This document shows, one piece after another, positions 1 through 64,000 of a DNA stretch of 64,000 nucleotides. The notes under the pieces were generated by a model. It ran no database searches. It saw only the letters and a list, made by a program, of their open reading frames with translations, and was not told the origin of the DNA. Position 1 is the first letter of the stretch; each line of letters opens with the position of its first letter. This DNA comes from Variovorax sp. OV700 (GTDB lineage: Bacteria > Pseudomonadota > Gammaproteobacteria > Burkholderiales > Burkholderiaceae_C): assembly GCF_900099805.1 (NCBI RefSeq), contig NZ_FNDR01000005.1, forward strand, positions 434,001 through 498,000, in the 5' to 3' direction. A program made the position numbers and the translations under genes.

Positions 1-1400
1 CTCGCCACCAGCGGCGAGAACACCTGCACGCCGGCCGGCTGCTCGCCGTTGTTCTTCAGCAGGTTCACAGGGATCACCTCGCCGTTGTGAGCGAAGGCGG
101 TGTATGCATGCGCAATCTGGAACAGCGAGGCCGAAAGGCCGTAACCGTAGGACATGGTGGCCTGCTCGATCGGGCGCCATGACTTCCATGGCCGCAGCCG
201 CCCCGTCACCGCACCGGGAAAAGGCGTCTGCGGCTTCTGCCCGAGGCCGACGGCCGTGAGCGAGTTCCACATCTCCTCGGCCGTCATGCGTTGCGATATC
301 TTGGTCGCCCCCACGTTGCTCGACTTCTGGATCACACCCTCGACCGTGAGCACGCCGAAGTTCTCGTCGTCATGGATGGTCGCGCCCGACACGGTGATGC
401 GTCCCGGATTGGTGTCGATGATGGTCTTGGGCGTGACGCGGCCCAGTTGCAGCGCGGTGGCAACGGTGATTGGCTTCATCGTCGAGCCGGGCTCGAACAC
501 GTCGGTCATCGCGCGGTTGCGCAGTTGCTCTCCGGTGAGATTGCGGCGGTCATTGGGGTCGTAGCTCGGGTAATTGGCCATGGCCAGCAGTTCGCCCGTC
601 TGGGCGTTGACCACCACCACGCTGCCGGCGTGCGCCTTGTTGGCAATGACGGCGTCGCGGATCTTCTCGTAGGCGAAGTACTGCACGCGGTCGTCGATGC
701 TCAGCTGGACGTCGTGGCCATCGGTCGGCGGCACCTGGTCCTCGGTGTCCTCGACGATGTGGCCCAGCCGGTCCTTGATGACGTGGCGCGAGCCGGAGGT
801 GCCGGCCAGTTCGCGGTTGAAGGCAAGCTCCACACCTTCCTGCCCGGTGTCCTCCACGTTGGTGAAGCCGGCCAGGTGCGCCGCCGCCTCGCCTTCGGGG
901 TACTGGCGGCGGTAGTCGCGCCGCAGATAGATGCCCTTGATGTCGAGCGCCGCGATCTCCCGGCCGACCGACGGGTCGACTTGGCGCTTGATCCAGACGA
1001 AGCTCTTGTCCTCGTCCTCGAGCTTCTTGTCGAAATCCTTCTGCGGCATGCCAAGCAACCTGGCCGCTTGCTTGAGCTTGGCCTGCACCGCGGGATCGTC
1101 GCGCTCGATGTCCTCGGGAATGGCCCAGATGCTGGGCGCGGGAACGTCGGAGGCAAGGATCATCCCATTGCGGTCGAGGATGCGGCCGCGGTTCGCAGGC
1201 AGTTCCAGCGTGCGCAGGTAGCGCACATCGCCCTGGTGCTGGAAGAAGTCGTTGTCGAAGATCTCGATGTAGGCCGCACGGCCCGCCAGCAGCACGAAGC
1301 CAAAGGCAATGCTGGCGACGATGAACTTGCTGCGCCACACGGGCGTTGGACTGGCAAGCAGCGGACTGCTGCCGTAGCGGATGCGGCCGTTGGGATTCAT
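1..1400 (-). CDS. ftsI: FtsI / PBP3, septal peptidoglycan transpeptidase (3' end outside window)
   Basis: Class B penicillin-binding protein that cross-links septal peptidoglycan in the periplasm as part of the divisome. The ATG at 1400 gives a short cytoplasmic N-terminus, one membrane anchor at about residues 25-46, the RGRILDRNG segment of the dimerisation domain, and the transpeptidase domain. The SxxK motif (STMK) places the nucleophile at Ser306, and the SxN motif (SSN) is at 360-362; both positions agree with E. coli FtsI (Ser307, Ser359). The KTG motif should lie beyond the window edge. It follows tolA after 118 bp. No ftsL is upstream, so this copy is not in the usual rsmH-ftsL-ftsI-murE order. 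The family call is firm. Whether it is the only ftsI or a paralogue cannot be decided here. Confidence 0.9.
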   Translation of the reverse strand, partial: MNPNGRIRYGSSPLLASPTPVWRSKFIVASIAFGFVLLAGRAAYIEIFDNDFFQHQGDVRYLRTLELPANRGRILDRNGMILASDVPAPSIWAIPEDIERDDPAVQAKLKQAARLLGMPQKDFDKKLEDEDKSFVWIKRQVDPSVGREIAALDIKGIYLRRDYRRQYPEGEAAAHLAGFTNVEDTGQEGVELAFNRELAGTSGSRHVIKDRLGHIVEDTEDQVPPTDGHDVQLSIDDRVQYFAYEKIRDAVIANKAHAGSVVVVNAQTGELLAMANYPSYDPNDRRNLTGEQLRNRAMTDVFEPGSTMKPITVATALQLGRVTPKTIIDTNPGRITVSGATIHDDENFGVLTVEGVIQKSSNVGATKISQRMTAEEMWNSLTAVGLGQKPQTPFPGAVTGRLRPWKSWRPIEQATMSYGYGLSASLFQIAHAYTAFAHNGEVIPVNLLKNNGEQPAGVQVFSPLVA

Positions 1401-1518
1401 CTTGTGCGGGCATGGCACCCGGCTGTTGTTGTCCGCGGGTAGACAACGGGGCATCGGACGAGTTCCGGGCGGTGGTCCGAAACCGCCCGGAATCGATGCG
1501 CAAATCGATGCTGCGCCG

Positions 1519-2445
1519 TCAGCGCTTGGGCCGCAGCGAGACGATCAGCGACGGGAAGATGCGCCCGTCGGTGTCGCGCGGCAGCTTGTCGGTCTTGTGC
1601 AGGCCGCGTTCGGCGGCTTCGTCCCAGGCAGGGAGCCCACTCGACTTGGTGAGCTTGACGCCGACGATGGTGCCGTCTGGCGCGAGATTCACTTCGAACT
1701 CGGCCGCGGGGTTGCCGTTCACCGTCTCCGCATCGGGGAAGGTGATGTTCGGCCGCACCGCCGCTGCAATGCGTCCCGCGTAGCCGCTCGAGGGCCCCGA
1801 CGAACGCAGGGCCGTGCCCTTCGAATCGTCGGCGCCGCTCGCGCCGGCCAGGCCCTGCATGCGCTTGAGCGTTGCGGCGCGGTCGGCGGCCGCCTGCTTG
1901 GCGGCAGCTTCCTGCTGCTTTTTCGCTTCGGCCTGCTTGGCCTCGGCCTCTTGCTGCTTCTTCTGCTGCTCGGCGAGCTTTTGCTGCTGGACCTTCTTGC
2001 GCTCGGCTTCGTCTTCGGCGCGCTGCTTGGCCTCGAGCTCTTTCTTGCGCTGCTGTTGCTGGCGCTCGAGCTCGCGCTCCTTCTGCTCTTTTTCTTCCTT
2101 GAGCTTTTTCTCACGCTCCAGGGCGATGTCGGGCGCGCGCGGCGGTGGCGCGGGTTCCGGGGCCTTCACCTGCGGCGGTGGCGGGGGCGGTGCGGGCGCA
2201 GGCGGCGGTGGTGCGGGGGCGGGCGTCGGGGCTTGCGGTGCGGACAGGCGCGGCGCAGCCTGCTGCACCGTGGAAGACCACAGCTCCGCATCGACCGCGC
2301 CGTCGTCGGCCTCGCTGCGCCAGCGCACTCCCCACGTCAGCGCCGCGATCAGGAGCGCATGCGCGACCAGTGCGAGCATCACCGCGCGCGGCGTGCCGCG
2401 CTGCGGTGGTGGTGCGAACTCGGGGCGATCCAGGGCGAGCGACAT
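1519..2445 (-). CDS. tolA: TolA, inner-membrane arm of the Tol system
   Basis: TolA links the TolQR proton-motive motor to TolB/Pal and the outer membrane and acts during envelope constriction. The 308-residue product has the three expected parts. There is one transmembrane segment at about residues 21-40. A long proline-rich stretch (about 70-110) leads into a Lys/Gln/Glu/Ala-rich coiled coil (about 110-190). The C-terminal globular domain (about 215-308) is of TolA/TonB type. The start lies 3 bp after the tolR stop, so it is translated with tolQR. The next gene is ftsI rather than tolB. Confidence 0.9.
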   Translation of the reverse strand: MSLALDRPEFAPPPQRGTPRAVMLALVAHALLIAALTWGVRWRSEADDGAVDAELWSSTVQQAAPRLSAPQAPTPAPAPPPPAPAPPPPPPQVKAPEPAPPPRAPDIALEREKKLKEEKEQKERELERQQQQRKKELEAKQRAEDEAERKKVQQQKLAEQQKKQQEAEAKQAEAKKQQEAAAKQAAADRAATLKRMQGLAGASGADDSKGTALRSSGPSSGYAGRIAAAVRPNITFPDAETVNGNPAAEFEVNLAPDGTIVGVKLTKSSGLPAWDEAAERGLHKTDKLPRDTDGRIFPSLIVSLRPKR

Positions 2446-2448
2446 GCC

Positions 2449-2886
2449 TTATTTGCCGCCCGTGGTGGTGACGGACAGGCCTACGCGCTCGATGCCGCTG
2501 CGCTTGAGCTGGTTCATCGCCTTCACGACGGTTTCGTACTTGACGGACTTGTCGGCGCTGATAACCACGGGGCGCTGCTCGTCGCCGCCCTGGGCGGTCT
2601 TGGCCGCGGAGCCGATCTGGGTCATGGGAATCGACGCGCCGCCGCTGCCGGTGGACGGGTCTTTCTTGATCTGCACTTCATCGTCGCTCTTGATCACGAT
2701 CTCGATGGGCTTGTCGGGCTGCTTGTTGGCGCGGTCGACCGAGGGCAGGTTGATCACGCTCGGCGTGATGAGCGGCGCCGTGACCATGAAGATGATCAAC
2801 AGTACCAGCATCACGTCGATGAACGGGACCATGTTGATCTCGTTGATCGTGCGGCGGCCTCGGCCCCGGGATGAAACGGCGGGCAT
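2449..2886 (-). CDS. tolR: TolR, ExbD-family motor protein
   Basis: ExbD/TolR family protein that forms the proton-conducting complex with TolQ in the inner membrane and energises TolA. The 145-residue product has one N-terminal transmembrane helix (about residues 20-42) that carries the essential membrane aspartate in PFIDVMLVLL (Asp24; Asp23 in E. coli). A periplasmic domain follows. It starts 15 bp after the tolQ stop and ends 3 bp before tolA. Length and motif are normal for the family. Confidence 0.93.
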   Translation of the reverse strand: MPAVSSRGRGRRTINEINMVPFIDVMLVLLIIFMVTAPLITPSVINLPSVDRANKQPDKPIEIVIKSDDEVQIKKDPSTGSGGASIPMTQIGSAAKTAQGGDEQRPVVISADKSVKYETVVKAMNQLKRSGIERVGLSVTTTGGK

Positions 2887-2901
2887 GCGCTGGACCTCCG
2901 T

Positions 2902-3624
2902 TCAGCGGTTGGCCGGAGCCGCCGAAGTTGCCGACGCCACCGCGGCCGGGTTGGCCGACAGGTTGCGCTGCAGGATGTTGGAGAACTCCTCGATGTAGGT
3001 CTCCAGGGCAATGGCGATCTTGTCAATCTCGCGCGCAAAGCGGTTGTAGCCCACCACGGCCGGAATCGCGGCAAACAGGCCGATGGCGGTGGCCACCAGC
3101 GCTTCGGCGATGCCGGGCGCCACGGTGGCCAGCGTCACTTGCGCGAGCGCGGCCAGGCCGGTGAAGGCATGCATGATCCCCCAGACCGTGCCGAAGAGGC
3201 CGACGTACGGCGAGACCGAACCGACGGTGGCGAGGAACGACAGGTTCTGTTCGGCCGCGTCGAGTTCGCGCTGGAAGCTCGCGCGCATGGCACGGCGGGC
3301 GCCGTCGAGCAGGGTGGGGGCGTCGCTCACGTGGCGCTCGCGCAGCTTCTGGTACTCGCGCATGCCCGAAGCGAAGATGCGCTCCATGGGGCCGGCGAAC
3401 TTGGCGTTCTGCGCGGCCGAGGCAAACAGCTCATTCAAGCTGGTGCCCGACCAGAACTCGCGCTCGAAGTCGTCGTTGAGCGCGCGCATGCGGCGCAGGG
3501 AAAAGTACTTGCGGATGATCGCGGCCCAGCTGGCGATCGAGACGATCACGAGCAGCAGCACGACCAGTTGCACCACGAAGCTCGCGTGGAGCAGGAGATT
3601 GATGATGGAGAGGTCTTGGTTCAT
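2902..3624 (-). CDS. tolQ: TolQ, ExbB-family motor protein
   Basis: MotA/TolQ/ExbB proton channel family protein that surrounds TolR in the Tol motor. The ATG at 3624 gives 240 residues, the usual length. A longer open frame upstream is out of keeping with the family, and the chosen ATG overlaps the ybgC stop as ATGA. Three hydrophobic segments are visible at about residues 14-36, 130-155 and 168-190. The GSVSPYVGLFGTVWGIMHAF segment carries the family signature. In E. coli the order ybgC-tolQ-tolR-tolA is the same. Confidence 0.93.
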   Translation of the reverse strand: MNQDLSIINLLLHASFVVQLVVLLLVIVSIASWAAIIRKYFSLRRMRALNDDFEREFWSGTSLNELFASAAQNAKFAGPMERIFASGMREYQKLRERHVSDAPTLLDGARRAMRASFQRELDAAEQNLSFLATVGSVSPYVGLFGTVWGIMHAFTGLAALAQVTLATVAPGIAEALVATAIGLFAAIPAVVGYNRFAREIDKIAIALETYIEEFSNILQRNLSANPAAVASATSAAPANR

Positions 3625-4079
3625 GGCTTGAAAGGTTGAGTCATGGAGCCGCCGCAGCGCTCCAGGGTTCCCGAAACTTGGCTCGGTATGCGCGCGGGGC
3701 GCAAAGTGGAAGCATCCACCCAGCCGATGCGGATCTTGCCTTCGCACAGCAGGACGGGCGCCGAGGCTCCCGTACGCTCTTGCTCTGTTTTTGATAGCAC
3801 GCGTTGACCGATTATCAACGACGCAGTGCCCAGTTGTTGAAGATCGGCTGTAACCAGCAGTTCGTCGTCCAGGCGGGAAGGGCGATGGTATTTGAGCTGC
3901 GTTTCGCTCACCACGAACTGGCCGCCGGTTTCCTCGCGCAGCTTTCGCTGCTCCACGCCCAGCGAGCGCAGCCACTCGGTGCGGCCGCGTTCCATGAACT
4001 TGAGGTAGTTGGCGTAGAACACGATGCCGCCGGCGTCGGTGTCTTCCCAGTAGACGCGGATCGGAAACGCGTAGCTCAT
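3621..4079 (-). CDS. ybgC: YbgC, hotdog-fold acyl-CoA thioesterase
   Basis: Small cytoplasmic 4-hydroxybenzoyl-CoA thioesterase-type enzyme that usually opens tol-pal operons; in E. coli it acts on acyl-CoAs and has been linked to phospholipid synthesis. The N-terminal motif EDTDAGGIVFYANYL contains the catalytic aspartate (Asp15), and 152 residues is slightly longer than the E. coli protein. Its start overlaps the aminotransferase stop by 4 bp (ATGA), and its stop overlaps the tolQ start the same way. Confidence 0.92.
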   Translation of the reverse strand: MSYAFPIRVYWEDTDAGGIVFYANYLKFMERGRTEWLRSLGVEQRKLREETGGQFVVSETQLKYHRPSRLDDELLVTADLQQLGTASLIIGQRVLSKTEQERTGASAPVLLCEGKIRIGWVDASTLRPARIPSQVSGTLERCGGSMTQPFKP

Positions 4080-5272
4080 CGGGCCGGGTTCGCGATCATG
4101 GCGCGCAGGCGTTCGACGGATTCCTGCAGATGCGCCATCGAACTGGCGGTGGAGAAGCGCACGAACTTGCTGGTTTCAGCAGTGCCGAAATCGCGCCCGG
4201 GCGTGACGGCGACGTGGGCGCGCTTCATGGTTTCGAAAGCGAAATCCCAGCTGCCCGAAATGCCCAGCTTCTCGGCGACGCGGGTGCAGTCGGCCCAGGC
4301 ATAGAAGGCACCGTCGGGCACCACGGGCACGTCGAGGCCCAATGCGTTGAGCTGCGGAATGAACCAGTCGCGTCGCGCCTTGAACTCCGCGCGGCGGCGT
4401 TCGTATTCGGCAATGCTCGGTTCTTCGAAGCAGGCCAGCGCGGCGTATTGCGACACGGTGCTGGGGCAGATGAAGAGGTTCTGCGCAAGCCGCTCGATCA
4501 CGGGCACCAGCGCTTCGGGCACCACCAGCCAGCCGAGTCGCCAGCCGGTCATGTTGAAGTACTTGCTGAAGCTGTTGATGCTGATGACGTTGTCGTCGAT
4601 GGCCAGCGCCGTCTGGCCGAACGCGTCGTCATACGAGAGACCGAGATAGATCTCGTCGATCAGCGTGATGCCGCCACGCTGCGACACCACCTCGTGGATG
4701 CGGCGCAACTCGTCGGGCGCAATCGAGGTGCCGGTCGGGTTGGAGGGCGAGGCGAGCAGCACGCCGCGCGTCTTGTCGGTCCATGCAGCTTCCACCTTGA
4801 CGGCGGTGAGCTGGAAACGCTCTTCGGCGGTGGTCGGCACCAGCACGGCCTTGCCGTCCGCGGCGCTCACGAAGTGGCGGTTGCACGGATAGCTCGGGTC
4901 GGGCAGCAGGATCTCGTCGCCGGATTCGATCAGTGCGAGGCAGGCCAGCTGCAATGCGGCCGAAGCCCCCGCGGTCACCACGATGCGGCGGGCTGGCACG
5001 TCGACGCCGAAGCGCTGCGCGTACCAGCCGCTGATGCGCTCGCGCAGCAGGTCCAGGCCGGTGGCCTGCGTGTACTGCGTGGCACCGGCACGCACGGCGC
5101 GAGCGGCAGCTTCCTGCACGAGCGGTGGCGCGGTGAAGTCGGGCTCGCCGATGTTGAGAAAGATCATCGGCCGGTCGGTGTGGGCCACCTCGCGCGCGAG
5201 CACGCCGGCCGCCTTGGCGACCTCCATCACATAGAAGGGTTCGATGCGCTGTGCGCGCGCCGAAATCTTCAC
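4076..5272 (-). CDS. PLP-dependent class I/II aminotransferase
   Basis: Fold-type I aminotransferase of 398 residues. The substrate is not readable from sequence; alanine or aspartate/2-oxo acid chemistry is typical. The PLP-binding pieces are present: AGASAAL for phosphate contact, SNPTG with the conserved Asn, DEIY, and [15 protein letters not shown] with Schiff-base Lys237. I chose the GTG at 5272 because it overlaps the nusB stop as GTGA and restores the N-terminal helix; the next ATG would remove about 15 residues. The stop overlaps the ybgC start. An aminotransferase between nusB and ybgC has no obvious role in either pathway. Confidence 0.85.
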
Positions 5273-5805
5273 GTCCTGGCCTTGCCTGAAGCCCGGTCGG
5301 CCTCGACCTCGGCAGCGCGCAGTTGAGGCGCCAGGCCGTTGAGCACGGCGTTGACGTACTTGTGGCCGTCGGTGCCGCCGAATTCCTTGGCAAGCTCGAT
5401 GCACTCGTTGAGCACCACGCGCCACGGCACGTCCAGGCAATGCTGGAACTCGTACACGCCGATCCACATCACGGCATGCTCGATGGGCGATATTTCTTCG
5501 AACTTGCGGTCGAGCAGCGGCCGGATCAATGCGTCGAGCTGCTCGGCGCCTTCGATGGAGCCGTGCAGCAGCGCGTCGTAGTGCGCGGCGTCGGCCTTGT
5601 GAAAGCCCGCGAGGTCGCGCGTGAAGTGATCGATCTCGGTCGGGTCGTTGCGGCCCACCAGGTGCTGGTAGAGCGCCTGCAGCGCGAATTCGCGTGCGCG
5701 GCTGCGGTTGGACTTGGCCGAAGCCTTGCGCGCGCCCGTGCTGGTGAGTCCGGTGCGCGCCTGGCGCGGCTTGGCGCCGGCTGTCTTGTTGTTGTCTTCG
5801 GTCAT
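5269..5805 (-). CDS. nusB: NusB, transcription antitermination factor
   Basis: NusB binds boxA RNA with NusE/S10 and supports rRNA antitermination. The product has 178 residues. The first 35 or so are a basic, low-complexity extension, followed by the all-helical NusB domain beginning at [13 protein letters not shown]. The core ends in the conserved segment around [20 protein letters not shown]. The start overlaps the ribH stop by 4 bp (ATGA). A ribH-nusB pair is common in proteobacteria. Confidence 0.93.
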
Positions 5806-6269
5806 TGGAGAGAGGCCAGCAATTGCGCCATCTCGACAGCCACCTGGGCCGCATCGCGGCCCTTGTCGGTCTGCCGGGCAATGGCTTGTTCCATGTTTTC
5901 GGTCGTGAGGATCGCGTTGGCGATGGGAAGGCGATGGTCGAGCGCAACGCGGCTCACGCTTGCGCCCGATTCGTTGGCCACCAGTTCGAAGTGGTAGGTC
6001 TCGCCGCGGATGATGCAGCCTAGCGCGACCAGCGCGTGGTAGCCGCCGCGCACGGCCATCGCCTGCAGGGCCACGGGCACTTCGAGCGCGCCGGGAACCT
6101 GCACATGATGGATGTTGTCCGCGGCCACGCCCAGCTTTTCGAGCTCGGCGACGCAGGCCGCGGCCAGCGCATCGGTGATGTCGGCGTTGAAGCGCGCTTG
6201 CACGATGCCGATGCGCAGCCCTTTTCCGTCGAGCGGCTTGGCATCCGCGCCCTTGTTTGCACCTTGCAT
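5802..6269 (-). CDS. ribH: 6,7-dimethyl-8-ribityllumazine synthase
   Basis: Condenses 3,4-dihydroxy-2-butanone 4-phosphate with 5-amino-6-ribitylaminouracil, the penultimate step of riboflavin synthesis. The 155-residue product carries the family motif [18 protein letters not shown], which includes the catalytic histidine, and the substrate-binding segment [12 protein letters not shown]. It sits 6 bp after ribBX and overlaps nusB by 4 bp. Confidence 0.95.
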
Positions 6270-6275
6270 GTCGTG

Positions 6276-7430
6276 TCAGTCTTTCGTGAGGTAGCCGGCA
6301 ATTTCGAGGCCGTAGCCTGCGGCCATGCTCGGCATGCGGCGGGGCGTGCCGAGCAGGTTCATCTTGTGCACGCCGCATTCGCGCAGGATTTGCGCGCCGA
6401 TGCCGTAGCTGCGCAGATCCATGCGGCCGCGCTCGGGGGCTTGCGCGGGGCGCGCGGTGCCGTCGAACTGCGCGAGCAGCTCGCCGGCCGTTTCGCCGCA
6501 GTTGAGCAGCACGGCCACGCCCTTGCCTTCGTTCGCGATGTGCGCGAGGCTGGCATCGAGGCTCCACGAGTGCAGCGAGCGGTTGATTTCGAGCGCGTCG
6601 AGCACCGAGAGCGGCTCGTGCACGCGCACCGACACCGTGTCTTCGGGCGCCCACTTGCCGCGCACCAGTGCAAGGTGCACGCCGCGGCTGGGCTTGTCGG
6701 TGAAGGCGTGGGCGGTGAAGGTGCCCCAGGCGGTCTGGATTTCGCGGCAGCCGACCTTCTCGACCAGCGATTCGGTGCGGCTGCGGTGCTCGATGAGCGC
6801 GGCAATGGTGCCGATCTTGAGCCCGTGCTCGGCCGCAAAAATCTGCAGGTCGGGCAGGCGCGCCATGGTGCCGTCTTCGTTCATCACCTCGCAGATCACC
6901 GAGGCGGGCGAGCAGCCGGCCATGGCCGCGAGGTCGCAGCCGGCTTCGGTATGGCCGGCGCGCATGAGCACGCCGCCGTCCACCGCCTGCAACGGAAAGA
7001 TGTGGCCAGGCTGCACCAGGTCGCTGGCCACCGCGTTGCGCGCCACGGCCGCCTGCACGGTGCGCGCGCGGTCGGCGGCCGAGATGCCGGTGGTCACGCC
7101 TTCGGCCGCTTCGATCGAAACGGTAAAGGCGGTCGAGTGCTTGGCGCCATTGCGGGAGACCATCGGCGGCAGCTGCAGCCGCTCGCACATTTCGCGCGAA
7201 AGCGTGAGGCAGATCAGCCCGCGCGCATGCCGCGCCATGAAGTTGATGGACTCGGGCGTGATGTGGTCCGCCGCAATGACGATGTCGCCTTCGTTCTCGC
7301 GGTCTTCCTCGTCCACCAGGATCACCATGCGGCCGGCGGCGAGCTCGGCCACGATCTCCTCGACGGAGGAAATCGGCGCGGGTGCCCGCGAGCTGCGGGG
7401 CGCGCCGATGGGCGTGACGGAAGCGTTCAT
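6276..7430 (-). CDS. ribBX: RibBX: DHBP synthase fused to a degenerate GTP cyclohydrolase II domain
   Basis: The N-terminal RibB domain makes 3,4-dihydroxy-2-butanone 4-phosphate from ribulose 5-phosphate. It has [10 protein letters not shown] (residues 40-49) and the HTEAGCDLA segment. The C-terminal half, from about residue 225, aligns with RibA but has lost its catalytic features. The zinc cysteines, which sit in a HSECLTGD...RCDCG context in E. coli RibA, are replaced by [15 protein letters not shown]. The RQEGRNIG segment is replaced by [10 protein letters not shown]. This fits the RibBX variant described in Proteobacteria, so GTP cyclohydrolase II activity should come from a separate ribA. 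The ATG at 7430 overlaps the ribE stop as ATGA and gives 384 residues. Confidence 0.88.
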
Positions 7431-8107
7431 TCGGCAGTGTCCTTGGAGTACGTGGATTGCATGGAAGCCATGGATGTGGGCGCAAGAACGCCGGCCTGAA
7501 GCATGCGCTCCACGTAGCGCGCCACGGTATCGATTTCGAGGTTGACCTGGGAACCCGCCTTCAGGTCGCCCAGCGAGGTGTTCTCGACGGTGTGCGGAAT
7601 CAGGTTGATGCTGATCTCGCTGCCATCGGCGCTGTCGGCCACGCTGTTGACGGTCAGGCTCACGCCGTTGATGGTGATGGAGCCTTTGTAGGCCAGAAAG
7701 CGTGCCAGCGCGTGCGGTGCGAGCACGCGCAGCTCCCAGCTTTCGCCGACCGGCGCAAAGTGGCTCACCGTGCCGATGCCGTCCACATGGCCCGAGACGA
7801 TGTGGCCGCCCAGCCGGTCGCTGGCGCGCAGCGCCTTCTCGAGGTTGATGCGGGCGCCGTCTTCGGTGAGGCCCGCGGTCTTGTCGAGGGATTCGGCCGA
7901 AATGTCGATGGTGAACTGCTGCTGCGCCGGATCGAGGGTGGTGACGGTCATGCACGCGCCGTTGAGCGCAATGCTGTCGCCGAGCCCGACATCGTCGAGA
8001 TACCCGTCGGGCACCGAAATGCCGAGTCTTTTGCCGTAGGAGGAGGAGGGGCCGAGGTCGTGGATGGCGGCGATGCGCCCCACGCCGGTAATGATTCCGG
8101 TGAACAT
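7427..8107 (-). CDS. ribE: Riboflavin synthase, alpha chain
   Basis: Dismutates two 6,7-dimethyl-8-ribityllumazine molecules to riboflavin and the pyrimidine precursor. The 226-residue protein has two tandem lumazine-binding domains. The first starts at the diagnostic N-terminus [10 protein letters not shown]; the second contains [10 protein letters not shown] chose the ATG at 8107 because the family begins exactly at MFTGI; the GTG two codons upstream would add only two residues. An 86-bp gap with a hairpin separates it from ribD. The symbol ribC is also used for this gene. Confidence 0.94.
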
Positions 8108-8149
8108 TCGCACATTTTCGCAGATGCGTGAGCCCCCCGGCTTTTCATG

Positions 8150-8186
8150 GCGCTTTAGGGCGATGTGATCCGTCCCCTGAAAGCGC
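8150..8186 (-). terminator. Hairpin between ribD and ribE
   Basis: Imperfect inverted repeat: GCGCTTTAGGG at 8150-8160 faces CCCTGAAAGCGC at 8175-8186, giving about 11 pairs with one bulge. It lies in the 86-bp gap within the rib operon. There is no clear T-run on either strand, so a full terminator is doubtful. Attenuation or protection of the mRNA end are equally possible. Confidence 0.35.
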
Positions 8187-8193
8187 GAGGCGA

Positions 8194-9321
8194 TTAGAAG
8201 TTGTCGCGTCCACTCACCCGCGACTCGATCCGAAGATCTGGTCCCAGCATCTCCACCGACTTGAATTCGAGCGGCAGCGCGCCAGCCAGCGAGGTGAGCG
8301 GACCCTCGGCATGCAGGTGGCTTGCCATCTCCAGGCCGCTGCCGATCAGCTTGGGTGCCAGATACACCAGCAGTTCGTCGACGCAGCCTTCGCGAATCAA
8401 CGAGCCGTTCAGCTTGTGGCCGGCTTCGACGTGAAGCTCGTTGACGCCGCGCTGAGCCAGGTCTTTCAGCATGGCGGCCAGGTCGACCTTTCCGCTTGGA
8501 TTGGGCAGGCAGGTGATCGTGGCGCCCCGTGCCTCCAGCGCCTTGGCGCGGGCTTCATCGCGCGCTGCGGCATAGATCCACACCGGCCGACCTGCTATGA
8601 AAACATGAGCATCGGGCGGCGTCTGCAGATGGCTGTCGACCACCACCAGGTGCGGCTGGCGCGGCGTGTCGACCAGGCGCACGTCGAGGCGGGGGTTGTC
8701 TTCGAGCACGGTGCCCACGCCCGTCAGTACGGCGCTGGCACGGGCGCGCCAGGCGTGGCCGTCGGCGCGGGCGGCTTCGGCGGTGATCCATTGGCTCACG
8801 CCGTTGGCCAGGCCGGTCTTGCCGTCGAGCGAGGCCGCTACCTTGAGGCGCACCCAGGGCAGCTTGCGGACCATGCGGCTGAAGAACCCGATGTTGAGCT
8901 CGCGCGACTCGGCGGCGCCCGGGCCGGTTTCCACCTGGACGCCGGCCGCACGCAGGCGGGCGAAGCCTTGGCCCGCCACTAGCGGATTCGGATCGGCCAG
9001 CGATGCCACGACCCGGCCGATGCCGGCCGCGATGAGCGCGTCGCAGCAGGGGCCGGTGCGCCCGTGGTGCGAGCAAGGCTCGAGCGTGACGTACGCGGTG
9101 GCGCCCGCGACGGCATGGCCCTTGGCCGCCGCATCGCGCAGCGCCATCACTTCGGCATGCGGCCCGCCGGCCTGCTGCGTGTGGCCCTGGCCCAGCACCC
9201 GGCCCTCTGCATCGCACAGCACGCAACCGACGCGGGGATTGGGGTCGGTCAGCAACAGCGCGGCGGAAGCCAGCCGCAAGGCGGTGGCCATGTGCTGCGC
9301 GTCTTGGTCAAGAGAGGGCAT
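8194..9321 (-). CDS. ribD: RibD, bifunctional deaminase/reductase
   Basis: Performs the deamination and side-chain reduction steps that follow GTP cyclohydrolase II. The N-terminal cytidine-deaminase-like domain has the zinc motifs GGPHAEVMAL and EPCSHHGRTGPCC. The C-terminal reductase domain (about residues 150-375) contains LKVAASLDGKTG and the substrate motif ITAEAARADGHAWRARASA. At 375 residues it is full length. It is the first gene of the minus-strand run. I looked for an FMN riboswitch upstream and found none. The 164-bp gap to the divergent pilV should hold both promoters. Confidence 0.95.
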   Translation of the reverse strand: MPSLDQDAQHMATALRLASAALLLTDPNPRVGCVLCDAEGRVLGQGHTQQAGGPHAEVMALRDAAAKGHAVAGATAYVTLEPCSHHGRTGPCCDALIAAGIGRVVASLADPNPLVAGQGFARLRAAGVQVETGPGAAESRELNIGFFSRMVRKLPWVRLKVAASLDGKTGLANGVSQWITAEAARADGHAWRARASAVLTGVGTVLEDNPRLDVRLVDTPRQPHLVVVDSHLQTPPDAHVFIAGRPVWIYAAARDEARAKALEARGATITCLPNPSGKVDLAAMLKDLAQRGVNELHVEAGHKLNGSLIREGCVDELLVYLAPKLIGSGLEMASHLHAEGPLTSLAGALPLEFKSVEMLGPDLRIESRVSGRDNF

Positions 9322-9485
9322 GGACTGCGAGAAGAATTATTTAACACCTGGGCCGCCGGATCATACGAGCGGCAGTCCAAAGCGGATGAACGGTAAATCC
9401 ACCGCTGAAGCCCACGCCTACGCTCCGGATTCGATGGCAGGAATAAAGAAGCAACACAAGTTGCAGGACGGGAGGACATCGAAAA

Positions 9486-10088
9486 ATGACGACCACAAGA
9501 CGGTCCGGCGCGGGCTTTTCGCTCGTGGAGGTGCTCGTTTCCGTTGCCGTGCTGAGCATCGGCTTGCTGGGCACGATTGGCATGCTGCTGGCGGCGGTGC
9601 GCGCGGGCAAGGAGACCGCCACGTTCAACGTCGCGGTCGGGCTCGTGCGCGACCTGTCCGAGAAGGTTCGCATGAACCCCGGCGTCGCGGCAGGCAACGG
9701 CGCGGCCAACACCTATCTGGTCGATCGCTCGGCCGAGGGTGCCGCTTCGAGCGCCGCGACCGGCGGCTGCACGGCGCCGGGTGCGACCTGCGACGCAGCG
9801 GGCCTGGCCGCGTGGGACATGGACGAATGGATACGCCGAGTCGCCAAGGCGTTGCCTGGCGCCCGGGTACGCGTGTGCTTCGACGACAAGCCCTGGAACG
9901 CGGCGGCCGGCGAATTCGCCTGGACATGCAGCCAGAGCGGCCGCAGCCTGGTCGCAAAGCTTGGCTGGGCACCCCATGCAGATGCATCAAGCGGCAGGCA
10001 GAAGGGCGAATCGCAACGGGAGCTTCCACCGCGTCTCGTGATGCAGCTGGTCTCTGGCTGGGCGCAGGCTGGCCATGACGGCTCCTGA
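9486..10088 (+). CDS. pilV: PilV, type IV pilus minor pilin
   Basis: Minor pilin thought to join the initiation complex at the pilus tip. Class III prepilin signal: a short basic leader ends in Gly, followed by FSLVEVLVSVAVLSIGLLG with Glu at +5, cut by PilD. The remaining 180 or so residues form the globular head and contain several cysteines. It is the first gene of a pilV-pilW-pilX-pilY1-pilE-gspH series. The 3' end overlaps pilW by 14 bp. Confidence 0.88.
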   Translation: MTTTRRSGAGFSLVEVLVSVAVLSIGLLGTIGMLLAAVRAGKETATFNVAVGLVRDLSEKVRMNPGVAAGNGAANTYLVDRSAEGAASSAATGGCTAPGATCDAAGLAAWDMDEWIRRVAKALPGARVRVCFDDKPWNAAAGEFAWTCSQSGRSLVAKLGWAPHADASSGRQKGESQRELPPRLVMQLVSGWAQAGHDGS

Positions 10089-11049
10089 CGCCGCACGGCC
10101 TTGCCGCGAGCAAGGCATGACGCTCGTCGAACTGCTGGTCGCCATGGCCGCCGGGCTGCTGGTTGTGCTTGCGGCCACGGCAACCTTCCTCGGCAGCAAG
10201 CAGCTCTTCGTTGCCAACGCGGAAGCGCAGGCGGTGGAAGATTCGCTGCGGTTCGCAGGTTTCGTCGTCCGGGGCATCGTGCGTCAGGCCGGATATTCCG
10301 ATTACGCGCCCGACCACACCGCCGCGGACGGCACCGTGGTCATTGCCAGCAGTGCCAATCTGGCGGCATCTGCGGACGATCCGTCCGACCTCGACATCGT
10401 CGGCGCGAGCAATGCCAAGGTCAGCGCCACAGGCGAAAGCCACGGCACTCACAACAGCAAGGGCGTGAACGGAAGCGATTCACTTCGCGTGCGCTTCTTC
10501 GGCCGCAGCCGCACCGGAGGCGACGGTACCGAGCCCGATGGCACCATGGTCGACTGCATGGGAATTTCGCAGGCCGGGCCATCGGCCGGCAAGCCGGCGC
10601 TTGCCGATCGTGCGTGGAGCTTCTTTCACGTCGCCGAAGCGGCCGACAAGGAGCCCGAGCTCTATTGCAAGTACCACAGCGAAACGGTGGACACGTTCAG
10701 GTCCGAGACGCTCGCCCGCGGCATCGAGGTGTTCAAGGTTATCTATGCCTACGACGGCAACGGCGATGGCGTGCCCGAACGCTGGCTCGATGCCGCGCAA
10801 CTGGAGGCGCAGGCGGGATCGGTTGCCGCCATCAACGCCGAATGGCGCAAGGTCGTCGGTCTGCGCATCGGCATGGTCGCGCGCAGTGGCCGCAACAGCA
10901 GCTGGGCTCGCGTCCAGGGCGAGCCGCTGTACCCGCTGGGCGCGGAGTTCTCGAGTACAAGTTTCAAGCCCCCGGCCGATGGCAGGCTGCGTCGCACCTC
11001 GACCTTCACGGTCATGCTGCGCAACGTCATGAAAGAGCCGGCGCCATGA
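10075..11049 (+). CDS. pilW: PilW, type IV pilus minor pilin
   Basis: The 324-residue protein has a prepilin leader ending at Gly followed by MTLVELLVAMAAGLLV, with Glu at +5 and a hydrophobic N-terminal helix. Position and size match PilW, the large GspJ-like minor pilin. The acidic segment YAYDGNGDGVPERWL resembles a calcium-binding loop (Asp-x-Asn-x-Asp); this is only a visual suggestion. It overlaps pilV (14 bp) and pilX (ATGA). Confidence 0.88.
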   Translation: MTAPDAARPCREQGMTLVELLVAMAAGLLVVLAATATFLGSKQLFVANAEAQAVEDSLRFAGFVVRGIVRQAGYSDYAPDHTAADGTVVIASSANLAASADDPSDLDIVGASNAKVSATGESHGTHNSKGVNGSDSLRVRFFGRSRTGGDGTEPDGTMVDCMGISQAGPSAGKPALADRAWSFFHVAEAADKEPELYCKYHSETVDTFRSETLARGIEVFKVIYAYDGNGDGVPERWLDAAQLEAQAGSVAAINAEWRKVVGLRIGMVARSGRNSSWARVQGEPLYPLGAEFSSTSFKPPADGRLRRTSTFTVMLRNVMKEPAP

Positions 11050-11699
11050 CCCGCGCGGATCGCCTGCCGCAACGAGGCTTCTCGTTGATCGTGGTGCTGT
11101 TGATGCTGGTCATCGCCATGGTGCTGGGCATCGGTGCGGCACAGGTTTCGCTGGTGGGCGAGCGAAGTGCGCGCAACGACCGTGACACCGAGGTTGCGTT
11201 CCAGGCCGCGGAAGCCGCGCTCGTCGACGCCGAACGCGACGTGCTCGGCCCCAATTCCAGCGCGGCTCAGCGCCTCTGTCTTTTCAGCGGCAGCGATATC
11301 TCGGCCTTCGTTCCCAGATGCGGTGGCGCGGGCATTCACCAAGGGCTGTGTGCGCCCGCCGAGGCCGGCGACAAGCCAGCGTGGATGACCGCCGACTTCG
11401 CTGCCGACAGCACGGCATCCGTCGTCTACGGCACCTTCACCGGACAAGCCTACGCCGCTGGCGACGGGGCTGCGGACGCGCGCGCCGGGACATTGCCCGC
11501 GCGTGCGCCGCGCTACATCGTCGAGGCGGTTCGCAATCTCGGCGGCTGGCAGTCGGGCCTGTTGCAGAACGCGAGCGCGCGCAATGCCTCACATCTCTTT
11601 CGCGTCACGGCCATCGGCTTCGGCATGCAAGAGGACACGCAGGTGGTTTTGCAGACCAATCTGTACAAGGCTGGCGCAAGCCCCGGCTGCCCTTCCTGA
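11046..11699 (+). CDS. pilX: PilX, type IV pilus minor pilin
   Basis: The 217-residue protein starts at an ATG that overlaps the pilW stop (ATGA). The prepilin-like N-terminus reads RGFSLIVVLLMLVIAM and lacks Glu at +5, as is usual for PilX/GspK-type pilins at the pilus tip. The PilX N-terminal signature continues as AAQVSLVGERSARNDRD, and the following AFQAAEAALVDAE is typical. The globular part contains four or more cysteines. Confidence 0.85.
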   Translation: MTRADRLPQRGFSLIVVLLMLVIAMVLGIGAAQVSLVGERSARNDRDTEVAFQAAEAALVDAERDVLGPNSSAAQRLCLFSGSDISAFVPRCGGAGIHQGLCAPAEAGDKPAWMTADFAADSTASVVYGTFTGQAYAAGDGAADARAGTLPARAPRYIVEAVRNLGGWQSGLLQNASARNASHLFRVTAIGFGMQEDTQVVLQTNLYKAGASPGCPS

Positions 11700-11726
11700 G
11701 ATTTTTCACCTGAAACCGGAACCCGA

Positions 11727-14700
11727 ATGCGTTCTCTTGACAACCATGGAATCAAAGCGATGGTCATTGCCGCAATCGCCCTCTGCATCGCTCCGCAGGC
11801 ATTGGCGGCAGAGGCGGTCGAGCTTCCCACTGAAGCGCTGTCTTCCATGGCCTCGCGCGCCGATCCCAACCTGGTGATCGACCTCGCTCTGGAGTTCTCC
11901 AATGCCGGTGCCGCCTACCGCGGCGGCTTCGACTGGAAGAAGGTCTACCGCGGCTACTGGGATCCGATGGCCTGCTACGGCTATGCGGCGGCCGATGGTT
12001 ATTTCAGGCGCCTTGCACCTGCGGTGAAGCTCGCGGGCGGCGAGATCGCATGTGCCAATCAATGGAGCGGCAATCTGTTGAACTGGGCGGCCACCTCCAC
12101 CATCGACGTGCTGCGGCTCGCGCTGACGGGCGGAGACCGCGTGGTCGACCAAGTCGATCGCACCGTGCTGCAGCGCGCGATGCTGCAAGAAGACTTCTAC
12201 CGGAGCAGCTACTTTCCCGACAAGACGGTGACCGGCAACCTCGACAAGCTCACGCCGCTCGTCGCGGACGGCCGCATGGGCGTGGGTGCGGCGGCCACTG
12301 TTCACATCAACCATTGTCTCGACCGCATGTTTGTCGGGCCGAGCGCCAGCGGCAGTTGCGCAGGTCCCGGTACCGACCAGCAATTTGGCCCGGGCGCTGC
12401 GAGTGCACCTTACTTTGCACGGGTCGAGGTTTGCACCGCGGCCGAGGCCGCGACACGCGTCGATCTCTGCCTCAAGTACCCGAGCGGCCAATTCAAGCCC
12501 GTGGGCGAAATCCAGCGCCATTCGAGTCGCATGCGCTTCGCCGCTTTCGGCTACTTGCTGGACAACGACCTGTCGCGCTACGGCGGCGTGCTGCGTGCGC
12601 CGATGAAGTACACCGGGCCTCGGAAGCGCGACGCCGGCCTCGACAGCGTGGACAACCCCCAGGCGGAGTGGAACGCGACGACCGGCGTCTTCGTGGACGA
12701 TCCCGATGCGGATGCGCAGGGCGGCCGGTACAGCGGCGTCGTCAACTACCTGAACCGCTTCGGGCGTGGCGGCGCCTACAAGAAGTTCGACCCCGCGGGC
12801 GAGCTCTACTACGAGTCTTTGCGCTATTTGCAGGCCAAGGCCGCCACGCCCGAAGCTGTAGCCGGCGTGGCCGCACCGGACGATCCGCGCAAGGACGGGC
12901 TGCCGGTCTTCAACGACACTGCCCGGTGGGGCGAAGAGAGCCGCAAGAGCAACTGGGACCCGGTGGCCGCCAGCTGCCGCAAGAACCACATCCTGGCGAT
13001 CGGCGATCTCGAAACGCACGATGACCGTTCGCTGCCTGGCATGTTCGGTCCAGGATCCAACAGCGCGTCCTTCGTGCCCGACACCGCCTACTGGACACGC
13101 CTCGTCGGCGCGTTCGAGAACCGCGAATCGCTTTCCTATACGCATCCTTCGGGCAAGACAGGCCTTGCCACCACCGGCAACAGCGGACTTCCGGCCTTCA
13201 ACTACAAGGGCGGCGCGCAACTGGGCTCGGGCAACATCGTCAATGCAGAAACCGGCTCGGACCGGGGCTCGTTTGGCATGGCGGGGCTGGCCTACTGGGC
13301 CAATACGCAGAAGATTCGTGACGATTTTCCCGACGTTCGGGTGCAGACCTTCGGCATCGATCTGGACGCGGGCGGGCAGGGCGCCATTCGGCAGGGCCAG
13401 CGCGGCAGCGCCTTGTATCTCGCATCGAAGTACGGCGGTTTCGTCGACAGCAACGCCGATGGAAATCCGTTCCGCGGGGCGGGAGGGAGCGCCGGGGCGG
13501 ACATGATCAGCAATGCCGAATGGGCCGAAGGCCTCGACGACGACGGCCAGCCGAAGCCGTCCAACTACTTCCTGGCCGGCGAGCCTCAGCAGCTTTTGGC
13601 CGCAATCCGCAAGGTGTTCCAGTCGGCGGCCGCGCCATTGGGCGAGAGCACGGCGGACCCAGCTATTTCGTCGAATCGCATCGGAGCGGCGGGAAGCAAT
13701 CTCTATGTGGCCCGGTTCAGCGGGCGCAGATGGTCTGGCACGCTGCTGGCTTATCCGCTGGCGTACGAAGCGAGTTCGGGCACCGTTCGCCAGAGCGACG
13801 AACCGATGTGGGACGCAGGGGCCTTGCTGACCGGCAATGCATCGGCGCAGGCCGCGGTGCCTGCACGCGACCCGTCGGACAGGCGCATCTTCACCCTCTC
13901 GGCCACAGGCATCGGCACGCCCTTTCAATGGGACGCGCTGGACAAGCCACTGCAAAGCCAATTGAACGCCGTGCCCTATGCGGTGCCAGCGGCAACCGAT
14001 GGCCTGGGCGCCGATCGGGTGGGCTACCTGCGCGGCGACCGGCGCAAGGAGCTGTCTGCCCTCGGCGGCGTGTTCCGCGTGCGCGATTCGGTGATGGGCG
14101 ACGTGGCCAATTCGAACCCGCTCTTCGTCGGCTCTCCGAGCCTGAACCTGCGGGGCGTCGGCTACGAGCAGTTTCTCGACGCGCACAAGGCACGGCAGCA
14201 GGCCGTGTACGTCGGCGCCAACGACGGCATGTTGCATGCGTTCTCGGCCGCTACGGGCAACGAGCTCTTCGCCTATGTTCCCCGCGCAGTTTCTTCGAAG
14301 CTGGCCGGCTACACCTCACCCGGCTATGCGCATCAGGCCTATGTCGACGGCTCGCCCACGGCAGCGGAGGCGCGGATGGCCAACGGTGCCTGGAAGACCG
14401 TGCTGGTCTCTGGGACCGGGGCAGGGGCGACTGGTGTTTTTGCGCTCGATGTCTCCGACCCCGCCGCGTTTTCCGCCGACAAGGTGCTGTGGGAGTTCAC
14501 CGGCGCGGACGATGGCGACATGGGCCACGTGCTCCAGGCGCCGCGCATCATGAGGTTCCGTGTGTCCTCAGCGACTCGCACCCAGCCCGCGACGTACGCC
14601 TGGTTCGCCGTTGTTCCCTCCGGGTTCAACAACGCGAATCTCGAAAAGCGGAGCGCGCTGTTCCTGCTTTCGCTCGACAAGCCGGCCAGCGCCGCATGGA

Positions 14701-15674
14701 AGCGCGGCCTCAACTATCACAAGATCATGCTGCCCGCGCAGGCGGACAGCGCGCTTGTGAATGCCTTGGCCACACCCGGCGACTTTGCCGCGGCGGACGG
14801 CTGGGCACGCTGGCTGTACGCCGGCGACACGCAAGGCAACCTCTGGAAGTTCGACTTCACCGGCAACGCGCCGTGGAGCGAAGCCAACGCACTCGGACTG
14901 GGAGGCGTTCCGTTGATGGTCGCAACTTCAGGCGGCGCAGATGCAAAGCGCCAGCCCATCACCGTGGCGCCCGAAGTCGGCGTCGGACCGAACGGCGGTG
15001 CCATCGTGCTGTTCGGTACCGGCAAGTTCGTGAGTGCCGACGACATGGGCCGTGCCAGCCGCGGCGTGCAGACCCTGTACGGCGTGTACGACAGCGGCAC
15101 GTCGATTCCGGCCGGCGAGACACGTGTGCAGCTCCAGTCGCGCCGGGCTGTTGCCGCCGCAGGCCAGTCATTGCCGGCCATCGTGGGCGAGCTCTTCGTC
15201 TATGGCGCTGCAACCACCAGCACCGCGAGCCGCCGCGGCTGGTATTTCGACTTTCCGGGCGCGCTGGAATCGGGCGAGCGACAAGTCTCGCGGCTCGCGC
15301 TGAGCGACGGACTCCTGTTCTTCAACACGCTGATACCCGGTGCCGAAGCGTGTGGCGCCAGCGCCGGCGGCCGCAGCTGTGCGGTCAATGCGATGACCGG
15401 ACTCTCGCAAGGCGGCACTTGCGTTTCTTCGACAGTGGGGCTGCTGTCGTCGCCATTGCTGGTCGAGCTGGGCGAGAGCGCCTACACGGCCACCGATGCG
15501 TTCGGACGCCGAACGGAAACCAAGAAGCTCTCCGTCGTCAATGTCGGCGTTCCCGGTGGTGCGGGTGCCGCCCGCGTTTCGACTGTGCGGCCCACAGAGG
15601 GCGGCCGAGTCTCGCAGGTGTCCGGACGCTTGAATTGGCGCCAGATCGCCGATTACCGGAGCGCGAAACCGTGA
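11727..15674 (+). CDS. pilY1: PilY1/PilC-type pilus tip adhesin and biogenesis factor
   Basis: Large secreted protein (1315 residues) linked to pilus extension, adhesion and surface sensing. A signal peptide is visible at about residues 1-27, ending at LAA. The N-terminal half contains the YWDPMACYGYAAADGYF and SGNLLNWAATS features of the longer betaproteobacterial form. I do not see a clear DxSxS metal site of a von Willebrand A domain. The C-terminal half is the PilC/PilY1 beta-propeller, with YVGANDGMLHAFSAATGNE and GTGAGATGVFALDVSDP. A calcium-loop-like DSNADGN lies near 13450. It follows pilX by 27 bp and overlaps pilE as GTGA. Confidence 0.9.
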   Translation: MRSLDNHGIKAMVIAAIALCIAPQALAAEAVELPTEALSSMASRADPNLVIDLALEFSNAGAAYRGGFDWKKVYRGYWDPMACYGYAAADGYFRRLAPAVKLAGGEIACANQWSGNLLNWAATSTIDVLRLALTGGDRVVDQVDRTVLQRAMLQEDFYRSSYFPDKTVTGNLDKLTPLVADGRMGVGAAATVHINHCLDRMFVGPSASGSCAGPGTDQQFGPGAASAPYFARVEVCTAAEAATRVDLCLKYPSGQFKPVGEIQRHSSRMRFAAFGYLLDNDLSRYGGVLRAPMKYTGPRKRDAGLDSVDNPQAEWNATTGVFVDDPDADAQGGRYSGVVNYLNRFGRGGAYKKFDPAGELYYESLRYLQAKAATPEAVAGVAAPDDPRKDGLPVFNDTARWGEESRKSNWDPVAASCRKNHILAIGDLETHDDRSLPGMFGPGSNSASFVPDTAYWTRLVGAFENRESLSYTHPSGKTGLATTGNSGLPAFNYKGGAQLGSGNIVNAETGSDRGSFGMAGLAYWANTQKIRDDFPDVRVQTFGIDLDAGGQGAIRQGQRGSALYLASKYGGFVDSNADGNPFRGAGGSAGADMISNAEWAEGLDDDGQPKPSNYFLAGEPQQLLAAIRKVFQSAAAPLGESTADPAISSNRIGAAGSNLYVARFSGRRWSGTLLAYPLAYEASSGTVRQSDEPMWDAGALLTGNASAQAAVPARDPSDRRIFTLSATGIGTPFQWDALDKPLQSQLNAVPYAVPAATDGLGADRVGYLRGDRRKELSALGGVFRVRDSVMGDVANSNPLFVGSPSLNLRGVGYEQFLDAHKARQQAVYVGANDGMLHAFSAATGNELFAYVPRAVSSKLAGYTSPGYAHQAYVDGSPTAAEARMANGAWKTVLVSGTGAGATGVFALDVSDPAAFSADKVLWEFTGADDGDMGHVLQAPRIMRFRVSSATRTQPATYAWFAVVPSGFNNANLEKRSALFLLSLDKPASAAWKRGLNYHKIMLPAQADSALVNALATPGDFAAADGWARWLYAGDTQGNLWKFDFTGNAPWSEANALGLGGVPLMVATSGGADAKRQPITVAPEVGVGPNGGAIVLFGTGKFVSADDMGRASRGVQTLYGVYDSGTSIPAGETRVQLQSRRAVAAAGQSLPAIVGELFVYGAATTSTASRRGWYFDFPGALESGERQVSRLALSDGLLFFNTLIPGAEACGASAGGRSCAVNAMTGLSQGGTCVSSTVGLLSSPLLVELGESAYTATDAFGRRTETKKLSVVNVGVPGGAGAARVSTVRPTEGGRVSQVSGRLNWRQIADYRSAKP

Positions 15675-16096
15675 CGGCCCTGAAGAGCAGCGCCGGGTCC
15701 ATCCGTGGCTTCACGTTGATCGAGGCGATGATCGTGGTTGCAATCCTCGCGATCCTGGCTGCCATTTCCTATCCGTCGTACCTGGGCTTCATGCGCAAGG
15801 GGTGGCGCGCGGAGGCGCGGTCGGCGCTGGTGCAGCAAATGCAGCAGCAGGAGCGCACCTACACCTTGGCCGGGCAGTACAAGCGCTACGAAGGCGGTTC
15901 CGGCGATGGCGGCGCAGGCGGCAAATACCTCGTTCAGAGCGGCAATTGCGAAGGGCAGGGCAGCATCGACCGCTGCATCCGGCTGACCGCGACGCCAAAC
16001 GAAAGCCTTTCCGACCCGGAGGTCGGGGTTCTCTGGCTCGACAGCACGGGCGACAAGGGCTGTGACGGCACCGCGCCAAGCAGGTGCTGGCAATGA
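15671..16096 (+). CDS. pilE: PilE, pilin-like protein
   Basis: The 141-residue type IV pilin-like protein has the processed N-terminus FTLIEAMIVVAILAILAAI after a Gly, with Glu at +5. The tail carries a cysteine pair. The GTG at 15671 overlaps the pilY1 stop (GTGA) and is the only start that keeps the leader short. In pilVWXY1E operons this gene encodes a minor pilin rather than the major subunit; the size agrees with either. Confidence 0.85.
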   Translation: MTALKSSAGSIRGFTLIEAMIVVAILAILAAISYPSYLGFMRKGWRAEARSALVQQMQQQERTYTLAGQYKRYEGGSGDGGAGGKYLVQSGNCEGQGSIDRCIRLTATPNESLSDPEVGVLWLDSTGDKGCDGTAPSRCWQ

Positions 16097-16647
16097 AGCG
16101 CTGCGGGCCATTGCGCAGGCCGCGCGGCGGCTTCACGCTGGTGGAATTGATGATGGTCATCGCCATCGCGGCGATCCTGGGCTCGCTCGGCGTGCCGGCA
16201 TTTCGCGACCTGCTGCTCAATCAGCGCCTCGCGTCCGCGTCCAATGGTTTCGTAGCCGCGCTGAACCTCGCCCGCACCGAAGCCATTCAACGTTCGCAGA
16301 GGGTTCACGTCGTGGCGCTGAGCGCAGGCGACTGGTCGAGCGGATGGGCGGTGCGGGCGGGAACGGACGCCGCACCGCAGACGGTGCGCAAATTCGAAAG
16401 GCTGCCGAACGGCGTCGGCATCGATGCGGGGCTTGGAGACGGCTTCGTGCAGGGCCTGGATTACGACAGCAACGGCTTCTCGCGCCGGGCGGGCGGATCG
16501 GGCTTTGGCGCCGGCTGCCTGACCTTGAAGGCGGAGTCGGGCCGCAGGGCGTCGATCGTCGTGTCGGCCTCGGGCCGCGCGAGAGTCTGCAATCCCGACC
16601 TCAAGGGCGATTGCGGAAGCGGCGCCTGCGGCAAGGAAGGCCAATGA
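16093..16647 (+). CDS. GspH/FimT-type minor pseudopilin
   Basis: The 184-residue protein has the prepilin motif RGGFTLVELMMVIAIAAILG (Glu at +5) and the GspH/FimT head, including NFVAALNLARTEA-like residues around FVAALNLARTEAIQRSQ. I chose the ATG at 16093, which overlaps the pilE stop (ATGA); a GTG at 16084 would add three residues. FimT genes usually precede pilV; here the gene closes the operon. Confidence 0.83.
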   Translation: MKRCGPLRRPRGGFTLVELMMVIAIAAILGSLGVPAFRDLLLNQRLASASNGFVAALNLARTEAIQRSQRVHVVALSAGDWSSGWAVRAGTDAAPQTVRKFERLPNGVGIDAGLGDGFVQGLDYDSNGFSRRAGGSGFGAGCLTLKAESGRRASIVVSASGRARVCNPDLKGDCGSGACGKEGQ

Positions 16648-16680
16648 ATCCGCCAAACGCGAACGGCTGACCGGTCCCGC

Positions 16681-17124
16681 TCAGATATCCCGCAGCAGCT
16701 GCCTGAACTCGTCCACGTCTTCGAAGCTCCGGTACACGGAGGCAAAGCGCACGTAGGCCACCTTGTCGAGCTTCTTGAGCTCGCGCATCACGAGTTCGCC
16801 CACCTTGGTCGAATCGATCTCGCGCATGCCGCTGGCGAGCAGCTTCTGCTCGATGCGCAGCAGGGCGTTGTCGATCTGCTCGATGCTCACCGGCCGCTTG
16901 CGCAGCGCCAGCATCATCGAGGCTCGAACCTTGGACGAGTCGAAGTCGGCGCGGCTGCCATCCTTCTTGACGACGACCGGAAAGTTGACGTCCGGCCGCT
17001 CATAGGTGGTAAAGCGCTTGTCGCAGGCGCTGCATTGGCGGCGCCTGCGAACGAAGTCGGCGTCTTCCGACACGCGGGTCTCGACGACCTGCGTTTCGAG
17101 ATGACCGCAAAAAGGGCATTTCAT
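16681..17124 (-). CDS. nrdR: NrdR, ribonucleotide reductase repressor
   Basis: Zinc-ribbon/ATP-cone repressor that senses dATP/ATP and binds NrdR boxes upstream of nrd genes. The zinc ligands Cys3, Cys6, Cys31 and Cys34 are all present (MKCPFCG and QCSACDKRF), and an ATP-cone follows from about residue 49. The 147-residue length is standard. It lies 19 bp downstream of glyA on the same strand, a common glyA-nrdR pairing in betaproteobacteria. Confidence 0.95.
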
Positions 17125-17143
17125 GCGGCCACGTCTTGCTGGA

Positions 17144-18388
17144 TCAGCGGTAGACCGGGAACCGGCTTGTCAGCGCGTGGACCTTGGCGCGAACCGCATC
17201 GATGTTGGCGGCGTCGCGCGGGTTCTCCAGCACGTCGGCGACCAGGTTTGCGGTGATGCGCGCCTCTTCGTCCTTGAAGCCGCGCGTGGTCATGGCGGGG
17301 GTGCCGATGCGCACGCCGCTCGTCACCATCGGCTTTTCAGGGTCGTTGGGGATCGCGTTCTTGTTGATCGTCATGTGGGCGGCGCCCAGCACGGCTTCGG
17401 CTTCCTTGCCCGTGATGCCCTTGGCGCGCAGGTCGACCAGCATCACGTGGCTTTCGGTACGTCCGCTCACGATGCGCAGGCCGCGCTCGGTCAGGGTGTC
17501 GGCAACGATCTGGGCGTTCTTGACCACCTGTTGCTGGTAGGCCTTGAACTCGGGCGTCATGGCTTCCTTGAACGCGACCGCCTTGGCGGCGATCACGTGC
17601 ATCAGCGGGCCGCCTTGAAGGCCCGGGAAGATGGCGCTGTTGATAGCCTTCTCGTGCTGCGACTTCATCAGGATGATGCCGCCGCGCGGGCCGCGCAGGC
17701 TCTTGTGGGTGGTGGAGGTCACCACGTCGGCGTGCGGCACCGGGTTGGGGTACACGCCCGCGGCCACCAGGCCGGCATAGTGGGCGATGTCGACCATGAA
17801 GATCGCGCCCACGTCCTTGGCCACCTTGGCAAAGCGCTCGAAATCGATGCGCAGCGAATAGGCCGAGGCGCCCGCGATGATGAGCTTGGGCATGTGCTCG
17901 TGCGCCTTGCGTTCCATCGCGTCGTAGTCGATGGCTTCGTTGGCGTCCAGGCCGTAGCTCACCACGTTGAACCACTTGCCGCTCATATTGAGAGGCATGC
18001 CGTGGGTCAGGTGGCCGCCTTCGGCCAGGCTCATGCCCATGATGGTGTCGCCGGGCTTCAGGAAGGCCAGCATCACGGCTTCGTTGGCCGAGGCGCCGCA
18101 ATGCGGCTGCACGTTGGCGGCATCGGCGCCGAAGATCTGCTTGACGCGGTCGATGGCCAGCTGTTCGGCCACGTCGACATGCTCGCAGCCGCCGTAGTAG
18201 CGCTTGCCGGGGTAGCCTTCGGCGTATTTGTTGGTGAGCTGCGAGCCCTGGGCGGCCATGACGGCCGGCGAGGCGTAGTTTTCGCTCGCGATCAGCTCGA
18301 TGTGGTGTTCCTGGCGCGCGTTTTCGGCCTGGATGGCAGCCCAGATTTCGGGATCGGTCTGTTCGACCAGGATATTGCGGTGGTACAT
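17144..18388 (-). CDS. glyA: Serine hydroxymethyltransferase
   Basis: PLP enzyme converting serine and tetrahydrofolate to glycine and 5,10-methylene-THF, the main one-carbon source. The 414-residue protein begins at [16 protein letters not shown] (ATG 18388); longer open frames upstream are not conserved in the family. PLP lysine motif: [15 protein letters not shown]. Other signatures are [15 protein letters not shown] near the N-terminus and [15 protein letters not shown]. nrdR follows. Confidence 0.96.
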
Positions 18389-18572
18389 GGCAGTCCTTTG
18401 AAGACGAGGTCCTTGTTCTTCAACCAAACAAGGGCTGCCCAGGCGAACGGCTGAACGCCTGTATGGATGCCAGGCGGCACGCTTCCCAGTGGTATTCCAC
18501 GTCAGCGCGGGGCACCGTGGGGGTGCTGCGCCTATCGCCAGTCGCGTACGGGGTGAAGTGTAGCGCAGGGCC

Positions 18573-19418
18573 TCAGGAAACTTCCGAAAGCAGGGCCACT
18601 TTCTGCGGGTCGGCTGCCGGCTCGGAGGCCTGTTGCCGCTTCGGGGGCGTCGCGACGGGGATCGGCTGCGCGCGCACCGCCGGCGCCGCCGTGGGCGGAT
18701 TGCGGCCATTGGCGACCTGCAGCAACCGTTCGTGCTCGGCGAGCACCTTGCCTGCGTAGCCGCCGTCGTCTTCGAGGTTGGCGGCACCTACGTAGTAGCG
18801 CAGGCCGCCTTCGAGCGATCCGGCGCGGGCGATGCATTCCTGCAGCACCTTCACGCCAACGCGCATGTTGGTCACCGGGTCGAACGCGGTGAGCGTGCCG
18901 CCCGCGCTTTCGTACTTGTCGCCGTGCACGCGCGTCATGACCTGCATGAGGCCCTGGGCGCCCACCTGGCTCTGGGCAAACGGGTTGAAACTCGATTCGA
19001 CGGCCATGATGGCGAGGATCAGCGTCGGATCGAGCTTGGTGCGCTTGCCCAGGTGATAGGCCTCGGCGACCAGCACGCTCAGCGGTTCGGCCGCCACGCG
19101 GTACTTCTTGCTGAGCCAATACGCCACGGCCGCCTGTTGCTTGGGCAGGTCGCCGGGGCTTGCGGCCGTGGTGCGCACGATGGCGGTCGGCTCGAGGTCG
19201 GTGGCTTCCGGTGCCGGCTTGCGCGATTGCAGCCAGCCCATCAGTTGCTCCTCACCGGTCTGGCGCAGGTCCGGCCGTGCCACGAGGGCGAGTGCCGCGA
19301 ACACGATGGCGAGACCAACCAGTGCAAACCCGTTGTGGGTGATTTCAAAAAAGCCGTCTGCCACATCGGACGCAAAGGTCCGGAGCCCGCGGGCCGTGGC
19401 ATCAAACGCCTTGTTCAT
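18573..19418 (-). CDS. Membrane-anchored lytic transglycosylase (SLT family)
   Basis: Peptidoglycan lytic transglycosylase that cleaves glycan strands in the periplasm. The 281-residue protein has a single N-terminal membrane segment (about 31-47) and a goose-type lysozyme/SLT domain at about 115-235. The catalytic glutamate is Glu141 in [11 protein letters not shown]. The downstream motifs are [10 protein letters not shown] and [11 protein letters not shown]. The C-terminal tail (about 240-281) is Pro/Ala-rich. It lies upstream of glyA on the same strand with a 184-bp gap, so it is probably a separate unit. The stretch 19419-19684 upstream shows no convincing gene. Confidence 0.88.
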
Positions 19419-19684
19419 CGCTCTTCCTTTCTGTGCGGCACCTGTTCGCAGCGCCGCAAAGGCGATGGATGAAGGCTACGGCGCTTGGATTGGTACGAAT
19501 CAGGCTCCGCGCATGGAGGTGTAGGGGGTAAGAGCGCGGCGACCTGATCAAGCCGGGGGGATTCGGCGGCGGATTCAGGAGGCCCCTGCTGGGTCTGGGC
19601 AGCCAGGGGGCAGGCCGGATTCTAGCGTGGCTAAATACCCGGTCAAGCATAAGAAACCTTATCCTTATGCAATTACATATTTAA

Positions 19685-19865
19685 ACAGATTGTTCCCATT
19701 GAGCGGGCCTACCCTAGGGTATCCCCTTGGTGGATGGGATTGCAATGCAAGGGGGAGGCGCCTAATCTGGAGACGCCTGAGTTATTCAGGCGTGTTCCGA
19801 AGTCAGATAGCCCGAGGTGCAAGTCAAGGGCTCGAACGGCAGAGGACCCACGGCGGCAATCTCTT
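19685..19865 (+). ncRNA. ssrS: 6S RNA (ssrS), candidate
   Basis: 6S RNA mimics an open promoter and sequesters sigma-70 RNA polymerase. Recognition is by eye. The 5' part TTGTTCCCATTGAGCGGGCC resembles the E. coli 6S segment TGTTCGCAAGCGGGCC, and the 3' part CACGGCGGCAATCT resembles TGCGGCGGCATCTC. The ends pair as AGATTG (19687-19692) with CAATCT (19857-19862). A perfect terminal hairpin, ACGCCTGA facing TCAGGCGT, is centred near 19782. The length of about 180 nt is right, and an AT-rich promoter-like stretch lies just upstream. In many proteobacteria the folate gene ygfA follows; it does not here. The ends are approximate. Confidence 0.72.
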
Positions 19866-19936
19866 GCTGCCAGCACGGCAGGAACCATAGACTTCCGGTC
19901 GCGCGAATCGATGGCATGGGTCTCGGGCCCGCCATC

Positions 19937-19980
19937 AAGCCCGGTAATGAGACATTCGTCTGATTGCCGGGCTTTCTTGT
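19937..19980 (+). terminator. Rho-independent terminator downstream of the 6S RNA candidate
   Basis: Stem AAGCCCGG (19937-19944) pairs with CCGGGCTT (19967-19974), and the inner part continues as TAAT/ATTG and AGAC/GTCT. TTTCTTGTTTCTG follows. It lies about 70 nt past the 6S candidate and 40 bp before the DUF748 gene. It probably ends the 6S precursor transcript and insulates the next gene. Confidence 0.75.
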
Positions 19981-20016
19981 TTCTGCCCTGTTCTTTCTTT
20001 ACGGCACACTCCCGCG

Positions 20017-23000
20017 ATGGATGCAGCTTCGCTCAAACAAAACAAATGGGTGCGACGTGGGATCGTCGCGGTGCTGGCTCTTCTGGCGCTCTGGATCGTT
20101 GCCTGGCTCGCGGTACCGCCGATCGCCAAGAGCCAGCTCCAGAAGATCGCGAGCGAGAAGCTCGGCCGGCAGGTCACCGTCGGCAAGATCGACTTCAAGC
20201 CCTGGACCCTCGAACTCGCCGTGGACGATCTGCGCATTGCCACGGCCGACGGCAGCCGGCCCCAGGTGGCCGTCAAGCGGATCTATGCCGACGCCGAACT
20301 GCAATCGCTCGTCCGTCTGGCGCCGGTGATCGACGCCGTCACCGTCGAATCGCCGGCCATCCTGCTCACGCACCTTGCCGACGGCAAGTACGACATCGAC
20401 GACATCCTGGCCAAGCTGGCCGCCGCTCCGCCGTCCGACCCCAACGCCGAGCCCGCGCGCTTCGCGATCTACAACATCTCGATCAAGAATGGCGCGGTCG
20501 ACTTCGATGACCAGACAGTCAAGCGCAAGCATGAACTGCGCGATTTCGTGCTCAACGTGCCGTTCCTGAGCAACCTCGCCTCCAAGCGCGACGTGAACAC
20601 CGAGCCCAAGCTCGCGTTCGCGCTCAACGGCGGCAAGTTCGATTCGGCAGCCCTGACCACGCCGTTCGCGAAAAGCCGCAAGACCGACGCCCATCTGCAG
20701 TTCAAGGGGCTCGACCTCGCGCCCTATCTGGGTTACCTGCCGGGCGGCCTGCCGGTGAAGCTGCAGGCGGGCAGCCTGGACGCCGACCTGAAGATCGACT
20801 TCGAGCAAGCCGCCACGGCCGGCCTCAGGATCACCGGCACGGTCGAAGCGCAAGGTGCCAAACTGGGCGACGCCCGGGGCCGCGATCTGCTGGGCTTCGA
20901 CTCCCTCAAGCTGGCGCTGGCGGACGTGCGTCCGCTGGAGTCGGTGTTCCATCTGAGCGAAGTTGCGCTGTCCAACCCGCAGCTCGCGGTCGCGCGCGAT
21001 GCGCAAGGCCGGCTCAACCTGCTCGCCACCGATCCGGCCACGGGGGCTGCCGAAAAGGTGTCGCCGCCTGCGTCCGCGGCCAGCGCTCCGGCCGGAAAGG
21101 CGGCTGAAAAGCCGAAGCTGAGGGTCCAGGTCGACAAGGTCGCCTTGAGCGGCGGGCGCATCGGGTGGCGCGACGAAACGGTTCAGCCCGCGGCGGCCGT
21201 CGAGGCGAGCGCGCTCGGCCTCGACCTGACGGGTGTCACCTGGCCGATGGAGAAGCCGGCCCAGTTCAGCGGCAGCACCGTCATTGGCGGCGCGACGCTC
21301 AAGTTCCAGGGCAGCGCGACCGACAAGAAGGCCGACGTGCAGACCGAAGTCGATGCGCTGCCGCTGTCGCTGGCGGCACCTTACTTGGCACACAGCCTCG
21401 AGCCCACGCTCGATGGCAAGCTCAGTGGACAGATCGATGTCGCCTGGGATCAGCCCGACCTCAGGTTCAAGGCCCGACGCTTGGCCGCCGACGGCCTCGC
21501 GCTGACGCAGGCCAAGACCGCGCTGGCAAGCGTCGGCCGCTTCGAGCTGGTCGATGCCGAAGTCGATATGACGAAGCACACGCTGAACGTGGCTTCTTTC
21601 ACGGCCACCAATCCCAAGGTGAACGTCGAGCGCGACAGCGAAAAGCGCTGGATGTTCGAGCGCTGGCTCAAGGCACCGGCCGCCGGCAACGGGGCGGCAG
21701 CGCAGGCCAAGGTGGCTGCGCCCAAGCCGGCCGGCGCGGGTGCCGCAACGGCGCCGCCCGGCGCCAACACCAAGCCCTGGGCCCTGACCATCGCCACCCT
21801 GGCGATCGAGAACGGCACGCTTTCTTATGCCGACAAGGCCAGCACCACGCCGGTCGCGGTCGAGATCACGGCGCTGAATGTGAACGCCCAGAAGGTCGCA
21901 CCCGACACCGCCACGGTATCGCCCCTGCAGATTTCGGGGCGCATCGGCTCGCGGCGTTCCGAGCCGGGCCGCTTCGACTACAAGGGCAACCTGGTGCTCA
22001 AGCCGCTTGCGGCCGAGGGCCGGCTCGACGTGGCATCGTTTCCCGCCCATGCCTTCAAGGCCTACTACGCCGATGCCCTGAACGTCGACATCCGCCGCGC
22101 CTTCGCGAGCTACCGCGGCACCGTGCGCTATGCGAGCGCACCGGCAGGCATGACCCTCAAGCTGGCCGGCGACACCGCGCTCGACGACTTCCGCGCCAAC
22201 AGCATTTCGCTCACCCAGTCGCCCGGCTTCGACCGCAACACCAACCAACTGCTGAGCTGGAAGACGCTGAGCCTGCGCGGCCTGCAGGTGAGCCTGGCGC
22301 CCAATGCGGCGCCGGCGGTGGACGTGCGCGAAACCACGCTGACCGACTTCTTCGCCCGTGTGATCGTCGACCCGACCGGCCGCCTGAACCTGGTGAACCT
22401 CACCAAAAAGGGCGAAGCGGAGGCCAATACAGCTGCCGCAGCCACCCCCGAGGCGAAGACCCGCAGGAGCCTGGGCGGAACGAGCACCACGACCCGCACC
22501 CCTGCGCAGGCGGGCGGCGCGCCGGTGTCGGCCGAGTCCATGGCCGGTGGCAGCTCGGAGCCGGCCAAGCCGGCCTCAGCGCCGGTTGCAACGGCCCAGG
22601 CGCAAGCCGACGCCGGGCCCAAGCCGATCATCAACTTCGGACCGATGAGCCTTGTCAACGGCCGCATCGACTTCACCGACCTGTTCGTGAAGCCCAACTA
22701 CTCGGCCGACCTGAGCGCACTGACCGGCAAGCTCAGCTCCTTCTCGTCGAATCCACCCAAGGGAGAGAGCGGCCGCCCCGCGCTGGCCGACCTGGAGCTG
22801 CGCGGCAAGGCGCAGCAGACCGCCGCGCTGGAAATCACGGGCAAGCTCAACCCGCTGGTCAAGCCTATCGAGCTCGACATCACGGCCAAGATGCGCGACC
22901 TCGACCTGGCCCCGCTCTCGCCGTATTCCGTGCGCTATTCGGGCCACGGCATCGAGCGCGGCAAGATGAGCATGGATGTCAACTACAAGGTGGCGCCCGA

Positions 23001-23829
23001 TGGCCAACTGACGGCCACCAACAAGCTGGTGCTCAACCAGCTGCAGTTCGGCGAAGAAGTGCAGGGCGCGCCCAACAGCCTGCCGGTGCGGCTCGCGGTG
23101 GCCCTGCTGGCCGACCGCAACGGCGTGATCGATGTCGACCTGCCGCTCAGCGGCTCGCTCAACGATCCGCAGTTCAGCATCGGCCCGCTGATCTTCAAGG
23201 CCGTGATCAACCTCATCGTGAAAGCGGCGACCGCGCCTTTCAATCTTCTGACCGGCGGACTGGGCGGCGGCAGCAGCGAATCGAGCACCATTGCTTTCGA
23301 ACCCGGAAGCTCGGAACTCGGCGCCAGTGCAAAGGAGAGCCTAGACAAGGTCGTCAAGGCATTGACGGAGCGCCCGGCCCTGCAGATGACCGTGATCGGC
23401 ACGGCCAGCCTCGAACGGGAGCGCGACGCCTACCAGCGCCAGCGCCTGCGCCAGCTGGCCCAGGCCGAGAAGCGGCGCGTGGTGGTGCGCGCCGGCCAGG
23501 CGGGCACCGACGTGCCGCCACTCACCGATGCCGAATACCCCGAACTGCTGACGGCCGTGTACAAGCGCGCCGACATCACCAAACCGCGCAACATGGTCGG
23601 ACTGGCCAAGGACCTGCCCTTGAAGGAGATGGAAAACCTGCTGCTCGCGAGCGTTCCGGTCGACGAGGAGTCGATCCGGCAGCTGGCCGTCGAGCGCGGT
23701 GCGGTGGTGCGCGACTACCTGCTTGCGCAAAAACTGTCGAGCGAACGCCTGTTCCTTGGCGCCGTGAAAACCACGGCGAGCGGTGCCGACTGGAAGCCCG
23801 GTGCCGAACTCAAGCTGGCCATGAAATGA
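20017..23829 (+). CDS. DUF748 / AsmA-like inner-membrane anchored protein
   Basis: Very long envelope protein (1270 residues) of the DUF748 group of the AsmA/TamB-like superfamily. An N-terminal membrane helix lies at about residues 13-33. A large periplasmic region follows, built of repeated beta-rich segments with recurring patterns such as ENGTLSYAD and NGRIDFTDLF, which suggest a lipid-conducting beta-taco. The linkers at about 345-370 and 800-860 are Ala/Pro-rich. The last 180 residues or so (from SSTIAFEPGSSEL) resemble an OmpA-like fold. Members have been tied to outer membrane integrity and phospholipid transport; the exact role here is unknown. No operon partner. Confidence 0.8.
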   Translation: MDAASLKQNKWVRRGIVAVLALLALWIVAWLAVPPIAKSQLQKIASEKLGRQVTVGKIDFKPWTLELAVDDLRIATADGSRPQVAVKRIYADAELQSLVRLAPVIDAVTVESPAILLTHLADGKYDIDDILAKLAAAPPSDPNAEPARFAIYNISIKNGAVDFDDQTVKRKHELRDFVLNVPFLSNLASKRDVNTEPKLAFALNGGKFDSAALTTPFAKSRKTDAHLQFKGLDLAPYLGYLPGGLPVKLQAGSLDADLKIDFEQAATAGLRITGTVEAQGAKLGDARGRDLLGFDSLKLALADVRPLESVFHLSEVALSNPQLAVARDAQGRLNLLATDPATGAAEKVSPPASAASAPAGKAAEKPKLRVQVDKVALSGGRIGWRDETVQPAAAVEASALGLDLTGVTWPMEKPAQFSGSTVIGGATLKFQGSATDKKADVQTEVDALPLSLAAPYLAHSLEPTLDGKLSGQIDVAWDQPDLRFKARRLAADGLALTQAKTALASVGRFELVDAEVDMTKHTLNVASFTATNPKVNVERDSEKRWMFERWLKAPAAGNGAAAQAKVAAPKPAGAGAATAPPGANTKPWALTIATLAIENGTLSYADKASTTPVAVEITALNVNAQKVAPDTATVSPLQISGRIGSRRSEPGRFDYKGNLVLKPLAAEGRLDVASFPAHAFKAYYADALNVDIRRAFASYRGTVRYASAPAGMTLKLAGDTALDDFRANSISLTQSPGFDRNTNQLLSWKTLSLRGLQVSLAPNAAPAVDVRETTLTDFFARVIVDPTGRLNLVNLTKKGEAEANTAAAATPEAKTRRSLGGTSTTTRTPAQAGGAPVSAESMAGGSSEPAKPASAPVATAQAQADAGPKPIINFGPMSLVNGRIDFTDLFVKPNYSADLSALTGKLSSFSSNPPKGESGRPALADLELRGKAQQTAALEITGKLNPLVKPIELDITAKMRDLDLAPLSPYSVRYSGHGIERGKMSMDVNYKVAPDGQLTATNKLVLNQLQFGEEVQGAPNSLPVRLAVALLADRNGVIDVDLPLSGSLNDPQFSIGPLIFKAVINLIVKAATAPFNLLTGGLGGGSSESSTIAFEPGSSELGASAKESLDKVVKALTERPALQMTVIGTASLERERDAYQRQRLRQLAQAEKRRVVVRAGQAGTDVPPLTDAEYPELLTAVYKRADITKPRNMVGLAKDLPLKEMENLLLASVPVDEESIRQLAVERGAVVRDYLLAQKLSSERLFLGAVKTTASGADWKPGAELKLAMK

Positions 23830-23962
23830 TCCGCAGCCACTTGGTTTTTCATGCCGCCTCGCTATATATATAGGTAGACGCCGCTGGGATTCCGGGGGTC
23901 ATTTGGCCGCTGTTGCGGCATGTAATTCAACCGCCCGCCACAACTGGGTGAAAATGTCGATG

Positions 23963-23990
23963 TGCGCCGGCCTTTGCCGGCGCCTTCGCT
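23963..23990 (+). terminator. GC-rich hairpin before the DUF349 gene
   Basis: GCGCCGGC, CTTT loop, GCCGGCGC, then a pyrimidine-rich stretch (CTTCGCTTTCTCTC). It could terminate the DUF748 transcript. Because the hairpin lies in the open frame upstream of the DUF349 gene, it argues for the later GTG start of that gene. The U-run is weak. Confidence 0.45.
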
Positions 23991-24019
23991 TTCTCTCTTC
24001 AGACAACGATTTCGCGCAA

Positions 24020-26890
24020 GTGACCTCTACTTCTTCCAAGCCACACGACCTCCAGGCCCTCGACACGCTCACCGGCGGCGCCTTCACCGCGCCAACTTCG
24101 GGCGAGCGCGCCGCGCGCATCCGCGACTGGCTCGCGGGCAACCCCGCGCCTGAGCAAATGCAGGAAGTCTTCAAGGAGCTGAGCGGCCGCGACAAGGGCG
24201 CGGCGCGCCTCCTGCGCGAAAAGCTCGACGAGCTCAAGCGCGCCAAGGGCCAGGAAGCCATTGCGGCCGAATGGGCGCAAAAGGCCGAGGCCTTGCTGGC
24301 TCAGTCCAAGCTCAATATTGCCGATGCGCTCGCCTGGCAGCGCGACGCCGCCAAGGCCGGCGCGCCGCTGTCGCGCGAGCCGCTGGCAGGTTTCAAGGTG
24401 CAACTCGCCGAGCGCGTCAAGGGCATCGAAGACCTGCAGCACCGCGCCCAGGTGCACCGCGAAGCCGCCGTTCTGCTCGCACAGCGCTTCGAAGTGCTGT
24501 CGACCAAGAGCTGGCAAGACGCCCAGGCCGCCGAAGAATCGCTGCGCGCCGACGTGACCCATTGGCAACAGCAGGCCGGCGACATCACGGCCGATGCCAA
24601 CTGGAACAGCCTCGACGCCAGGTTTGCCCCCCAACTCGAGTCGTCGAAGGCGCAATTGCTGGTCGTGTCCGATGCGTTCCACGGTGCGCTGGCCCAGGCG
24701 CAGGCTGCGGCGGCCGATGCCGCGGCCCCCTTGCCACCGGTGCCCGTCTGGGCCGACGAACTGCGTGCCGCTCGCGGCGAGGTGGTGGCCCCCAAGGCCG
24801 CGCCTGCCAAGCCCGCCGCACCCAAGGTCGACCCGTCGGTGCGCGCCGCAGCGCAAGACGCCGTGCAGGCCGCGCTCGCCAAGCTTGAACAGGAAACGGC
24901 CGAAGGCCACGGCAAGGCCAGCGCCGGTGCGGCTTCAGCATTGCGTGCAGTGCTGAAGGAACACGGCAAGCTGGTCGATGCGCCGCTCGAGGCTCGCGTG
25001 CATGCGGCGCTGGTTGCCGCCGGCGAGCTCGAAGGCTGGCAGCGCTGGAGCGCCGACAAGGTGCGCGAAGACCTCGTCGCCAAGGCCGAAGGCCTGCTCA
25101 AGCGCCCCGAAGGCCAGGCGCTCGGCGGCCGCAAGATGCAGGAAACGCTGCGCTCGCTGCGCGACCAGTGGAAACAGGCCGACCAGGGCGGCGTGCCGAA
25201 CCATGCGCTCTGGAAGCGCTTTGACGAAGCCTGCAACGAAGCCCACAAGGTGGTGGAAGCCTGGCTCGAAAAGGTTCGCGCCGATGCGGCCGAGCACCGC
25301 GCCCATCGCGTGGCGCTCATCGAAGAGGTCAAGGCCTGGGCGGCAGAGCACGCCGCATCTTCGGACCTGAAGGCGCACAACCGCGCGCTGCATCAGTTTG
25401 CCGACCGCTGGCGCGATGCCGGCCACGTGGGCGAGAAGGTCTTCGCGGAGTTGCAGCCGCAGTGGAATGAAGCCTTCGGTGCCGCGCGTGCGCCCTTCGA
25501 GACCGCACAAAAGGCCAGCATCGAACGGCGCCAGGCCATGATCGCGGAGGCTGCCGAACTCGGCGCCCAACCCATGCTGCGCATCGATGCGGTCAAGGCG
25601 CTGCAGCAGCGCTGGCAGGCAGAAGCCCAGAGCGTGCCGCTCGACCGCCGCCACGAACAGAAGCTGTGGGACGCATTCCGCGCACCCATCGACGAAGCCT
25701 TCAACCGCAAGACGGCGGAGCGCGAGAAGTCGGCCTCCGCCATGAGCGAACACGATCGCCACGTGCTCGAGGCCTCCAAGGCGCTCGACGCGGCCAACGC
25801 CGGCGGCGACGTGCAGAAGATTCGCGCCGCCATCGTGCGCCTCGAAGCCGCGCTGCGTGGCGAAGCGCCCCCGCCGGCACCCGCCGCGAAGCCCGCGCAA
25901 GCGCCGGCGGCTTCCAGCGACGGCCCCTCGGTCGGCGCGACCGAAGTCGCCGCGCCCGGGCAGGCCGCGGCCGAATTCGGCGAAAGCGCCGAGCAGGCGC
26001 CGGGCTCGAGCGATGCAGAAGCCCTGCCGGCTGCACATGCCGAAGCCGCGGAAGCTGCAACTCCCGACCTCGTGGCACCGGCCGACGGCGCCGACGCGTC
26101 TGCGCGCAGCGATGACGCGGCACACGAAGCCGGCGAAGCGGCTGCCGTCGAGAGCCCCGCGCCTGCGGCGGCACCGAAGCCCGCATCCAAGCCGGTCGTT
26201 GCCATGCGTGGCGACGACCGTCCTGGCAGCAAGAAGACAGACGCGGCACCTGCTGGCCGCGCTGGCGGCAAGTTCGGCGATCGTCGCGATGGCGCCCGTC
26301 CGGGCCCGGGCGGCCCTGGCCGTCCCGGCGATCGCGGCGCGCCTCGTCCCGATGCCCGCGGCGACCGCGGCGCACCGGCCGGACGCTTCGGCGATCGTCC
26401 CCCGCGCTTCGAAGATCGCGGGCCGAGGCTCGGCGATGCCGCCTTCCGTGCCCAGCGCGAAGCGCTCGAGCGCGCGGACATGGCGCTGCGCAAGCTGGCG
26501 GCACAGGCGCACGGCGAAGCGCTCACGCAAGTGCTTGGCGCATGGGAACAGCGCGACGCCTCGAAGCTGCCCAGCGTCCAGGAACTGGGACGAGCGGTGA
26601 CGCCCGCGGTACGCAGCGGATGGTCTCAGGCTGTCGGTTCGGCGCCCAAGGCCGCACCCGATGAAGCAGCCGAAGCCCTGCTGCGGCTCGAAATGGCCGC
26701 CGAAGTGCCGACCCCTGCCGAGCAGCTCGACGCACGCCGCGCACTGCAGCTCAAACTGCTGACGAAGCGCGGCGATCCAGCGCCGGTCCAGACCTGGGGC
26801 CAGGACGCGGGCAAGGTGCTGGCTGCGGCGCATGACGCTGCCAGCGCGCGCCGTTTGCAGAACGCACTGAAGGCCTTGCTGCGCAAGTAA
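24020..26890 (+). CDS. DUF349-domain protein
   Basis: Cytoplasmic helical protein with DUF349 repeats (for example ALWKRFDEACNEAHKVVEAW and LWDAFRAPIDEAFNRKT). No activity is established that I can name. The GTG at 24020 (956 residues) is my choice: the upstream frame reads through a hairpin and looks non-coding. An ATG at 23954 is an alternative, and neither start has a good ribosome site. Residues up to about 630 are helical and charged. About 630-820 is low-complexity Ala/Pro/Glu-rich, then Gly/Arg/Asp-rich. A folded C-terminal segment of about 150 residues follows. Confidence 0.8.
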   Translation: MTSTSSKPHDLQALDTLTGGAFTAPTSGERAARIRDWLAGNPAPEQMQEVFKELSGRDKGAARLLREKLDELKRAKGQEAIAAEWAQKAEALLAQSKLNIADALAWQRDAAKAGAPLSREPLAGFKVQLAERVKGIEDLQHRAQVHREAAVLLAQRFEVLSTKSWQDAQAAEESLRADVTHWQQQAGDITADANWNSLDARFAPQLESSKAQLLVVSDAFHGALAQAQAAAADAAAPLPPVPVWADELRAARGEVVAPKAAPAKPAAPKVDPSVRAAAQDAVQAALAKLEQETAEGHGKASAGAASALRAVLKEHGKLVDAPLEARVHAALVAAGELEGWQRWSADKVREDLVAKAEGLLKRPEGQALGGRKMQETLRSLRDQWKQADQGGVPNHALWKRFDEACNEAHKVVEAWLEKVRADAAEHRAHRVALIEEVKAWAAEHAASSDLKAHNRALHQFADRWRDAGHVGEKVFAELQPQWNEAFGAARAPFETAQKASIERRQAMIAEAAELGAQPMLRIDAVKALQQRWQAEAQSVPLDRRHEQKLWDAFRAPIDEAFNRKTAEREKSASAMSEHDRHVLEASKALDAANAGGDVQKIRAAIVRLEAALRGEAPPPAPAAKPAQAPAASSDGPSVGATEVAAPGQAAAEFGESAEQAPGSSDAEALPAAHAEAAEAATPDLVAPADGADASARSDDAAHEAGEAAAVESPAPAAAPKPASKPVVAMRGDDRPGSKKTDAAPAGRAGGKFGDRRDGARPGPGGPGRPGDRGAPRPDARGDRGAPAGRFGDRPPRFEDRGPRLGDAAFRAQREALERADMALRKLAAQAHGEALTQVLGAWEQRDASKLPSVQELGRAVTPAVRSGWSQAVGSAPKAAPDEAAEALLRLEMAAEVPTPAEQLDARRALQLKLLTKRGDPAPVQTWGQDAGKVLAAAHDAASARRLQNALKALLRK

Positions 26891-26910
26891 GGCTTCGGCG
26901 CAAGTCCACG

Positions 26911-26938
26911 AGAAAGCCCGCTGCACGCGGGCTTTTTC
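26911..26938 (+). terminator. Rho-independent terminator between convergent genes
   Basis: AAAGCCCGC (26913-26921), loop TGCAC, GCGGGCTTT (26927-26935) and a T-run to 26937. It ends the DUF349 transcript just before the convergent GYD gene. Confidence 0.85.
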
Positions 26939-26986
26939 ATTTCACTGATCGGCAGCGTCACAGTCCCGGCGCTCCGCCGACGCGGC

Positions 26987-27280
26987 TCAAGGCAGCTTGG
27001 CCAGGATCTTGTCCATTTCCCCGGCGGTGTAGGCCCGCAGGGAGCGCGTGTGCACATTGCCCTGCATTGCGATCGCGAGGCTGAATGCGGCGATCGCCTG
27101 TTCATCCTCGGCCTCCAGCACGCAGACCACATCGCAGTCACCCATGGTCCAGTAGATATCGCGCATCTTGACGCCGAGCTTCTGGGCGCTTTCCTTCGCG
27201 GCAGCGGCGCGCTTGGTGGTTTCCTTGACGCTCTGGATGCCCTTGTCCGTGAAGTTCAGCATACCGATATAGGTCACCAT
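26987..27280 (-). CDS. GYD-domain protein
   Basis: Small GYD-family protein (97 residues from MVTYIGMLNFTDKG). The GDCDVVCVLEAEDE segment carries the domain's name-giving region in variant form (MGDCD for GxYD). Function is unknown; members resemble ferredoxin-like stress or ligand-binding proteins. The ATG at 27280 has a good ribosome site, AGGAGC, seven bases upstream; a longer reading from 27325 lacks one. Monocistronic. Confidence 0.82.
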   Translation of the reverse strand: MVTYIGMLNFTDKGIQSVKETTKRAAAAKESAQKLGVKMRDIYWTMGDCDVVCVLEAEDEQAIAAFSLAIAMQGNVHTRSLRAYTAGEMDKILAKLP

Positions 27281-27438
27281 TTTTTGCTCCTGTGTTATCC
27301 GCGGGGGATGAATCACGTGAGGCAACGCCGCCCCCGACGGCGACGCTTCAGGTCATCACGCGCAACAGTGCTGTGGTGGGCGATGGCGGAGCGATGCTAC
27401 GCCTGAGGCTCGCAAAGGCAAGGTACTGCACGCCAGTT

Positions 27439-27458
27439 CATACCCTGGACAGGGTATG
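27439..27458. promoter_or_regulatory. 20-bp palindrome upstream of the GYD gene
   Basis: CATACCCT-GGAC-AGGGTATG has perfect 8-bp arms. It lies about 160 bp upstream of the GYD start in a 243-bp gap between two minus-strand genes. It could be an operator or a weak hairpin; no T-run follows on the strand in use. Confidence 0.35.
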
Positions 27459-27523
27459 CGGGCCGGTCCCGTGCGCGTAAGCAAAGAAACGCAGATGAGC
27501 AGATGCGCAGATGCGAAGGGCAG

Positions 27524-28315
27524 TCAGGCCCGTTCGGCCCGAAAGAATTCGTCGAAGAGAGCAAGCACTGGAGGGAAGTCGCGGGCGAAGTTCGGACGGT
27601 TCACGAAATAGGCCTCGCAGGCCACAGCGAAGAATTCGCTGATCGACACCGCGCCGTAGTCGTCGAGCCAGGGCGCTTCGGCGCCAAAGCGGTCGGCGAG
27701 GATCGTCTTCTCGCGAAAATTCTCATATGCGGGCTGCAGCACTGCCATCCAGGCGGCGCGGGATTCGCGGGCACTGCGCTTGCCCGCAAATCCTGGCGGC
27801 AGCGGTGGACAGCCGTCGGCGTCGCCGCCGCGCATGTCGATCTTGTGAGCGAACTCGTGGATCACGACGTTGTAGCCGCCGCCCGCCGTGATGCTGCTTG
27901 CGAGCACGTCCTGCCAGCTGAGCATCACCGGTCCGCGGTCCATGGCCTCACCGGCCACCACCTCGTCGTATTCGTGCACCACCTGCGCTTCGTCGACTAT
28001 CTTGCGCCGTGCGACGACCTCGGACGGATGCACCACGATGCCGACGAAATCGTCGTACCAGTTCAGCCCGCCCTTCAGGTTCAGGACCGGCAGCACCGCT
28101 TGCGCGGCAATGGCCAGAGCAACCTCGTCGGTGATGACGAAGCCCTGGGTGCCATGGAACTCCTTGTCGCGCAGAAATTCGGCGGCCAGGGTGCGCAGCC
28201 GTTGCTGCGCATCGAAGGGCAATGCGCCGAGAAAGGCATAGCGCTCGAGCGTGGCACGCCAGGCAGCTTCGGGAATCGGGGGCAGGGCGCGCAACCGGCG
28301 CAGCCACTTGAACAT
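27524..28315 (-). CDS. mtfA: MtfA-type M90 zinc peptidase
   Basis: Relative of E. coli MtfA, which binds the glucose repressor Mlc and has zinc aminopeptidase activity. The 263-residue product has the zinc motif HEFAH at 153-157, with a downstream glutamate in SISEFFAVACEAYF as third-ligand candidate. I chose the ATG at 28315 (MFKWLRRLR), which matches the family N-terminus; a longer frame runs into lpxH. It lies 8 bp after lpxH. Whether an Mlc partner exists cannot be seen here. Confidence 0.88.
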   Translation of the reverse strand: MFKWLRRLRALPPIPEAAWRATLERYAFLGALPFDAQQRLRTLAAEFLRDKEFHGTQGFVITDEVALAIAAQAVLPVLNLKGGLNWYDDFVGIVVHPSEVVARRKIVDEAQVVHEYDEVVAGEAMDRGPVMLSWQDVLASSITAGGGYNVVIHEFAHKIDMRGGDADGCPPLPPGFAGKRSARESRAAWMAVLQPAYENFREKTILADRFGAEAPWLDDYGAVSISEFFAVACEAYFVNRPNFARDFPPVLALFDEFFRAERA

Positions 28316-28323
28316 GGGCCGCG

Positions 28324-29106
28324 CTAGCGCAGGTCGACGCGCTGCGCGCCGGCGGTGGAAAGGCAGAGCAGCTGCGCACGCGGCGGGTGGGCCGCGGCGT
28401 CCCAGTCGCTCAGCACCATGCGCCGCAGGCCGTCCCCCAGGTCGTGATCGGCGGGCCTGTGCGTATGGCCGTGCACCAGCGTGCGCGCACGCGCCTGATG
28501 AAGCCATTGGCGGGCGGCGCCGCCATCCACGTCGGCCCAGCGCGCCGACGGGTCGCGCTTGCGGTCCTCGCTTTGCACGCGCATGGAGCGCGCGAGCGCC
28601 CGGCGCTCGGCGAGCGGCCGCGCCAAAAACGCCGCCCGCCATTCAGGCGTGCGCACCTGGCCGCGAAACTTGAGGTAGTCGGTATCGTCCAGGCAAAGAA
28701 TGTCGCCGTGGCTCAGGAGCCAGCGTTCACCGTGCAGCACAAGCACCGTGGGATCGTCCAGCAGCGTGAAGCCGCATCGTGCGGCCAGCGCGGCGCCCAC
28801 GAGGAAGTCTCGGTTGCCGTGCATGAAGTACACCGGCAGCCGCTCGGCCGTTCGGCGCAGCAATTCGGCGCACTCGGCCTCGAAGCCAGGGAGGTCGGCT
28901 GCGTCGTCGCCCACCCACACCTCGAACAAGTCGCCGAGGATGATCAGTGCATCGGCCGGCGTGGTTTCCAAATAGCCCCGCCAGGCCTCGAAGGTGTCGG
29001 GCTCGCCGGCTTGCAGATGCAGGTCGGAAATCAGGTCGACGGTGCGCCATGCGGGCGGGGCGAGCAGCTCCTTGAAAGCCGGGGGTGCCGCCATGTCCGA
29101 GCCCAT
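28324..29106 (-). CDS. lpxH: LpxH, UDP-2,3-diacylglucosamine pyrophosphatase
   Basis: Peripheral inner-membrane metallophosphoesterase that releases UMP to give lipid X in lipid A synthesis. Calcineurin-like motifs are in order: SDLHL (Asp28, His30), GDLFEVWVGDD (Asp59), MHGNRDFLVG, LLSHGD and VHGHTHRP. The start is uncertain: the ATG at 29106 gives 260 residues, the ATG at 29094 gives 256. A TTG further up overlaps ppiB and looks spurious. It follows ppiB by 13 bp and probably belongs to a ppiA-ppiB-lpxH-mtfA unit. Confidence 0.92.
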   Translation of the reverse strand: MGSDMAAPPAFKELLAPPAWRTVDLISDLHLQAGEPDTFEAWRGYLETTPADALIILGDLFEVWVGDDAADLPGFEAECAELLRRTAERLPVYFMHGNRDFLVGAALAARCGFTLLDDPTVLVLHGERWLLSHGDILCLDDTDYLKFRGQVRTPEWRAAFLARPLAERRALARSMRVQSEDRKRDPSARWADVDGGAARQWLHQARARTLVHGHTHRPADHDLGDGLRRMVLSDWDAAAHPPRAQLLCLSTAGAQRVDLR

Positions 29107-29119
29107 GCCGCGCCGGTCT

Positions 29120-29632
29120 TTATTCCGAGACGACAACGGCCTTTTCGATCACGACGTCTTCGAGCGGAACGTCATCGTGGAAGCCCTTGCGGCCCGTCTT
29201 CACGGCCTTGATCTTGTCGACCACGTCGGCGCCGCCGGTGACCTTGCCGAACACCGCATAGCCCCAGCCCTGGGCCGAGGGAGCGGTGTGGTTCAGGAAG
29301 CCGTTGTCAGCCACGTTGATGAAGAACTGGGCGGTGGCCGAGTGCGGAGCGCTCGTGCGGGCCATGGCAACGGTGTAGTTGTCGTTCTTCAGGCCGTTGT
29401 TGGCTTCGTTCTCGATCTCGGCGCCGGTGGGCTTTTGCTTCATGCCTGGCTCGAAGCCGCCGCCCTGCACCATGAAGCCCGGGATCACGCGGTGGAACAC
29501 CGTGTTGTCGTAGTGGCCGTTCTTCACATAGCTGACGAAATTCTCGGACGACTTCGGCGCCTTGACGCTGTCGAGTTCGAGTGTGATCACGCCGTAGTTC
29601 TTGATGTGGAGTTCGATTTTGGGGTTGCTCAT
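29120..29632 (-). CDS. ppiB: Cytoplasmic cyclophilin-type peptidyl-prolyl isomerase
   Basis: PPIase B family, 170 residues, no signal peptide. Cyclophilin signatures: [20 protein letters not shown], and [18 protein letters not shown] with the active-site Phe/Gln context. It lies 30 bp after the exported paralogue and is clearly related to it. Confidence 0.94.
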
Positions 29633-29662
29633 GAGGGAGTCCTTCTTTCGGATGTTCGGAAA

Positions 29663-30259
29663 TTACTTCGCCAGTGTGGCGGACTTGATGACGATGGGTT
29701 CGAGCGGCACGTTCTGCATGCCGCCCTTGTTACCGGTTTGAACAGCGCGGATCTTGTCGACCACGTCGGTGCCGGACACGACGCGGCCGAACACGGTATA
29801 GCCGTAGCCATCGGGGTTGGGCGCGTTGAGCGAATCGTTGTTCTTCACGTTGATGAAGAACTGCGAGGTGGCCGAGTTCGGGTTGCCGGTGCGGGCCATC
29901 GCGATGGTGTACCTGTCGTTCTTGAGGCCGTTGCTGGCTTCGAGCGCAATGGGGGCACGGGTTGGCTTTTGTTGCATTTCAGGCGTGAAGCCGCCGCCCT
30001 GGATCATGAAGCCGTCGATCACGCGGTGGAACACGGTGCCATCGTAGTGCTTGTCCTTGACGTACTGCAAAAAGTTCTCGACCGTCTTGGGTGCCTTGGC
30101 CTGGTCGAGTTCGATCAGGATGTCGCCCGCCGATGTGTCGAGCTTCACGCGCGGTCCGGCTTCTGCATGTGCGGCGCCGGCGAAGGCGAGGGCGGACGCC
30201 AGCACCAGCACGGCGCGGCGGCTGAATCGAGCGGATTGGATAAGAACTTGGGTCGTCAA
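29663..30259 (-). CDS. ppiA: Periplasmic cyclophilin-type peptidyl-prolyl isomerase
   Basis: The 198-residue paralogue of the neighbouring enzyme has an N-terminal signal peptide ([19 protein letters not shown], cut near residue 32), so it acts in the periplasm. The catalytic core contains [20 protein letters not shown] and [14 protein letters not shown]. The start is a TTG at 30259, supported by GGAG seven bases upstream; no ATG lies before the signal peptide. Confidence 0.9.
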
Positions 30260-30349
30260 GAAAAGCTCCGGTGTGCGAATGATGTGGGGCTCGGGCCGGC
30301 CGATGCAAGCCGCCGCGGCGCCAATGCACCGTTGGCAGCTGCTCGCAGG

Positions 30350-30940
30350 CTACTTGCTCGCGCGGCCGACCGGCTTGCGAACTTCGGGCGGTGCCGCGGG
30401 CAGGGCCGCGGCATCGGCTTCGGTCTTGGGGGTGAAGATCTGGCGGATCAGCGAGAGCTTGGGCGCAACGCTGGCATTGGTGCTGGCAAATTGCTGCGCG
30501 CGCACATATTCCTGGGCCGCGAGGCGGGCGTAGACATCGCCCAGGTTCTCGTGCGCGGTGGCGTAATTCGGATTGAGCTTGAGCGCCTGTTCCAACGCCG
30601 CGCGCGCCTGGTCGAACTTGCTCTGCGATGCGTAGAGCGCGGCCAGGTTGTTGTAGGGCTCGGGCAGTTCCGGGAAGTCTTGCGTCAATTGCGTGAACGC
30701 GGCGATGGCCTCGTTCTGCTTTTTCTGCTCGGTGAGGATCACGCCGCGCAGAAAGCGCATTTGCGGGTCGCGCGGCTTGCCGGCAATGTAGGTATCGGCC
30801 TTGGCGAGCGCCTCGTTCGACTTGCCCTGGCGCAGCAGGGTGTTCACGTCGTCGTAGTCGTTGGCATACGCGGCGGAACCCCACAGGCTGAAGAGCAATG
30901 CGAAAGCAAGGGAGAGTTTGGTGAATGCGACGTGCTTCAT
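30350..30940 (-). CDS. Exported tetratricopeptide repeat protein
   Basis: The 196-residue protein has a signal peptide (about 1-26, ending SAAYA) and three to four TPR units from about residue 30 to 145, for example PYNNLAALYASQSKFDQARA and ATAHENLGDVYARLAA. The tail is Ala/Pro/Lys-rich. It is likely a periplasmic scaffold; the partner is unknown. It starts opposite cysS, with a 191-bp divergent region between them. Confidence 0.83.
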   Translation of the reverse strand: MKHVAFTKLSLAFALLFSLWGSAAYANDYDDVNTLLRQGKSNEALAKADTYIAGKPRDPQMRFLRGVILTEQKKQNEAIAAFTQLTQDFPELPEPYNNLAALYASQSKFDQARAALEQALKLNPNYATAHENLGDVYARLAAQEYVRAQQFASTNASVAPKLSLIRQIFTPKTEADAAALPAAPPEVRKPVGRASK

Positions 30941-31131
30941 GAAGCCTCGGCAGGATTGGGAAATGCGGGCCTCGAAAACACCCGGAAGGACACGGCGGTA
31001 GCCGTTTATACTGCGTTGCATTGTAGCCGAGGGGCCATGTCCAACCCCTCGCAGCCACTGCCCCGTCACCCCTGAAATACACCGTCGTTCGCCCGTGCCG
31101 CACGTGCGCGAAGCGACGCTTTCCGAGCCTC

Positions 31132-32508
31132 ATGAGTCTGCGCATCTACAACACGCTCTCGCGTGAACTGGAGGAATTCTCCCCATTGCAAGCCGGCAAG
31201 GTGCGCATGTACGTTTGCGGCATGACGGTCTACGACCTCTGCCATCTGGGCCACGCCCGCTCCATGATTGCGTTCGACCTCGTGCAGCGCTGGCTCAAGG
31301 CCAGCGGATACGGCGTGACCTATGTGCGCAACATCACCGACATCGACGACAAGATCATCCGCCGCGCCGTCGAGAACGGCGAAACGATCCGCTCGCTCAC
31401 CGACCGCATGATCGACGCGCTGCACGAAGACGCCGATGCGCTCGGCATCGAGCGCCCCACGCACGAGCCCCGCGCCACCGACTACATCCCGCAGATGCTC
31501 TCGATGATCGGCACCCTCGAGAAGAAGGGCCTGGCCTATCGCTCGGACAACGGCGACGTGAACTACGCGATTCGAAAGTTCCCGGGCTACGGCAAGCTCA
31601 GCGGCAAGTCCATCGATGAGCTGCACGCCGGCGAACGCGTGGCCGTGCTCGACGGCAAGGACGACCCGCTCGACCCCGTGCTCTGGAAGAGCGCCAAGGC
31701 GACCGAGCCCGACGAAGTGAAGTGGCCCAGCGAATTTGGACCGGGCCGTCCGGGCTGGCACATCGAGTGCTCGGCCATGGCTTGCGAACTGCTCGGCGAA
31801 ACGCTCGACATCCACGGCGGCGGCGAAGACCTGCAGTTCCCGCATCACGAGAACGAAATTGCACAGAGCGAAGGCGCCACCGGCAAGCCGCTGGCCAACT
31901 ACTGGATGCACAACGGCTTCATCGTGACCGACAACGAGAAGATGTCCAAGAGCCTGGGCAACTTCTTCTTGATCCGCGATGTGCTCAAGAAGTACGACGC
32001 CGAGACCATTCGCTTTTTCGTGGTGCGGGCGCACTATCGCCGTCCGCTCAACTACAGCGACGTGCACCTGGACGACGCCCGCAATTCGCTCAAGCGCCTT
32101 TACACGGCGCTCGACCTGGTCGCGCCAGAAGCCGTGGCCATCGACTGGAGCGACCCCTATGCGGCGCGCTTCAAGGCCGCTATGGACGAAGACTTTGCAA
32201 CGCCCGAGGCGGTTGCGGTACTGTTCGACTTGGCGGGCGAGGTGAACCGTACGCGATCGCCCGCACAGGCCGGGCTGCTGAAGGCGTTGGGCGGCTGCCT
32301 GAACATTCTGCAGAGCGATCCGACGAGCTTCCTGCGCGCGGGCGCGACACTGGACGAAGCCACCATCCAGGCGCAGATCGACGCGCGCGCGGCCGCCAAG
32401 GCCGCGAAGAACTTTGCCGAGGCCGACCGCATCCGCAACGACCTTCTTGCGCAGGGCATCGTGCTCAAGGATTCGCCCACGGGCACGACCTGGGCCGCCG
32501 CTCAGTGA
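31132..32508 (+). CDS. cysS: Cysteinyl-tRNA synthetase
   Basis: Class Ia synthetase, 458 residues. The zinc/HIGH region is [16 protein letters not shown] and the KMSKS loop is [11 protein letters not shown]. Other zinc ligands are in [12 protein letters not shown] and [10 protein letters not shown]. The C-terminal anticodon-binding region is complete. The stop overlaps a GTG of the following glycosylase frame (GTGA), so the two may be coupled. Confidence 0.97.
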
Positions 32509-32525
32509 ACGGAACGACCAACCCC

Positions 32526-33176
32526 ATGCCGGCTTCCAGGAATCCGGCAATCAAGATCTATACGCCGGACTATTGGGAAGAGGCCTGCAAGCACCTGGCC
32601 AAGAAAGACCGGGTGATGAAGCGGTTGATTCCGAAGTTCGGCGATGCCTGCCTCGAATCGCGCGGCGACGCGTTCACCACGCTCGCGCGAAGCATCGTGG
32701 GCCAGCAGATTTCGGTGAAGGCCGCGCAAACGGTCTGGGACAAGTTCGCGCTGTTGCCACGCAAACTGACGCCCGCCAACGTGCTCAAGCTCAAGGTCGA
32801 CGACATGCGCGGGGCAGGGCTGTCGGCCCGCAAGGTCGAGTACCTGGTCGACCTGGCCATCCATTTCGATTCCGGCGCGGTGCACGTTGATGCCTGGAAG
32901 GACATGGCCGACGAACTCATCATCGATGAACTGGTCGCTATCCGCGGCATCGGCCGCTGGACGGCCGAAATGTTCCTCATCTTCCACCTGATGCGCCCCA
33001 ATGTGCTGCCGGTCGACGACCTCGGCCTGCTCAACGGCATCAGCGTCAATTATTTTTCGGGCGATCCGGTGAGCCGCAGCGATGCCCGCGACGTCGCCGT
33101 GGCCTGGGCGCCGTATTGCAGCGTGGCGACTTGGTATATTTGGCGCTCGCTCGACCCGGTACCGGTCGCATACTGA
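32526..33176 (+). CDS. DNA-3-methyladenine glycosylase (HhH-GPD family)
   Basis: AlkA-like base-excision repair enzyme, 216 residues. The helix-hairpin-helix [18 protein letters not shown] is followed by the catalytic aspartate in [22 protein letters not shown] is the family's N-terminal signature. I chose the ATG at 32526; a GTG at 32505 that overlaps the cysS stop would add seven residues and is a real alternative. accA follows after 16 bp. Confidence 0.87.
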
Positions 33177-33192
33177 ACAACAGGAGAAGACG

Positions 33193-34173
33193 TTGGCGAA
33201 ACGAACCTTCCTCGACTTCGAGCAGCCCATTGCTGAACTCGAATCCAAGATCGAAGAACTGCGCTATGTACAGACCGAATCGGCGGTCGACATCTCGGAG
33301 GAAATCGACCAGCTCGGCAAGAAAAGTCAGCAGCTCACCAAGGACATCTACAGCGACCTGACGCCCTGGCAGATCACCAAGATCGCCCGGCATCCGGAAC
33401 GGCCCTACACGCTCGACTACGTCAACGAGATCTTCACCGACTTCGTGGAACTGCACGGCGACCGGCACTTTGCCGACGACCTCTCGATCGTGGGCGGCCT
33501 CGCGCGCTTCAACGGCACGCCCTGCATGGTGCTCGGCCACCAGAAGGGCCGCGACACCAGGGAGCGCACCGCGCGCAACTTCGGCATGAGCAAACCCGAG
33601 GGCTACCGCAAGGCCTTGCGGCTCATGAAGACGGCCGAAAAATTCAAGCTGCCTGTCTTCACGTTCGTCGATACGCCGGGCGCCTACCCCGGCATCGATG
33701 CCGAGGAACGCGGCCAGTCCGAAGCCATCGGCCGCAACATCTTCGAGATGGCGCAGCTCGAGGTGCCGATCATCGTCACCATCATCGGCGAGGGCGGCTC
33801 CGGCGGCGCACTGGCCATCTCGGTGGGTGATCAGCTCGTGATGCTGCAGTACTCCATCTACTCGGTCATCAGCCCCGAAGGCTGCGCTTCCATTCTCTGG
33901 AAGACCAGCGACAAGGCGCAGGAAGCGGCCGATGCCCTCGGCATCACGGCGCACCGCCTGAAGGCCCTGGGCCTGGTCGACAAGATCGTCAATGAGCCGG
34001 TTGGCGGCGCGCACCGCGACCATCGCCAGATGGCCGCCTTCCTCAAGCGCGCGCTCAACGATGCATTCCGCCAGGTCGGCGACCTGAAGCCGAAGGAACT
34101 GCTCGATCGCCGCTATGAGCGCTTGCAGAGCTACGGCCGGTTCAACGACACCAAGGCCGACACCGGCAGATAA
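33193..34173 (+). CDS. accA: Acetyl-CoA carboxylase carboxyltransferase subunit alpha
   Basis: Transfers carboxyl from biotin to acetyl-CoA with AccD, the first step of fatty acid synthesis. The 326-residue product has the crotonase-type carboxyltransferase domain. Key segments: [35 protein letters not shown] and [11 protein letters not shown]. The start is TTG at 33193, decided by AGGAGA six bases upstream and by the family N-terminus ([15 protein letters not shown]). The rare start codon may tune translation. tilS follows 10 bp later. Confidence 0.95.
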
Positions 34174-34183
34174 GCAAGCGCCC

Positions 34184-35161
34184 ATGAACGAAGCCTTCGA
34201 ACGCGCGATGGCCGCGTTCGAGCCGGCGCATCTGCCGCTGGCGGTGGGCTTCAGCGGCGGCGCGGATTCCACCGCCTTGCTGGCCGCATGCGCGTCGGCC
34301 TGGCCGGGGCAGGTGGTGGCCTTCCACGTGCACCATGGCCTGCAGGCTGCGGCGGACGATTTCGAGCAGCACTGCACCGCGGTGTGCGAGCGCCTCGGCG
34401 TGCCGCTGGTGGTGCACCGCGTCGATGCCCGGCATGCGCAGGGCGACAGCCCCGAAGATGCGGCGCGGCGCGCCCGTTACGAAGCCTTTACTGCAATGGC
34501 GCGCAAGGGCGAACCCGCTGGCGCTATCAAATCCATAGCTCTTGGGCACCATGCGGACGATCAGGTCGAAACCCTGTTGCTGGCCCTTTCCCGGGGCGCG
34601 GGTCTTCCGGGCCTGGCCGCGATGCCCGCGCATGCGCAGCGCCACGGGCTCGACATCCATCGGCCATTGCTGGCTGTCCCTGGCGCCGATATCCGCGCTT
34701 GGCTCGAAGGCCTCGATTTGCCTTGGATCGAGGACCCGACCAACCAGAACGAGCGCTATACGCGCAACCGGATTCGCGCGGTGCTGCTGCCCGCGCTGGC
34801 TCGGACTTTTCCGCAATTCCGCGCCACCTTCGCCCGCAGCATCGGCCATGCAGCGCAGGCGCAACAGTTGCTGAGTGAACTTGCGGCACAGGACCTGGCC
34901 GTGGTGGGAGATCCGCCCCGCATCGCAGAGCTGCAGGCGCTTTCGCGCGCGCGGCAAGCCAATGTGCTGCGGCACTGGCTCATGCAGGCGCACGGCTGTG
35001 CGCCCAGCGCGGCGCAGTTGGAACAACTGCTGGACCAGGTTCGCGCCTGCACCACACGCGGCCATCGCATCCACCTGAAGGTGGCCGGTGGTTTCATCGA
35101 GCGGAGGGGCGATTTTCTGCATTGGTACAATTCCGGGCCCTCGCCCAAGGCTTCGCGCTGA
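34184..35161 (+). CDS. tilS: tRNA(Ile)-lysidine synthetase
   Basis: Converts the wobble C of the CAU anticodon of tRNA-Ile2 to lysidine. The PP-loop ATP pyrophosphatase motif is GFSGGADSTALL (residues 22-33). The family segments LGHHADDQVET and IEDPTNQNERYTRNRIR are present. At 325 residues it is shorter than the E. coli enzyme (about 430), so it keeps the catalytic and middle domains but little of the C-terminal domain. I chose the ATG at 34184, right after accA. Confidence 0.92.
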   Translation: MNEAFERAMAAFEPAHLPLAVGFSGGADSTALLAACASAWPGQVVAFHVHHGLQAAADDFEQHCTAVCERLGVPLVVHRVDARHAQGDSPEDAARRARYEAFTAMARKGEPAGAIKSIALGHHADDQVETLLLALSRGAGLPGLAAMPAHAQRHGLDIHRPLLAVPGADIRAWLEGLDLPWIEDPTNQNERYTRNRIRAVLLPALARTFPQFRATFARSIGHAAQAQQLLSELAAQDLAVVGDPPRIAELQALSRARQANVLRHWLMQAHGCAPSAAQLEQLLDQVRACTTRGHRIHLKVAGGFIERRGDFLHWYNSGPSPKASR

Positions 35162-35228
35162 CGGTTTGCAGGGCGCCGCGCTTGCACACCGGCGTGAAGC
35201 GGCCCCTTCTTTTTCTCTGAATTCACCC

Positions 35229-36497
35229 ATGGCATTGATCGTTCACAAATACGGCGGTACGTCGATGGGCTCGACCGAGCGCATCAAGAATGTTGCCAAG
35301 CGCGTCGCCAAATGGGCACGCGCCGGCCACCAGATGATCGTGGTCCCGAGTGCCATGAGCGGCGAAACCAATCGCCTGCTTGGCCTGGCCAAGGAGCTTG
35401 CGCCCAGCAAACCCAGCGACGCCCATGGCCGCGAACTCGACATGCTCGCCTCGACCGGCGAGCAGGCTTCGTCCGCGCTGCTGGCCATTGCCCTCCAGGC
35501 CGAAGGCATGGAAGCCGTGAGCTACGCGGGCTGGCAAGTGTCGGTGCGCACCGACAACTCCTACACCAAGGCCCGCATCGAGAGCATCGACGACGAGCGC
35601 GTGCGCGCCGACCTCGACGCCGGCAAGGTGGTCGTCATCACCGGCTTCCAGGGCGTGGACGAAGACGGCAACATCACCACGCTGGGCCGTGGCGGCAGCG
35701 ACACCTCCGCCGTGGCCATTGCGGCCGCCATGAAGGCACACGAGTGCCTGATCTACACCGACGTGGACGGCGTCTACACCACCGACCCGCGCGTGGAGCC
35801 CGATGCGCGTCGCCTCTCGACCGTGAGCTTCGAAGAGATGCTCGAGATGGCGAGCCTGGGCTCCAAGGTGCTGCAAATCCGCTCGGTCGAATTCGCCGGC
35901 AAGTACAAGGTGCCGCTGCGCGTGCTCTCGAGCTTCACGCCGTGGGACATCGACATCAATGAAGAGGCCAAGTCCGGCACGCTGATCACTTTCGAGGAAG
36001 ACGAAAACATGGAACAAGCCGTCGTATCCGGCATCGCTTTCAACCGCGACGAGGCCAAGATCTCGGTGCTCGGCGTGCCCGACAAGCCGGGCATCGCGTA
36101 CCACATCCTCGGCGCCGTGGCGGACGCCAACATCGAGGTCGACGTGATCATCCAGAACCTCAGCAAGGATGGCCGCACCGACTTCAGCTTTACCGTGCAC
36201 CGCAACGAGTACGCCAAGACCGTCGACCTGCTGCAGACCAAGGTCATGCCTTCGCTGAACGCGACCGAAATCGTGGGCGACACCAAGATCTGCAAGGTCA
36301 GCATCGTCGGCATCGGCATGCGCAGCCACGTCGGCGTGGCCAGCAAGATGTTCCGCGTGCTGAGCGAAGAGGGCATCAACATCCAGATGATTTCGACCAG
36401 CGAGATCAAGACCTCGGTCGTGATCGACGAAAAATATATGGAATTGGCCGTGCGCGCGCTGCACAAAGCCTTCGATCTGGATCAACCGGCCGCCTGA
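35229..36497 (+). CDS. lysC: Aspartokinase
   Basis: Phosphorylates aspartate at the head of the lysine, threonine and methionine pathways. The 422-residue product has the kinase domain (KYGGTSMGS at the N-terminus; TLGRGGSDTSAVAIAAA; YTDVDGVYTTDPR) and two C-terminal ACT domains (about 265-420) for feedback control. A monofunctional alpha/beta-type enzyme with a possible internal start for the beta subunit is usual in this group. It is followed by tRNA-Ser. Confidence 0.96.
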   Translation: MALIVHKYGGTSMGSTERIKNVAKRVAKWARAGHQMIVVPSAMSGETNRLLGLAKELAPSKPSDAHGRELDMLASTGEQASSALLAIALQAEGMEAVSYAGWQVSVRTDNSYTKARIESIDDERVRADLDAGKVVVITGFQGVDEDGNITTLGRGGSDTSAVAIAAAMKAHECLIYTDVDGVYTTDPRVEPDARRLSTVSFEEMLEMASLGSKVLQIRSVEFAGKYKVPLRVLSSFTPWDIDINEEAKSGTLITFEEDENMEQAVVSGIAFNRDEAKISVLGVPDKPGIAYHILGAVADANIEVDVIIQNLSKDGRTDFSFTVHRNEYAKTVDLLQTKVMPSLNATEIVGDTKICKVSIVGIGMRSHVGVASKMFRVLSEEGINIQMISTSEIKTSVVIDEKYMELAVRALHKAFDLDQPAA

Positions 36498-36523
36498 CGG
36501 TGGCATAATCTCGGCTTCTTTCA

Positions 36524-36616
36524 GGAACTGTGACCGAGTGGCCGAAGGTGCTCCCCTGCTAAGGGAGTATGGGGTGTAGAGCCTCATCGAGGGTTCGAAT
36601 CCCTCCGGTTCCGCCA
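36524..36616 (+). tRNA. tRNA-Ser(GCT)
   Basis: 93-nt class II tRNA with an encoded CCA. The acceptor arms are GGAACTG (36524-36530) and CGGTTCC (36606-36612), with discriminator G. The anticodon arm is CTCCC-CTGCTAA-GGGAG, giving anticodon GCT for AGC/AGU codons. A long variable arm and the T-loop GGTTCGAATCC follow. The TGGCATAATC sequence just upstream is a plausible -10 region. Confidence 0.96.
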
Positions 36617-36647
36617 ATACGGCTTCTGGTGCCTTCCAGTAGCCTCC

Positions 36648-36684
36648 AAAAAGCCCAGTAGATCATTGATTTACTGGGCTTTTT
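36648..36684. terminator. Bidirectional terminator between tRNA-Ser and lysR-type gene
   Basis: Perfect 13-bp arms: AAAAAGCCCAGTA (36648-36660) and TACTGGGCTTTTT (36672-36684), with an 11-nt loop. The A-run and T-run allow termination on both strands, which suits the convergent genes on each side. Confidence 0.88.
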
Positions 36685-36769
36685 CATGGTCTGACTTCTT
36701 AGACGCTCCGAGGCTTTCCGGCCCATTCCCGCCTTCAAGCGCCCAACGCGAATCGCTCATCGTTTGGTG

Positions 36770-37774
36770 CTATTTTCTGGTCTTCCTGACCGGTGCCTTC
36801 GCACCCTGGCGGAGCGCGCGTTGCTTTAGGGGCCCGCCCGAGCCCCGCGGCGGCCGTGCCGGGGCCACGTGGTGCTGGCTTGCGCGCAGGGTGAAGTCGC
36901 AGGTCTTGACGGCCAGCTCGACGATGCGCGCCAGCGCGGGACTGAAATTGTCGCGCCGGTAGACCGCGCTGTAGACCAGGGGCGGTGGCATGGGGTCGCT
37001 CTTCACCACCCGCAGCAAGCCGCTCTTGATGTCCGGGCGCACGTAGTCGAGCGCCTGCTGGCTGATGCCGAAGCCGCTGATCGTCAGTTCGCGCAGGATG
37101 GTCGTGCTGTTCGTCAGCATGACCTTGCCGAAGCGAAACCCGTGCTCTGCGCGCCAGGCTTCGTAGAACCTGTTCTTCGAGGCGCCGGCGGGCTGCTCGA
37201 TCACGGGGTAATCGGCAAACTCATGCGGCTTCAGGGCCCGGGCGGGAATGTCGAGCCGCGGGCTCGCGATCCAGGCCTGGTCGACCTGCCCCACCTTGAT
37301 CGATTCGAAAGCCTGGCCCCAGAAGGTCCCGGGCATGATGGTCAGGTCGAGCTTGTTGGCTTCCAGGCGCTCGAAGAGCGTAAGCCCGGCGTCCACCACG
37401 GGCTCGAGCGTCACCTGGGGGTGCAGCTTCTGGAGCAGCTGGATCAGGCTCGTAAGCCAGGTCATCGCGATCAGTTCCGTCACACCCACCCGGAAGGTGC
37501 CGCGCAGCGTCTTGTCGACGCTGATGTCGTGCTGGATGCGCTGCCACAGCCGCTGCGCTTCTTCCGCGAGCGGCAGCAGCTCCCTGCCGGCCTGCGCCAG
37601 TTCCAGGCCGTGGGACGTGCGATGCAGCAACGGGCCGCCGAGCGACTGCTCGAGTTCCGCCAGGCGCTTGGAGATGGCCGACTGCGTGGTGTGTAGCTTC
37701 ACCGCCGCTGCGCTGAAGCTCTGGAGCCTGGCGCTGAAGAGAAAGGCCTCCAGCTGCTTGAAGGTGAAGTTCAT
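36770..37774 (-). CDS. LysR-family transcriptional regulator
   Basis: The 334-residue protein has an N-terminal winged helix (MNFTFKQLEAFLFSARLQSF; the recognition part is around TTQSAISKRLAELE) and a LysR substrate-binding domain (about 90-300). The last 30 residues or so are Pro/Arg/Lys-rich, longer and more basic than usual. It is divergent from the aminotransferase operon with a 104-bp gap, so it most likely controls that operon with an unknown inducer. Confidence 0.9.
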   Translation of the reverse strand: MNFTFKQLEAFLFSARLQSFSAAAVKLHTTQSAISKRLAELEQSLGGPLLHRTSHGLELAQAGRELLPLAEEAQRLWQRIQHDISVDKTLRGTFRVGVTELIAMTWLTSLIQLLQKLHPQVTLEPVVDAGLTLFERLEANKLDLTIMPGTFWGQAFESIKVGQVDQAWIASPRLDIPARALKPHEFADYPVIEQPAGASKNRFYEAWRAEHGFRFGKVMLTNSTTILRELTISGFGISQQALDYVRPDIKSGLLRVVKSDPMPPPLVYSAVYRRDNFSPALARIVELAVKTCDFTLRASQHHVAPARPPRGSGGPLKQRALRQGAKAPVRKTRK

Positions 37775-37878
37775 TCCAGGGGAATGTACGCCGACGGCTT
37801 GCCGCACGAAAAAAAGGAATAGCTCACTGCTCCGATTTCTCGTTTGTCCTGCGGCAACCGGACTTCGATACTGCGTGC

Positions 37879-39108
37879 ATGCTTCACATTGCTCCACGCC
37901 TGAATCGAATCAAGCCGTCTCCCAGTTCCATGGCCGGACAGCGAGCGCGCGAGCTGCGCGCGATGGGTCGGGACATCCTCGGCCTTACCGCCGGCGAGCC
38001 CGATTTCGAGACGCCCGATCACATCAAGGAGGCGGCAATCCGAGCCATGGCGGCGGGCCAGACCCGGTACACGGATGTGGGCGGCACGCCGTTGCTGAAG
38101 GAGGCCATTGCAGGCAAGTTCCTGAACGAGAACGGACTGTCCTACGCGCCGAGCGAGATCATCGTCGGCACGGGCGCCAAGCAGGTGATCTTCAACGCGC
38201 TGATGTGCACGGTTGCAGCGGGCGACGAAGTCATCGTGCCGGCGCCTTACTGGGTGTCGTACCCCGACATCGCTTTGCTGGCCGGCGGCGTTCCGGTCTT
38301 CGTCGACTGTCCGGCGGCCATGGGTTTCAAGCTGCAGCCCGCGGATCTGGAGCGCGCCATCACCGGCAAGACGCGCTGGCTGATGCTGAACTCGCCGAAC
38401 AACCCGAGCGGGGCGACCTATACGCGTGCCGAGCTTCTGGCCCTGGCCGAGGTGCTCCGGCGCCACCCCCACGTCTGGATCTTGACCGACGACATCTACG
38501 AGCACTTGATCTACGGCGATGCCGAGTTCGCCACCATGGCCCAGGCTGCGCCCGACCTCAAGGACCGCACCCTGACGGTGAACGGCGTTTCCAAGGCCTA
38601 CGCGATGACAGGCTGGCGCATCGGCTACGGGGCGGGGCCTTCGGCATTCGTCAAGGCGATGGTCAAGCTCCAGTCGCAGAGCACTTCCGGGCCGAACTCC
38701 ATCGCCCAGGCCGCGGCCGTTGCAGCGCTCACGGGGCCGCAGGACACCATTGCCGCGAACCGGCGCGAATACGAGAAGCGGCGCGACATGGTGGTTGCGT
38801 CGCTCAATGCCATCGACGGCATCCGGTGCGATGTGCCCGACGGAGCGTTCTACATCTTCGCCTCATGCAGCGCATTGTTCGGCCTTCGCACACGCAAGGG
38901 CGTTGCAATCGAGAGCAGCGACGACTGGGTGATGCACCTGCTCGATTCGCAGGACCTGGCGGCGCTGCAGGGTAGCGCCTACGGCGTACCGACCCATTTC
39001 CGCATTTCTTTTGCCGCCAGCACACAACAGCTGCTGGAGGGTTGCCGCCGCATTGCGCAGGCGCGCGACGAACTTTCGGGCCAAGCCATCAACCGGGAAC
39101 TGCAATGA
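37879..39108 (+). CDS. PLP-dependent aspartate-type aminotransferase
   Basis: Class I aminotransferase (AAT-like, 409 residues). The PLP lysine is Lys239 in VNGVSKAYAMTGWRIGYG. SPNNPSGATY and LTDDIYEHLIY are also present. It belongs to the group covering aspartate, prephenate and related 2-oxo acid enzymes, so substrate cannot be assigned. It is the first gene of an operon with a Bug binding protein (ATGA overlap) and an RraA-like aldolase. That context suggests catabolism of an amino or oxo acid rather than housekeeping transamination. Confidence 0.87.
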   Translation: MLHIAPRLNRIKPSPSSMAGQRARELRAMGRDILGLTAGEPDFETPDHIKEAAIRAMAAGQTRYTDVGGTPLLKEAIAGKFLNENGLSYAPSEIIVGTGAKQVIFNALMCTVAAGDEVIVPAPYWVSYPDIALLAGGVPVFVDCPAAMGFKLQPADLERAITGKTRWLMLNSPNNPSGATYTRAELLALAEVLRRHPHVWILTDDIYEHLIYGDAEFATMAQAAPDLKDRTLTVNGVSKAYAMTGWRIGYGAGPSAFVKAMVKLQSQSTSGPNSIAQAAAVAALTGPQDTIAANRREYEKRRDMVVASLNAIDGIRCDVPDGAFYIFASCSALFGLRTRKGVAIESSDDWVMHLLDSQDLAALQGSAYGVPTHFRISFAASTQQLLEGCRRIAQARDELSGQAINRELQ

Positions 39109-40091
39109 AACTCCGACCACTCCTGAAGCTGCTGCCGGCTCTTGCCGCAGGCACCGTCTGGCTCGGCGCCGCCCAGGCGCAGGGTACAGATGCTTTTCCG
39201 TCGAAGCCGGTGAAGATCCTCGTCGGCTTCTCGCCCGGCGGATCCAACGACGTCGTGGCACGCCTGATTGCTCCGAAACTGGCGGAGGGCCTCGGCCAGC
39301 AGGTGCTGATCGAAAACCGCCCCGGTGCCGGCGGCAACATCGCTGCGTCGGCCATGCTCGGCGCGCCTGCGGACGGGCACACGTTGCTGATGTGCACCAC
39401 CGGAACCCTGTCGATCCAGCCGCACGTCCTGAAGAGCATGCCGTTCGATTCCGAGAAGGACATCGTGCCGGTCACGCAAATCATCTACGCACCCTACATG
39501 CTGATGGTCAATGCGACCCTTCCGGTGAAAAGCGTCAAGGAACTGGTCGCCTACGCCAAACAGAAGCCGGGCGAGATCAACTTCGCTTCATCGGGCACGG
39601 CCACGGGTGGGCATCTTGCGGGCGAGATGCTGAAGAGCCGCGCCGGCATCGACATCGTTCACGTGGCCTACAAGGGCACCGGCCAGGCCATGACCGATCT
39701 CATCGCAGGCCAGGTCTCGATGATCTTCGATCAGCCCGTCAGCTCGATGCAGTACGCGCGCGCAGGCAAGCTCCGCGCGCTGGCCGTGGCCAGTTCGCGC
39801 CGGCTGGCCGCCTTTCCCGACATTCCGACCGTGATGGAAGCCGGCGTTCCCGACTTCGAACCCGTGACATGGGCAGGCATTTGCGCGGCGAAGAACACAC
39901 CGCCGGCCGTCGTGGAGCGCATCCAGCGCGAAGTCGCCAAGGTGCTCGCGATGCCTGAGATCTCCAAGCGGCTCGCCGCCGACGGCCTGGAGCCTGTAGG
40001 AAGCACCCCCGAGCAGTTCCGCGCCTTCCTGGCTGCGGACAAGCGCAAATGGGGCCGCGTCGTGAAAGACGCCGACGTCAAGGCCGAGTAA
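39105..40091 (+). CDS. Bug/TctC-family periplasmic binding protein
   Basis: Tripartite tricarboxylate-type solute receptor of 328 residues with a signal peptide (about 1-26, ending AAQAQ). Family signatures: KPVKILVGFSPGGSNDVVAR, IENRPGAGGNIAA and a C-terminal Bug domain. No tctA/tctB is adjacent, so it is an orphan receptor of the type abundant in Bordetella and Comamonadaceae. Ligand unknown; a carboxylate linked to the flanking aminotransferase and aldolase is likely. Confidence 0.9.
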   Translation: MKLRPLLKLLPALAAGTVWLGAAQAQGTDAFPSKPVKILVGFSPGGSNDVVARLIAPKLAEGLGQQVLIENRPGAGGNIAASAMLGAPADGHTLLMCTTGTLSIQPHVLKSMPFDSEKDIVPVTQIIYAPYMLMVNATLPVKSVKELVAYAKQKPGEINFASSGTATGGHLAGEMLKSRAGIDIVHVAYKGTGQAMTDLIAGQVSMIFDQPVSSMQYARAGKLRALAVASSRRLAAFPDIPTVMEAGVPDFEPVTWAGICAAKNTPPAVVERIQREVAKVLAMPEISKRLAADGLEPVGSTPEQFRAFLAADKRKWGRVVKDADVKAE

Positions 40092-40111
40092 GAACGAGAA
40101 CGAGAGAGACG

Positions 40112-40798
40112 ATGAACCAGCTTCCCGATATCGTGCGCGACTTCGAACGCGTTTCCTCCGATCTGGTCCGGCAGGCTTCGGCTTTCCAGCCCGCCATCCT
40201 TGCCGACGTTGCGGGTCGCCGAGGCGCGCTGCACGGCCGCATCCGGGCCTTGCGCCACCGGATGAAGCTGGCCGGCAGCGCGCTCACGGTGGAAGTGCGG
40301 CCGGGCGACAACCTGATGATCCACGCCGCCATCGCGCTGGCAAAGCCCGGCGACGTGCTGGTGATCGATGGCAAGGGTGATCAGAGCGCCGCCCTGATGG
40401 GCACGATCATGATGACCGCCTGCCGGCAGCTCGGCATTGCCGGCGTGGTGATCGATGGCGCGGTGCGCGACAGCGCCGAGATCGACGTGATGGACTTTCC
40501 CGTTTTCTCGGTCGGCACCAATCCCAATGGCCCGACCAAACTGGCCCCAGGGCGGATCGGGCACACGGTGTCCGTGGGCGGCGTGGCCGTCCGTTCGGGC
40601 GACCTGATCGTGGGCGACGCCGACGGCGTGGTGGTGGTCGAGCGGGAAAAGGTTGAAGCGTTCATTCGCGCGGCGAAATTGAAGGTCGAGGAAGAAGCCG
40701 CGCGCGTCGAGGCCATCGCGAGGGGCGACACGACGGCCAAGTGGCTGGTGGCTTCCCTGCGCAAGGCGGGCGTGCTCAAGGAACACGAGACGCTCTGA
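40112..40798 (+). CDS. RraA-like / HMG-aldolase family protein
   Basis: The 228-residue member of the RraA superfamily, which includes 4-hydroxy-4-methyl-2-oxoglutarate / 4-carboxy-4-hydroxy-2-oxoadipate aldolase and oxaloacetate decarboxylase. The pyruvate and metal site segments are recognisable: GDVLVIDGKGDQSAALMG, GVVIDGAVRDSAEID and GDLIVGDADGVVVV. Together with the aminotransferase and binding protein, an aldolase role in 2-oxo acid breakdown is more likely than RNase E regulation. The ATG at 40112 has a GAGAGAGA ribosome site. Confidence 0.85.
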   Translation: MNQLPDIVRDFERVSSDLVRQASAFQPAILADVAGRRGALHGRIRALRHRMKLAGSALTVEVRPGDNLMIHAAIALAKPGDVLVIDGKGDQSAALMGTIMMTACRQLGIAGVVIDGAVRDSAEIDVMDFPVFSVGTNPNGPTKLAPGRIGHTVSVGGVAVRSGDLIVGDADGVVVVEREKVEAFIRAAKLKVEEEAARVEAIARGDTTAKWLVASLRKAGVLKEHETL

Positions 40799-40964
40799 TT
40801 CAGCGAACGTGCAGTGCCGCGTGGAACGCTCCGTCTCCCGAAGTCTTTAACCGAAAGTATTCAAGCCGTTGGCCGTCGCGAGGTTGCGACAAAAATGGCG
40901 AAAAAGTAACCATCTGTATGGTTAAATCGGCAGAAATATCGCGAAAGAGGACGAGGGAAATTCC

Positions 40965-41636
40965 ATGAAGCTGCTGCTGAGCATCGTGTGCGCCGTTGTT
41001 GCATTGGCCGGGTGCGTCAGCACGCCGCCGCCGACTCCGACGCAGCCCGGAACAGGATCAGGCCTGTCTTATGTGCCCATGGTGGCCATGGAGGGTGTCG
41101 ACAAGGCCCGCTATGACAGCGACGTGGCCGATTGCCGCACTGCGGCAATGCGGATCACCGCGCGTAGCGAGTCTGGCGACGCCATGTGGCTGGCATTGGG
41201 CCTGGGCCTGATCACGGTGCATGGCCAGGGCATCGTCGCTGCGGCTTCGTACACGGGCATTTCGGCAGCGGCGATCGACATGTCTTACCGGCCCGATGCC
41301 AGCCTGATTGCCGAGCATCAGCAGATCGCGCTGGTGCACTGCATGGCCAAGCGCGGCTACCGCAATCTCGACCCCAACGTGCGCGACACGTTCTACGGCC
41401 ATGCCTTCAACCCGGAGGTCGTACTGGCGCCGCGCAGGACTGGCGTGGACACCTACAACGCCGAAATTCTTGCCAAGGCCGGCCAATGCAGCATTCAGCC
41501 GCGGGCTGAACTGACGGCCAAGGGCCCGGGCTACGAGTCGTACAGCGTGCCGTGTTCGAACGGCGCCACCTTGGCGGTGCGCTGCGAATTCGGCAAGTGC
41601 CGCGTGCTGGGGCAGCCGGCTATTCGCCGCTCCTGA
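40965..41636 (+). CDS. Putative outer-membrane lipoprotein
   Basis: The 223-residue protein has a type II signal (MKLLLSIVCAVVALAGC) with a lipobox LAGC. A Pro/Thr-rich spacer follows, then a domain with a glycine-rich hydrophobic segment (LGLGLITVHGQGIVAAASYTG) and paired cysteines. I do not recognise the family. It is monocistronic, with a 166-bp AT-richer gap upstream that probably holds its promoter. Confidence 0.75.
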   Translation: MKLLLSIVCAVVALAGCVSTPPPTPTQPGTGSGLSYVPMVAMEGVDKARYDSDVADCRTAAMRITARSESGDAMWLALGLGLITVHGQGIVAAASYTGISAAAIDMSYRPDASLIAEHQQIALVHCMAKRGYRNLDPNVRDTFYGHAFNPEVVLAPRRTGVDTYNAEILAKAGQCSIQPRAELTAKGPGYESYSVPCSNGATLAVRCEFGKCRVLGQPAIRRS

Positions 41637-41684
41637 AGCTCGCACATGCCGGGCCGCGAGCGCGGGCAACCGGCGCTCGCCTGA

Positions 41685-42494
41685 TCACTTGATGATCATG
41701 CCCTTGAGCGCAGGGTCGGCGGGAGGTGCCTTGAGCTTCATGTCGCGCAGCGTCTTCATCAGCAGCCGGGCAATCATGAGATTGCGATGCCGCTTGTGGT
41801 TGGCGGGTATCACGTACCACGGCGCGTGCTCGGTCGAGGTTGCGCGCAGAGCCTTGTCGTAGGCCTCCTGGTAGACGTTCCACTTGGTGCGCACCTCGAG
41901 GTCGCCCATGCTGAACTTCCATTGCTTGCCGGGCGTGTCGATGCGGGCCTGCAGACGTTCGCGCTGCTCGTCCTTGTCGATGTGAAGCATGCACTTGACG
42001 ACGGCCGTGCCGGTCTCGACCAGCAGACGCTCGAAATCATTGATCTGCGCATAGCGCCGCCTGGCCTCGGCCTTGTCGATCCAGCCCTCGACCACGGGCA
42101 CCAGCACGTCTTCGTAGTGGCTGCGGTTCCACACCGCGATTTCGCCCGCGCGAGGCACGACCGCATGGCAGCGCCAGAGATAGTCGTGTGCGCGTTCGTC
42201 GTCGCTCGGCGCCTTGAAGGCCGTGACCCGGACACCCAGCGGAGAAGTGCGCGAAAAAACCCAGCGCACGGTGCCGTCCTTGCCGCTGGTGTCCATGCCT
42301 TGCAGCACCAGCAAGACCTTGCGGCGGCCCTCGGCATGCAACAGGTCCTGCATTTCGTCGAGTTCGACCGCGAGGGCGTCGATCTCTGCGACCTGCGCGG
42401 CTGTGTTTCCCTCCAGAAAGGGTGTTTCGCCGGGGCTTACCTGCGAGAGTTTGAACGTGTTGCCATCGACGCGGTATTTCTTGAGGTTGGCCAT
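41685..42494 (-). CDS. ppk2: PPK2-family polyphosphate:nucleotide phosphotransferase
   Basis: Uses polyphosphate to phosphorylate nucleoside mono- or diphosphates. The 269-residue product has one PPK2 domain with Walker A VLQGMDTSGKDGTVRWV, lid/Arg segments, and Walker B AVWNRSHYEDVLV. Sequence style around Walker A resembles the class III enzymes that act on AMP and ADP; the class is my inference. The ATG at 42494 opens the frame at MANLKKYRVDG. Confidence 0.88.
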   Translation of the reverse strand: MANLKKYRVDGNTFKLSQVSPGETPFLEGNTAAQVAEIDALAVELDEMQDLLHAEGRRKVLLVLQGMDTSGKDGTVRWVFSRTSPLGVRVTAFKAPSDDERAHDYLWRCHAVVPRAGEIAVWNRSHYEDVLVPVVEGWIDKAEARRRYAQINDFERLLVETGTAVVKCMLHIDKDEQRERLQARIDTPGKQWKFSMGDLEVRTKWNVYQEAYDKALRATSTEHAPWYVIPANHKRHRNLMIARLLMKTLRDMKLKAPPADPALKGMIIK

Positions 42495-42546
42495 GAACCC
42501 GGGCTCCGTGCAAAGACACGCAGCGTACGCGATCGGCCGCGGGCGA

Positions 42547-42981
42547 TCAGCGATCGGTGTCGTCGGGATCGATGGACGCGCTCCAGCGGTTGTCCCAATC
42601 GGCATGCCGTGCCGCACCGTCGAGCTCGCGTCGGTCGCGCTTGGTCGGCCGGCCCTGCACGATGGCCAGTGCCGGTTCGCTGCCCATGCGGCGTTGCTCG
42701 CGCATCTCGGCCTGCGCCGCAATGCTCTCCGGCGTTTCTTCATAAAGCTGCTGCGCTACGGGCGCCGGCCCGCGCTGGCCGCTCAAGCCGCGCACCCTGA
42801 CCGTGCGCGTCACGGCGCCCAGGCGTATGGCCACGGTGTCCCCCGCCTTGACCTCCCGGGACGCCTTGGCGATGTCGCCGTTGACCTGTATCCGGTTTTT
42901 GCCGATTTCATCCGCAGCCAGGGATCGCGTCTTGAAGAAGCGGGCGGCCCAGAGCCATTTGTCGATGCGCAAGCGATCCAT
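42547..42981 (-). CDS. S4-domain RNA-binding protein (Hsp15-like)
   Basis: The 144-residue protein has an N-terminal S4 domain (RIDKWLWAARFFKTRSLAAD) as in heat-shock protein 15, which binds stalled 50S subunits carrying nascent chains. The C-terminal part is charged and low in complexity. It starts 2 bp after the stop of the tctE-like kinase and may be co-transcribed with that pair. Confidence 0.88.
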   Translation of the reverse strand: MDRLRIDKWLWAARFFKTRSLAADEIGKNRIQVNGDIAKASREVKAGDTVAIRLGAVTRTVRVRGLSGQRGPAPVAQQLYEETPESIAAQAEMREQRRMGSEPALAIVQGRPTKRDRRELDGAARHADWDNRWSASIDPDDTDR

Positions 42982-42983
42982 AT

Positions 42984-44405
42984 TCAAGAATTGTGGCGGT
43001 AGACCGGGAGCCGCACGACAGCGTCGAGCCCGACCACCTGTGCGGAATTTTCCTGCACGCTGCGGTTGTCCAGGCTGATCCGTCCGCCCAGGGCGAGCAC
43101 GATCTCGCGGCAGATTGCAAGGCCCAGCCCGGAGCCGCTGGCCGTGTCGCCGGCGGCGAAGGGCGCGAACAGGCGCTGGCGCAGTTCGGCCGAAATGCCA
43201 GGGCCCTCGTCGCGCACCGTCAGAACGGCTTCGTTCTCGTCGGAGCGCACCATGACGGAGAGCGCGCCGCCCCGCGGGCTCTGCTTGATGGCGTTGTGCA
43301 GCAGGTTGCGCGTGAGCTCCTGCAGCATCCACTGGTGCGCGCGCACCGTCACGGGGTGGTCGATGTCCAGCTCGAAATCGAGCGACTTGTCTGCGATCAG
43401 TGGTGAGAGGTCCAGCGCAATCTGCCGCACCACCTCGCCGAGTTCCAGCGGAACCGATTCCGGCTGCTGCCGCAGCTGCTCGACCTTGGCGAGCGACAGC
43501 ATCTGGTTGGCGAGCGTGGTGGCACGCTCCACCGTCTGGCTGATTTCGCGGAGCGCCTGTTCGGGCGCCACATCGCCGCGCCTTGCCGACTGCACCTGCG
43601 CCTTCAGGACGGCCAGCGGCGTGCGCAACTGATGGGCACTGTCGCGCACGAAGCGCTTCTGGTGGTCGAGCAGGCGCTGCAGCCGGCCCATGACCTCGGT
43701 GGTGGCGTCGACCAGCGGCCGTAGTTCACGCGGGGCATCGGGCGCATCGATGGGCGACAGGTCGTCGGCCGCACGCTTCTCGATGGCTTCGCCGAGCTCC
43801 CGCACCGGCCGCGTGGCGCGCTGCACCACCAGCACCGTGACCAGCGCGATGACGCCCATCAGCAGCAGCTGCCGCCACAGCATGTCGACGAGCAGCTTGC
43901 GCACCAGCGTTTCGCGCAGCTCGAGGGTTTCGGCCACCTGCACCACGGCCATGCCGCGGCCGCGGCCGCTGGACACGGGTTGCAGCAGCACCGCCATCCG
44001 AACGGGCTGGTCGCGAAAGCGCGCATCGTAGAAATCGACCAGCGCCGAATAGGCTCCGCGATCGGGGATGCGGCCACGCCAGAACGGCAGTTCGGCAAAG
44101 CCCGAAACCATCTCGCCATCGAGCGCCGAAACCCGATAGAAAAGCCGGCTGCGGTTGTCCGCCTCGAAGGCTTCCAGCGCGGAGTAGGGCACGATGGCGC
44201 GCAGCCGCGCCCCGTCGTCGTAGCCTTCGACGTCGAGCTGCTCGCCGATGGTCTTGGCCGACGCGAGCAGCGTGCGGTCGTAGGCGGTGGTGGCTGCGGC
44301 CAGGCTCTGCCGGTACAGGCTCACGCTGTTGATCACGATGAAAATGGCCACCGGCGCGAGAATGCCGAACAGCAGCCTCGCGCGCAGCGACAAGGCCGCC
44401 TTCAT
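42984..44405 (-). CDS. tctE: TctE-type sensor histidine kinase
   Basis: Inner-membrane kinase of 473 residues. TM1 is at about 9-28, then a periplasmic sensor domain (about 30-165), TM2 (about 175-195), HAMP, the phospho-acceptor motif DSAHQLRTPLAVLK, and the ATPase N box (RNLLHNAIKQSP), G1 (RDEGPGIS) and G2 (GSGLGLAI). The ATGA overlap with the response regulator and the divergent tctCBA operon indicate control of tricarboxylate uptake. Confidence 0.92.
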   Translation of the reverse strand: MKAALSLRARLLFGILAPVAIFIVINSVSLYRQSLAAATTAYDRTLLASAKTIGEQLDVEGYDDGARLRAIVPYSALEAFEADNRSRLFYRVSALDGEMVSGFAELPFWRGRIPDRGAYSALVDFYDARFRDQPVRMAVLLQPVSSGRGRGMAVVQVAETLELRETLVRKLLVDMLWRQLLLMGVIALVTVLVVQRATRPVRELGEAIEKRAADDLSPIDAPDAPRELRPLVDATTEVMGRLQRLLDHQKRFVRDSAHQLRTPLAVLKAQVQSARRGDVAPEQALREISQTVERATTLANQMLSLAKVEQLRQQPESVPLELGEVVRQIALDLSPLIADKSLDFELDIDHPVTVRAHQWMLQELTRNLLHNAIKQSPRGGALSVMVRSDENEAVLTVRDEGPGISAELRQRLFAPFAAGDTASGSGLGLAICREIVLALGGRISLDNRSVQENSAQVVGLDAVVRLPVYRHNS

Positions 44406-45082
44406 GGCTCCGCGCGCAAGAGATAGCCCAGTCCGCGCAGCGTCATCAGCGCGGCACCGGTGCCCACGAGCTTCTTGCGAAGGCGATACACCACCACCTC
44501 GACAGCCTCGTATTGCACGTCGGTCTCGCCCGGAAACACGAGCTCGAAAAGCCGTTCCTTGCTGACCGCATGGCCCGGCTTCATCATCAGCGCCTTGAGC
44601 AGCGCCAGTTCGCGCGGCGTGAGTTCCAGGATGCCGCCGCGGTGGTAGATGGCGCCGCTTTCGGGCTCGAAACGCAGGCCGCCGACCTCCTGTGGATTGA
44701 GGATTACGTCGGCGCCGGCGTTCTGGTGGCGCCGTCGCAGGGCGCGGATGCGCGCTTCGAGCTCATCGAGGTCGAAGGGCTTGGGCAGGTAGTCGTCGGC
44801 ACCGGCATTCAGGCCCATGATGCGGTCGCCCACCGTGCCGCGGGCGGTCAGCAGCAGCACGGGCGTGCGCAGTCCCGCGGCGCGCGCCTCGGCCAGCACC
44901 TGGAGGCCGTCCAGGTTCGGCAGGCTCAGGTCGAGCGCCACCACGTCCGGCTCCAGGGCGCGCCATTGCTCGACGGCCAGGGCGCCATCGCCGCAGATGC
45001 GCACGTCGATCTTGCTGCGGGCGAGGGCGCGCTGCAGGGTGACCTGCATCGAGGGATCGTCTTCAACCAGCAGCAGCTTCAT
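44402..45082 (-). CDS. tctD: TctD-type OmpR-family response regulator
   Basis: The 226-residue regulator has a receiver domain (phospho-acceptor Asp51 in VVALDLSLPN; acidic pair EDDPS at the N-terminus; conserved Lys in DDYLPKPFD) and a C-terminal OmpR winged helix from about residue 125. It is divergent from tctC; the 127-bp region 45083-45209 should carry both promoters and its binding sites. Confidence 0.94.
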   Translation of the reverse strand: MKLLLVEDDPSMQVTLQRALARSKIDVRICGDGALAVEQWRALEPDVVALDLSLPNLDGLQVLAEARAAGLRTPVLLLTARGTVGDRIMGLNAGADDYLPKPFDLDELEARIRALRRRHQNAGADVILNPQEVGGLRFEPESGAIYHRGGILELTPRELALLKALMMKPGHAVSKERLFELVFPGETDVQYEAVEVVVYRLRKKLVGTGAALMTLRGLGYLLRAEP

Positions 45083-45209
45083 GGACGTGGAGGGGGCAAT
45101 GGTACTTCGGTGTTTTCCCCAGTCCGGTGGACAGCCAACTGACAGCGGGGCGGCGCATGATAGCGGCTCAGGTCCAAGTCAGGTTTTCTTTAGTTACCAG
45201 GAGACATCG

Positions 45210-46169
45210 ATGCGTCGCGACACCTTTTTGAAGTCATTGGCCGCGCTGGCCGCCGCCGGAGCGCTGCCGTTGTCGGCGCGCGCCGCAGCCAACGTCAAGA
45301 TGATGATTCCAGCCAACCCGGGCGGTGGCTGGGACACCACGGGCCGCGCGCTGGGCAAGGCATTGACCGAAGCCAAGCAGGCGGACACGGTCACCTATGA
45401 CAACAAGGGCGGCGCCGCCGGCGCACTGGGCCTGGCCCAGTTCGTGAACGGCTCCAAGGGCGATCCGAATGCGCTCATGGTGATGGGCTCCGTCATGCTC
45501 GGCGGCATCATCACCGGCAAGCCGCCGGTCAATCTTTCGCAGGCCACGCCCATTGCGCGCATGACCACCGAATACAACGTCTTCGTGCTGCCGGCCAATT
45601 CGCCGTTCAAGACCATGAAGGACGTGGTCGATCAGCTCAAGAAAGATCCCGGCAGCGTCAAGTGGGGCGGCGGTTCGCGCGGCTCCACCGAGCACATTGC
45701 CGCGGCCATGATCGCGCAGAAGTCCGGCGCCGATCCGTCCAAGATCAACTACGTGGCCTTCCGGGGCGGCGGCGAGGCCACGGCGGCCATTCTGGGCGGC
45801 AACGTCACCATCGGCGGCAGCGGCTACAGCGAGTTCGCCGAGTACATCGCCGCCGGCAAGATGAAAGCCGTCGCCGTCACGTCCGCCCAGCGCCTGCCGG
45901 GCATCAACGTGCCCACGCTCAAGGAGCAGGGCATCGATGTCGAGATCGGCAACTGGCGCGGCGTCTACGGCGCCCCCGGCATCACCGCCGAGCAGCGCAA
46001 GGCGCTGACCGACATGGTGCTGGCTGCCCTCAAGAGCCCGTCGTGGGCCGAATCGCTCAAGAAGAACGACTGGACGCCGGCCGTGCTTTCGGGCGAGGCT
46101 TTTGCCAAGTTCGTCGACGACGACTTCGCCAGCCTGCGCGCCATCATGGCCAAGTCCGGAATGATTTGA
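45210..46169 (+). CDS. tctC: TctC, tricarboxylate-binding receptor
   Basis: Periplasmic binding protein of the tripartite tricarboxylate transporter (319 residues). The signal peptide is about 1-26 (LPLSARA). The ligand loops are IPANPGGGWDTTGRAL and YDNKGGAAGALGLAQF. An AGGAG ribosome site precedes the ATG. Gene order tctC-tctB-tctA matches the Salmonella citrate system; the exact tricarboxylate is not readable from sequence. A 180-bp gap with a repeat-like element separates it from tctB. Confidence 0.93.
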   Translation: MRRDTFLKSLAALAAAGALPLSARAAANVKMMIPANPGGGWDTTGRALGKALTEAKQADTVTYDNKGGAAGALGLAQFVNGSKGDPNALMVMGSVMLGGIITGKPPVNLSQATPIARMTTEYNVFVLPANSPFKTMKDVVDQLKKDPGSVKWGGGSRGSTEHIAAAMIAQKSGADPSKINYVAFRGGGEATAAILGGNVTIGGSGYSEFAEYIAAGKMKAVAVTSAQRLPGINVPTLKEQGIDVEIGNWRGVYGAPGITAEQRKALTDMVLAALKSPSWAESLKKNDWTPAVLSGEAFAKFVDDDFASLRAIMAKSGMI

Positions 46170-46174
46170 ACCTC

Positions 46175-46300
46175 GGTCGCCCCCAGTCTTCGCGCACTTC
46201 GTGTCGCTACGCCAACCCCCTACCGGGGGGGCAACACCAGCGGCCCGGCAAAGCCCGTTCCGCGGTGTTTCTGGAAGGGGATGGGGGCTCTTTCGCTAGT
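46175..46300. repeat. Repeat-like intergenic element between tctC and tctB
   Basis: A G+C-rich stretch with a CCCCC-TACC-GGGGG hairpin (46216-46229) followed by GGCAACACCAGCGGCCCGGC and CGCGGTGTTTCTGGAAGGGG. I recognise this wording as a dispersed intergenic sequence in Comamonadaceae genomes. Only one copy lies in the window, so repetition cannot be shown here. It could lower expression of tctBA relative to tctC. Confidence 0.5.
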
Positions 46301-46349
46301 GTGACCTTTCAATGGGTCCCATTCCTTTCCCTGACTGTGGGAGCAAAAA

Positions 46350-46886
46350 ATGACAACTCCAGAATCCTCGGTCTCACCGCAACCCGCGGCCATCTGGCCG
46401 CAAACCCTGGTCGGCGTCGGCGTGCTGCTGACCGGCCTGGCGCTGGCTTTCGGCGCCATCGGCATTCCTTCCGAAGCCGGCTATGGCGGCGTCGGCCCTA
46501 ACTTCCTGCCCTGGCTGGTGTCGGGCGTGCTCACGCTGTGCGGCGGCTGGATCCTGTGGGAAGCACGCAGCGGCGGCTTTCGTGAGCTCGATGCACCCAC
46601 GGGCGCCGAGCAGGCCTATTGGCCGGGTTTCGTCTGGGTGTCGGCAGGCCTGCTGCTCAATGCGGCGCTCATCACCCAACTCGGCTTCATCCTGAGCTGT
46701 ACGCTGTGCTACGTGATGGCGGTGCAGGGCTTGCGCCGCGCCAGCGGACAGCCTTCGGCCAATCTGCCGCGAACCTGGGCCATCGATTTGCTGACCGGCG
46801 CGCTCATTGCCGCACCCGTGTTCTGGATGTTCACCAAGTTCCTGGCCATCAACCTGCCGGGCCTCACCACCACCGGTTGGATCTGA
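46350..46886 (+). CDS. tctB: TctB, small membrane subunit
   Basis: The 178-residue protein has four predicted membrane helices (about 20-40, 50-68, 95-115, 150-170) and the TctB domain. It pairs with TctA in the sodium-dependent transporter. The ATG has a GGGAG ribosome site. It ends 1 bp before the tctA start. Confidence 0.92.
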   Translation: MTTPESSVSPQPAAIWPQTLVGVGVLLTGLALAFGAIGIPSEAGYGGVGPNFLPWLVSGVLTLCGGWILWEARSGGFRELDAPTGAEQAYWPGFVWVSAGLLLNAALITQLGFILSCTLCYVMAVQGLRRASGQPSANLPRTWAIDLLTGALIAAPVFWMFTKFLAINLPGLTTTGWI

Positions 46887-46887
46887 C

Positions 46888-48402
46888 ATGGAAATCTTCA
46901 ACGCACTCATGACGGGTTTCGCCGCGGCGATCACCCCTGTCAATCTGCTCTGGTGCCTGGTGGGCTGTGCCCTCGGCACGGCCGTTGGCGTGCTGCCGGG
47001 CATCGGGCCCGCTGTGGCGGTTGCCATGCTGCTGCCGATCACGGGCAAGGTCGAGATCACGGCCTCGATGATCTTCTTCTCGGGCATCTACTACGGCGCC
47101 ATGTACGGCGGTTCGACCACGTCGATCCTGCTCAACACGCCGGGTGAGACGGCCAGCATGGTCACGGCCATGGAAGGCAACAAGATGGCCAAGAGCGGAC
47201 GGGCGGGCGCTGCGCTCGCGACCGCCGCCATCGGCTCCTTCGTGGCCGGCACCATCGCCACGGTCATCGTCACGCTGTTCGCACCCTTCGTGGCCGAGTT
47301 CGCCGTGAAGCTCGGGCCGCCCGAGTATTTCCTGCTGATGCTGCTGGCCTTCACCACGGTGAGCGCGGTGCTGGGCAAGAGCACGTTGCGCGGCATGACG
47401 GCGCTGTTCATCGGCCTGGCGGCCGGCTGCGTCGGCCTCGACCAGATCTCGGGCCAGGGCCGGTACACCGGCGGCGTGCCAGAACTGCTCGACGGCATCG
47501 AGATCGTGCTGGTGGCCGTGGGCCTGTTTGCGGTGGCCGAAGTGCTGTACGCCGTGCTCTACGAGGGCAAGGTGGTCGAAGGCCAGAACAGGCTGAGCCG
47601 CGTCCACATGACCAAGCGCGACTGGAAACGCTCGATCCCGGCATGGTTGCGCGGCACCGCCATCGGCACGCCGTTCGGCTGCATTCCCGCCGGCGGCACC
47701 GAGATCCCGACTTTCCTGAGCTACGCGATGGAAAAGAAACTGGCCAAGAACCCGGAAGACAAGGCCGAGTTCGGTACCGCTGGCGCCATCGAAGGCGTGG
47801 CCGGCCCCGAAGCCGCCAACAACGCCACGGTGACCGCCGCGCTGATTCCGCTGCTCACGCTGGGCATTCCGACGTCGAACACCACCGCCATCCTGCTCGG
47901 CGCGTTCCAGAACTACGGTATCCAGCCGGGACCGCAGTTGTTCACCACCTCGGCTGCCCTGGTGTGGGCACTGATCGCGTCGCTCTACATCGGCAACGTG
48001 ATGCTGCTGGTGCTGAACCTGCCGATGGTCGGCCTGTGGGTCAAGCTGCTGAAGATTCCGAAGCCGCAGCTCTATGCGGGCATCTTGATCTTCGCGACGG
48101 TGGGTGCCTACGGCATGCGCCAGAGCGCGTTCGACCTGTTCCTGCTGTACGGGATCGGCCTGCTCGGCGTGGTGATGCGGCGCTTCGACTTTCCGACCGC
48201 TCCTGTGGTGGTGGGCATGATTCTGGGGCCGCTCGCTGAAGCGCAGTTGCGCAACGCCATGTCGATCGGTGAGGGCAGTGCTGTGGTGTTCTTCCAGCGG
48301 CCTATGTCGATCACGCTGGTGGTCATCATTGTGGCTGTGCTGGTGTTGCCGCGTGTGGCTAAGCGCATGAGTGAGCGGAAGTTGGCTCGGTTGGCGGTTT
48401 GA
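46888..48402 (+). CDS. tctA: TctA, large membrane subunit
   Basis: The 504-residue permease has about 11-12 membrane helices. The family motifs [19 protein letters not shown] and [15 protein letters not shown] near the N-terminus, and the repeated-half motif [18 protein letters not shown], are characteristic. I chose the ATG at 46888, one base past the tctB stop. It is convergent with the RND operon. Confidence 0.95.
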
Positions 48403-48463
48403 CTCTTCCTGCCCTCGTTTGAGGGCGGGAAGGACAGTTGCTTCTAATACCGCTGCGCGGCGC

Positions 48464-48505
48464 TTGCTTCCCGAGGCCGGGGCGACACCCGGCCTCGGGA
48501 AGCAA
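48464..48505. terminator. Perfect 18-bp inverted repeat between convergent operons
   Basis: TTGCTTCCCGAGGCCGGG (48464-48481), loop GCGACA, then its exact complement (48488-48505). An outer pair CGCTGCG/CGCAGCG extends the structure. It lies between the tctA and RND stop codons. No T-run follows closely on either strand, so it may stop transcription inefficiently or protect 3' ends; a mobile repeat origin is also possible. Confidence 0.6.
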
Positions 48506-48529
48506 ACGACACGCAGCGTTAAAAAAGCG

Positions 48530-51500
48530 TCAACCAGCCGTCCGCTCCACCAGGTCATCATCAATATGCGGATCAGCCGGCTGCCCCCGAACCTTCCGCA
48601 CAGTCCGCCGAATCCAATGCTCGATGTCGTCCACATAAGTGAACACAGCCGGCACCACCAGCAGACTTAGCACGGTCGACGTGATCAGCCCACCGATCAC
48701 CGCCATCGCCATCGGCGACCGGAAGCTCGAATCGGCCGCGCCAAGGCCCACGGCAATCGGCAGCATGCCCGCACCCATCGCCAGGGTGGTCATGATGATG
48801 GGCCGGGCGCGCTTGTGGCAGGCATCGCGCAGGGCCTCCCAGCGGGTCATGCCGTGGTCGCGGCGCGCCACGATGGCGTACTCCACCAGCAGGATCGAGT
48901 TCTTGGTGGCAACGCCCATCAGCATGATCAACCCGATCAGCGACGGCATCGAAAGCGCCTTCTGGCCGATGAGCAGGCCCACGAAGGCACCGCCGAGCGC
49001 CAGGGGCAGTGCGCAAAGAATCGTCACCGGATGCAGGAAGTCCTTGAACAGCAGCACCAGCACGATGTAGATGCACAGCACGCCCGTGAGCATCGCAAGG
49101 CCGAAGCTCGCGAACAGCTCGGTCATCACTTCCGCGTCGCCCACCTCGGTCACGCGCACGCCGGGCGGCAGTTTCTGGATCGAGGGCAGCGCCGTCACTG
49201 CGGTCTTGGCATCGCCGAGCCCGACGCCCGAAAGCTCGATCTCGAAGTTGACGTTGCGCGAGCGGTCATAGCGATCAATGACGGCCGGGCCGCCTTCCAT
49301 CGTCAATGAAGCCACCTGGCTCAGCATCACCGGTCCGCGCGCGCCGGGTACCGAAAGGCGGCCGAGCAGGTCGAGATTCTGCCGTGCCGAGTCTTCTAGC
49401 TTCACCACGATGGGCACCTGCCGCTGCGCAAGGTTGAGCTTGGCCAGCGCCTGGTCGTAGTCGCCGAGCGTGGCCACGCGCAGCGTCTCGGCGATGGCTG
49501 AACTGGTCACGCCCAGGTCGGCGGCGCGTGCGAAGTCGGGGCGCACAGCGATCTCGGGGCGCACCAGGCTCGCGGTCGAGGTGATGTTGCCGAGGCCGGG
49601 AACCGTGCGCAGGTCTTTCTCGACCGCGCTGGCCGCACTGGCCAGCGCCGCCGGGTCTTCACCGGTGAGCGCGAGGATGTATTTTTCGCCCGAACCGCCG
49701 AGGCCCACGGTGCTGCGCACGCCGGGCAGGGTTTCAAGCGCCGTGCGAATCTGGTTTTCGATCACCTGTTTGCGCGGGCGGTCGCCGCGCTCGTCCAGCT
49801 TGATGGTCAGCGTGGCCTTGCGCGTTTCGGGTGTTCCGAAATTGGCGAAGGGATCGCCGCCCGCGCTGCCGCCCGCCACGGTGGTGTAGACGCTTTTCAC
49901 GTGCTTGATCTGCATCACGCGGCGCCGCGTTTCTTCCGCGGCCGCAGTGGTCTGGGCGAGCGTGGAGCCGGGTGCGAGCGAGAGGTAGATCTGCGTCTGC
50001 GAGTTGTCGTCCGGCGGAATGAAGCCGGTCTTCAGCAGCGGGATCATCGCCAGCGAACCGAAGAAGAAGAGGGTGGCGAGCACCATCGTCTTGAAGCGAT
50101 GGTGCGTGCTCCATTCGACGGCGCGCATGTAGGCGGTGAGCCAGCGCGGCTCCTTTTCGGCGCCGACGACCGGCTTCAGGATGTAGGCCGCCATCATGGG
50201 CGTGAGCACCCGCGCCACCACCAGCGACGCGAACACCGCCAGCGAGGCCGTCCAGCCGAACTGCTTGAAGAACTTGCCGGCCACGCCGCTCATGAAGGCC
50301 GTGGGCAGGAACACCGCGATCAGCGTGAATGTGGTGGCGATCACCGCCAGGCCGATTTCGTCGGCCGCCTCCATGGCCGCCTCGTAAGGCGACTTGCCCA
50401 TGCGCAGGTGGCGCACGATGTTTTCCACCTCCACGATGGCGTCGTCCACCAATATGCCGACCACCAGCGAGAGCGCGAGCAGCGAGATCACGTTGACCGA
50501 GAAGCCCAGCAGGTGCATGCCGATGAAGGCCGGGATCACGGACATGGGCAGTGCCACCGCCGAGACGAAAGTGGCGCGCCAGTCGCGCAGGAACAGCCAC
50601 ACCACGATCACCGCCAGGATGGCGCCTTCATACAAGAGGTGCAGCGAGCCGTCGTACTCCTCTTCCACCGGGTCGACGAAGTTGAAGGCTTCCGTCAACT
50701 CGATGTCGGGGCGCTGCACGCGCAGGTCGGCCAGCGCTTTTTGAATGGCGCGGCCCACCTCCACTTCGCTGGCGCCGCGGCTGCGGGCCACTTCGAAGCC
50801 GACCACCGGTTTTCCGTTGAGCAGCGCGGCGGCGCGCGGTTCGGCGATGGTGTCGCTGATTCGCGCCACCTGGTCGAGCCGCACGCGTCGGCCATCGGAG
50901 AGCGCAATCTGCATGTCGGCGAGCTGGTCGGCCGACTGCACGGTGGCCATGGTGCGCACCGGCTGCTCGCTGCCGCCCAGGTCGATGCGGCCACCGGCGC
51001 TTTCGGTCTGCACCTGGCGCAGCTGGCGCGAGATGTCGGCCGCCGAGGCGCCCAGCGCCTGCAGCTTGGCCGGATCGAGGTCGACATGCACCTGGCGCGT
51101 GACGCCACCCACGCGGTTCACCGCACCCACGCCCGGAAGCGCGAGCAGTTTCTTGGTGATGTCGTTGTCCACGTACCAGCTCAGCGCCTCGATGTCCATG
51201 CGCGCCGAGGCGATGGTGAAAGCCAGCACCGGCTGGGCCGCGAAGTCGAGTTTGGTGACCACCGGGTCGCGCACGTCGGCCGGCAGGTCGGCGCGCACGC
51301 GCTGCACCGCGGACCGCACGTCGTCCACGGCCTCCTGCACCGGCTTCTCGAGCCGGAACTCGACGATCAGCGTGGCGGCGCCGTCCTGCACCTTGGTGGT
51401 GATGTGCTTCAGGCCCTGCACCGTGGCAATGGAGTTCTCGAGCTTGCGCGCGACGTCGGTCTCCAACTGCGAAGGCGCGGCCCCGGGCAGCGCCGCCGAG

Positions 51501-51640
51501 ACCGTCACGGTCGGCAGGTCGATGTCCGGAAAGTTCTGCACCTTCATCGCGTTGAACGACAGCAGCCCACCGAAGGTGAGCAGCACGAACAGCATCACCG
51601 CCGGAATCGGGTTGCGGATGGACCATGCGGAAACATTCAT
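48530..51640 (-). CDS. RND-family efflux pump, inner-membrane transporter
   Basis: The 1036-residue HAE1-type pump has the classic double layout: helix 1 at about 10-30, a large periplasmic loop, helices at about 335-560, a second loop, then six helices to the C-terminus. The proton-relay aspartates sit in VVGILVDDAIVEVENIVRH, and FPDIDLPTVTVSAALPGA is the porter-domain start. Substrate unknown. The start overlaps the adaptor stop by 4 bp. Confidence 0.93.
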   Translation of the reverse strand: MNVSAWSIRNPIPAVMLFVLLTFGGLLSFNAMKVQNFPDIDLPTVTVSAALPGAAPSQLETDVARKLENSIATVQGLKHITTKVQDGAATLIVEFRLEKPVQEAVDDVRSAVQRVRADLPADVRDPVVTKLDFAAQPVLAFTIASARMDIEALSWYVDNDITKKLLALPGVGAVNRVGGVTRQVHVDLDPAKLQALGASAADISRQLRQVQTESAGGRIDLGGSEQPVRTMATVQSADQLADMQIALSDGRRVRLDQVARISDTIAEPRAAALLNGKPVVGFEVARSRGASEVEVGRAIQKALADLRVQRPDIELTEAFNFVDPVEEEYDGSLHLLYEGAILAVIVVWLFLRDWRATFVSAVALPMSVIPAFIGMHLLGFSVNVISLLALSLVVGILVDDAIVEVENIVRHLRMGKSPYEAAMEAADEIGLAVIATTFTLIAVFLPTAFMSGVAGKFFKQFGWTASLAVFASLVVARVLTPMMAAYILKPVVGAEKEPRWLTAYMRAVEWSTHHRFKTMVLATLFFFGSLAMIPLLKTGFIPPDDNSQTQIYLSLAPGSTLAQTTAAAEETRRRVMQIKHVKSVYTTVAGGSAGGDPFANFGTPETRKATLTIKLDERGDRPRKQVIENQIRTALETLPGVRSTVGLGGSGEKYILALTGEDPAALASAASAVEKDLRTVPGLGNITSTASLVRPEIAVRPDFARAADLGVTSSAIAETLRVATLGDYDQALAKLNLAQRQVPIVVKLEDSARQNLDLLGRLSVPGARGPVMLSQVASLTMEGGPAVIDRYDRSRNVNFEIELSGVGLGDAKTAVTALPSIQKLPPGVRVTEVGDAEVMTELFASFGLAMLTGVLCIYIVLVLLFKDFLHPVTILCALPLALGGAFVGLLIGQKALSMPSLIGLIMLMGVATKNSILLVEYAIVARRDHGMTRWEALRDACHKRARPIIMTTLAMGAGMLPIAVGLGAADSSFRSPMAMAVIGGLITSTVLSLLVVPAVFTYVDDIEHWIRRTVRKVRGQPADPHIDDDLVERTAG

Positions 51641-52869
51641 GGACGTACCTTCGTTTCGTTCGCGCCCTGCCTGCCCGCGGCGGCCGAGGCGGCCGATGCA
51701 GCGGGCTGGGCACCTGCGGTTGCCGGCGCGGGCGCCGCCACCACGCGCACCAGGTCGCCGTCATTCAGGAAGCCGGCCCCTTGCACCACGATCTGCGCGC
51801 CTTCGGGCAGCGCGCTGGTGATCTCGACGCGCTCACCGACGCGGCGGCCGGTCTGCACCTTGAGCTGCGCCACGCGGTTGTCGGGCAGCAGCATGAAGAC
51901 GTTGTTGAAGCCGTCGCGCGGAACGATGGAGGTCTGCGGCACGGTGGGCGCCGAGCTGCGGCCGAGCTCGAAGTCGCCGCGCGCGAACATGCCGGCCTTG
52001 ATGCCGGTGTTCTGCTGCACGTTCGGCAGGTCGACGTAGACCAGCGCCGCGCGCGTTTGCGGATCGACCGTGGGCGCGATGCTGCGCACCTTGCCGCGCA
52101 CCTGCGCGCCGCTGGCGCTGACCACGAAGGCCGTGGTGCCCACCGCGATGCGGCTGAGCTCGGCCGAGGTGACCTCGGCGCGCCATTCGAGTCGGCCTTG
52201 GCGGATTAGCCGGAACAGCTCGGTGCCGGAGGCCACCACGCTGCCGACCGTGGCGGTGCGCGATGAGATCACGCCGTCGTCGGGGGCCAGCACCTGCGTG
52301 TTGCGCCCGCGAACCTGCTGCGCGGTAAGCACGGCTTCGGCGGCCTCGACGCGTGCCTTGGCGGTCTGCTCGGCGGTCTGGTACTGGTTGATCTGCTGCT
52401 GGCTCAGCGCGCCGGTGGCCTGCAGCGTGCGGGCGCGCGCCGCGTTGCCGGCTGCGTCGGCGGCGGTGGCCCTGGCTTCGGCGAGCGAGGCACGCGATTG
52501 CGCGATGTCTGCTTGCACGGTCTCGGGCGAGAAGACGGCGAGCACCTGACCCTTCTTGACCACGTCGCCCACGTTCACGCGCACTTCAGCGAGCCGGAGC
52601 CCGGTGGACTCGGAGCCCACGATGGCCTCCTGCCAGGCGGCCACGTTGCCGTTGGCCGCAAGGGTCTGCGTGAGCTCGGTGAGTTCGGGCTTGGCGACCG
52701 TGACCGTCAACGTCGGCCGAGCAGCCGGGGCACCCGCCTTGTCCTTGGCGACCGCCGCCGGGGTGCCGGGCTCGCTCGCTGGCTTGCGTGTCAGCCACAC
52801 GACCGCCGCAACGACGATGACGAGCGCCAGCAGCGCGATGGCGAGGGTGGAGCGTTTGATACTTTTCAT
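51637..52869 (-). CDS. RND periplasmic adaptor (membrane fusion protein)
   Basis: The 410-residue HlyD/AcrA-type protein has an N-terminal membrane anchor (about 8-26), split lipoyl halves (SESTGLRLAEVRVNVGDVVKKG and QVLAPDDGVISSRTATVGSVV), a helical hairpin between them (about 115-185), a beta-barrel domain, and an Ala/Pro-rich tail. There is no lipobox. I chose the ATG at 52869, which overlaps the outer membrane factor stop. Confidence 0.92.
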   Translation of the reverse strand: MKSIKRSTLAIALLALVIVVAAVVWLTRKPASEPGTPAAVAKDKAGAPAARPTLTVTVAKPELTELTQTLAANGNVAAWQEAIVGSESTGLRLAEVRVNVGDVVKKGQVLAVFSPETVQADIAQSRASLAEARATAADAAGNAARARTLQATGALSQQQINQYQTAEQTAKARVEAAEAVLTAQQVRGRNTQVLAPDDGVISSRTATVGSVVASGTELFRLIRQGRLEWRAEVTSAELSRIAVGTTAFVVSASGAQVRGKVRSIAPTVDPQTRAALVYVDLPNVQQNTGIKAGMFARGDFELGRSSAPTVPQTSIVPRDGFNNVFMLLPDNRVAQLKVQTGRRVGERVEITSALPEGAQIVVQGAGFLNDGDLVRVVAAPAPATAGAQPAASAASAAAGRQGANETKVRP

Positions 52870-54359
52870 GGCGACGTCGCGACCTTGGCGGCCGGGTTGG
52901 AAGTCATCGAGGGCGATCCGGGGCGGGCCCAGCCACCGCCCATCGAGCGGTAGAGCGCAACCCAGGCTTGGGCCCGTTCGCGCTGCAGCGAGACGCGCGC
53001 GGTTTGCGCGGCAAAGAGGGTGCGGCGCGAATCCTCGAGTTCGAACAGGCTGGCCAATCCGCTCTGGTAGCGGGCCTGTGTGGCGTCGAAGGAAGCCTGA
53101 TAGTTCTTCACAGCGGAATCGGCGTCGGTGGCGCGCGCATCGGTGGCGTCGAGATTGACCAGTGCTTCTTCGACCTCGCGCACCGCTTGTCGCACGTTCG
53201 CGCGGTAGAGCGACACGGCTTCGGTGTAGCGCGCCTTGGCCGCATCGCTGTTGGCCGCGCGTGCGCCGCCGTCGAGCAGCGGGACGGTGAGCGACACCGG
53301 GCCAATCGACCAGGTGTCGAGCGACGCCCGAAAGCCGCTGGTGCGGATCTGCATGCGGCCGATGGAGCCCGAGATGCTGAGCTTGGGATAGCGCTCGGCT
53401 TCGGCGGAGCCCACGTCCGCGCTGGCCGATGCCACGCCGAGTTCGGTCGCATACACGTCGGGCCGCTGCGAGATGGCTTCGGCCGGCACGCTGGCGATGC
53501 TGCCCACCACCGGCAGCGCACGCTGCGCGGGGGAGGCGGCCAGCTTCTGTTCGAGCGTGGGCTCGTCGATGCCGCTGAGCGCCACCAGCGCCTTGCGCTG
53601 CACCGCGCACTGGGCGCGCTGCTGCGTGAGGCGGCCCGAGGCGTCCGAGGCGCTGGCGCGCGCCAGCGCGGCGTCGGCCGGGGCAGTGAAACCGGCGCGC
53701 GCCGACAGGTCCGTGAGGCGCGCGGTTTCGCCGCGCGATTTCGCATCCGATTCGGCCACGCGCAGCTGCTGCTGGCAGGCGCGTTCAGCGAAGTACGCAT
53801 TGGCCGTTTCGGCCGCGACGGCCACGCGCGCGTCATGCCATTTGGCGGTGGCGCTGCTGAGCTTCTGCTCGGCCGAATCGCGGTCGGAGCGCAGGCGGCC
53901 GAACAGGTCGATCTCCCATCTGGATTGCAAGCCGGCCTGCAGCGTGGTCACCGGCGCGATGGCCGCGCTGGCGCTGGTGGACGAGGAGGCCGTCGTGCCG
54001 CCTGAGCCGAAGGAAGAGCCCGAGACACCGCGGCTGGCCGACAGCGTGCCATCCAGGTTGGGCAGCAGCGCCGCGCCGGCCTGCACGCGCGTGGAGCGCG
54101 CCTCGGCCACGCGCGCAGCGGCGCTCGCGAGGTTGGGGCTTGCGGTTTCGGCCGCAGCAATCAGTTCGACCAGCAGCGGGTCGTCGAGCTGGCGCCACCA
54201 GTCGGCCAGCGAAGCCACCGAGCCGCCGTGGGGCAGCGGCGCATGCCACTGCGCGGGGAACGGCGCCTCCACCGTGGCCGGCGGGCGCGTCAGGCCGCAG
54301 CCGGCCAGGCCCACACCGAGCGGCAGGCACACGGCGGCAATCCATCGAAGTCGTCTCAT
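52866..54359 (-). CDS. RND outer membrane factor (NodT/OprM-type lipoprotein)
   Basis: The 497-residue TolC-like lipoprotein has a lipobox GLAGC (mature Cys21). Two outer-membrane-efflux repeats are visible, with RWEIDLFGRLRSDRDSAEQ in the first and VPLLDGGARAANSDAAKARY in the second. It completes the tripartite pump. It overlaps both the TetR stop and the adaptor start by 4 bp. Confidence 0.92.
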   Translation of the reverse strand: MRRLRWIAAVCLPLGVGLAGCGLTRPPATVEAPFPAQWHAPLPHGGSVASLADWWRQLDDPLLVELIAAAETASPNLASAAARVAEARSTRVQAGAALLPNLDGTLSASRGVSGSSFGSGGTTASSSTSASAAIAPVTTLQAGLQSRWEIDLFGRLRSDRDSAEQKLSSATAKWHDARVAVAAETANAYFAERACQQQLRVAESDAKSRGETARLTDLSARAGFTAPADAALARASASDASGRLTQQRAQCAVQRKALVALSGIDEPTLEQKLAASPAQRALPVVGSIASVPAEAISQRPDVYATELGVASASADVGSAEAERYPKLSISGSIGRMQIRTSGFRASLDTWSIGPVSLTVPLLDGGARAANSDAAKARYTEAVSLYRANVRQAVREVEEALVNLDATDARATDADSAVKNYQASFDATQARYQSGLASLFELEDSRRTLFAAQTARVSLQRERAQAWVALYRSMGGGWARPGSPSMTSNPAAKVATSP

Positions 54360-55081
54360 GTCTTCTTTCTCCCGGAACGGGCAGCAGGTACGGCCGTGGG
54401 CTTGGCAATCGCTTTGCGGCGCAGGACTTCCGCCTCGACCAGCGCAACGGCATAGCCCGTGAGGCGTTGCGCCCATGCGTCCACATTTTTCGGAGTGTTC
54501 AGCAGTGAAGGGCGTATGGCGTCGACCAGATCCTGGCTCACGAAAAGCTGCACCGCGAGCCCGGTGATGGCGAAGGTCAGGCGGTGCACGTCGTCGTCGG
54601 GCCGCGCAAGACCCAGGCGGCGGCACAGCACGCCGGCAATCGCAATGTGTGGCGCCTTGATGTCGCGCTCGAATTCCTTGGCCCACTGGCTGGTGGGCTC
54701 GAGCATCTCACGCATGTGCAGCTGGATGCATTGCCGAACGATCTCGCCCTGCTTGAGCGGCTCGACCATGCGGGTGAAGAAGATGCGCAGTGCTTCTTCC
54801 ATCGGCAGATCGGGCGCGTCGTACAGCGAAACGAAATCTCCGGCATTGCCGCCCATCGGTTCGCCGAAGGTGGCGGCATACAAACCGGCCTTGTCGCCGA
54901 AGTAGTAGCTGATGGCCGAGATGTTGACGTCCGCCGCGCGCGCGATCTCGCGGGTCGAGGTCTTGGCGTAGCCGTTGGCCGCAAAGAGGGCCAGGGCGGC
55001 GTAGAGAAGGCGCTGGCGCGCTTCGACGCCGTCGCTGCGCGGCGCGCGGGCGGAAATGGCTTGCAGGGCAGGAGCGCTCAT
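54356..55081 (-). CDS. TetR-family regulator (CecR/DUF1956-like)
   Basis: The 241-residue regulator has an N-terminal helix-turn-helix (LALFAANGYAKTSTREIARA and ISYYFGDKAGLY) and a DUF1956/TetR_C_15-type ligand domain (FFTRMVEPLKQGEIVRQ). It is the first gene of the pump operon and overlaps the next gene by 4 bp, so repressor and pump are made from one message and autoregulation is likely. I chose the ATG at 55081; the TTG at 55111 is less likely. Confidence 0.88.
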   Translation of the reverse strand: MSAPALQAISARAPRSDGVEARQRLLYAALALFAANGYAKTSTREIARAADVNISAISYYFGDKAGLYAATFGEPMGGNAGDFVSLYDAPDLPMEEALRIFFTRMVEPLKQGEIVRQCIQLHMREMLEPTSQWAKEFERDIKAPHIAIAGVLCRRLGLARPDDDVHRLTFAITGLAVQLFVSQDLVDAIRPSLLNTPKNVDAWAQRLTGYAVALVEAEVLRRKAIAKPTAVPAARSGRKKT

Positions 55082-55161
55082 GCCGGCGATTAGACCATTG
55101 TGGGCAATCAAACGATTGATTTACTTATGCCAGCATGAGGGCTTTCTTCTGACTGTCCGGC

Positions 55162-55197
55162 CAATGCGCATTTTGGGCATTTTGCAAAGGCGCATTG
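55162..55197. promoter_or_regulatory. Inverted repeat abutting the sigma-54 activator start
   Basis: CAATGCGC at 55162-55169 and GCGCATTG at 55190-55197 form perfect 8-bp arms around a 20-bp spacer. The right arm touches the chosen ATG. In the 116-bp divergent gap with the tetR-pump operon it could be an operator for either gene. Transcriptional autoregulation is one reading. Confidence 0.45.
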
Positions 55198-56781
55198 ATG
55201 CTCGATTGGCAGGCGATTGATGCGCGCTACGATCCGCCCATGTCTGCTGTTCCGCCCGTTTCCGCACCGCCCGCTTTGCCAACTCTGCCTCTGGATGCCG
55301 ACGGCATCCTCGCGCTGGCGGCGCGATCGATGTTCCATCTGTTCTCTAGCATCAGCCAAGGCATGTTCCTGGTCGACCGCAGCGGGCGCATCGTGTGGGT
55401 CAACGAAGGTTACCGGCGCTTCCTGCCGGCGCTGGGCTTCTCGTCGATAGATGAGTTCATGGGCCACATGGTCGAGGACGTCATTCCCAACACGCAGATG
55501 CGGCGCGTGCTCGAAACCGGCGAGCCGATCCTCGTCGACCTGCTCACCAACAAGGCGGGTACTTTCGTTGTCAGCCGCATTCCGCTGCGTGCCGAAAGCG
55601 ATGGGCGCGAGGGCAGGGCGGGAGAGGTCATCGGCGCCATCGGCATCGTGCTGTTCGACCAGCCCGAAACCACGCTGCAGCCGCTCATCAGCAAGTTCGC
55701 TCTGCTGCAGCGCGACCTGGACGACGCACGGCGCGAGCTGGCGAGCCAGCGCAACAACCCGCTGTACCAGCACGCGGCCGACGGGCAGCGCCGCTCCAAG
55801 TACACCTTTGCCAGCTTCATCGGCAGCAGCCCCGCGGCGGTGGAGGTGAAGCGCCATGCGCGCCGCGCCGCACAGTCCACGAGCCCGGTGCTGCTGCTCG
55901 GCGAAACGGGCACCGGCAAGGAGCTGCTCGCGCATGCGATCCACGCATCGTCGGCGCGAGCCAAGGGGCAGTTCGTCAGCGTCAACATCGCGGCCGTGCC
56001 CGACACGCTGCTGGAGGCCGAATTCTTCGGTTTCGCGCCTGGAGCCTTCACGGGCGCCGATCGCCGCGGCCGCGAAGGCAAATTCAAGCTGGCCGACGGC
56101 GGCAGTCTTTTTCTCGACGAGATCGGCGACATGCCGCTCGGCCTGCAGGCCAAGCTGCTGCGAGCGCTGCAGGAAGGCGAGATCGAACCGCTCGGCTCCA
56201 ACAAGCTGGTGCCCTTCGATGCGCGCGTGATTGCCGCCACGTCGCGCGACCTGCCCGAGCTGGTGCGCCGCGGCCAATTCCGCGAAGACCTGTACTACCG
56301 CCTCAACGTGCTGCCGCTGCGCGTGCCGCCGCTGCGCGAGCGCCGCAGCGACATTCCGGCGCTGGTCGAGGCATTGGGCGAAGACATGGCGCTGCGCAGC
56401 GGCGAGGCGCCGCCCGAACTCACGCCCGATGCGCTGGCGCTCTTGGCCGGCCAGCACTGGCGTGGCAACATCCGCGAGCTGCGCAACGTGCTGGAGCAAG
56501 TGACCATGCGCAGCGACTCGCAGCGCATCGATGCGGCGCAGCTCGAACGCATCCTGCGCGAAGCGGGGCTGGATCAGATCGCGCCGCCCGATGTCCTGCA
56601 CTCGTCGGGCGACGAAGAGGCGGCGCTGCTGCGGCCGCTGGCGCAACAGGTTGCGGAACTGGAACAGAAAGCCATTGCCGCTGCGCTCGCGAGCACAGGC
56701 GGCAACAAGCTCGCGACCTCGCGGCTGCTCGGCATTTCACGCGCGACGCTGTATGAACGGATGACGAATCCGGTTCGCTGA
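55198..56781 (+). CDS. Sigma-54-dependent transcriptional activator with PAS domain
   Basis: The 527-residue enhancer-binding protein has a PAS sensor at about 45-155 (GMFLVDRSGRIVWVNEGYRR), an AAA+ domain at about 205-430, and a C-terminal Fis-type helix-turn-helix (about 490-527, SRLLGISRATLYERM). The AAA+ part has Walker A GETGTGKE (235-242), the sigma-54 contact loop GAFTGA (282-287) and Walker B SLFLDEIGD. The ATG at 55198 has AAAGG seven bases upstream; an ATG at 55240 lacks a ribosome site. It probably activates the downstream depolymerase/ABC operon through the palindrome and -24/-12 promoter found there. Confidence 0.92.
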   Translation: MLDWQAIDARYDPPMSAVPPVSAPPALPTLPLDADGILALAARSMFHLFSSISQGMFLVDRSGRIVWVNEGYRRFLPALGFSSIDEFMGHMVEDVIPNTQMRRVLETGEPILVDLLTNKAGTFVVSRIPLRAESDGREGRAGEVIGAIGIVLFDQPETTLQPLISKFALLQRDLDDARRELASQRNNPLYQHAADGQRRSKYTFASFIGSSPAAVEVKRHARRAAQSTSPVLLLGETGTGKELLAHAIHASSARAKGQFVSVNIAAVPDTLLEAEFFGFAPGAFTGADRRGREGKFKLADGGSLFLDEIGDMPLGLQAKLLRALQEGEIEPLGSNKLVPFDARVIAATSRDLPELVRRGQFREDLYYRLNVLPLRVPPLRERRSDIPALVEALGEDMALRSGEAPPELTPDALALLAGQHWRGNIRELRNVLEQVTMRSDSQRIDAAQLERILREAGLDQIAPPDVLHSSGDEEAALLRPLAQQVAELEQKAIAAALASTGGNKLATSRLLGISRATLYERMTNPVR

Positions 56782-56833
56782 AGCACTCGAATGATGGTGC
56801 GAGAGGGGGGCCGCCGGCGCAATGGCGGCAGCC

Positions 56834-56858
56834 AAAAAAAGACCCGCCGAAGCGGGTC
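56834..56858 (-). terminator. Terminator-like hairpin reading on the minus strand
   Basis: GACCCGC-CGAA-GCGGGTC (56841-56858) is preceded on the plus strand by seven A residues (56834-56840), so on the minus strand the stem is followed by TTTTTTT. No annotated minus-strand gene lies upstream of it. The rest of the 415-bp gap 56782-57196 holds the palindrome and promoter listed below. Confidence 0.6.
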
Positions 56859-57055
56859 AGGGGCAGCCCCCGCGTCGGAGGGAGGAGGGAGAGGTAGCCA
56901 GGGGTGCCAAGTGCCAATGTAGGCAGGAATCTGGGAGAAATATGGGTGCCGTACCGTCGTCCTGTTTCCTGTCGCTCGTAGTCCGAAAATTGGCTGAACA
57001 GTGGCGGCGATCTGCGAGTGAATCTTCTCGAAAACCCTGACTGACAAAAATACAA

Positions 57056-57074
57056 ATGCCTGAATATCAGGCAT
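57056..57074. promoter_or_regulatory. 19-bp palindrome, candidate enhancer site for the sigma-54 activator
   Basis: ATGCCTGA-ATA-TCAGGCAT has perfect 8-bp arms. Its centre lies about 110 bp upstream of the start expected from the -24/-12 promoter, the usual distance for an enhancer bound by a Fis-type activator. A weaker related sequence, CCTAAACCAGG, lies about 15 bp downstream. Confidence 0.65.
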
Positions 57075-57149
57075 CGAGAGTGTTCCTAAACCAGGCGAAA
57101 TCGGTTCTTCTCCAATGAAGAATCCTTTGTTATCAATGGTTTGGGCGTG

Positions 57150-57165
57150 TGGCACGAACTGTGCA
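57150..57165 (+). promoter_or_regulatory. Sigma-54 (-24/-12) promoter of the depolymerase/ABC operon
   Basis: TGGCACGAACTGTGCA matches the consensus TGGCACG-N4-TTGCA at all but one position, with the GG and GC doublets at the required spacing. Transcription should start near 57176. An AAGGAG ribosome site (57184-57189) and the ATG of the binding protein (57197) follow. The sigma-54 activator gene lies directly upstream. Confidence 0.85.
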
Positions 57166-57196
57166 ATATTCAGTCACCTATTTAAGGAGACAAAGA

Positions 57197-58384
57197 ATGA
57201 ACCGTCGCCACCTCGTCGCCCTGGCCGCACTTGCCACCTGCGCCGCCGCAGCCCCTGCTTGGGCCCAGTCCAACGAAATCCGCATCGCGCACATCTACAG
57301 CAAGACCGGTCCGCTCGAGGCCTATGGCAAGCAGACGCAGACCGGCTTCACGATGGGCCTGGATTACGCCACCGGCGGCACGATGACGGTCAACGGCAAG
57401 AAGCTGGTGGTCATCGAGAAGGACGACCAGGGCAAGCCCGACCTTGGCAAGTCGCTGCTGGCGGCCGCGTATTCCGACGACAAGGCCGCGCTGGCGGTGG
57501 GCCCCACGGCTTCTGGCGTGGCGCTGGCCATGCTGCCGGTGGCCGAGGAGTACAAGAAGATTCTGATCGTCGAGCCGGCGGTTGCCGATTCGATCACCGG
57601 GGACAAGTGGAACAAATACATCTTCCGCACCGGTCGCAATTCGAGCCAGGACGCCATCTCCAACGCGGTGGCCATCGACAAGGCCGGCGTGACCGTGGCC
57701 ACGCTTGCGCAGGACAACGCCTTCGGCCGCGACGGCGTGAAGGCCTTCGGCGCCGCGCTCAAGAAGGCGAAGCTGGTGCACGAGGAATACCTGCCACCCG
57801 CCACCACCGACTTCACGGCCGGCGCGCAGCGCCTGATCGACAAGCTCAAGGACCAGCCGGGCCGCAAGATCATCTGGATCGTCTGGGCTGGCGCGGGCAA
57901 TCCGTTCAAGATCGTCGACCTGGACCTGAAGCGCTACAACATCGAGATCGCGACGGGCGGCAACATCCTGCCGGCCATGGCGGCCTACAAGAACCTGCCG
58001 GGCATGGAAGGGGCGGCGTACTACTATTTCGGCATCCCGAAGAATCCCGTGAACGAAGCCCTCGTCGCGGCGCACTACAAGGAATACAAGACGCCGCCGG
58101 ACTTCTTCACAGCCGGCGGTTTCTCGGCCGCGATGGCGGTGGTCACCGCGCTCAAGAAGACGGGCGGCGACACCAGCACCAACAAGCTCATCAGCGCCAT
58201 GGAAGGCATGAGCTTCGACACGCCCAAGGGCAAGATGACCTTCCGCAAGGAAGACCACCAGGCGATGCAGTCGATGTACCACTTCAAGATCAAGAACGAT
58301 CCCGCCTTTGCATGGGGCGTGCCGGAGCTGGTGCGCGAGATCAAGCCCGAAGAGATGGACATCCCGATCAAGAACAAGCGCTGA
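57197..58384 (+). CDS. ABC transporter periplasmic binding protein (LivK-like)
   Basis: The 395-residue Leu/Ile/Val-binding-type receptor (Peripla_BP_6) has a signal peptide (about 1-24, ending PAWAQ). Recognisable segments are IRIAHIYSKTGPLEAYGKQT and LVVIEKDDQGKPDLG. The family binds amino acids, amides, urea, aromatic acids and other compounds, so ligand cannot be named from sequence. It is the first gene after the sigma-54 promoter. The depolymerase follows after 168 bp, and the matching ATPases and permeases follow that. Confidence 0.9.
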   Translation: MNRRHLVALAALATCAAAAPAWAQSNEIRIAHIYSKTGPLEAYGKQTQTGFTMGLDYATGGTMTVNGKKLVVIEKDDQGKPDLGKSLLAAAYSDDKAALAVGPTASGVALAMLPVAEEYKKILIVEPAVADSITGDKWNKYIFRTGRNSSQDAISNAVAIDKAGVTVATLAQDNAFGRDGVKAFGAALKKAKLVHEEYLPPATTDFTAGAQRLIDKLKDQPGRKIIWIVWAGAGNPFKIVDLDLKRYNIEIATGGNILPAMAAYKNLPGMEGAAYYYFGIPKNPVNEALVAAHYKEYKTPPDFFTAGGFSAAMAVVTALKKTGGDTSTNKLISAMEGMSFDTPKGKMTFRKEDHQAMQSMYHFKIKNDPAFAWGVPELVREIKPEEMDIPIKNKR

Positions 58385-58552
58385 TCGGCACCCCGATACC
58401 GCGGTCCTGAGGCCGCATCCCTTTCGCCCCGGCATGGCCGCCGGGCGGAGCGCCAGCCTGCGCCTTTGTAGCGGATGCGGCGGCGCAACCAATGGCCCAT
58501 TCGTCAGCAATCAAGCAAGCGTTCGATACACCTACAACAGAAGGAGACAGCG

Positions 58553-60010
58553 ATGGCAGCGATGCGATGGAACTGGAAGGGACTGGCCGCGGCTGCGGCG
58601 ATGGCGGTTGGTGCGCACGCCGGAACGGCGACGGCGGCGGTGCCGCTGCCGTCTCTCGGCGCAAACCCAGCGGAGGTGAGCGTGTCCGGCCTCTCGGCCG
58701 GCGGCTTCATGGCCGTGCAATTGCACGTGGCCTATTCGGCCACCTTCAAGCGCGGTGCCGGCGTAGTGGCCGGCGGGCCGTACTACTGCGCAGAGGGCTC
58801 GGTGGTCAATGCCACCGGCCGCTGCATGGCGCACAGCACCAGCATTCCGGTGTCGACGCTCGTTAGCACCACCAACAGCTGGGCCGCCAGCGGCGCTATC
58901 GATCCGGTGTCGAACATGACGGGCTCCAAGCTGTACCTGTTTTCCGGCACCTCGGACAACACCGTCAAGCAGGCGGTGATGGACGACCTGAAGACCTACT
59001 ACCAGAGCTTCGTGCCCGCGGCCAACACGGTCTACAAGAACAACATCGGGGCCGGCCACGCGATGGTCACCGACGACTTCGGCGCCGCTTGCAGCACCAC
59101 CGCTGCGCCCTATATCAACAACTGCGGCTTCGACCTCGCGGGCGAAATTCTTCAGCAGCTCTACGGGCCCTTGAACCCTCGCAACAACGGCACGCTGGGC
59201 GGCACGTTCACGGAGTTCAACCAATCGGAGTTCATCACCGGCCACGGGGTGGCAGCCACCGGCTGGATCTACGTGCCGCAGGCCTGCACCACGGCATCTT
59301 GCCGCGTGCATCTGGTGTTGCACGGCTGCAAGCAGAACTACACCGACGTGAGCGACCAGTACGTGCGCAAGACCGGCTACAACCGCTGGGCCGACACCAA
59401 CAACATCGTGCTGATCTATCCGCAGACCAGCACGGCGGCCACCAACAGCTGCTGGGACTGGTGGGGCTACGACAACGCGAACTATGCGAAGAAGTCGGGC
59501 CCGCAGATGGCGGCGCTCAAGGCCATGGTCGATCGCGTGACCGGCTCCGGCGGCGGCTCGGCACTGCCGGCACCCACCGGCGTGGGCACATCCGGCGCAA
59601 CCAGCAGCAGCATGGTGATCGGATGGAACGGCGTCTCCGGCGCCGGCGGCTACAACGTCTATCGCGGCGGCAGCCAGGTCAACGCCGCGCCGGTGGCCGG
59701 CACCAACTACACCGACAGCGGACTGGCCGCGTCGACCACCTACAGCTGGACCGTGGCGGCATTGGACGCCAGCAACGCGCAGGGCGCGATGTCGGCCGCG
59801 GCCACGGGCACCACGCTTGCCGGAAGCAGTGGAGGTGGCACCTGCTACACCGCCAGCAACTACGCGCACACCGTGGCCGGGCGCGCCTATGCGCTGTGGG
59901 GCCTCACTTATGCCTACGGCTCCGGGCAATCGATGGGGCTGTGGAACATCTACGTCACCACCACGCTGAAGCAGACCGGCCCGAACTACTACGTGATCGG
60001 CAGCTGTTGA
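58553..60010 (+). CDS. Extracellular poly(3-hydroxybutyrate)-type depolymerase, multidomain
   Basis: Secreted polyester hydrolase, 485 residues. Signal peptide about 1-28. The catalytic domain (about 30-330) is the circularly permuted type 2: lipase box GLSAG (Ser48), then Asp135 (GTSDN), His169 (GAGHAM), and only afterwards the oxyanion-hole histidine His257 in VHLVLHGCK. A fibronectin type III linker (about 338-425) and a C-terminal substrate-binding domain (about 432-485, CYTASNYAHTVAGRAYALWG, ending in Cys) follow. This layout matches extracellular PHB depolymerases. Residue pairing is by eye. The ATG at 58553 has AAGGAGA upstream. It lies inside an ABC transporter operon, which is unusual. 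Confidence 0.88.
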   Translation: MAAMRWNWKGLAAAAAMAVGAHAGTATAAVPLPSLGANPAEVSVSGLSAGGFMAVQLHVAYSATFKRGAGVVAGGPYYCAEGSVVNATGRCMAHSTSIPVSTLVSTTNSWAASGAIDPVSNMTGSKLYLFSGTSDNTVKQAVMDDLKTYYQSFVPAANTVYKNNIGAGHAMVTDDFGAACSTTAAPYINNCGFDLAGEILQQLYGPLNPRNNGTLGGTFTEFNQSEFITGHGVAATGWIYVPQACTTASCRVHLVLHGCKQNYTDVSDQYVRKTGYNRWADTNNIVLIYPQTSTAATNSCWDWWGYDNANYAKKSGPQMAALKAMVDRVTGSGGGSALPAPTGVGTSGATSSSMVIGWNGVSGAGGYNVYRGGSQVNAAPVAGTNYTDSGLAASTTYSWTVAALDASNAQGAMSAAATGTTLAGSSGGGTCYTASNYAHTVAGRAYALWGLTYAYGSGQSMGLWNIYVTTTLKQTGPNYYVIGSC

Positions 60011-60049
60011 GCGCCGATCTACACCGACATTCATTTGCAATGACCAACG

Positions 60050-60817
60050 ATGCTTGAGACGAAAGACCTGACCATCCGCTTCGGCGGGCACGTGGCCGTC
60101 AACAGCGTGAGCTGCGCCTTCGCGCCGGGCACGCTGACAGCCATCGTCGGCCCCAACGGTGCGGGCAAGACCACGTACTTCAACCTGATCTCGGGTCAGC
60201 TCAAGGCGAGCGCGGGCACGGTGTCGCTCGATGGGCATCCGCTGTCGGGCCTGTCGCCTTCAGCGCGCACGCATGCGGGGCTGGGGCGGGCCTTTCAGCT
60301 CACGAACCTGTTTCCCAACCTCACGGTGCTGGAGAACGTGCGCCTTGCGGTGCAGGCCACGCGCGAAGGCGCGCACCGCTGCGGACTCAACCTGTGGAGC
60401 ATCTGGAGCGACCACAAGGCGCTGACCGAGCGCGCCGACCAGATCCTGGCCGACGTGGCGCTGAAGTCGCGCGAACATGCGACCGTGGCCAGCCTGCCGC
60501 ACGGCGACCAGCGCAAGCTGGAGGTGGCGCTCCTGATGGCGCTCGAGCCCAAGGTCTTCATGTTCGACGAACCGACGGCCGGCATGAATGCCGCCGAGGC
60601 ACCCGTCATCCTCGACCTGATCCGCAAGCTGAAGCAGGACAAGACCAAGACCATTCTCTTGGTCGAACACAAGATGGACGTGGTGCGCGAACTCGCGGAC
60701 CGCATCATCGTGCTGCACAACGGCACGCTCGTGGCCGATGGCGAACCGGCCGAGGTGATTGCCTCGCCGGTGGTGCAGGAGGCGTACCTCGGCATCGCGA
60801 AGGAGGCCGCTGCATGA
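60050..60817 (+). CDS. ABC transporter ATPase, LivG-type
   Basis: The 255-residue ATPase has Walker A GPNGAGKTTYFN, a Q-loop in GRAFQLTNLFPNLTV, a signature region LPHGDQRKLEVALLM (variant of LSYGxQR), Walker B FMFDEPTAGM and the H-loop LVEHKMDVV. The BCA_ABC_TP C-terminal segment is present. It pairs with the LivF-type ATPase below. 39 bp separate it from the depolymerase gene. Confidence 0.92.
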   Translation: MLETKDLTIRFGGHVAVNSVSCAFAPGTLTAIVGPNGAGKTTYFNLISGQLKASAGTVSLDGHPLSGLSPSARTHAGLGRAFQLTNLFPNLTVLENVRLAVQATREGAHRCGLNLWSIWSDHKALTERADQILADVALKSREHATVASLPHGDQRKLEVALLMALEPKVFMFDEPTAGMNAAEAPVILDLIRKLKQDKTKTILLVEHKMDVVRELADRIIVLHNGTLVADGEPAEVIASPVVQEAYLGIAKEAAA

Positions 60818-60830
60818 CGCGCCCGATGAA

Positions 60831-60949
60831 TTTCTCCCTCCCCCTCCGGGGGAGGGCAGGGGTGGGGGCAAGCGGCCTTCACACCGCCGCGGCCCTTCAA
60901 GCGCCGCCTGCCCCCATCCCAGCCTTCCCCCGGAAGGGGAAGGAGCAAG
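60831..60949. repeat. 119-bp intergenic repeat, copy 1
   Basis: First of two copies in this operon, beginning 13 bp after the livG-type stop. Its 5' part (CTCCCTCCCCCTCCGGGGGA) is a small hairpin, and GGGGTGGGGGC pairs with GCCCCCATCCC near the 3' end, so the whole element folds as an imperfect palindrome. Copies 1 and 2 align over 119 positions with 18 mismatches and no gaps by hand. The 3' end, GGAAGGAGCAAG, places AAGGAG eight bases before the next ATG. Confidence 0.9.
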
Positions 60950-60953
60950 ACCG

Positions 60954-61682
60954 ATGACACACCAGAACCTGCTGACCCTCGAAGGCGTGCATACGCACAT
61001 CGGGGCGTACCACATCCTCCATGGCGTCGACCTCGCGGTGCCCAAAGGCCAGCTCACCATGCTGCTGGGCCGCAACGGCGCGGGCAAGACGACCACGCTT
61101 CGAACCATCATGGGCCTGTGGCATGCGTCGGAGGGCCGGGTGCGCTTCGGCGATAAAGACATCGCCGCCATGCACACGCCGCAGATCGCGGGGCTTGGCA
61201 TTGCCTACGTGCCCGAGAACATGGGCATCTTCTCCGACCTCACTGTGAAGGAGAACATGCTGCTCGCCGCGCGCGGTGCCAAGAATGCCGCGCAGATCGA
61301 CGACACGCGATTGAAGTGGATCTTCACGCTATTCCCCGCGGTCGAGAAGTTCTGGAACCATCCGGCCGGCAAGCTCTCGGGCGGCCAGAAGCAAATGCTC
61401 GCGGTGTCGCGCGCCATCGTCGAGCCGCGCGAGCTGCTGCTGATCGACGAGCCCAGCAAGGGCCTCGCGCCCGTGATGATCAACAACATGATCGATGCGT
61501 TTGGCGAGCTCAAGCGCAGCGGCGTGACGATCCTGCTGGTGGAACAGAACATCAACTTCGCCCAGCGCCTGGGCGACAACGTCGCGGTGATGGACAACGG
61601 CCGCGTGGTGCACAGCGGCAGCATGGCGGCGTTCTCCGCGGATGCGCAATTGCAGCAATCGCTGCTTGGACTGGCCCTATGA
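60954..61682 (+). CDS. ABC transporter ATPase, LivF-type
   Basis: The 242-residue ATPase has Walker A GRNGAGKTTTLRT, a Q-loop region YVPENMGIFSDLTV, the signature LSGGQKQMLAVSRAI, Walker B LLIDEPSKGLAP and the H-loop VEQNINFA. I chose the ATG at 60954; frames that extend upstream run through repeat copy 1. Its ribosome site is supplied by the end of the repeat. Confidence 0.93.
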   Translation: MTHQNLLTLEGVHTHIGAYHILHGVDLAVPKGQLTMLLGRNGAGKTTTLRTIMGLWHASEGRVRFGDKDIAAMHTPQIAGLGIAYVPENMGIFSDLTVKENMLLAARGAKNAAQIDDTRLKWIFTLFPAVEKFWNHPAGKLSGGQKQMLAVSRAIVEPRELLLIDEPSKGLAPVMINNMIDAFGELKRSGVTILLVEQNINFAQRLGDNVAVMDNGRVVHSGSMAAFSADAQLQQSLLGLAL

Positions 61683-61695
61683 AGTATTCGACGTT

Positions 61696-61814
61696 TTTCT
61701 CCCTCCCCCTTTGGGGGAGGGTTGGGGTGGGGGCTCGCGGCCTTCGATACAGCGCGGCCTTGCAAGTGCCGTCAGCCCCCATCCCAGCCTTCCCCCGGAG
61801 GGGGAAGGAGCAAG
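61696..61814. repeat. 119-bp intergenic repeat, copy 2
   Basis: Second copy, about 85% identical to the one at 60831-60949, in the same orientation and again beginning 13 bp after a stop codon. It ends GGGGGAAGGAGCAAG. Here the next ATG (61834) is 19 bp on and uses its own GGGAG site. Confidence 0.9.
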
Positions 61815-61833
61815 AGAAGAAGGGAGCGCAGCA

Positions 61834-62817
61834 ATGAAGGCGCTCGACTTCGACTGGAAGCCGCTGCTTCTCGCACCCATCCTCGCACTGGTCGCGCTGC
61901 CACTTACGGGTTCCTTCTCGACCTGGCTCACGCTCACAGTGGCGGGCCTGGCGATGGGCATGATCATCTTCATCATCGCGTCGGGCCTCACACTGGTGTT
62001 CGGCCTCATGGATGTCCTGAACTTCGGCCACGGCGTGTTCATTGCGCTCGGCGCCTTCGTGGCCAGCAGCGTGCTCGGCCTGATGGGCGACTGGACGGGT
62101 TCGGGCGAGCTGTGGCGCAACCTCGTCGCCGTATTCCCGGCGATGCTGGTGGCCATGGCGGTGGCCGGTACGGTCGGCCTCGCGTTCGAGCGCTTCATCG
62201 TAAGGCCGGTGTATGGCCAGCATCTGAAGCAGATCCTCATCACCATGGGCGGCATGATCATCGGCGAAGAGCTCATCAAGGTGATCTGGGGGCCAGCCCA
62301 GGTGCCGCTGCCGCTGCCCGAAGCCTTGCGCGGCTCGCTGCTGATCGGCGATGCGGCCATCAGCAAGTACCGCCTGCTTGCTGTGGCGGTGGGCATCGCG
62401 GTGTTCGGCCTGCTCGCATGGACGCTGAGTCGCACCAAGATCGGCCTCCTGATCCGCGCCGGCGTGCAGGACCGCGAGATGGTCGAGTCGCTCGGCTACC
62501 GCATCGGCCGGCTGTTCGTCGGTGTGTTCGTGGTGGGCAGTGCGCTGGCCGGCCTGGGCGGCGTGATGTGGGGCCTGTTCCAGCAGAACCTGGTGCCGCA
62601 GATGGGCGCGCAGGTCAACGTGCTGATCTTCATCGTGATCATCATCGGCGGGCTCGGCTCGACGGGCGGGGCACTGATCGGTGCACTGCTGGTTGGGCTC
62701 ATGACCAATTACATCGGCTTCTTGCTGCCCACGCTCACGCAGTTCGCGAGCATCCTGCTGATGGTGGCCGTGCTGCTGTGGCGTCCGCAGGGCGTGTACC
62801 CGGTTGCCAACCGCTGA
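61834..62817 (+). CDS. ABC transporter permease, LivH-type
   Basis: The 327-residue inner-membrane permease has about eight helices. The family motif GLTLVFGLMDVLNFGHGVFIA-like segment begins near residue 52. The cytoplasmic loop RAGVQDREMVESLGYRIGRL contacts the ATPases. The 3' end reads RPQGVYPVANR. Partner of the following LivM-type permease, 16 bp downstream. Confidence 0.93.
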   Translation: MKALDFDWKPLLLAPILALVALPLTGSFSTWLTLTVAGLAMGMIIFIIASGLTLVFGLMDVLNFGHGVFIALGAFVASSVLGLMGDWTGSGELWRNLVAVFPAMLVAMAVAGTVGLAFERFIVRPVYGQHLKQILITMGGMIIGEELIKVIWGPAQVPLPLPEALRGSLLIGDAAISKYRLLAVAVGIAVFGLLAWTLSRTKIGLLIRAGVQDREMVESLGYRIGRLFVGVFVVGSALAGLGGVMWGLFQQNLVPQMGAQVNVLIFIVIIIGGLGSTGGALIGALLVGLMTNYIGFLLPTLTQFASILLMVAVLLWRPQGVYPVANR

Positions 62818-62833
62818 GAAAGAAGAAGCCGCC

Positions 62834-63901
62834 ATGTTCCTGAAACGACTTCTCTCCAACGACACGCCGAGGAGCCGCCTGCTGGCGCTGCTGCTGGTGG
62901 CGCTGTTCATCGCGCTGGCGTTCGCGCCTTTCATCTTCCCGGGCGTGAAGGCGCTCAGTGTCGCGGCCAAGATCCTGGTGTTCGTGGTGCTGGTCGCGAG
63001 CTTCGACCTGCTGCTGGGCTACACCGGCATCGTGAGCTTCGCGCACACCATGTTCTTCGGCATCGGGGCCTATGGCATCGCCATCTCGGCTTCGCGGATC
63101 GGTCCCAGCTGGGGCGCGGTGCTGCTGGGGCTCGCGGCATCGCTCGCGATCTCGCTGGTGCTCTCGTTCGCCATCGGTCTGTTTTCGCTCAGGGTGCGTG
63201 CGATCTTCTTCGCGATGATCACGCTGGCGGTGGCTTCGGCGTTTCAGACGCTGGCTTCGCAGCTGTCGGATTTCACGGGCGGCGAAGACGGGCTCACCTT
63301 CAAGCTGCCCGAACTGATTTCGCCGAGCTTCGAGTTCTCCGAAGAACCTTTCCTCGGTGTCTCGCTCGATGGCCGCCTGCTGTGCTACTACATGCTCTTC
63401 GTGGCGGCGGTGGTGTTGGTGCTCGCGCTGCTGCGTATCGTGAATTCGCCCTTCGGCCGCGTGCTGCAGGCGATCCGCGAGAACGAGTTCCGCGCCGAGG
63501 CCATCGGCTACCGCGTGGTGGTGTACCGCACCACGGCGGCCGTGCTGTCGGCCCTGTTCGCCACGCTGGCCGGCGCGATGCTCGCCATATGGCTGCGCTA
63601 CAACGGGCCCGACACGTCGCTGAGCTTCGAGATCATGATCGACGTGCTGCTGATCGTGGTGATCGGCGGCATGGGCACCATCTACGGCGCGGCCATCGGC
63701 GCGGTGCTGTTCGTGCTGGCGCAAAGCTATTTGCAAGATCTGCTGCGCGTGGGCAGCGAGGCCGCGAGCGGGTTGCCGTGGCTTGCGGCGCTGCTGTCGC
63801 CCGACCGGTGGCTGCTGTGGTTGGGGGTGCTGTTCGTGCTCTCGGTCTATTATTTTCCGACGGGCATCGTCGGCAAGCTGAGGGCGAGGGCTGCACGATG
63901 A
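62834..63901 (+). CDS. ABC transporter permease, LivM-type
   Basis: The 355-residue permease has about nine to ten helices. Typical segments: DLLLGYTGIVSFAHTMFFGI near residue 60-80 and the coupling loop RVLQAIRENEFRAEAIGYRV. The TIYGAAIGAVLFVL helix follows the GGMG turn. The stop overlaps the start of the hydrolase gene (ATGA), so the hydrolase is part of the operon. Confidence 0.93.
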   Translation: MFLKRLLSNDTPRSRLLALLLVALFIALAFAPFIFPGVKALSVAAKILVFVVLVASFDLLLGYTGIVSFAHTMFFGIGAYGIAISASRIGPSWGAVLLGLAASLAISLVLSFAIGLFSLRVRAIFFAMITLAVASAFQTLASQLSDFTGGEDGLTFKLPELISPSFEFSEEPFLGVSLDGRLLCYYMLFVAAVVLVLALLRIVNSPFGRVLQAIRENEFRAEAIGYRVVVYRTTAAVLSALFATLAGAMLAIWLRYNGPDTSLSFEIMIDVLLIVVIGGMGTIYGAAIGAVLFVLAQSYLQDLLRVGSEAASGLPWLAALLSPDRWLLWLGVLFVLSVYYFPTGIVGKLRARAAR

Positions 63902-64000
63902 GCAACGATCTTCCCGTTCCGGTGTCCCGCTATGCCCAGCTTGCTGGCCGCGAAATCCATTGGCTCGACTGGGGTGCGCCCGATGCACCGGTGATCATCG
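63898..64000 (+). CDS. Alpha/beta hydrolase, N-terminal fragment (runs off the window)
   Basis: Only 34 residues are visible. GREIHWLDWGAPDAPVII is the usual first beta-strands of a soluble alpha/beta hydrolase, before the HG oxyanion motif. There is no signal peptide, so it should be cytoplasmic. The ATGA overlap with the permease gene ties it to the depolymerase/ABC operon. It could hydrolyse imported oligomers. The catalytic motifs are outside the window. Confidence 0.72.
   Translation, partial: MSNDLPVPVSRYAQLAGREIHWLDWGAPDAPVII

Follow-up and report, generated by a model that had tools for sequence, protein, structure and literature searches.

A predicted sigma-54 control region with an array of palindromes in front of a polyhydroxybutyrate depolymerase and importer operon in Variovorax sp. 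OV700

In a stretch of 64,000 nucleotides from the genome of Variovorax sp. OV700 (the window), positions 57037-57165 are probably (at a rough probability of 0.7) a control region at which an HbcR-like activator and sigma-54 switch on both the hydrolysis of polyhydroxybutyrate (PHB) and the uptake of hydroxybutyrate. Comparison with the corresponding loci of relatives reveals the architecture of this region, its conservation and its attachment to the operon that follows. The separate parts are known, and it is their combination, an HbcR-like activator and a multi-site enhancer in front of an operon for a PHB depolymerase and a HAAT-type importer, that is probably new. Its closest named relatives put the organism in the Comamonadaceae. 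The features on which the argument depends are the following, numbered from the first letter of the window:

55240-56781, plus strand: gene for a sigma-54 activator with PAS, AAA+ (with GAFTGA) and HTH_8 domains, by Pfam
57037-57055, no strand: putative distal enhancer copy CTGACTGACAAAAATACAA, 3 of 12 constrained positions differing, abutting the palindrome at 57056-57074
57056-57074, no strand: putative main enhancer palindrome ATGCCTGAATATCAGGCAT, from pattern scans and the upstream regions of relatives
57080-57098, no strand: candidate third enhancer position, at chance level in this genome with 6 of 12 positions differing
57150-57165, plus strand: predicted sigma-54 promoter TGGCACGAACTGTGCA, with transcription expected to start near 57176; conservation of 1.82 bits per column in the genus set of 58 regions
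57197-58384, plus strand: HAAT-type periplasmic substrate-binding protein (Pfam Peripla_BP_6, 178.7 bits)
58553-60010, plus strand: predicted secreted type-2 short-chain-length PHA (PHB) depolymerase (NCBIfam NF050059, 397.2 bits, cut-off 280)
60050-60817, plus strand: LivG-like ABC ATPase, from profile matches
60954-61682, plus strand: LivF-like ABC ATPase, from profile matches, ATG chosen by eye
61834-62817, plus strand: LivH-like permease, from profile matches, ATG chosen by eye
62834-63901, plus strand: LivM-like permease, from profile matches, ATG chosen by eye
63898-64000, plus strand: start of an alpha/beta hydrolase gene that overlaps the livM stop and continues past the window (L269:9899-10786)

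The order and common strand of the operon genes suggest that they are co-transcribed. They encode a complete importer of the HAAT class (branched-chain amino acid/amide/urea), with a Peripla_BP_6 protein, two ABC ATPases and two BPD_transp_2 permeases. It differs from known members of this class in that all five subunits fall below the curated cut-offs of the leucine and urea transporter models (LivKHMGF, Urt), the binding protein far below, and in that its predicted substrate is a hydroxy acid. The best solved relatives of the binding protein, 3n0x and 3nnd, carry no ligand in their names. The depolymerase resembles the type-2 extracellular scl-PHA depolymerases, since it scores above the cut-off of NF050059, has the PHB depolymerase 2d80/2d81 as its nearest solved relative in the PDB (E 5.6e-65), and carries the lipase-box serine in a GLSAGG that aligns with GLSSGG of 2d80. 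Unlike these enzymes it is encoded among transporter genes in an operon with a sigma-54-type promoter, and it carries an extra fibronectin-like stretch. Its family name and, by eye, its N-terminus indicate that it is probably secreted. The alpha/beta hydrolase, homologues of which are also found behind livM in loci L009, L010, L011, and L012, is perhaps an intracellular (cytoplasmic) esterase for oligomers. No 3-hydroxybutyrate dehydrogenase was found among the operon genes profiled. Two copies of a 127-bp direct repeat, 83% identical to each other and containing inverted repeats, lie in the livG-livF (60824-60950) and livF-livH (61689-61815) intervals. Elsewhere in the window, a gene for a TetR regulator with a CecR-type C-terminal domain (54356-55111, minus strand; Pfam) adjoins genes that by eye look like those for an efflux adaptor and an outer-membrane channel (51637-54686, minus strand).

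A close copy of the depolymerase is found in 35 of the 61 genomes of the genus and none in the remaining 26. In 34 of these 35 it immediately follows the binding-protein gene, and in the 35th it is split on another contig. When a sample of 150 genomes from the family was searched, 31 had a depolymerase match and 24 of these also the activator; the two are at most 5 kb apart in 17 of the 24 (two of the 24 and two of the 17 belong to the same genus). The importer is present without the depolymerase in L008 and in L009-L013, which include Ramlibacter and Curvibacter, and the 19.5-kb Delftia locus (L007) yielded no importer of this kind. Because L009-L013 keep the importer without it, the depolymerase is an optional but position-stable member of the operon. 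The same loci had suggested a recent insertion of the depolymerase in the genus, a reading abandoned in view of its distribution in the family sample. In genome G052 the depolymerase (G052:C9:347516-348967) is 91% and the activator 84% identical to those of the window, a hint that the depolymerase gene may have been transferred between lineages.

As the earlier sequence-only reading had stated, a sigma-54 activator gene stands directly before the palindrome, its PAS, AAA+ and Fis-type HTH domains being recognized by Pfam (Sigma54_activat 219.6 bits, HTH_8 45.1, PAS_4 25.5). Pfam and alignment together show the GAFTGA loop and the Fis-type HTH by which it is classed as a bEBP. In a midpoint-rooted tree of 42 activators it belongs to a clade of 22 with 100/100 support, which also holds five Pseudomonas and Paraburkholderia proteins (L014-L018) together with L019 and L020; the sister relation of the window activator group to L014-L018 has 86/71 support. 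Downstream of the L015 activator gene lie genes for a putative permease, a 3-hydroxybutyrate dehydrogenase and an acetoacetate-CoA ligase. The membrane protein of this locus gave no hit to NCBIfam at E<=1e-40 and none to Pfam, and by eye it looks like a GntP-type permease. The gene layout is presumably that of HbcR, and from the neighbours of L015 we take L014-L018 as a whole to be of the HbcR type. The best match to the L015 activator in the OV700 genome is the window activator (407 vs 249.5 bits), and the L015 permease has no match in this genome at E<=1e-40. The enhancer motif was not found before the Pseudomonas permease gene; half-sites resembling GTCTC-N6-GAGAC are seen there by eye.

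HbcR (PA2005), the regulator of (R)-3-hydroxybutyrate catabolism in Pseudomonas, resembles the window activator in its PAS-AAA+-HTH_8 architecture and in the hydroxybutyrate signal predicted for the latter, and may also share its clade, in so far as L014-L018 stand for the HbcR type in a tree that does not include PA2005. The two differ in their surroundings, as HbcR-type activators are found beside a putative permease, a dehydrogenase and a CoA ligase, whereas the window activator is found beside a HAAT importer and a depolymerase. They also differ in a diverged HTH domain, which in the window activator is 32-34% identical to those of L014 and L015. Its PAS domain is 38-47% identical to those of L014, L015, L019, and L020 (67% and 52% to those of the nearer L009 and L013), and 24-30% identical to those of four relatives outside the clade. 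Since the AAA+ domain shows the same trend, with 58-66% identity inside the clade and 42-52% outside, the PAS similarity partly reflects general kinship. Within the clade, the L019 locus contains a TRAP transporter together with a gene resembling CoA-transferases that scores below the cut-off of its model. In Devosia (L020) a 3-hydroxybutyrate dehydrogenase and then a HAAT-type importer follow the related activator; this importer is distant from that of the window (ATPases 39-40%, permeases 26-36% identical), and the window binding protein gave no match to the Devosia one at E 1e-15. Taken together, the neighbours within the clade, the Devosia pairing, the likeness of the PAS domains, and the reported activation of HbcR by R-3-hydroxybutyrate (PMC10482368) argue for the sensing and uptake of hydroxybutyrate, and (R)-3-hydroxybutyrate or a close derivative is the most likely ligand of the PAS domain of the window activator.

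A less likely alternative is that the pairing of enhancer and promoter is right but that the importer carries some other compound (an amino acid, an aromatic or another short acid), the depolymerase being a frequent companion that acts on another ester. HAAT importers as a class carry many substrates. Here the binding protein scores far under the cut-offs of the leucine and urea models and has solved relatives whose names are silent on the ligand, and the importer is found without the depolymerase both in L008-L013 and in many genomes of the genus; against this stands the stable position of the depolymerase where it does occur. The Devosia importer is only distantly related, yet in Devosia a HAAT-type importer is joined to a 3-hydroxybutyrate dehydrogenase behind a related activator, and the window activator is itself kin to activators found beside 3-hydroxybutyrate genes. 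The reading with hydroxybutyrate as signal and substrate is weakened, and that with another substrate strengthened, by the distance of the Devosia importer, by the share of general kinship in the PAS similarity, and by a prediction from two residues that the PAS domain of PA2005 binds an autoinducer-like compound, in a publication where the role of PA2005 is listed as 3-hydroxybutyrate catabolism (PMC8694187). The most complete form of the hydroxybutyrate reading, a self-contained sigma-54-gated operon for external PHB with its own sensor, multi-site enhancer, depolymerase, HAAT importer specific for 3-hydroxybutyrate or its oligomers, and cytoplasmic oligomer esterase, is therefore offered tentatively, with the odds slightly against it. 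To our knowledge 3-hydroxybutyrate or its oligomers are a substrate not usually given to the HAAT class.

When it comes to the control region itself, 57056-57074 reads ATGCCTGA-ATA-TCAGGCAT with both 8-bp arms perfect, and its centre precedes the start predicted near 57176 by 111 bp; a perfect 19-bp palindrome about 110 bp upstream of the start had been claimed, and both statements are borne out. The promoter had been described as one mismatch away from the sigma-54 consensus. Compared with TGGCACN5TTGCW, TGGCACGAACTGTGCA does have one mismatch and an intact GG-N10-GC core; the deviation is no flaw, as GTGCA is the common form in relatives (GTGC is found in the promoter of 57 of 58 genus and 22 of 31 other regions). 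Across the -12 element and the predicted start, GTGCAATATTCAGTCACC (57161-57178) is strongly conserved in the genus set and not in other genera, and the TCAGTCA within it resembles a half-site of the enhancer palindrome.

The promoter string was considered as significant by itself and rejected as such, since it occurs at chance level both in the window (34 matches to TGGCACN5TTGCW at up to two mismatches, 39 expected) and in the genome (59 exact matches to TGGCACN6TGCW, 50 for the control); the string alone proves nothing. The exact palindrome occurs once in the 6,483,567-base (6.48-Mb) genome. Allowing up to three mismatches gives 21 places, compared with six for a reversed control pattern; in the window alone there is one such match against 0.26 expected, and at least one match was seen in 23 of 100 shuffles. 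The broader TGYCTGAN3TCAGRCA at up to two mismatches finds 40 palindrome-like places, compared with 27 for the control. A genome scan for further targets had been proposed. When the positions of the 59 promoter strings were compared with those of the 40 palindrome-like places, only the pair 57056-57074 and 57150-57165 lay within 2 kb of each other, which makes the combination unusual, and no second enhancer-promoter pair was found at the thresholds used. In addition, 300 bp upstream of 30 of the 59 promoter strings held no palindrome partner, and 350 bp on each side of the three other one-mismatch palindromes in the genome held no promoter partner. A larger regulon was rejected on finding this single pair, in a scan that targets with degenerate sites or poorer promoters would escape.

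The conservation of these elements was followed in 89 upstream regions. The genus set consists of 58 regions upstream of orthologous binding-protein genes, i.e. 57 orthologues and a second copy (L205), leaving out L166 (contig end) and G007 (partial gene). The other set consists of 31 loci from other genera, leaving out five (L117, L125, L142, L143, and Delftia L007) in which no binding-protein gene was found. The patterns TGGCAYN6TGCW and TGYCTGAN3TCAGRCA were widened after the relatives had been seen, and as the related sequences are not independent, the comparison with shuffles shows that the elements are present and not how many times they arose. With at most one mismatch, the promoter core is found in 58/58 genus and 31/31 other regions (2.5% and 2.0% in shuffles). 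A palindrome with at most two mismatches lies 50-180 bp upstream of the core in 44/58 and 23/31 regions (shuffles 0.10% and 0.06%); it is absent from 14 genus and eight other regions, numbers that fall to two and three (L012, L013, and L122) at up to three mismatches. Upstream of eight remoter binding-protein copies, with 53-56% identity, there is neither promoter core nor palindrome.

Of the 58 genus genomes with the activator, 57 carry its gene and the binding-protein gene on the same strand and no more than 10 kb apart, and in the remaining one the two are on different contigs. The distance exceeds 1 kb in 18 of the 57, and 17 of these 18 are in the footprint set (G007 is not); in all 17 the promoter core stays before the binding-protein gene. 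This supports the view that the control elements belong to the binding-protein gene and are paired with the neighbouring activator, and the pairing of activator and operon is well supported by its conservation. In one genome, G020, a second, diverged set is found (G020:C2:202433-206970), where an activator gene on the opposite strand, the binding-protein gene L205 and a depolymerase gene adjoin; upstream of L205 the palindrome is missing and the sigma-54-like string is a different one. In the family sample, 71 of 150 genomes had no activator match at the threshold.

The predicted enhancer is an array of palindromes with more than one site. When pair spacings of 10-59 bp were scanned, 19, 24, and 43 bp were prominent in both region sets, which places the sites 19 and 24 bp apart, about 111, 92, and 68 bp before the -24 element. 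A 19+24 bp array of 19-bp palindromes, accepted at up to 12 of 36 mismatches with one base of slack, is present in 55/58 genus and 25/31 other regions and in none of the shuffles (0/580 and 0/310, i.e. 0/890), where the best triples average 19.5 of 36 mismatches, about 6.5 per site. The distal position (57037-57055 in the window) has a genus mean of 2.66 mismatches of 12. For the third position the mean is 4.69 in the genus and 2.81 in other genera, in several of which it is good, so that the array in the genus is mainly a pair of sites; some regions from other genera (L132, L131) have two or three near-perfect copies. In the window the middle copy is perfect and the best one, the distal copy is degenerate, and the third is at chance level. 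The regulator-target pairing that the sequence-only reading drew from the geometry is thus supported by comparative footprinting, whereas its single palindrome was not the whole enhancer: the abutting degenerate copy at 57037-57055 and the weak one at 57080-57098 had been missed. The array test was used because column conservation anchored at the promoter missed the palindromes, which score 0.34-0.43 bits there, no better than the 0.43-bit spacer; this is ascribed to their distance varying by 1-3 bp.

By eye the consensus of the array palindromes is TTGTCTGA-N3-TCAGACAA. The sites of NtrC and NifA are likewise palindromic, often several, and lie about 100 bp before a -24/-12 promoter; the window differs from these in its motif and in the 19+24 bp array. 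Among the 61 genus genomes the exact TGYCTGAN3TCAGRCA occurs at nine places (none for the control), six at the operon locus, i.e. in only six of the 61 genomes, and three in a repeat of one genome. This repeat (G027:C7:27414-28211; L293, L297, L298) lies on a different contig from the operon and packs three identical palindromes, TGTCTGACCGTCAGACA, each with the same flanking sequence, into 800 bp.

It is very improbable that the palindrome serves as an RNA hairpin or transcription terminator and not as a site for the activator. Its minus-strand reading (57075-57055) does match a terminator pattern, T-rich tail included, a terminator-like hairpin pointing rightward is found nearby at 57103-57124, and three terminator-like sites were counted against 0.8 in shuffles. 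A hairpin would, however, hardly account for a unit that recurs at 19 and 24 bp spacing within a narrow range of distances from the promoter, many copies being imperfect palindromes. Behind the activator gene there are terminator-like hairpins at 56841-56858 (minus) and 57103-57124 (plus), and the latter, located between enhancer and promoter, may end the activator transcript. Still less credible is a chance -24/-12 match with the operon read from another promoter, since the chance frequency of the string in the genome is set against a core that is nearly invariant in the 58 and 31 regions and 56700-57300 was found to hold no sigma-70-like site.

In the preferred reading, that of a sigma-54 switch for PHB hydrolysis and hydroxybutyrate uptake, (R)-3-hydroxybutyrate or a close derivative would be sensed by the PAS domain of the activator. 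Activator dimers would bind the array of 19-bp palindromes, some 68-112 bp before the -24 element, and assemble there, and the activator would then use ATP to open the sigma-54 RNA polymerase waiting at TGGCACGAACTGTGCA. With the operon switched on, the secreted depolymerase would hydrolyse PHB, the HAAT-type ABC importer would take up the released hydroxybutyrate units, and the intracellular esterase would perhaps cleave oligomers. Activator binding, sigma-54 dependence, the ligand, the transported substrate, and the role of the hydrolase are all predictions from sequence comparison.

A literature search found no report of the operon or its regulation, a weak indication given its thin coverage of subscription journals. 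In the main text of a review of PHA degradation in soil the words 'transporter' and 'sigma' are absent, and Variovorax is listed there as metabolizing low-molecular-weight degradation products (PMC13372988). If the proposed reading is true, it would give a testable account of how the degradation of polyhydroxybutyrate, a natural as well as a commercial polyester, and the import of its products are switched on. It would also propose a substrate for a class of importers usually named after branched-chain amino acids, and provide a binding motif that marks such operons in many genomes.
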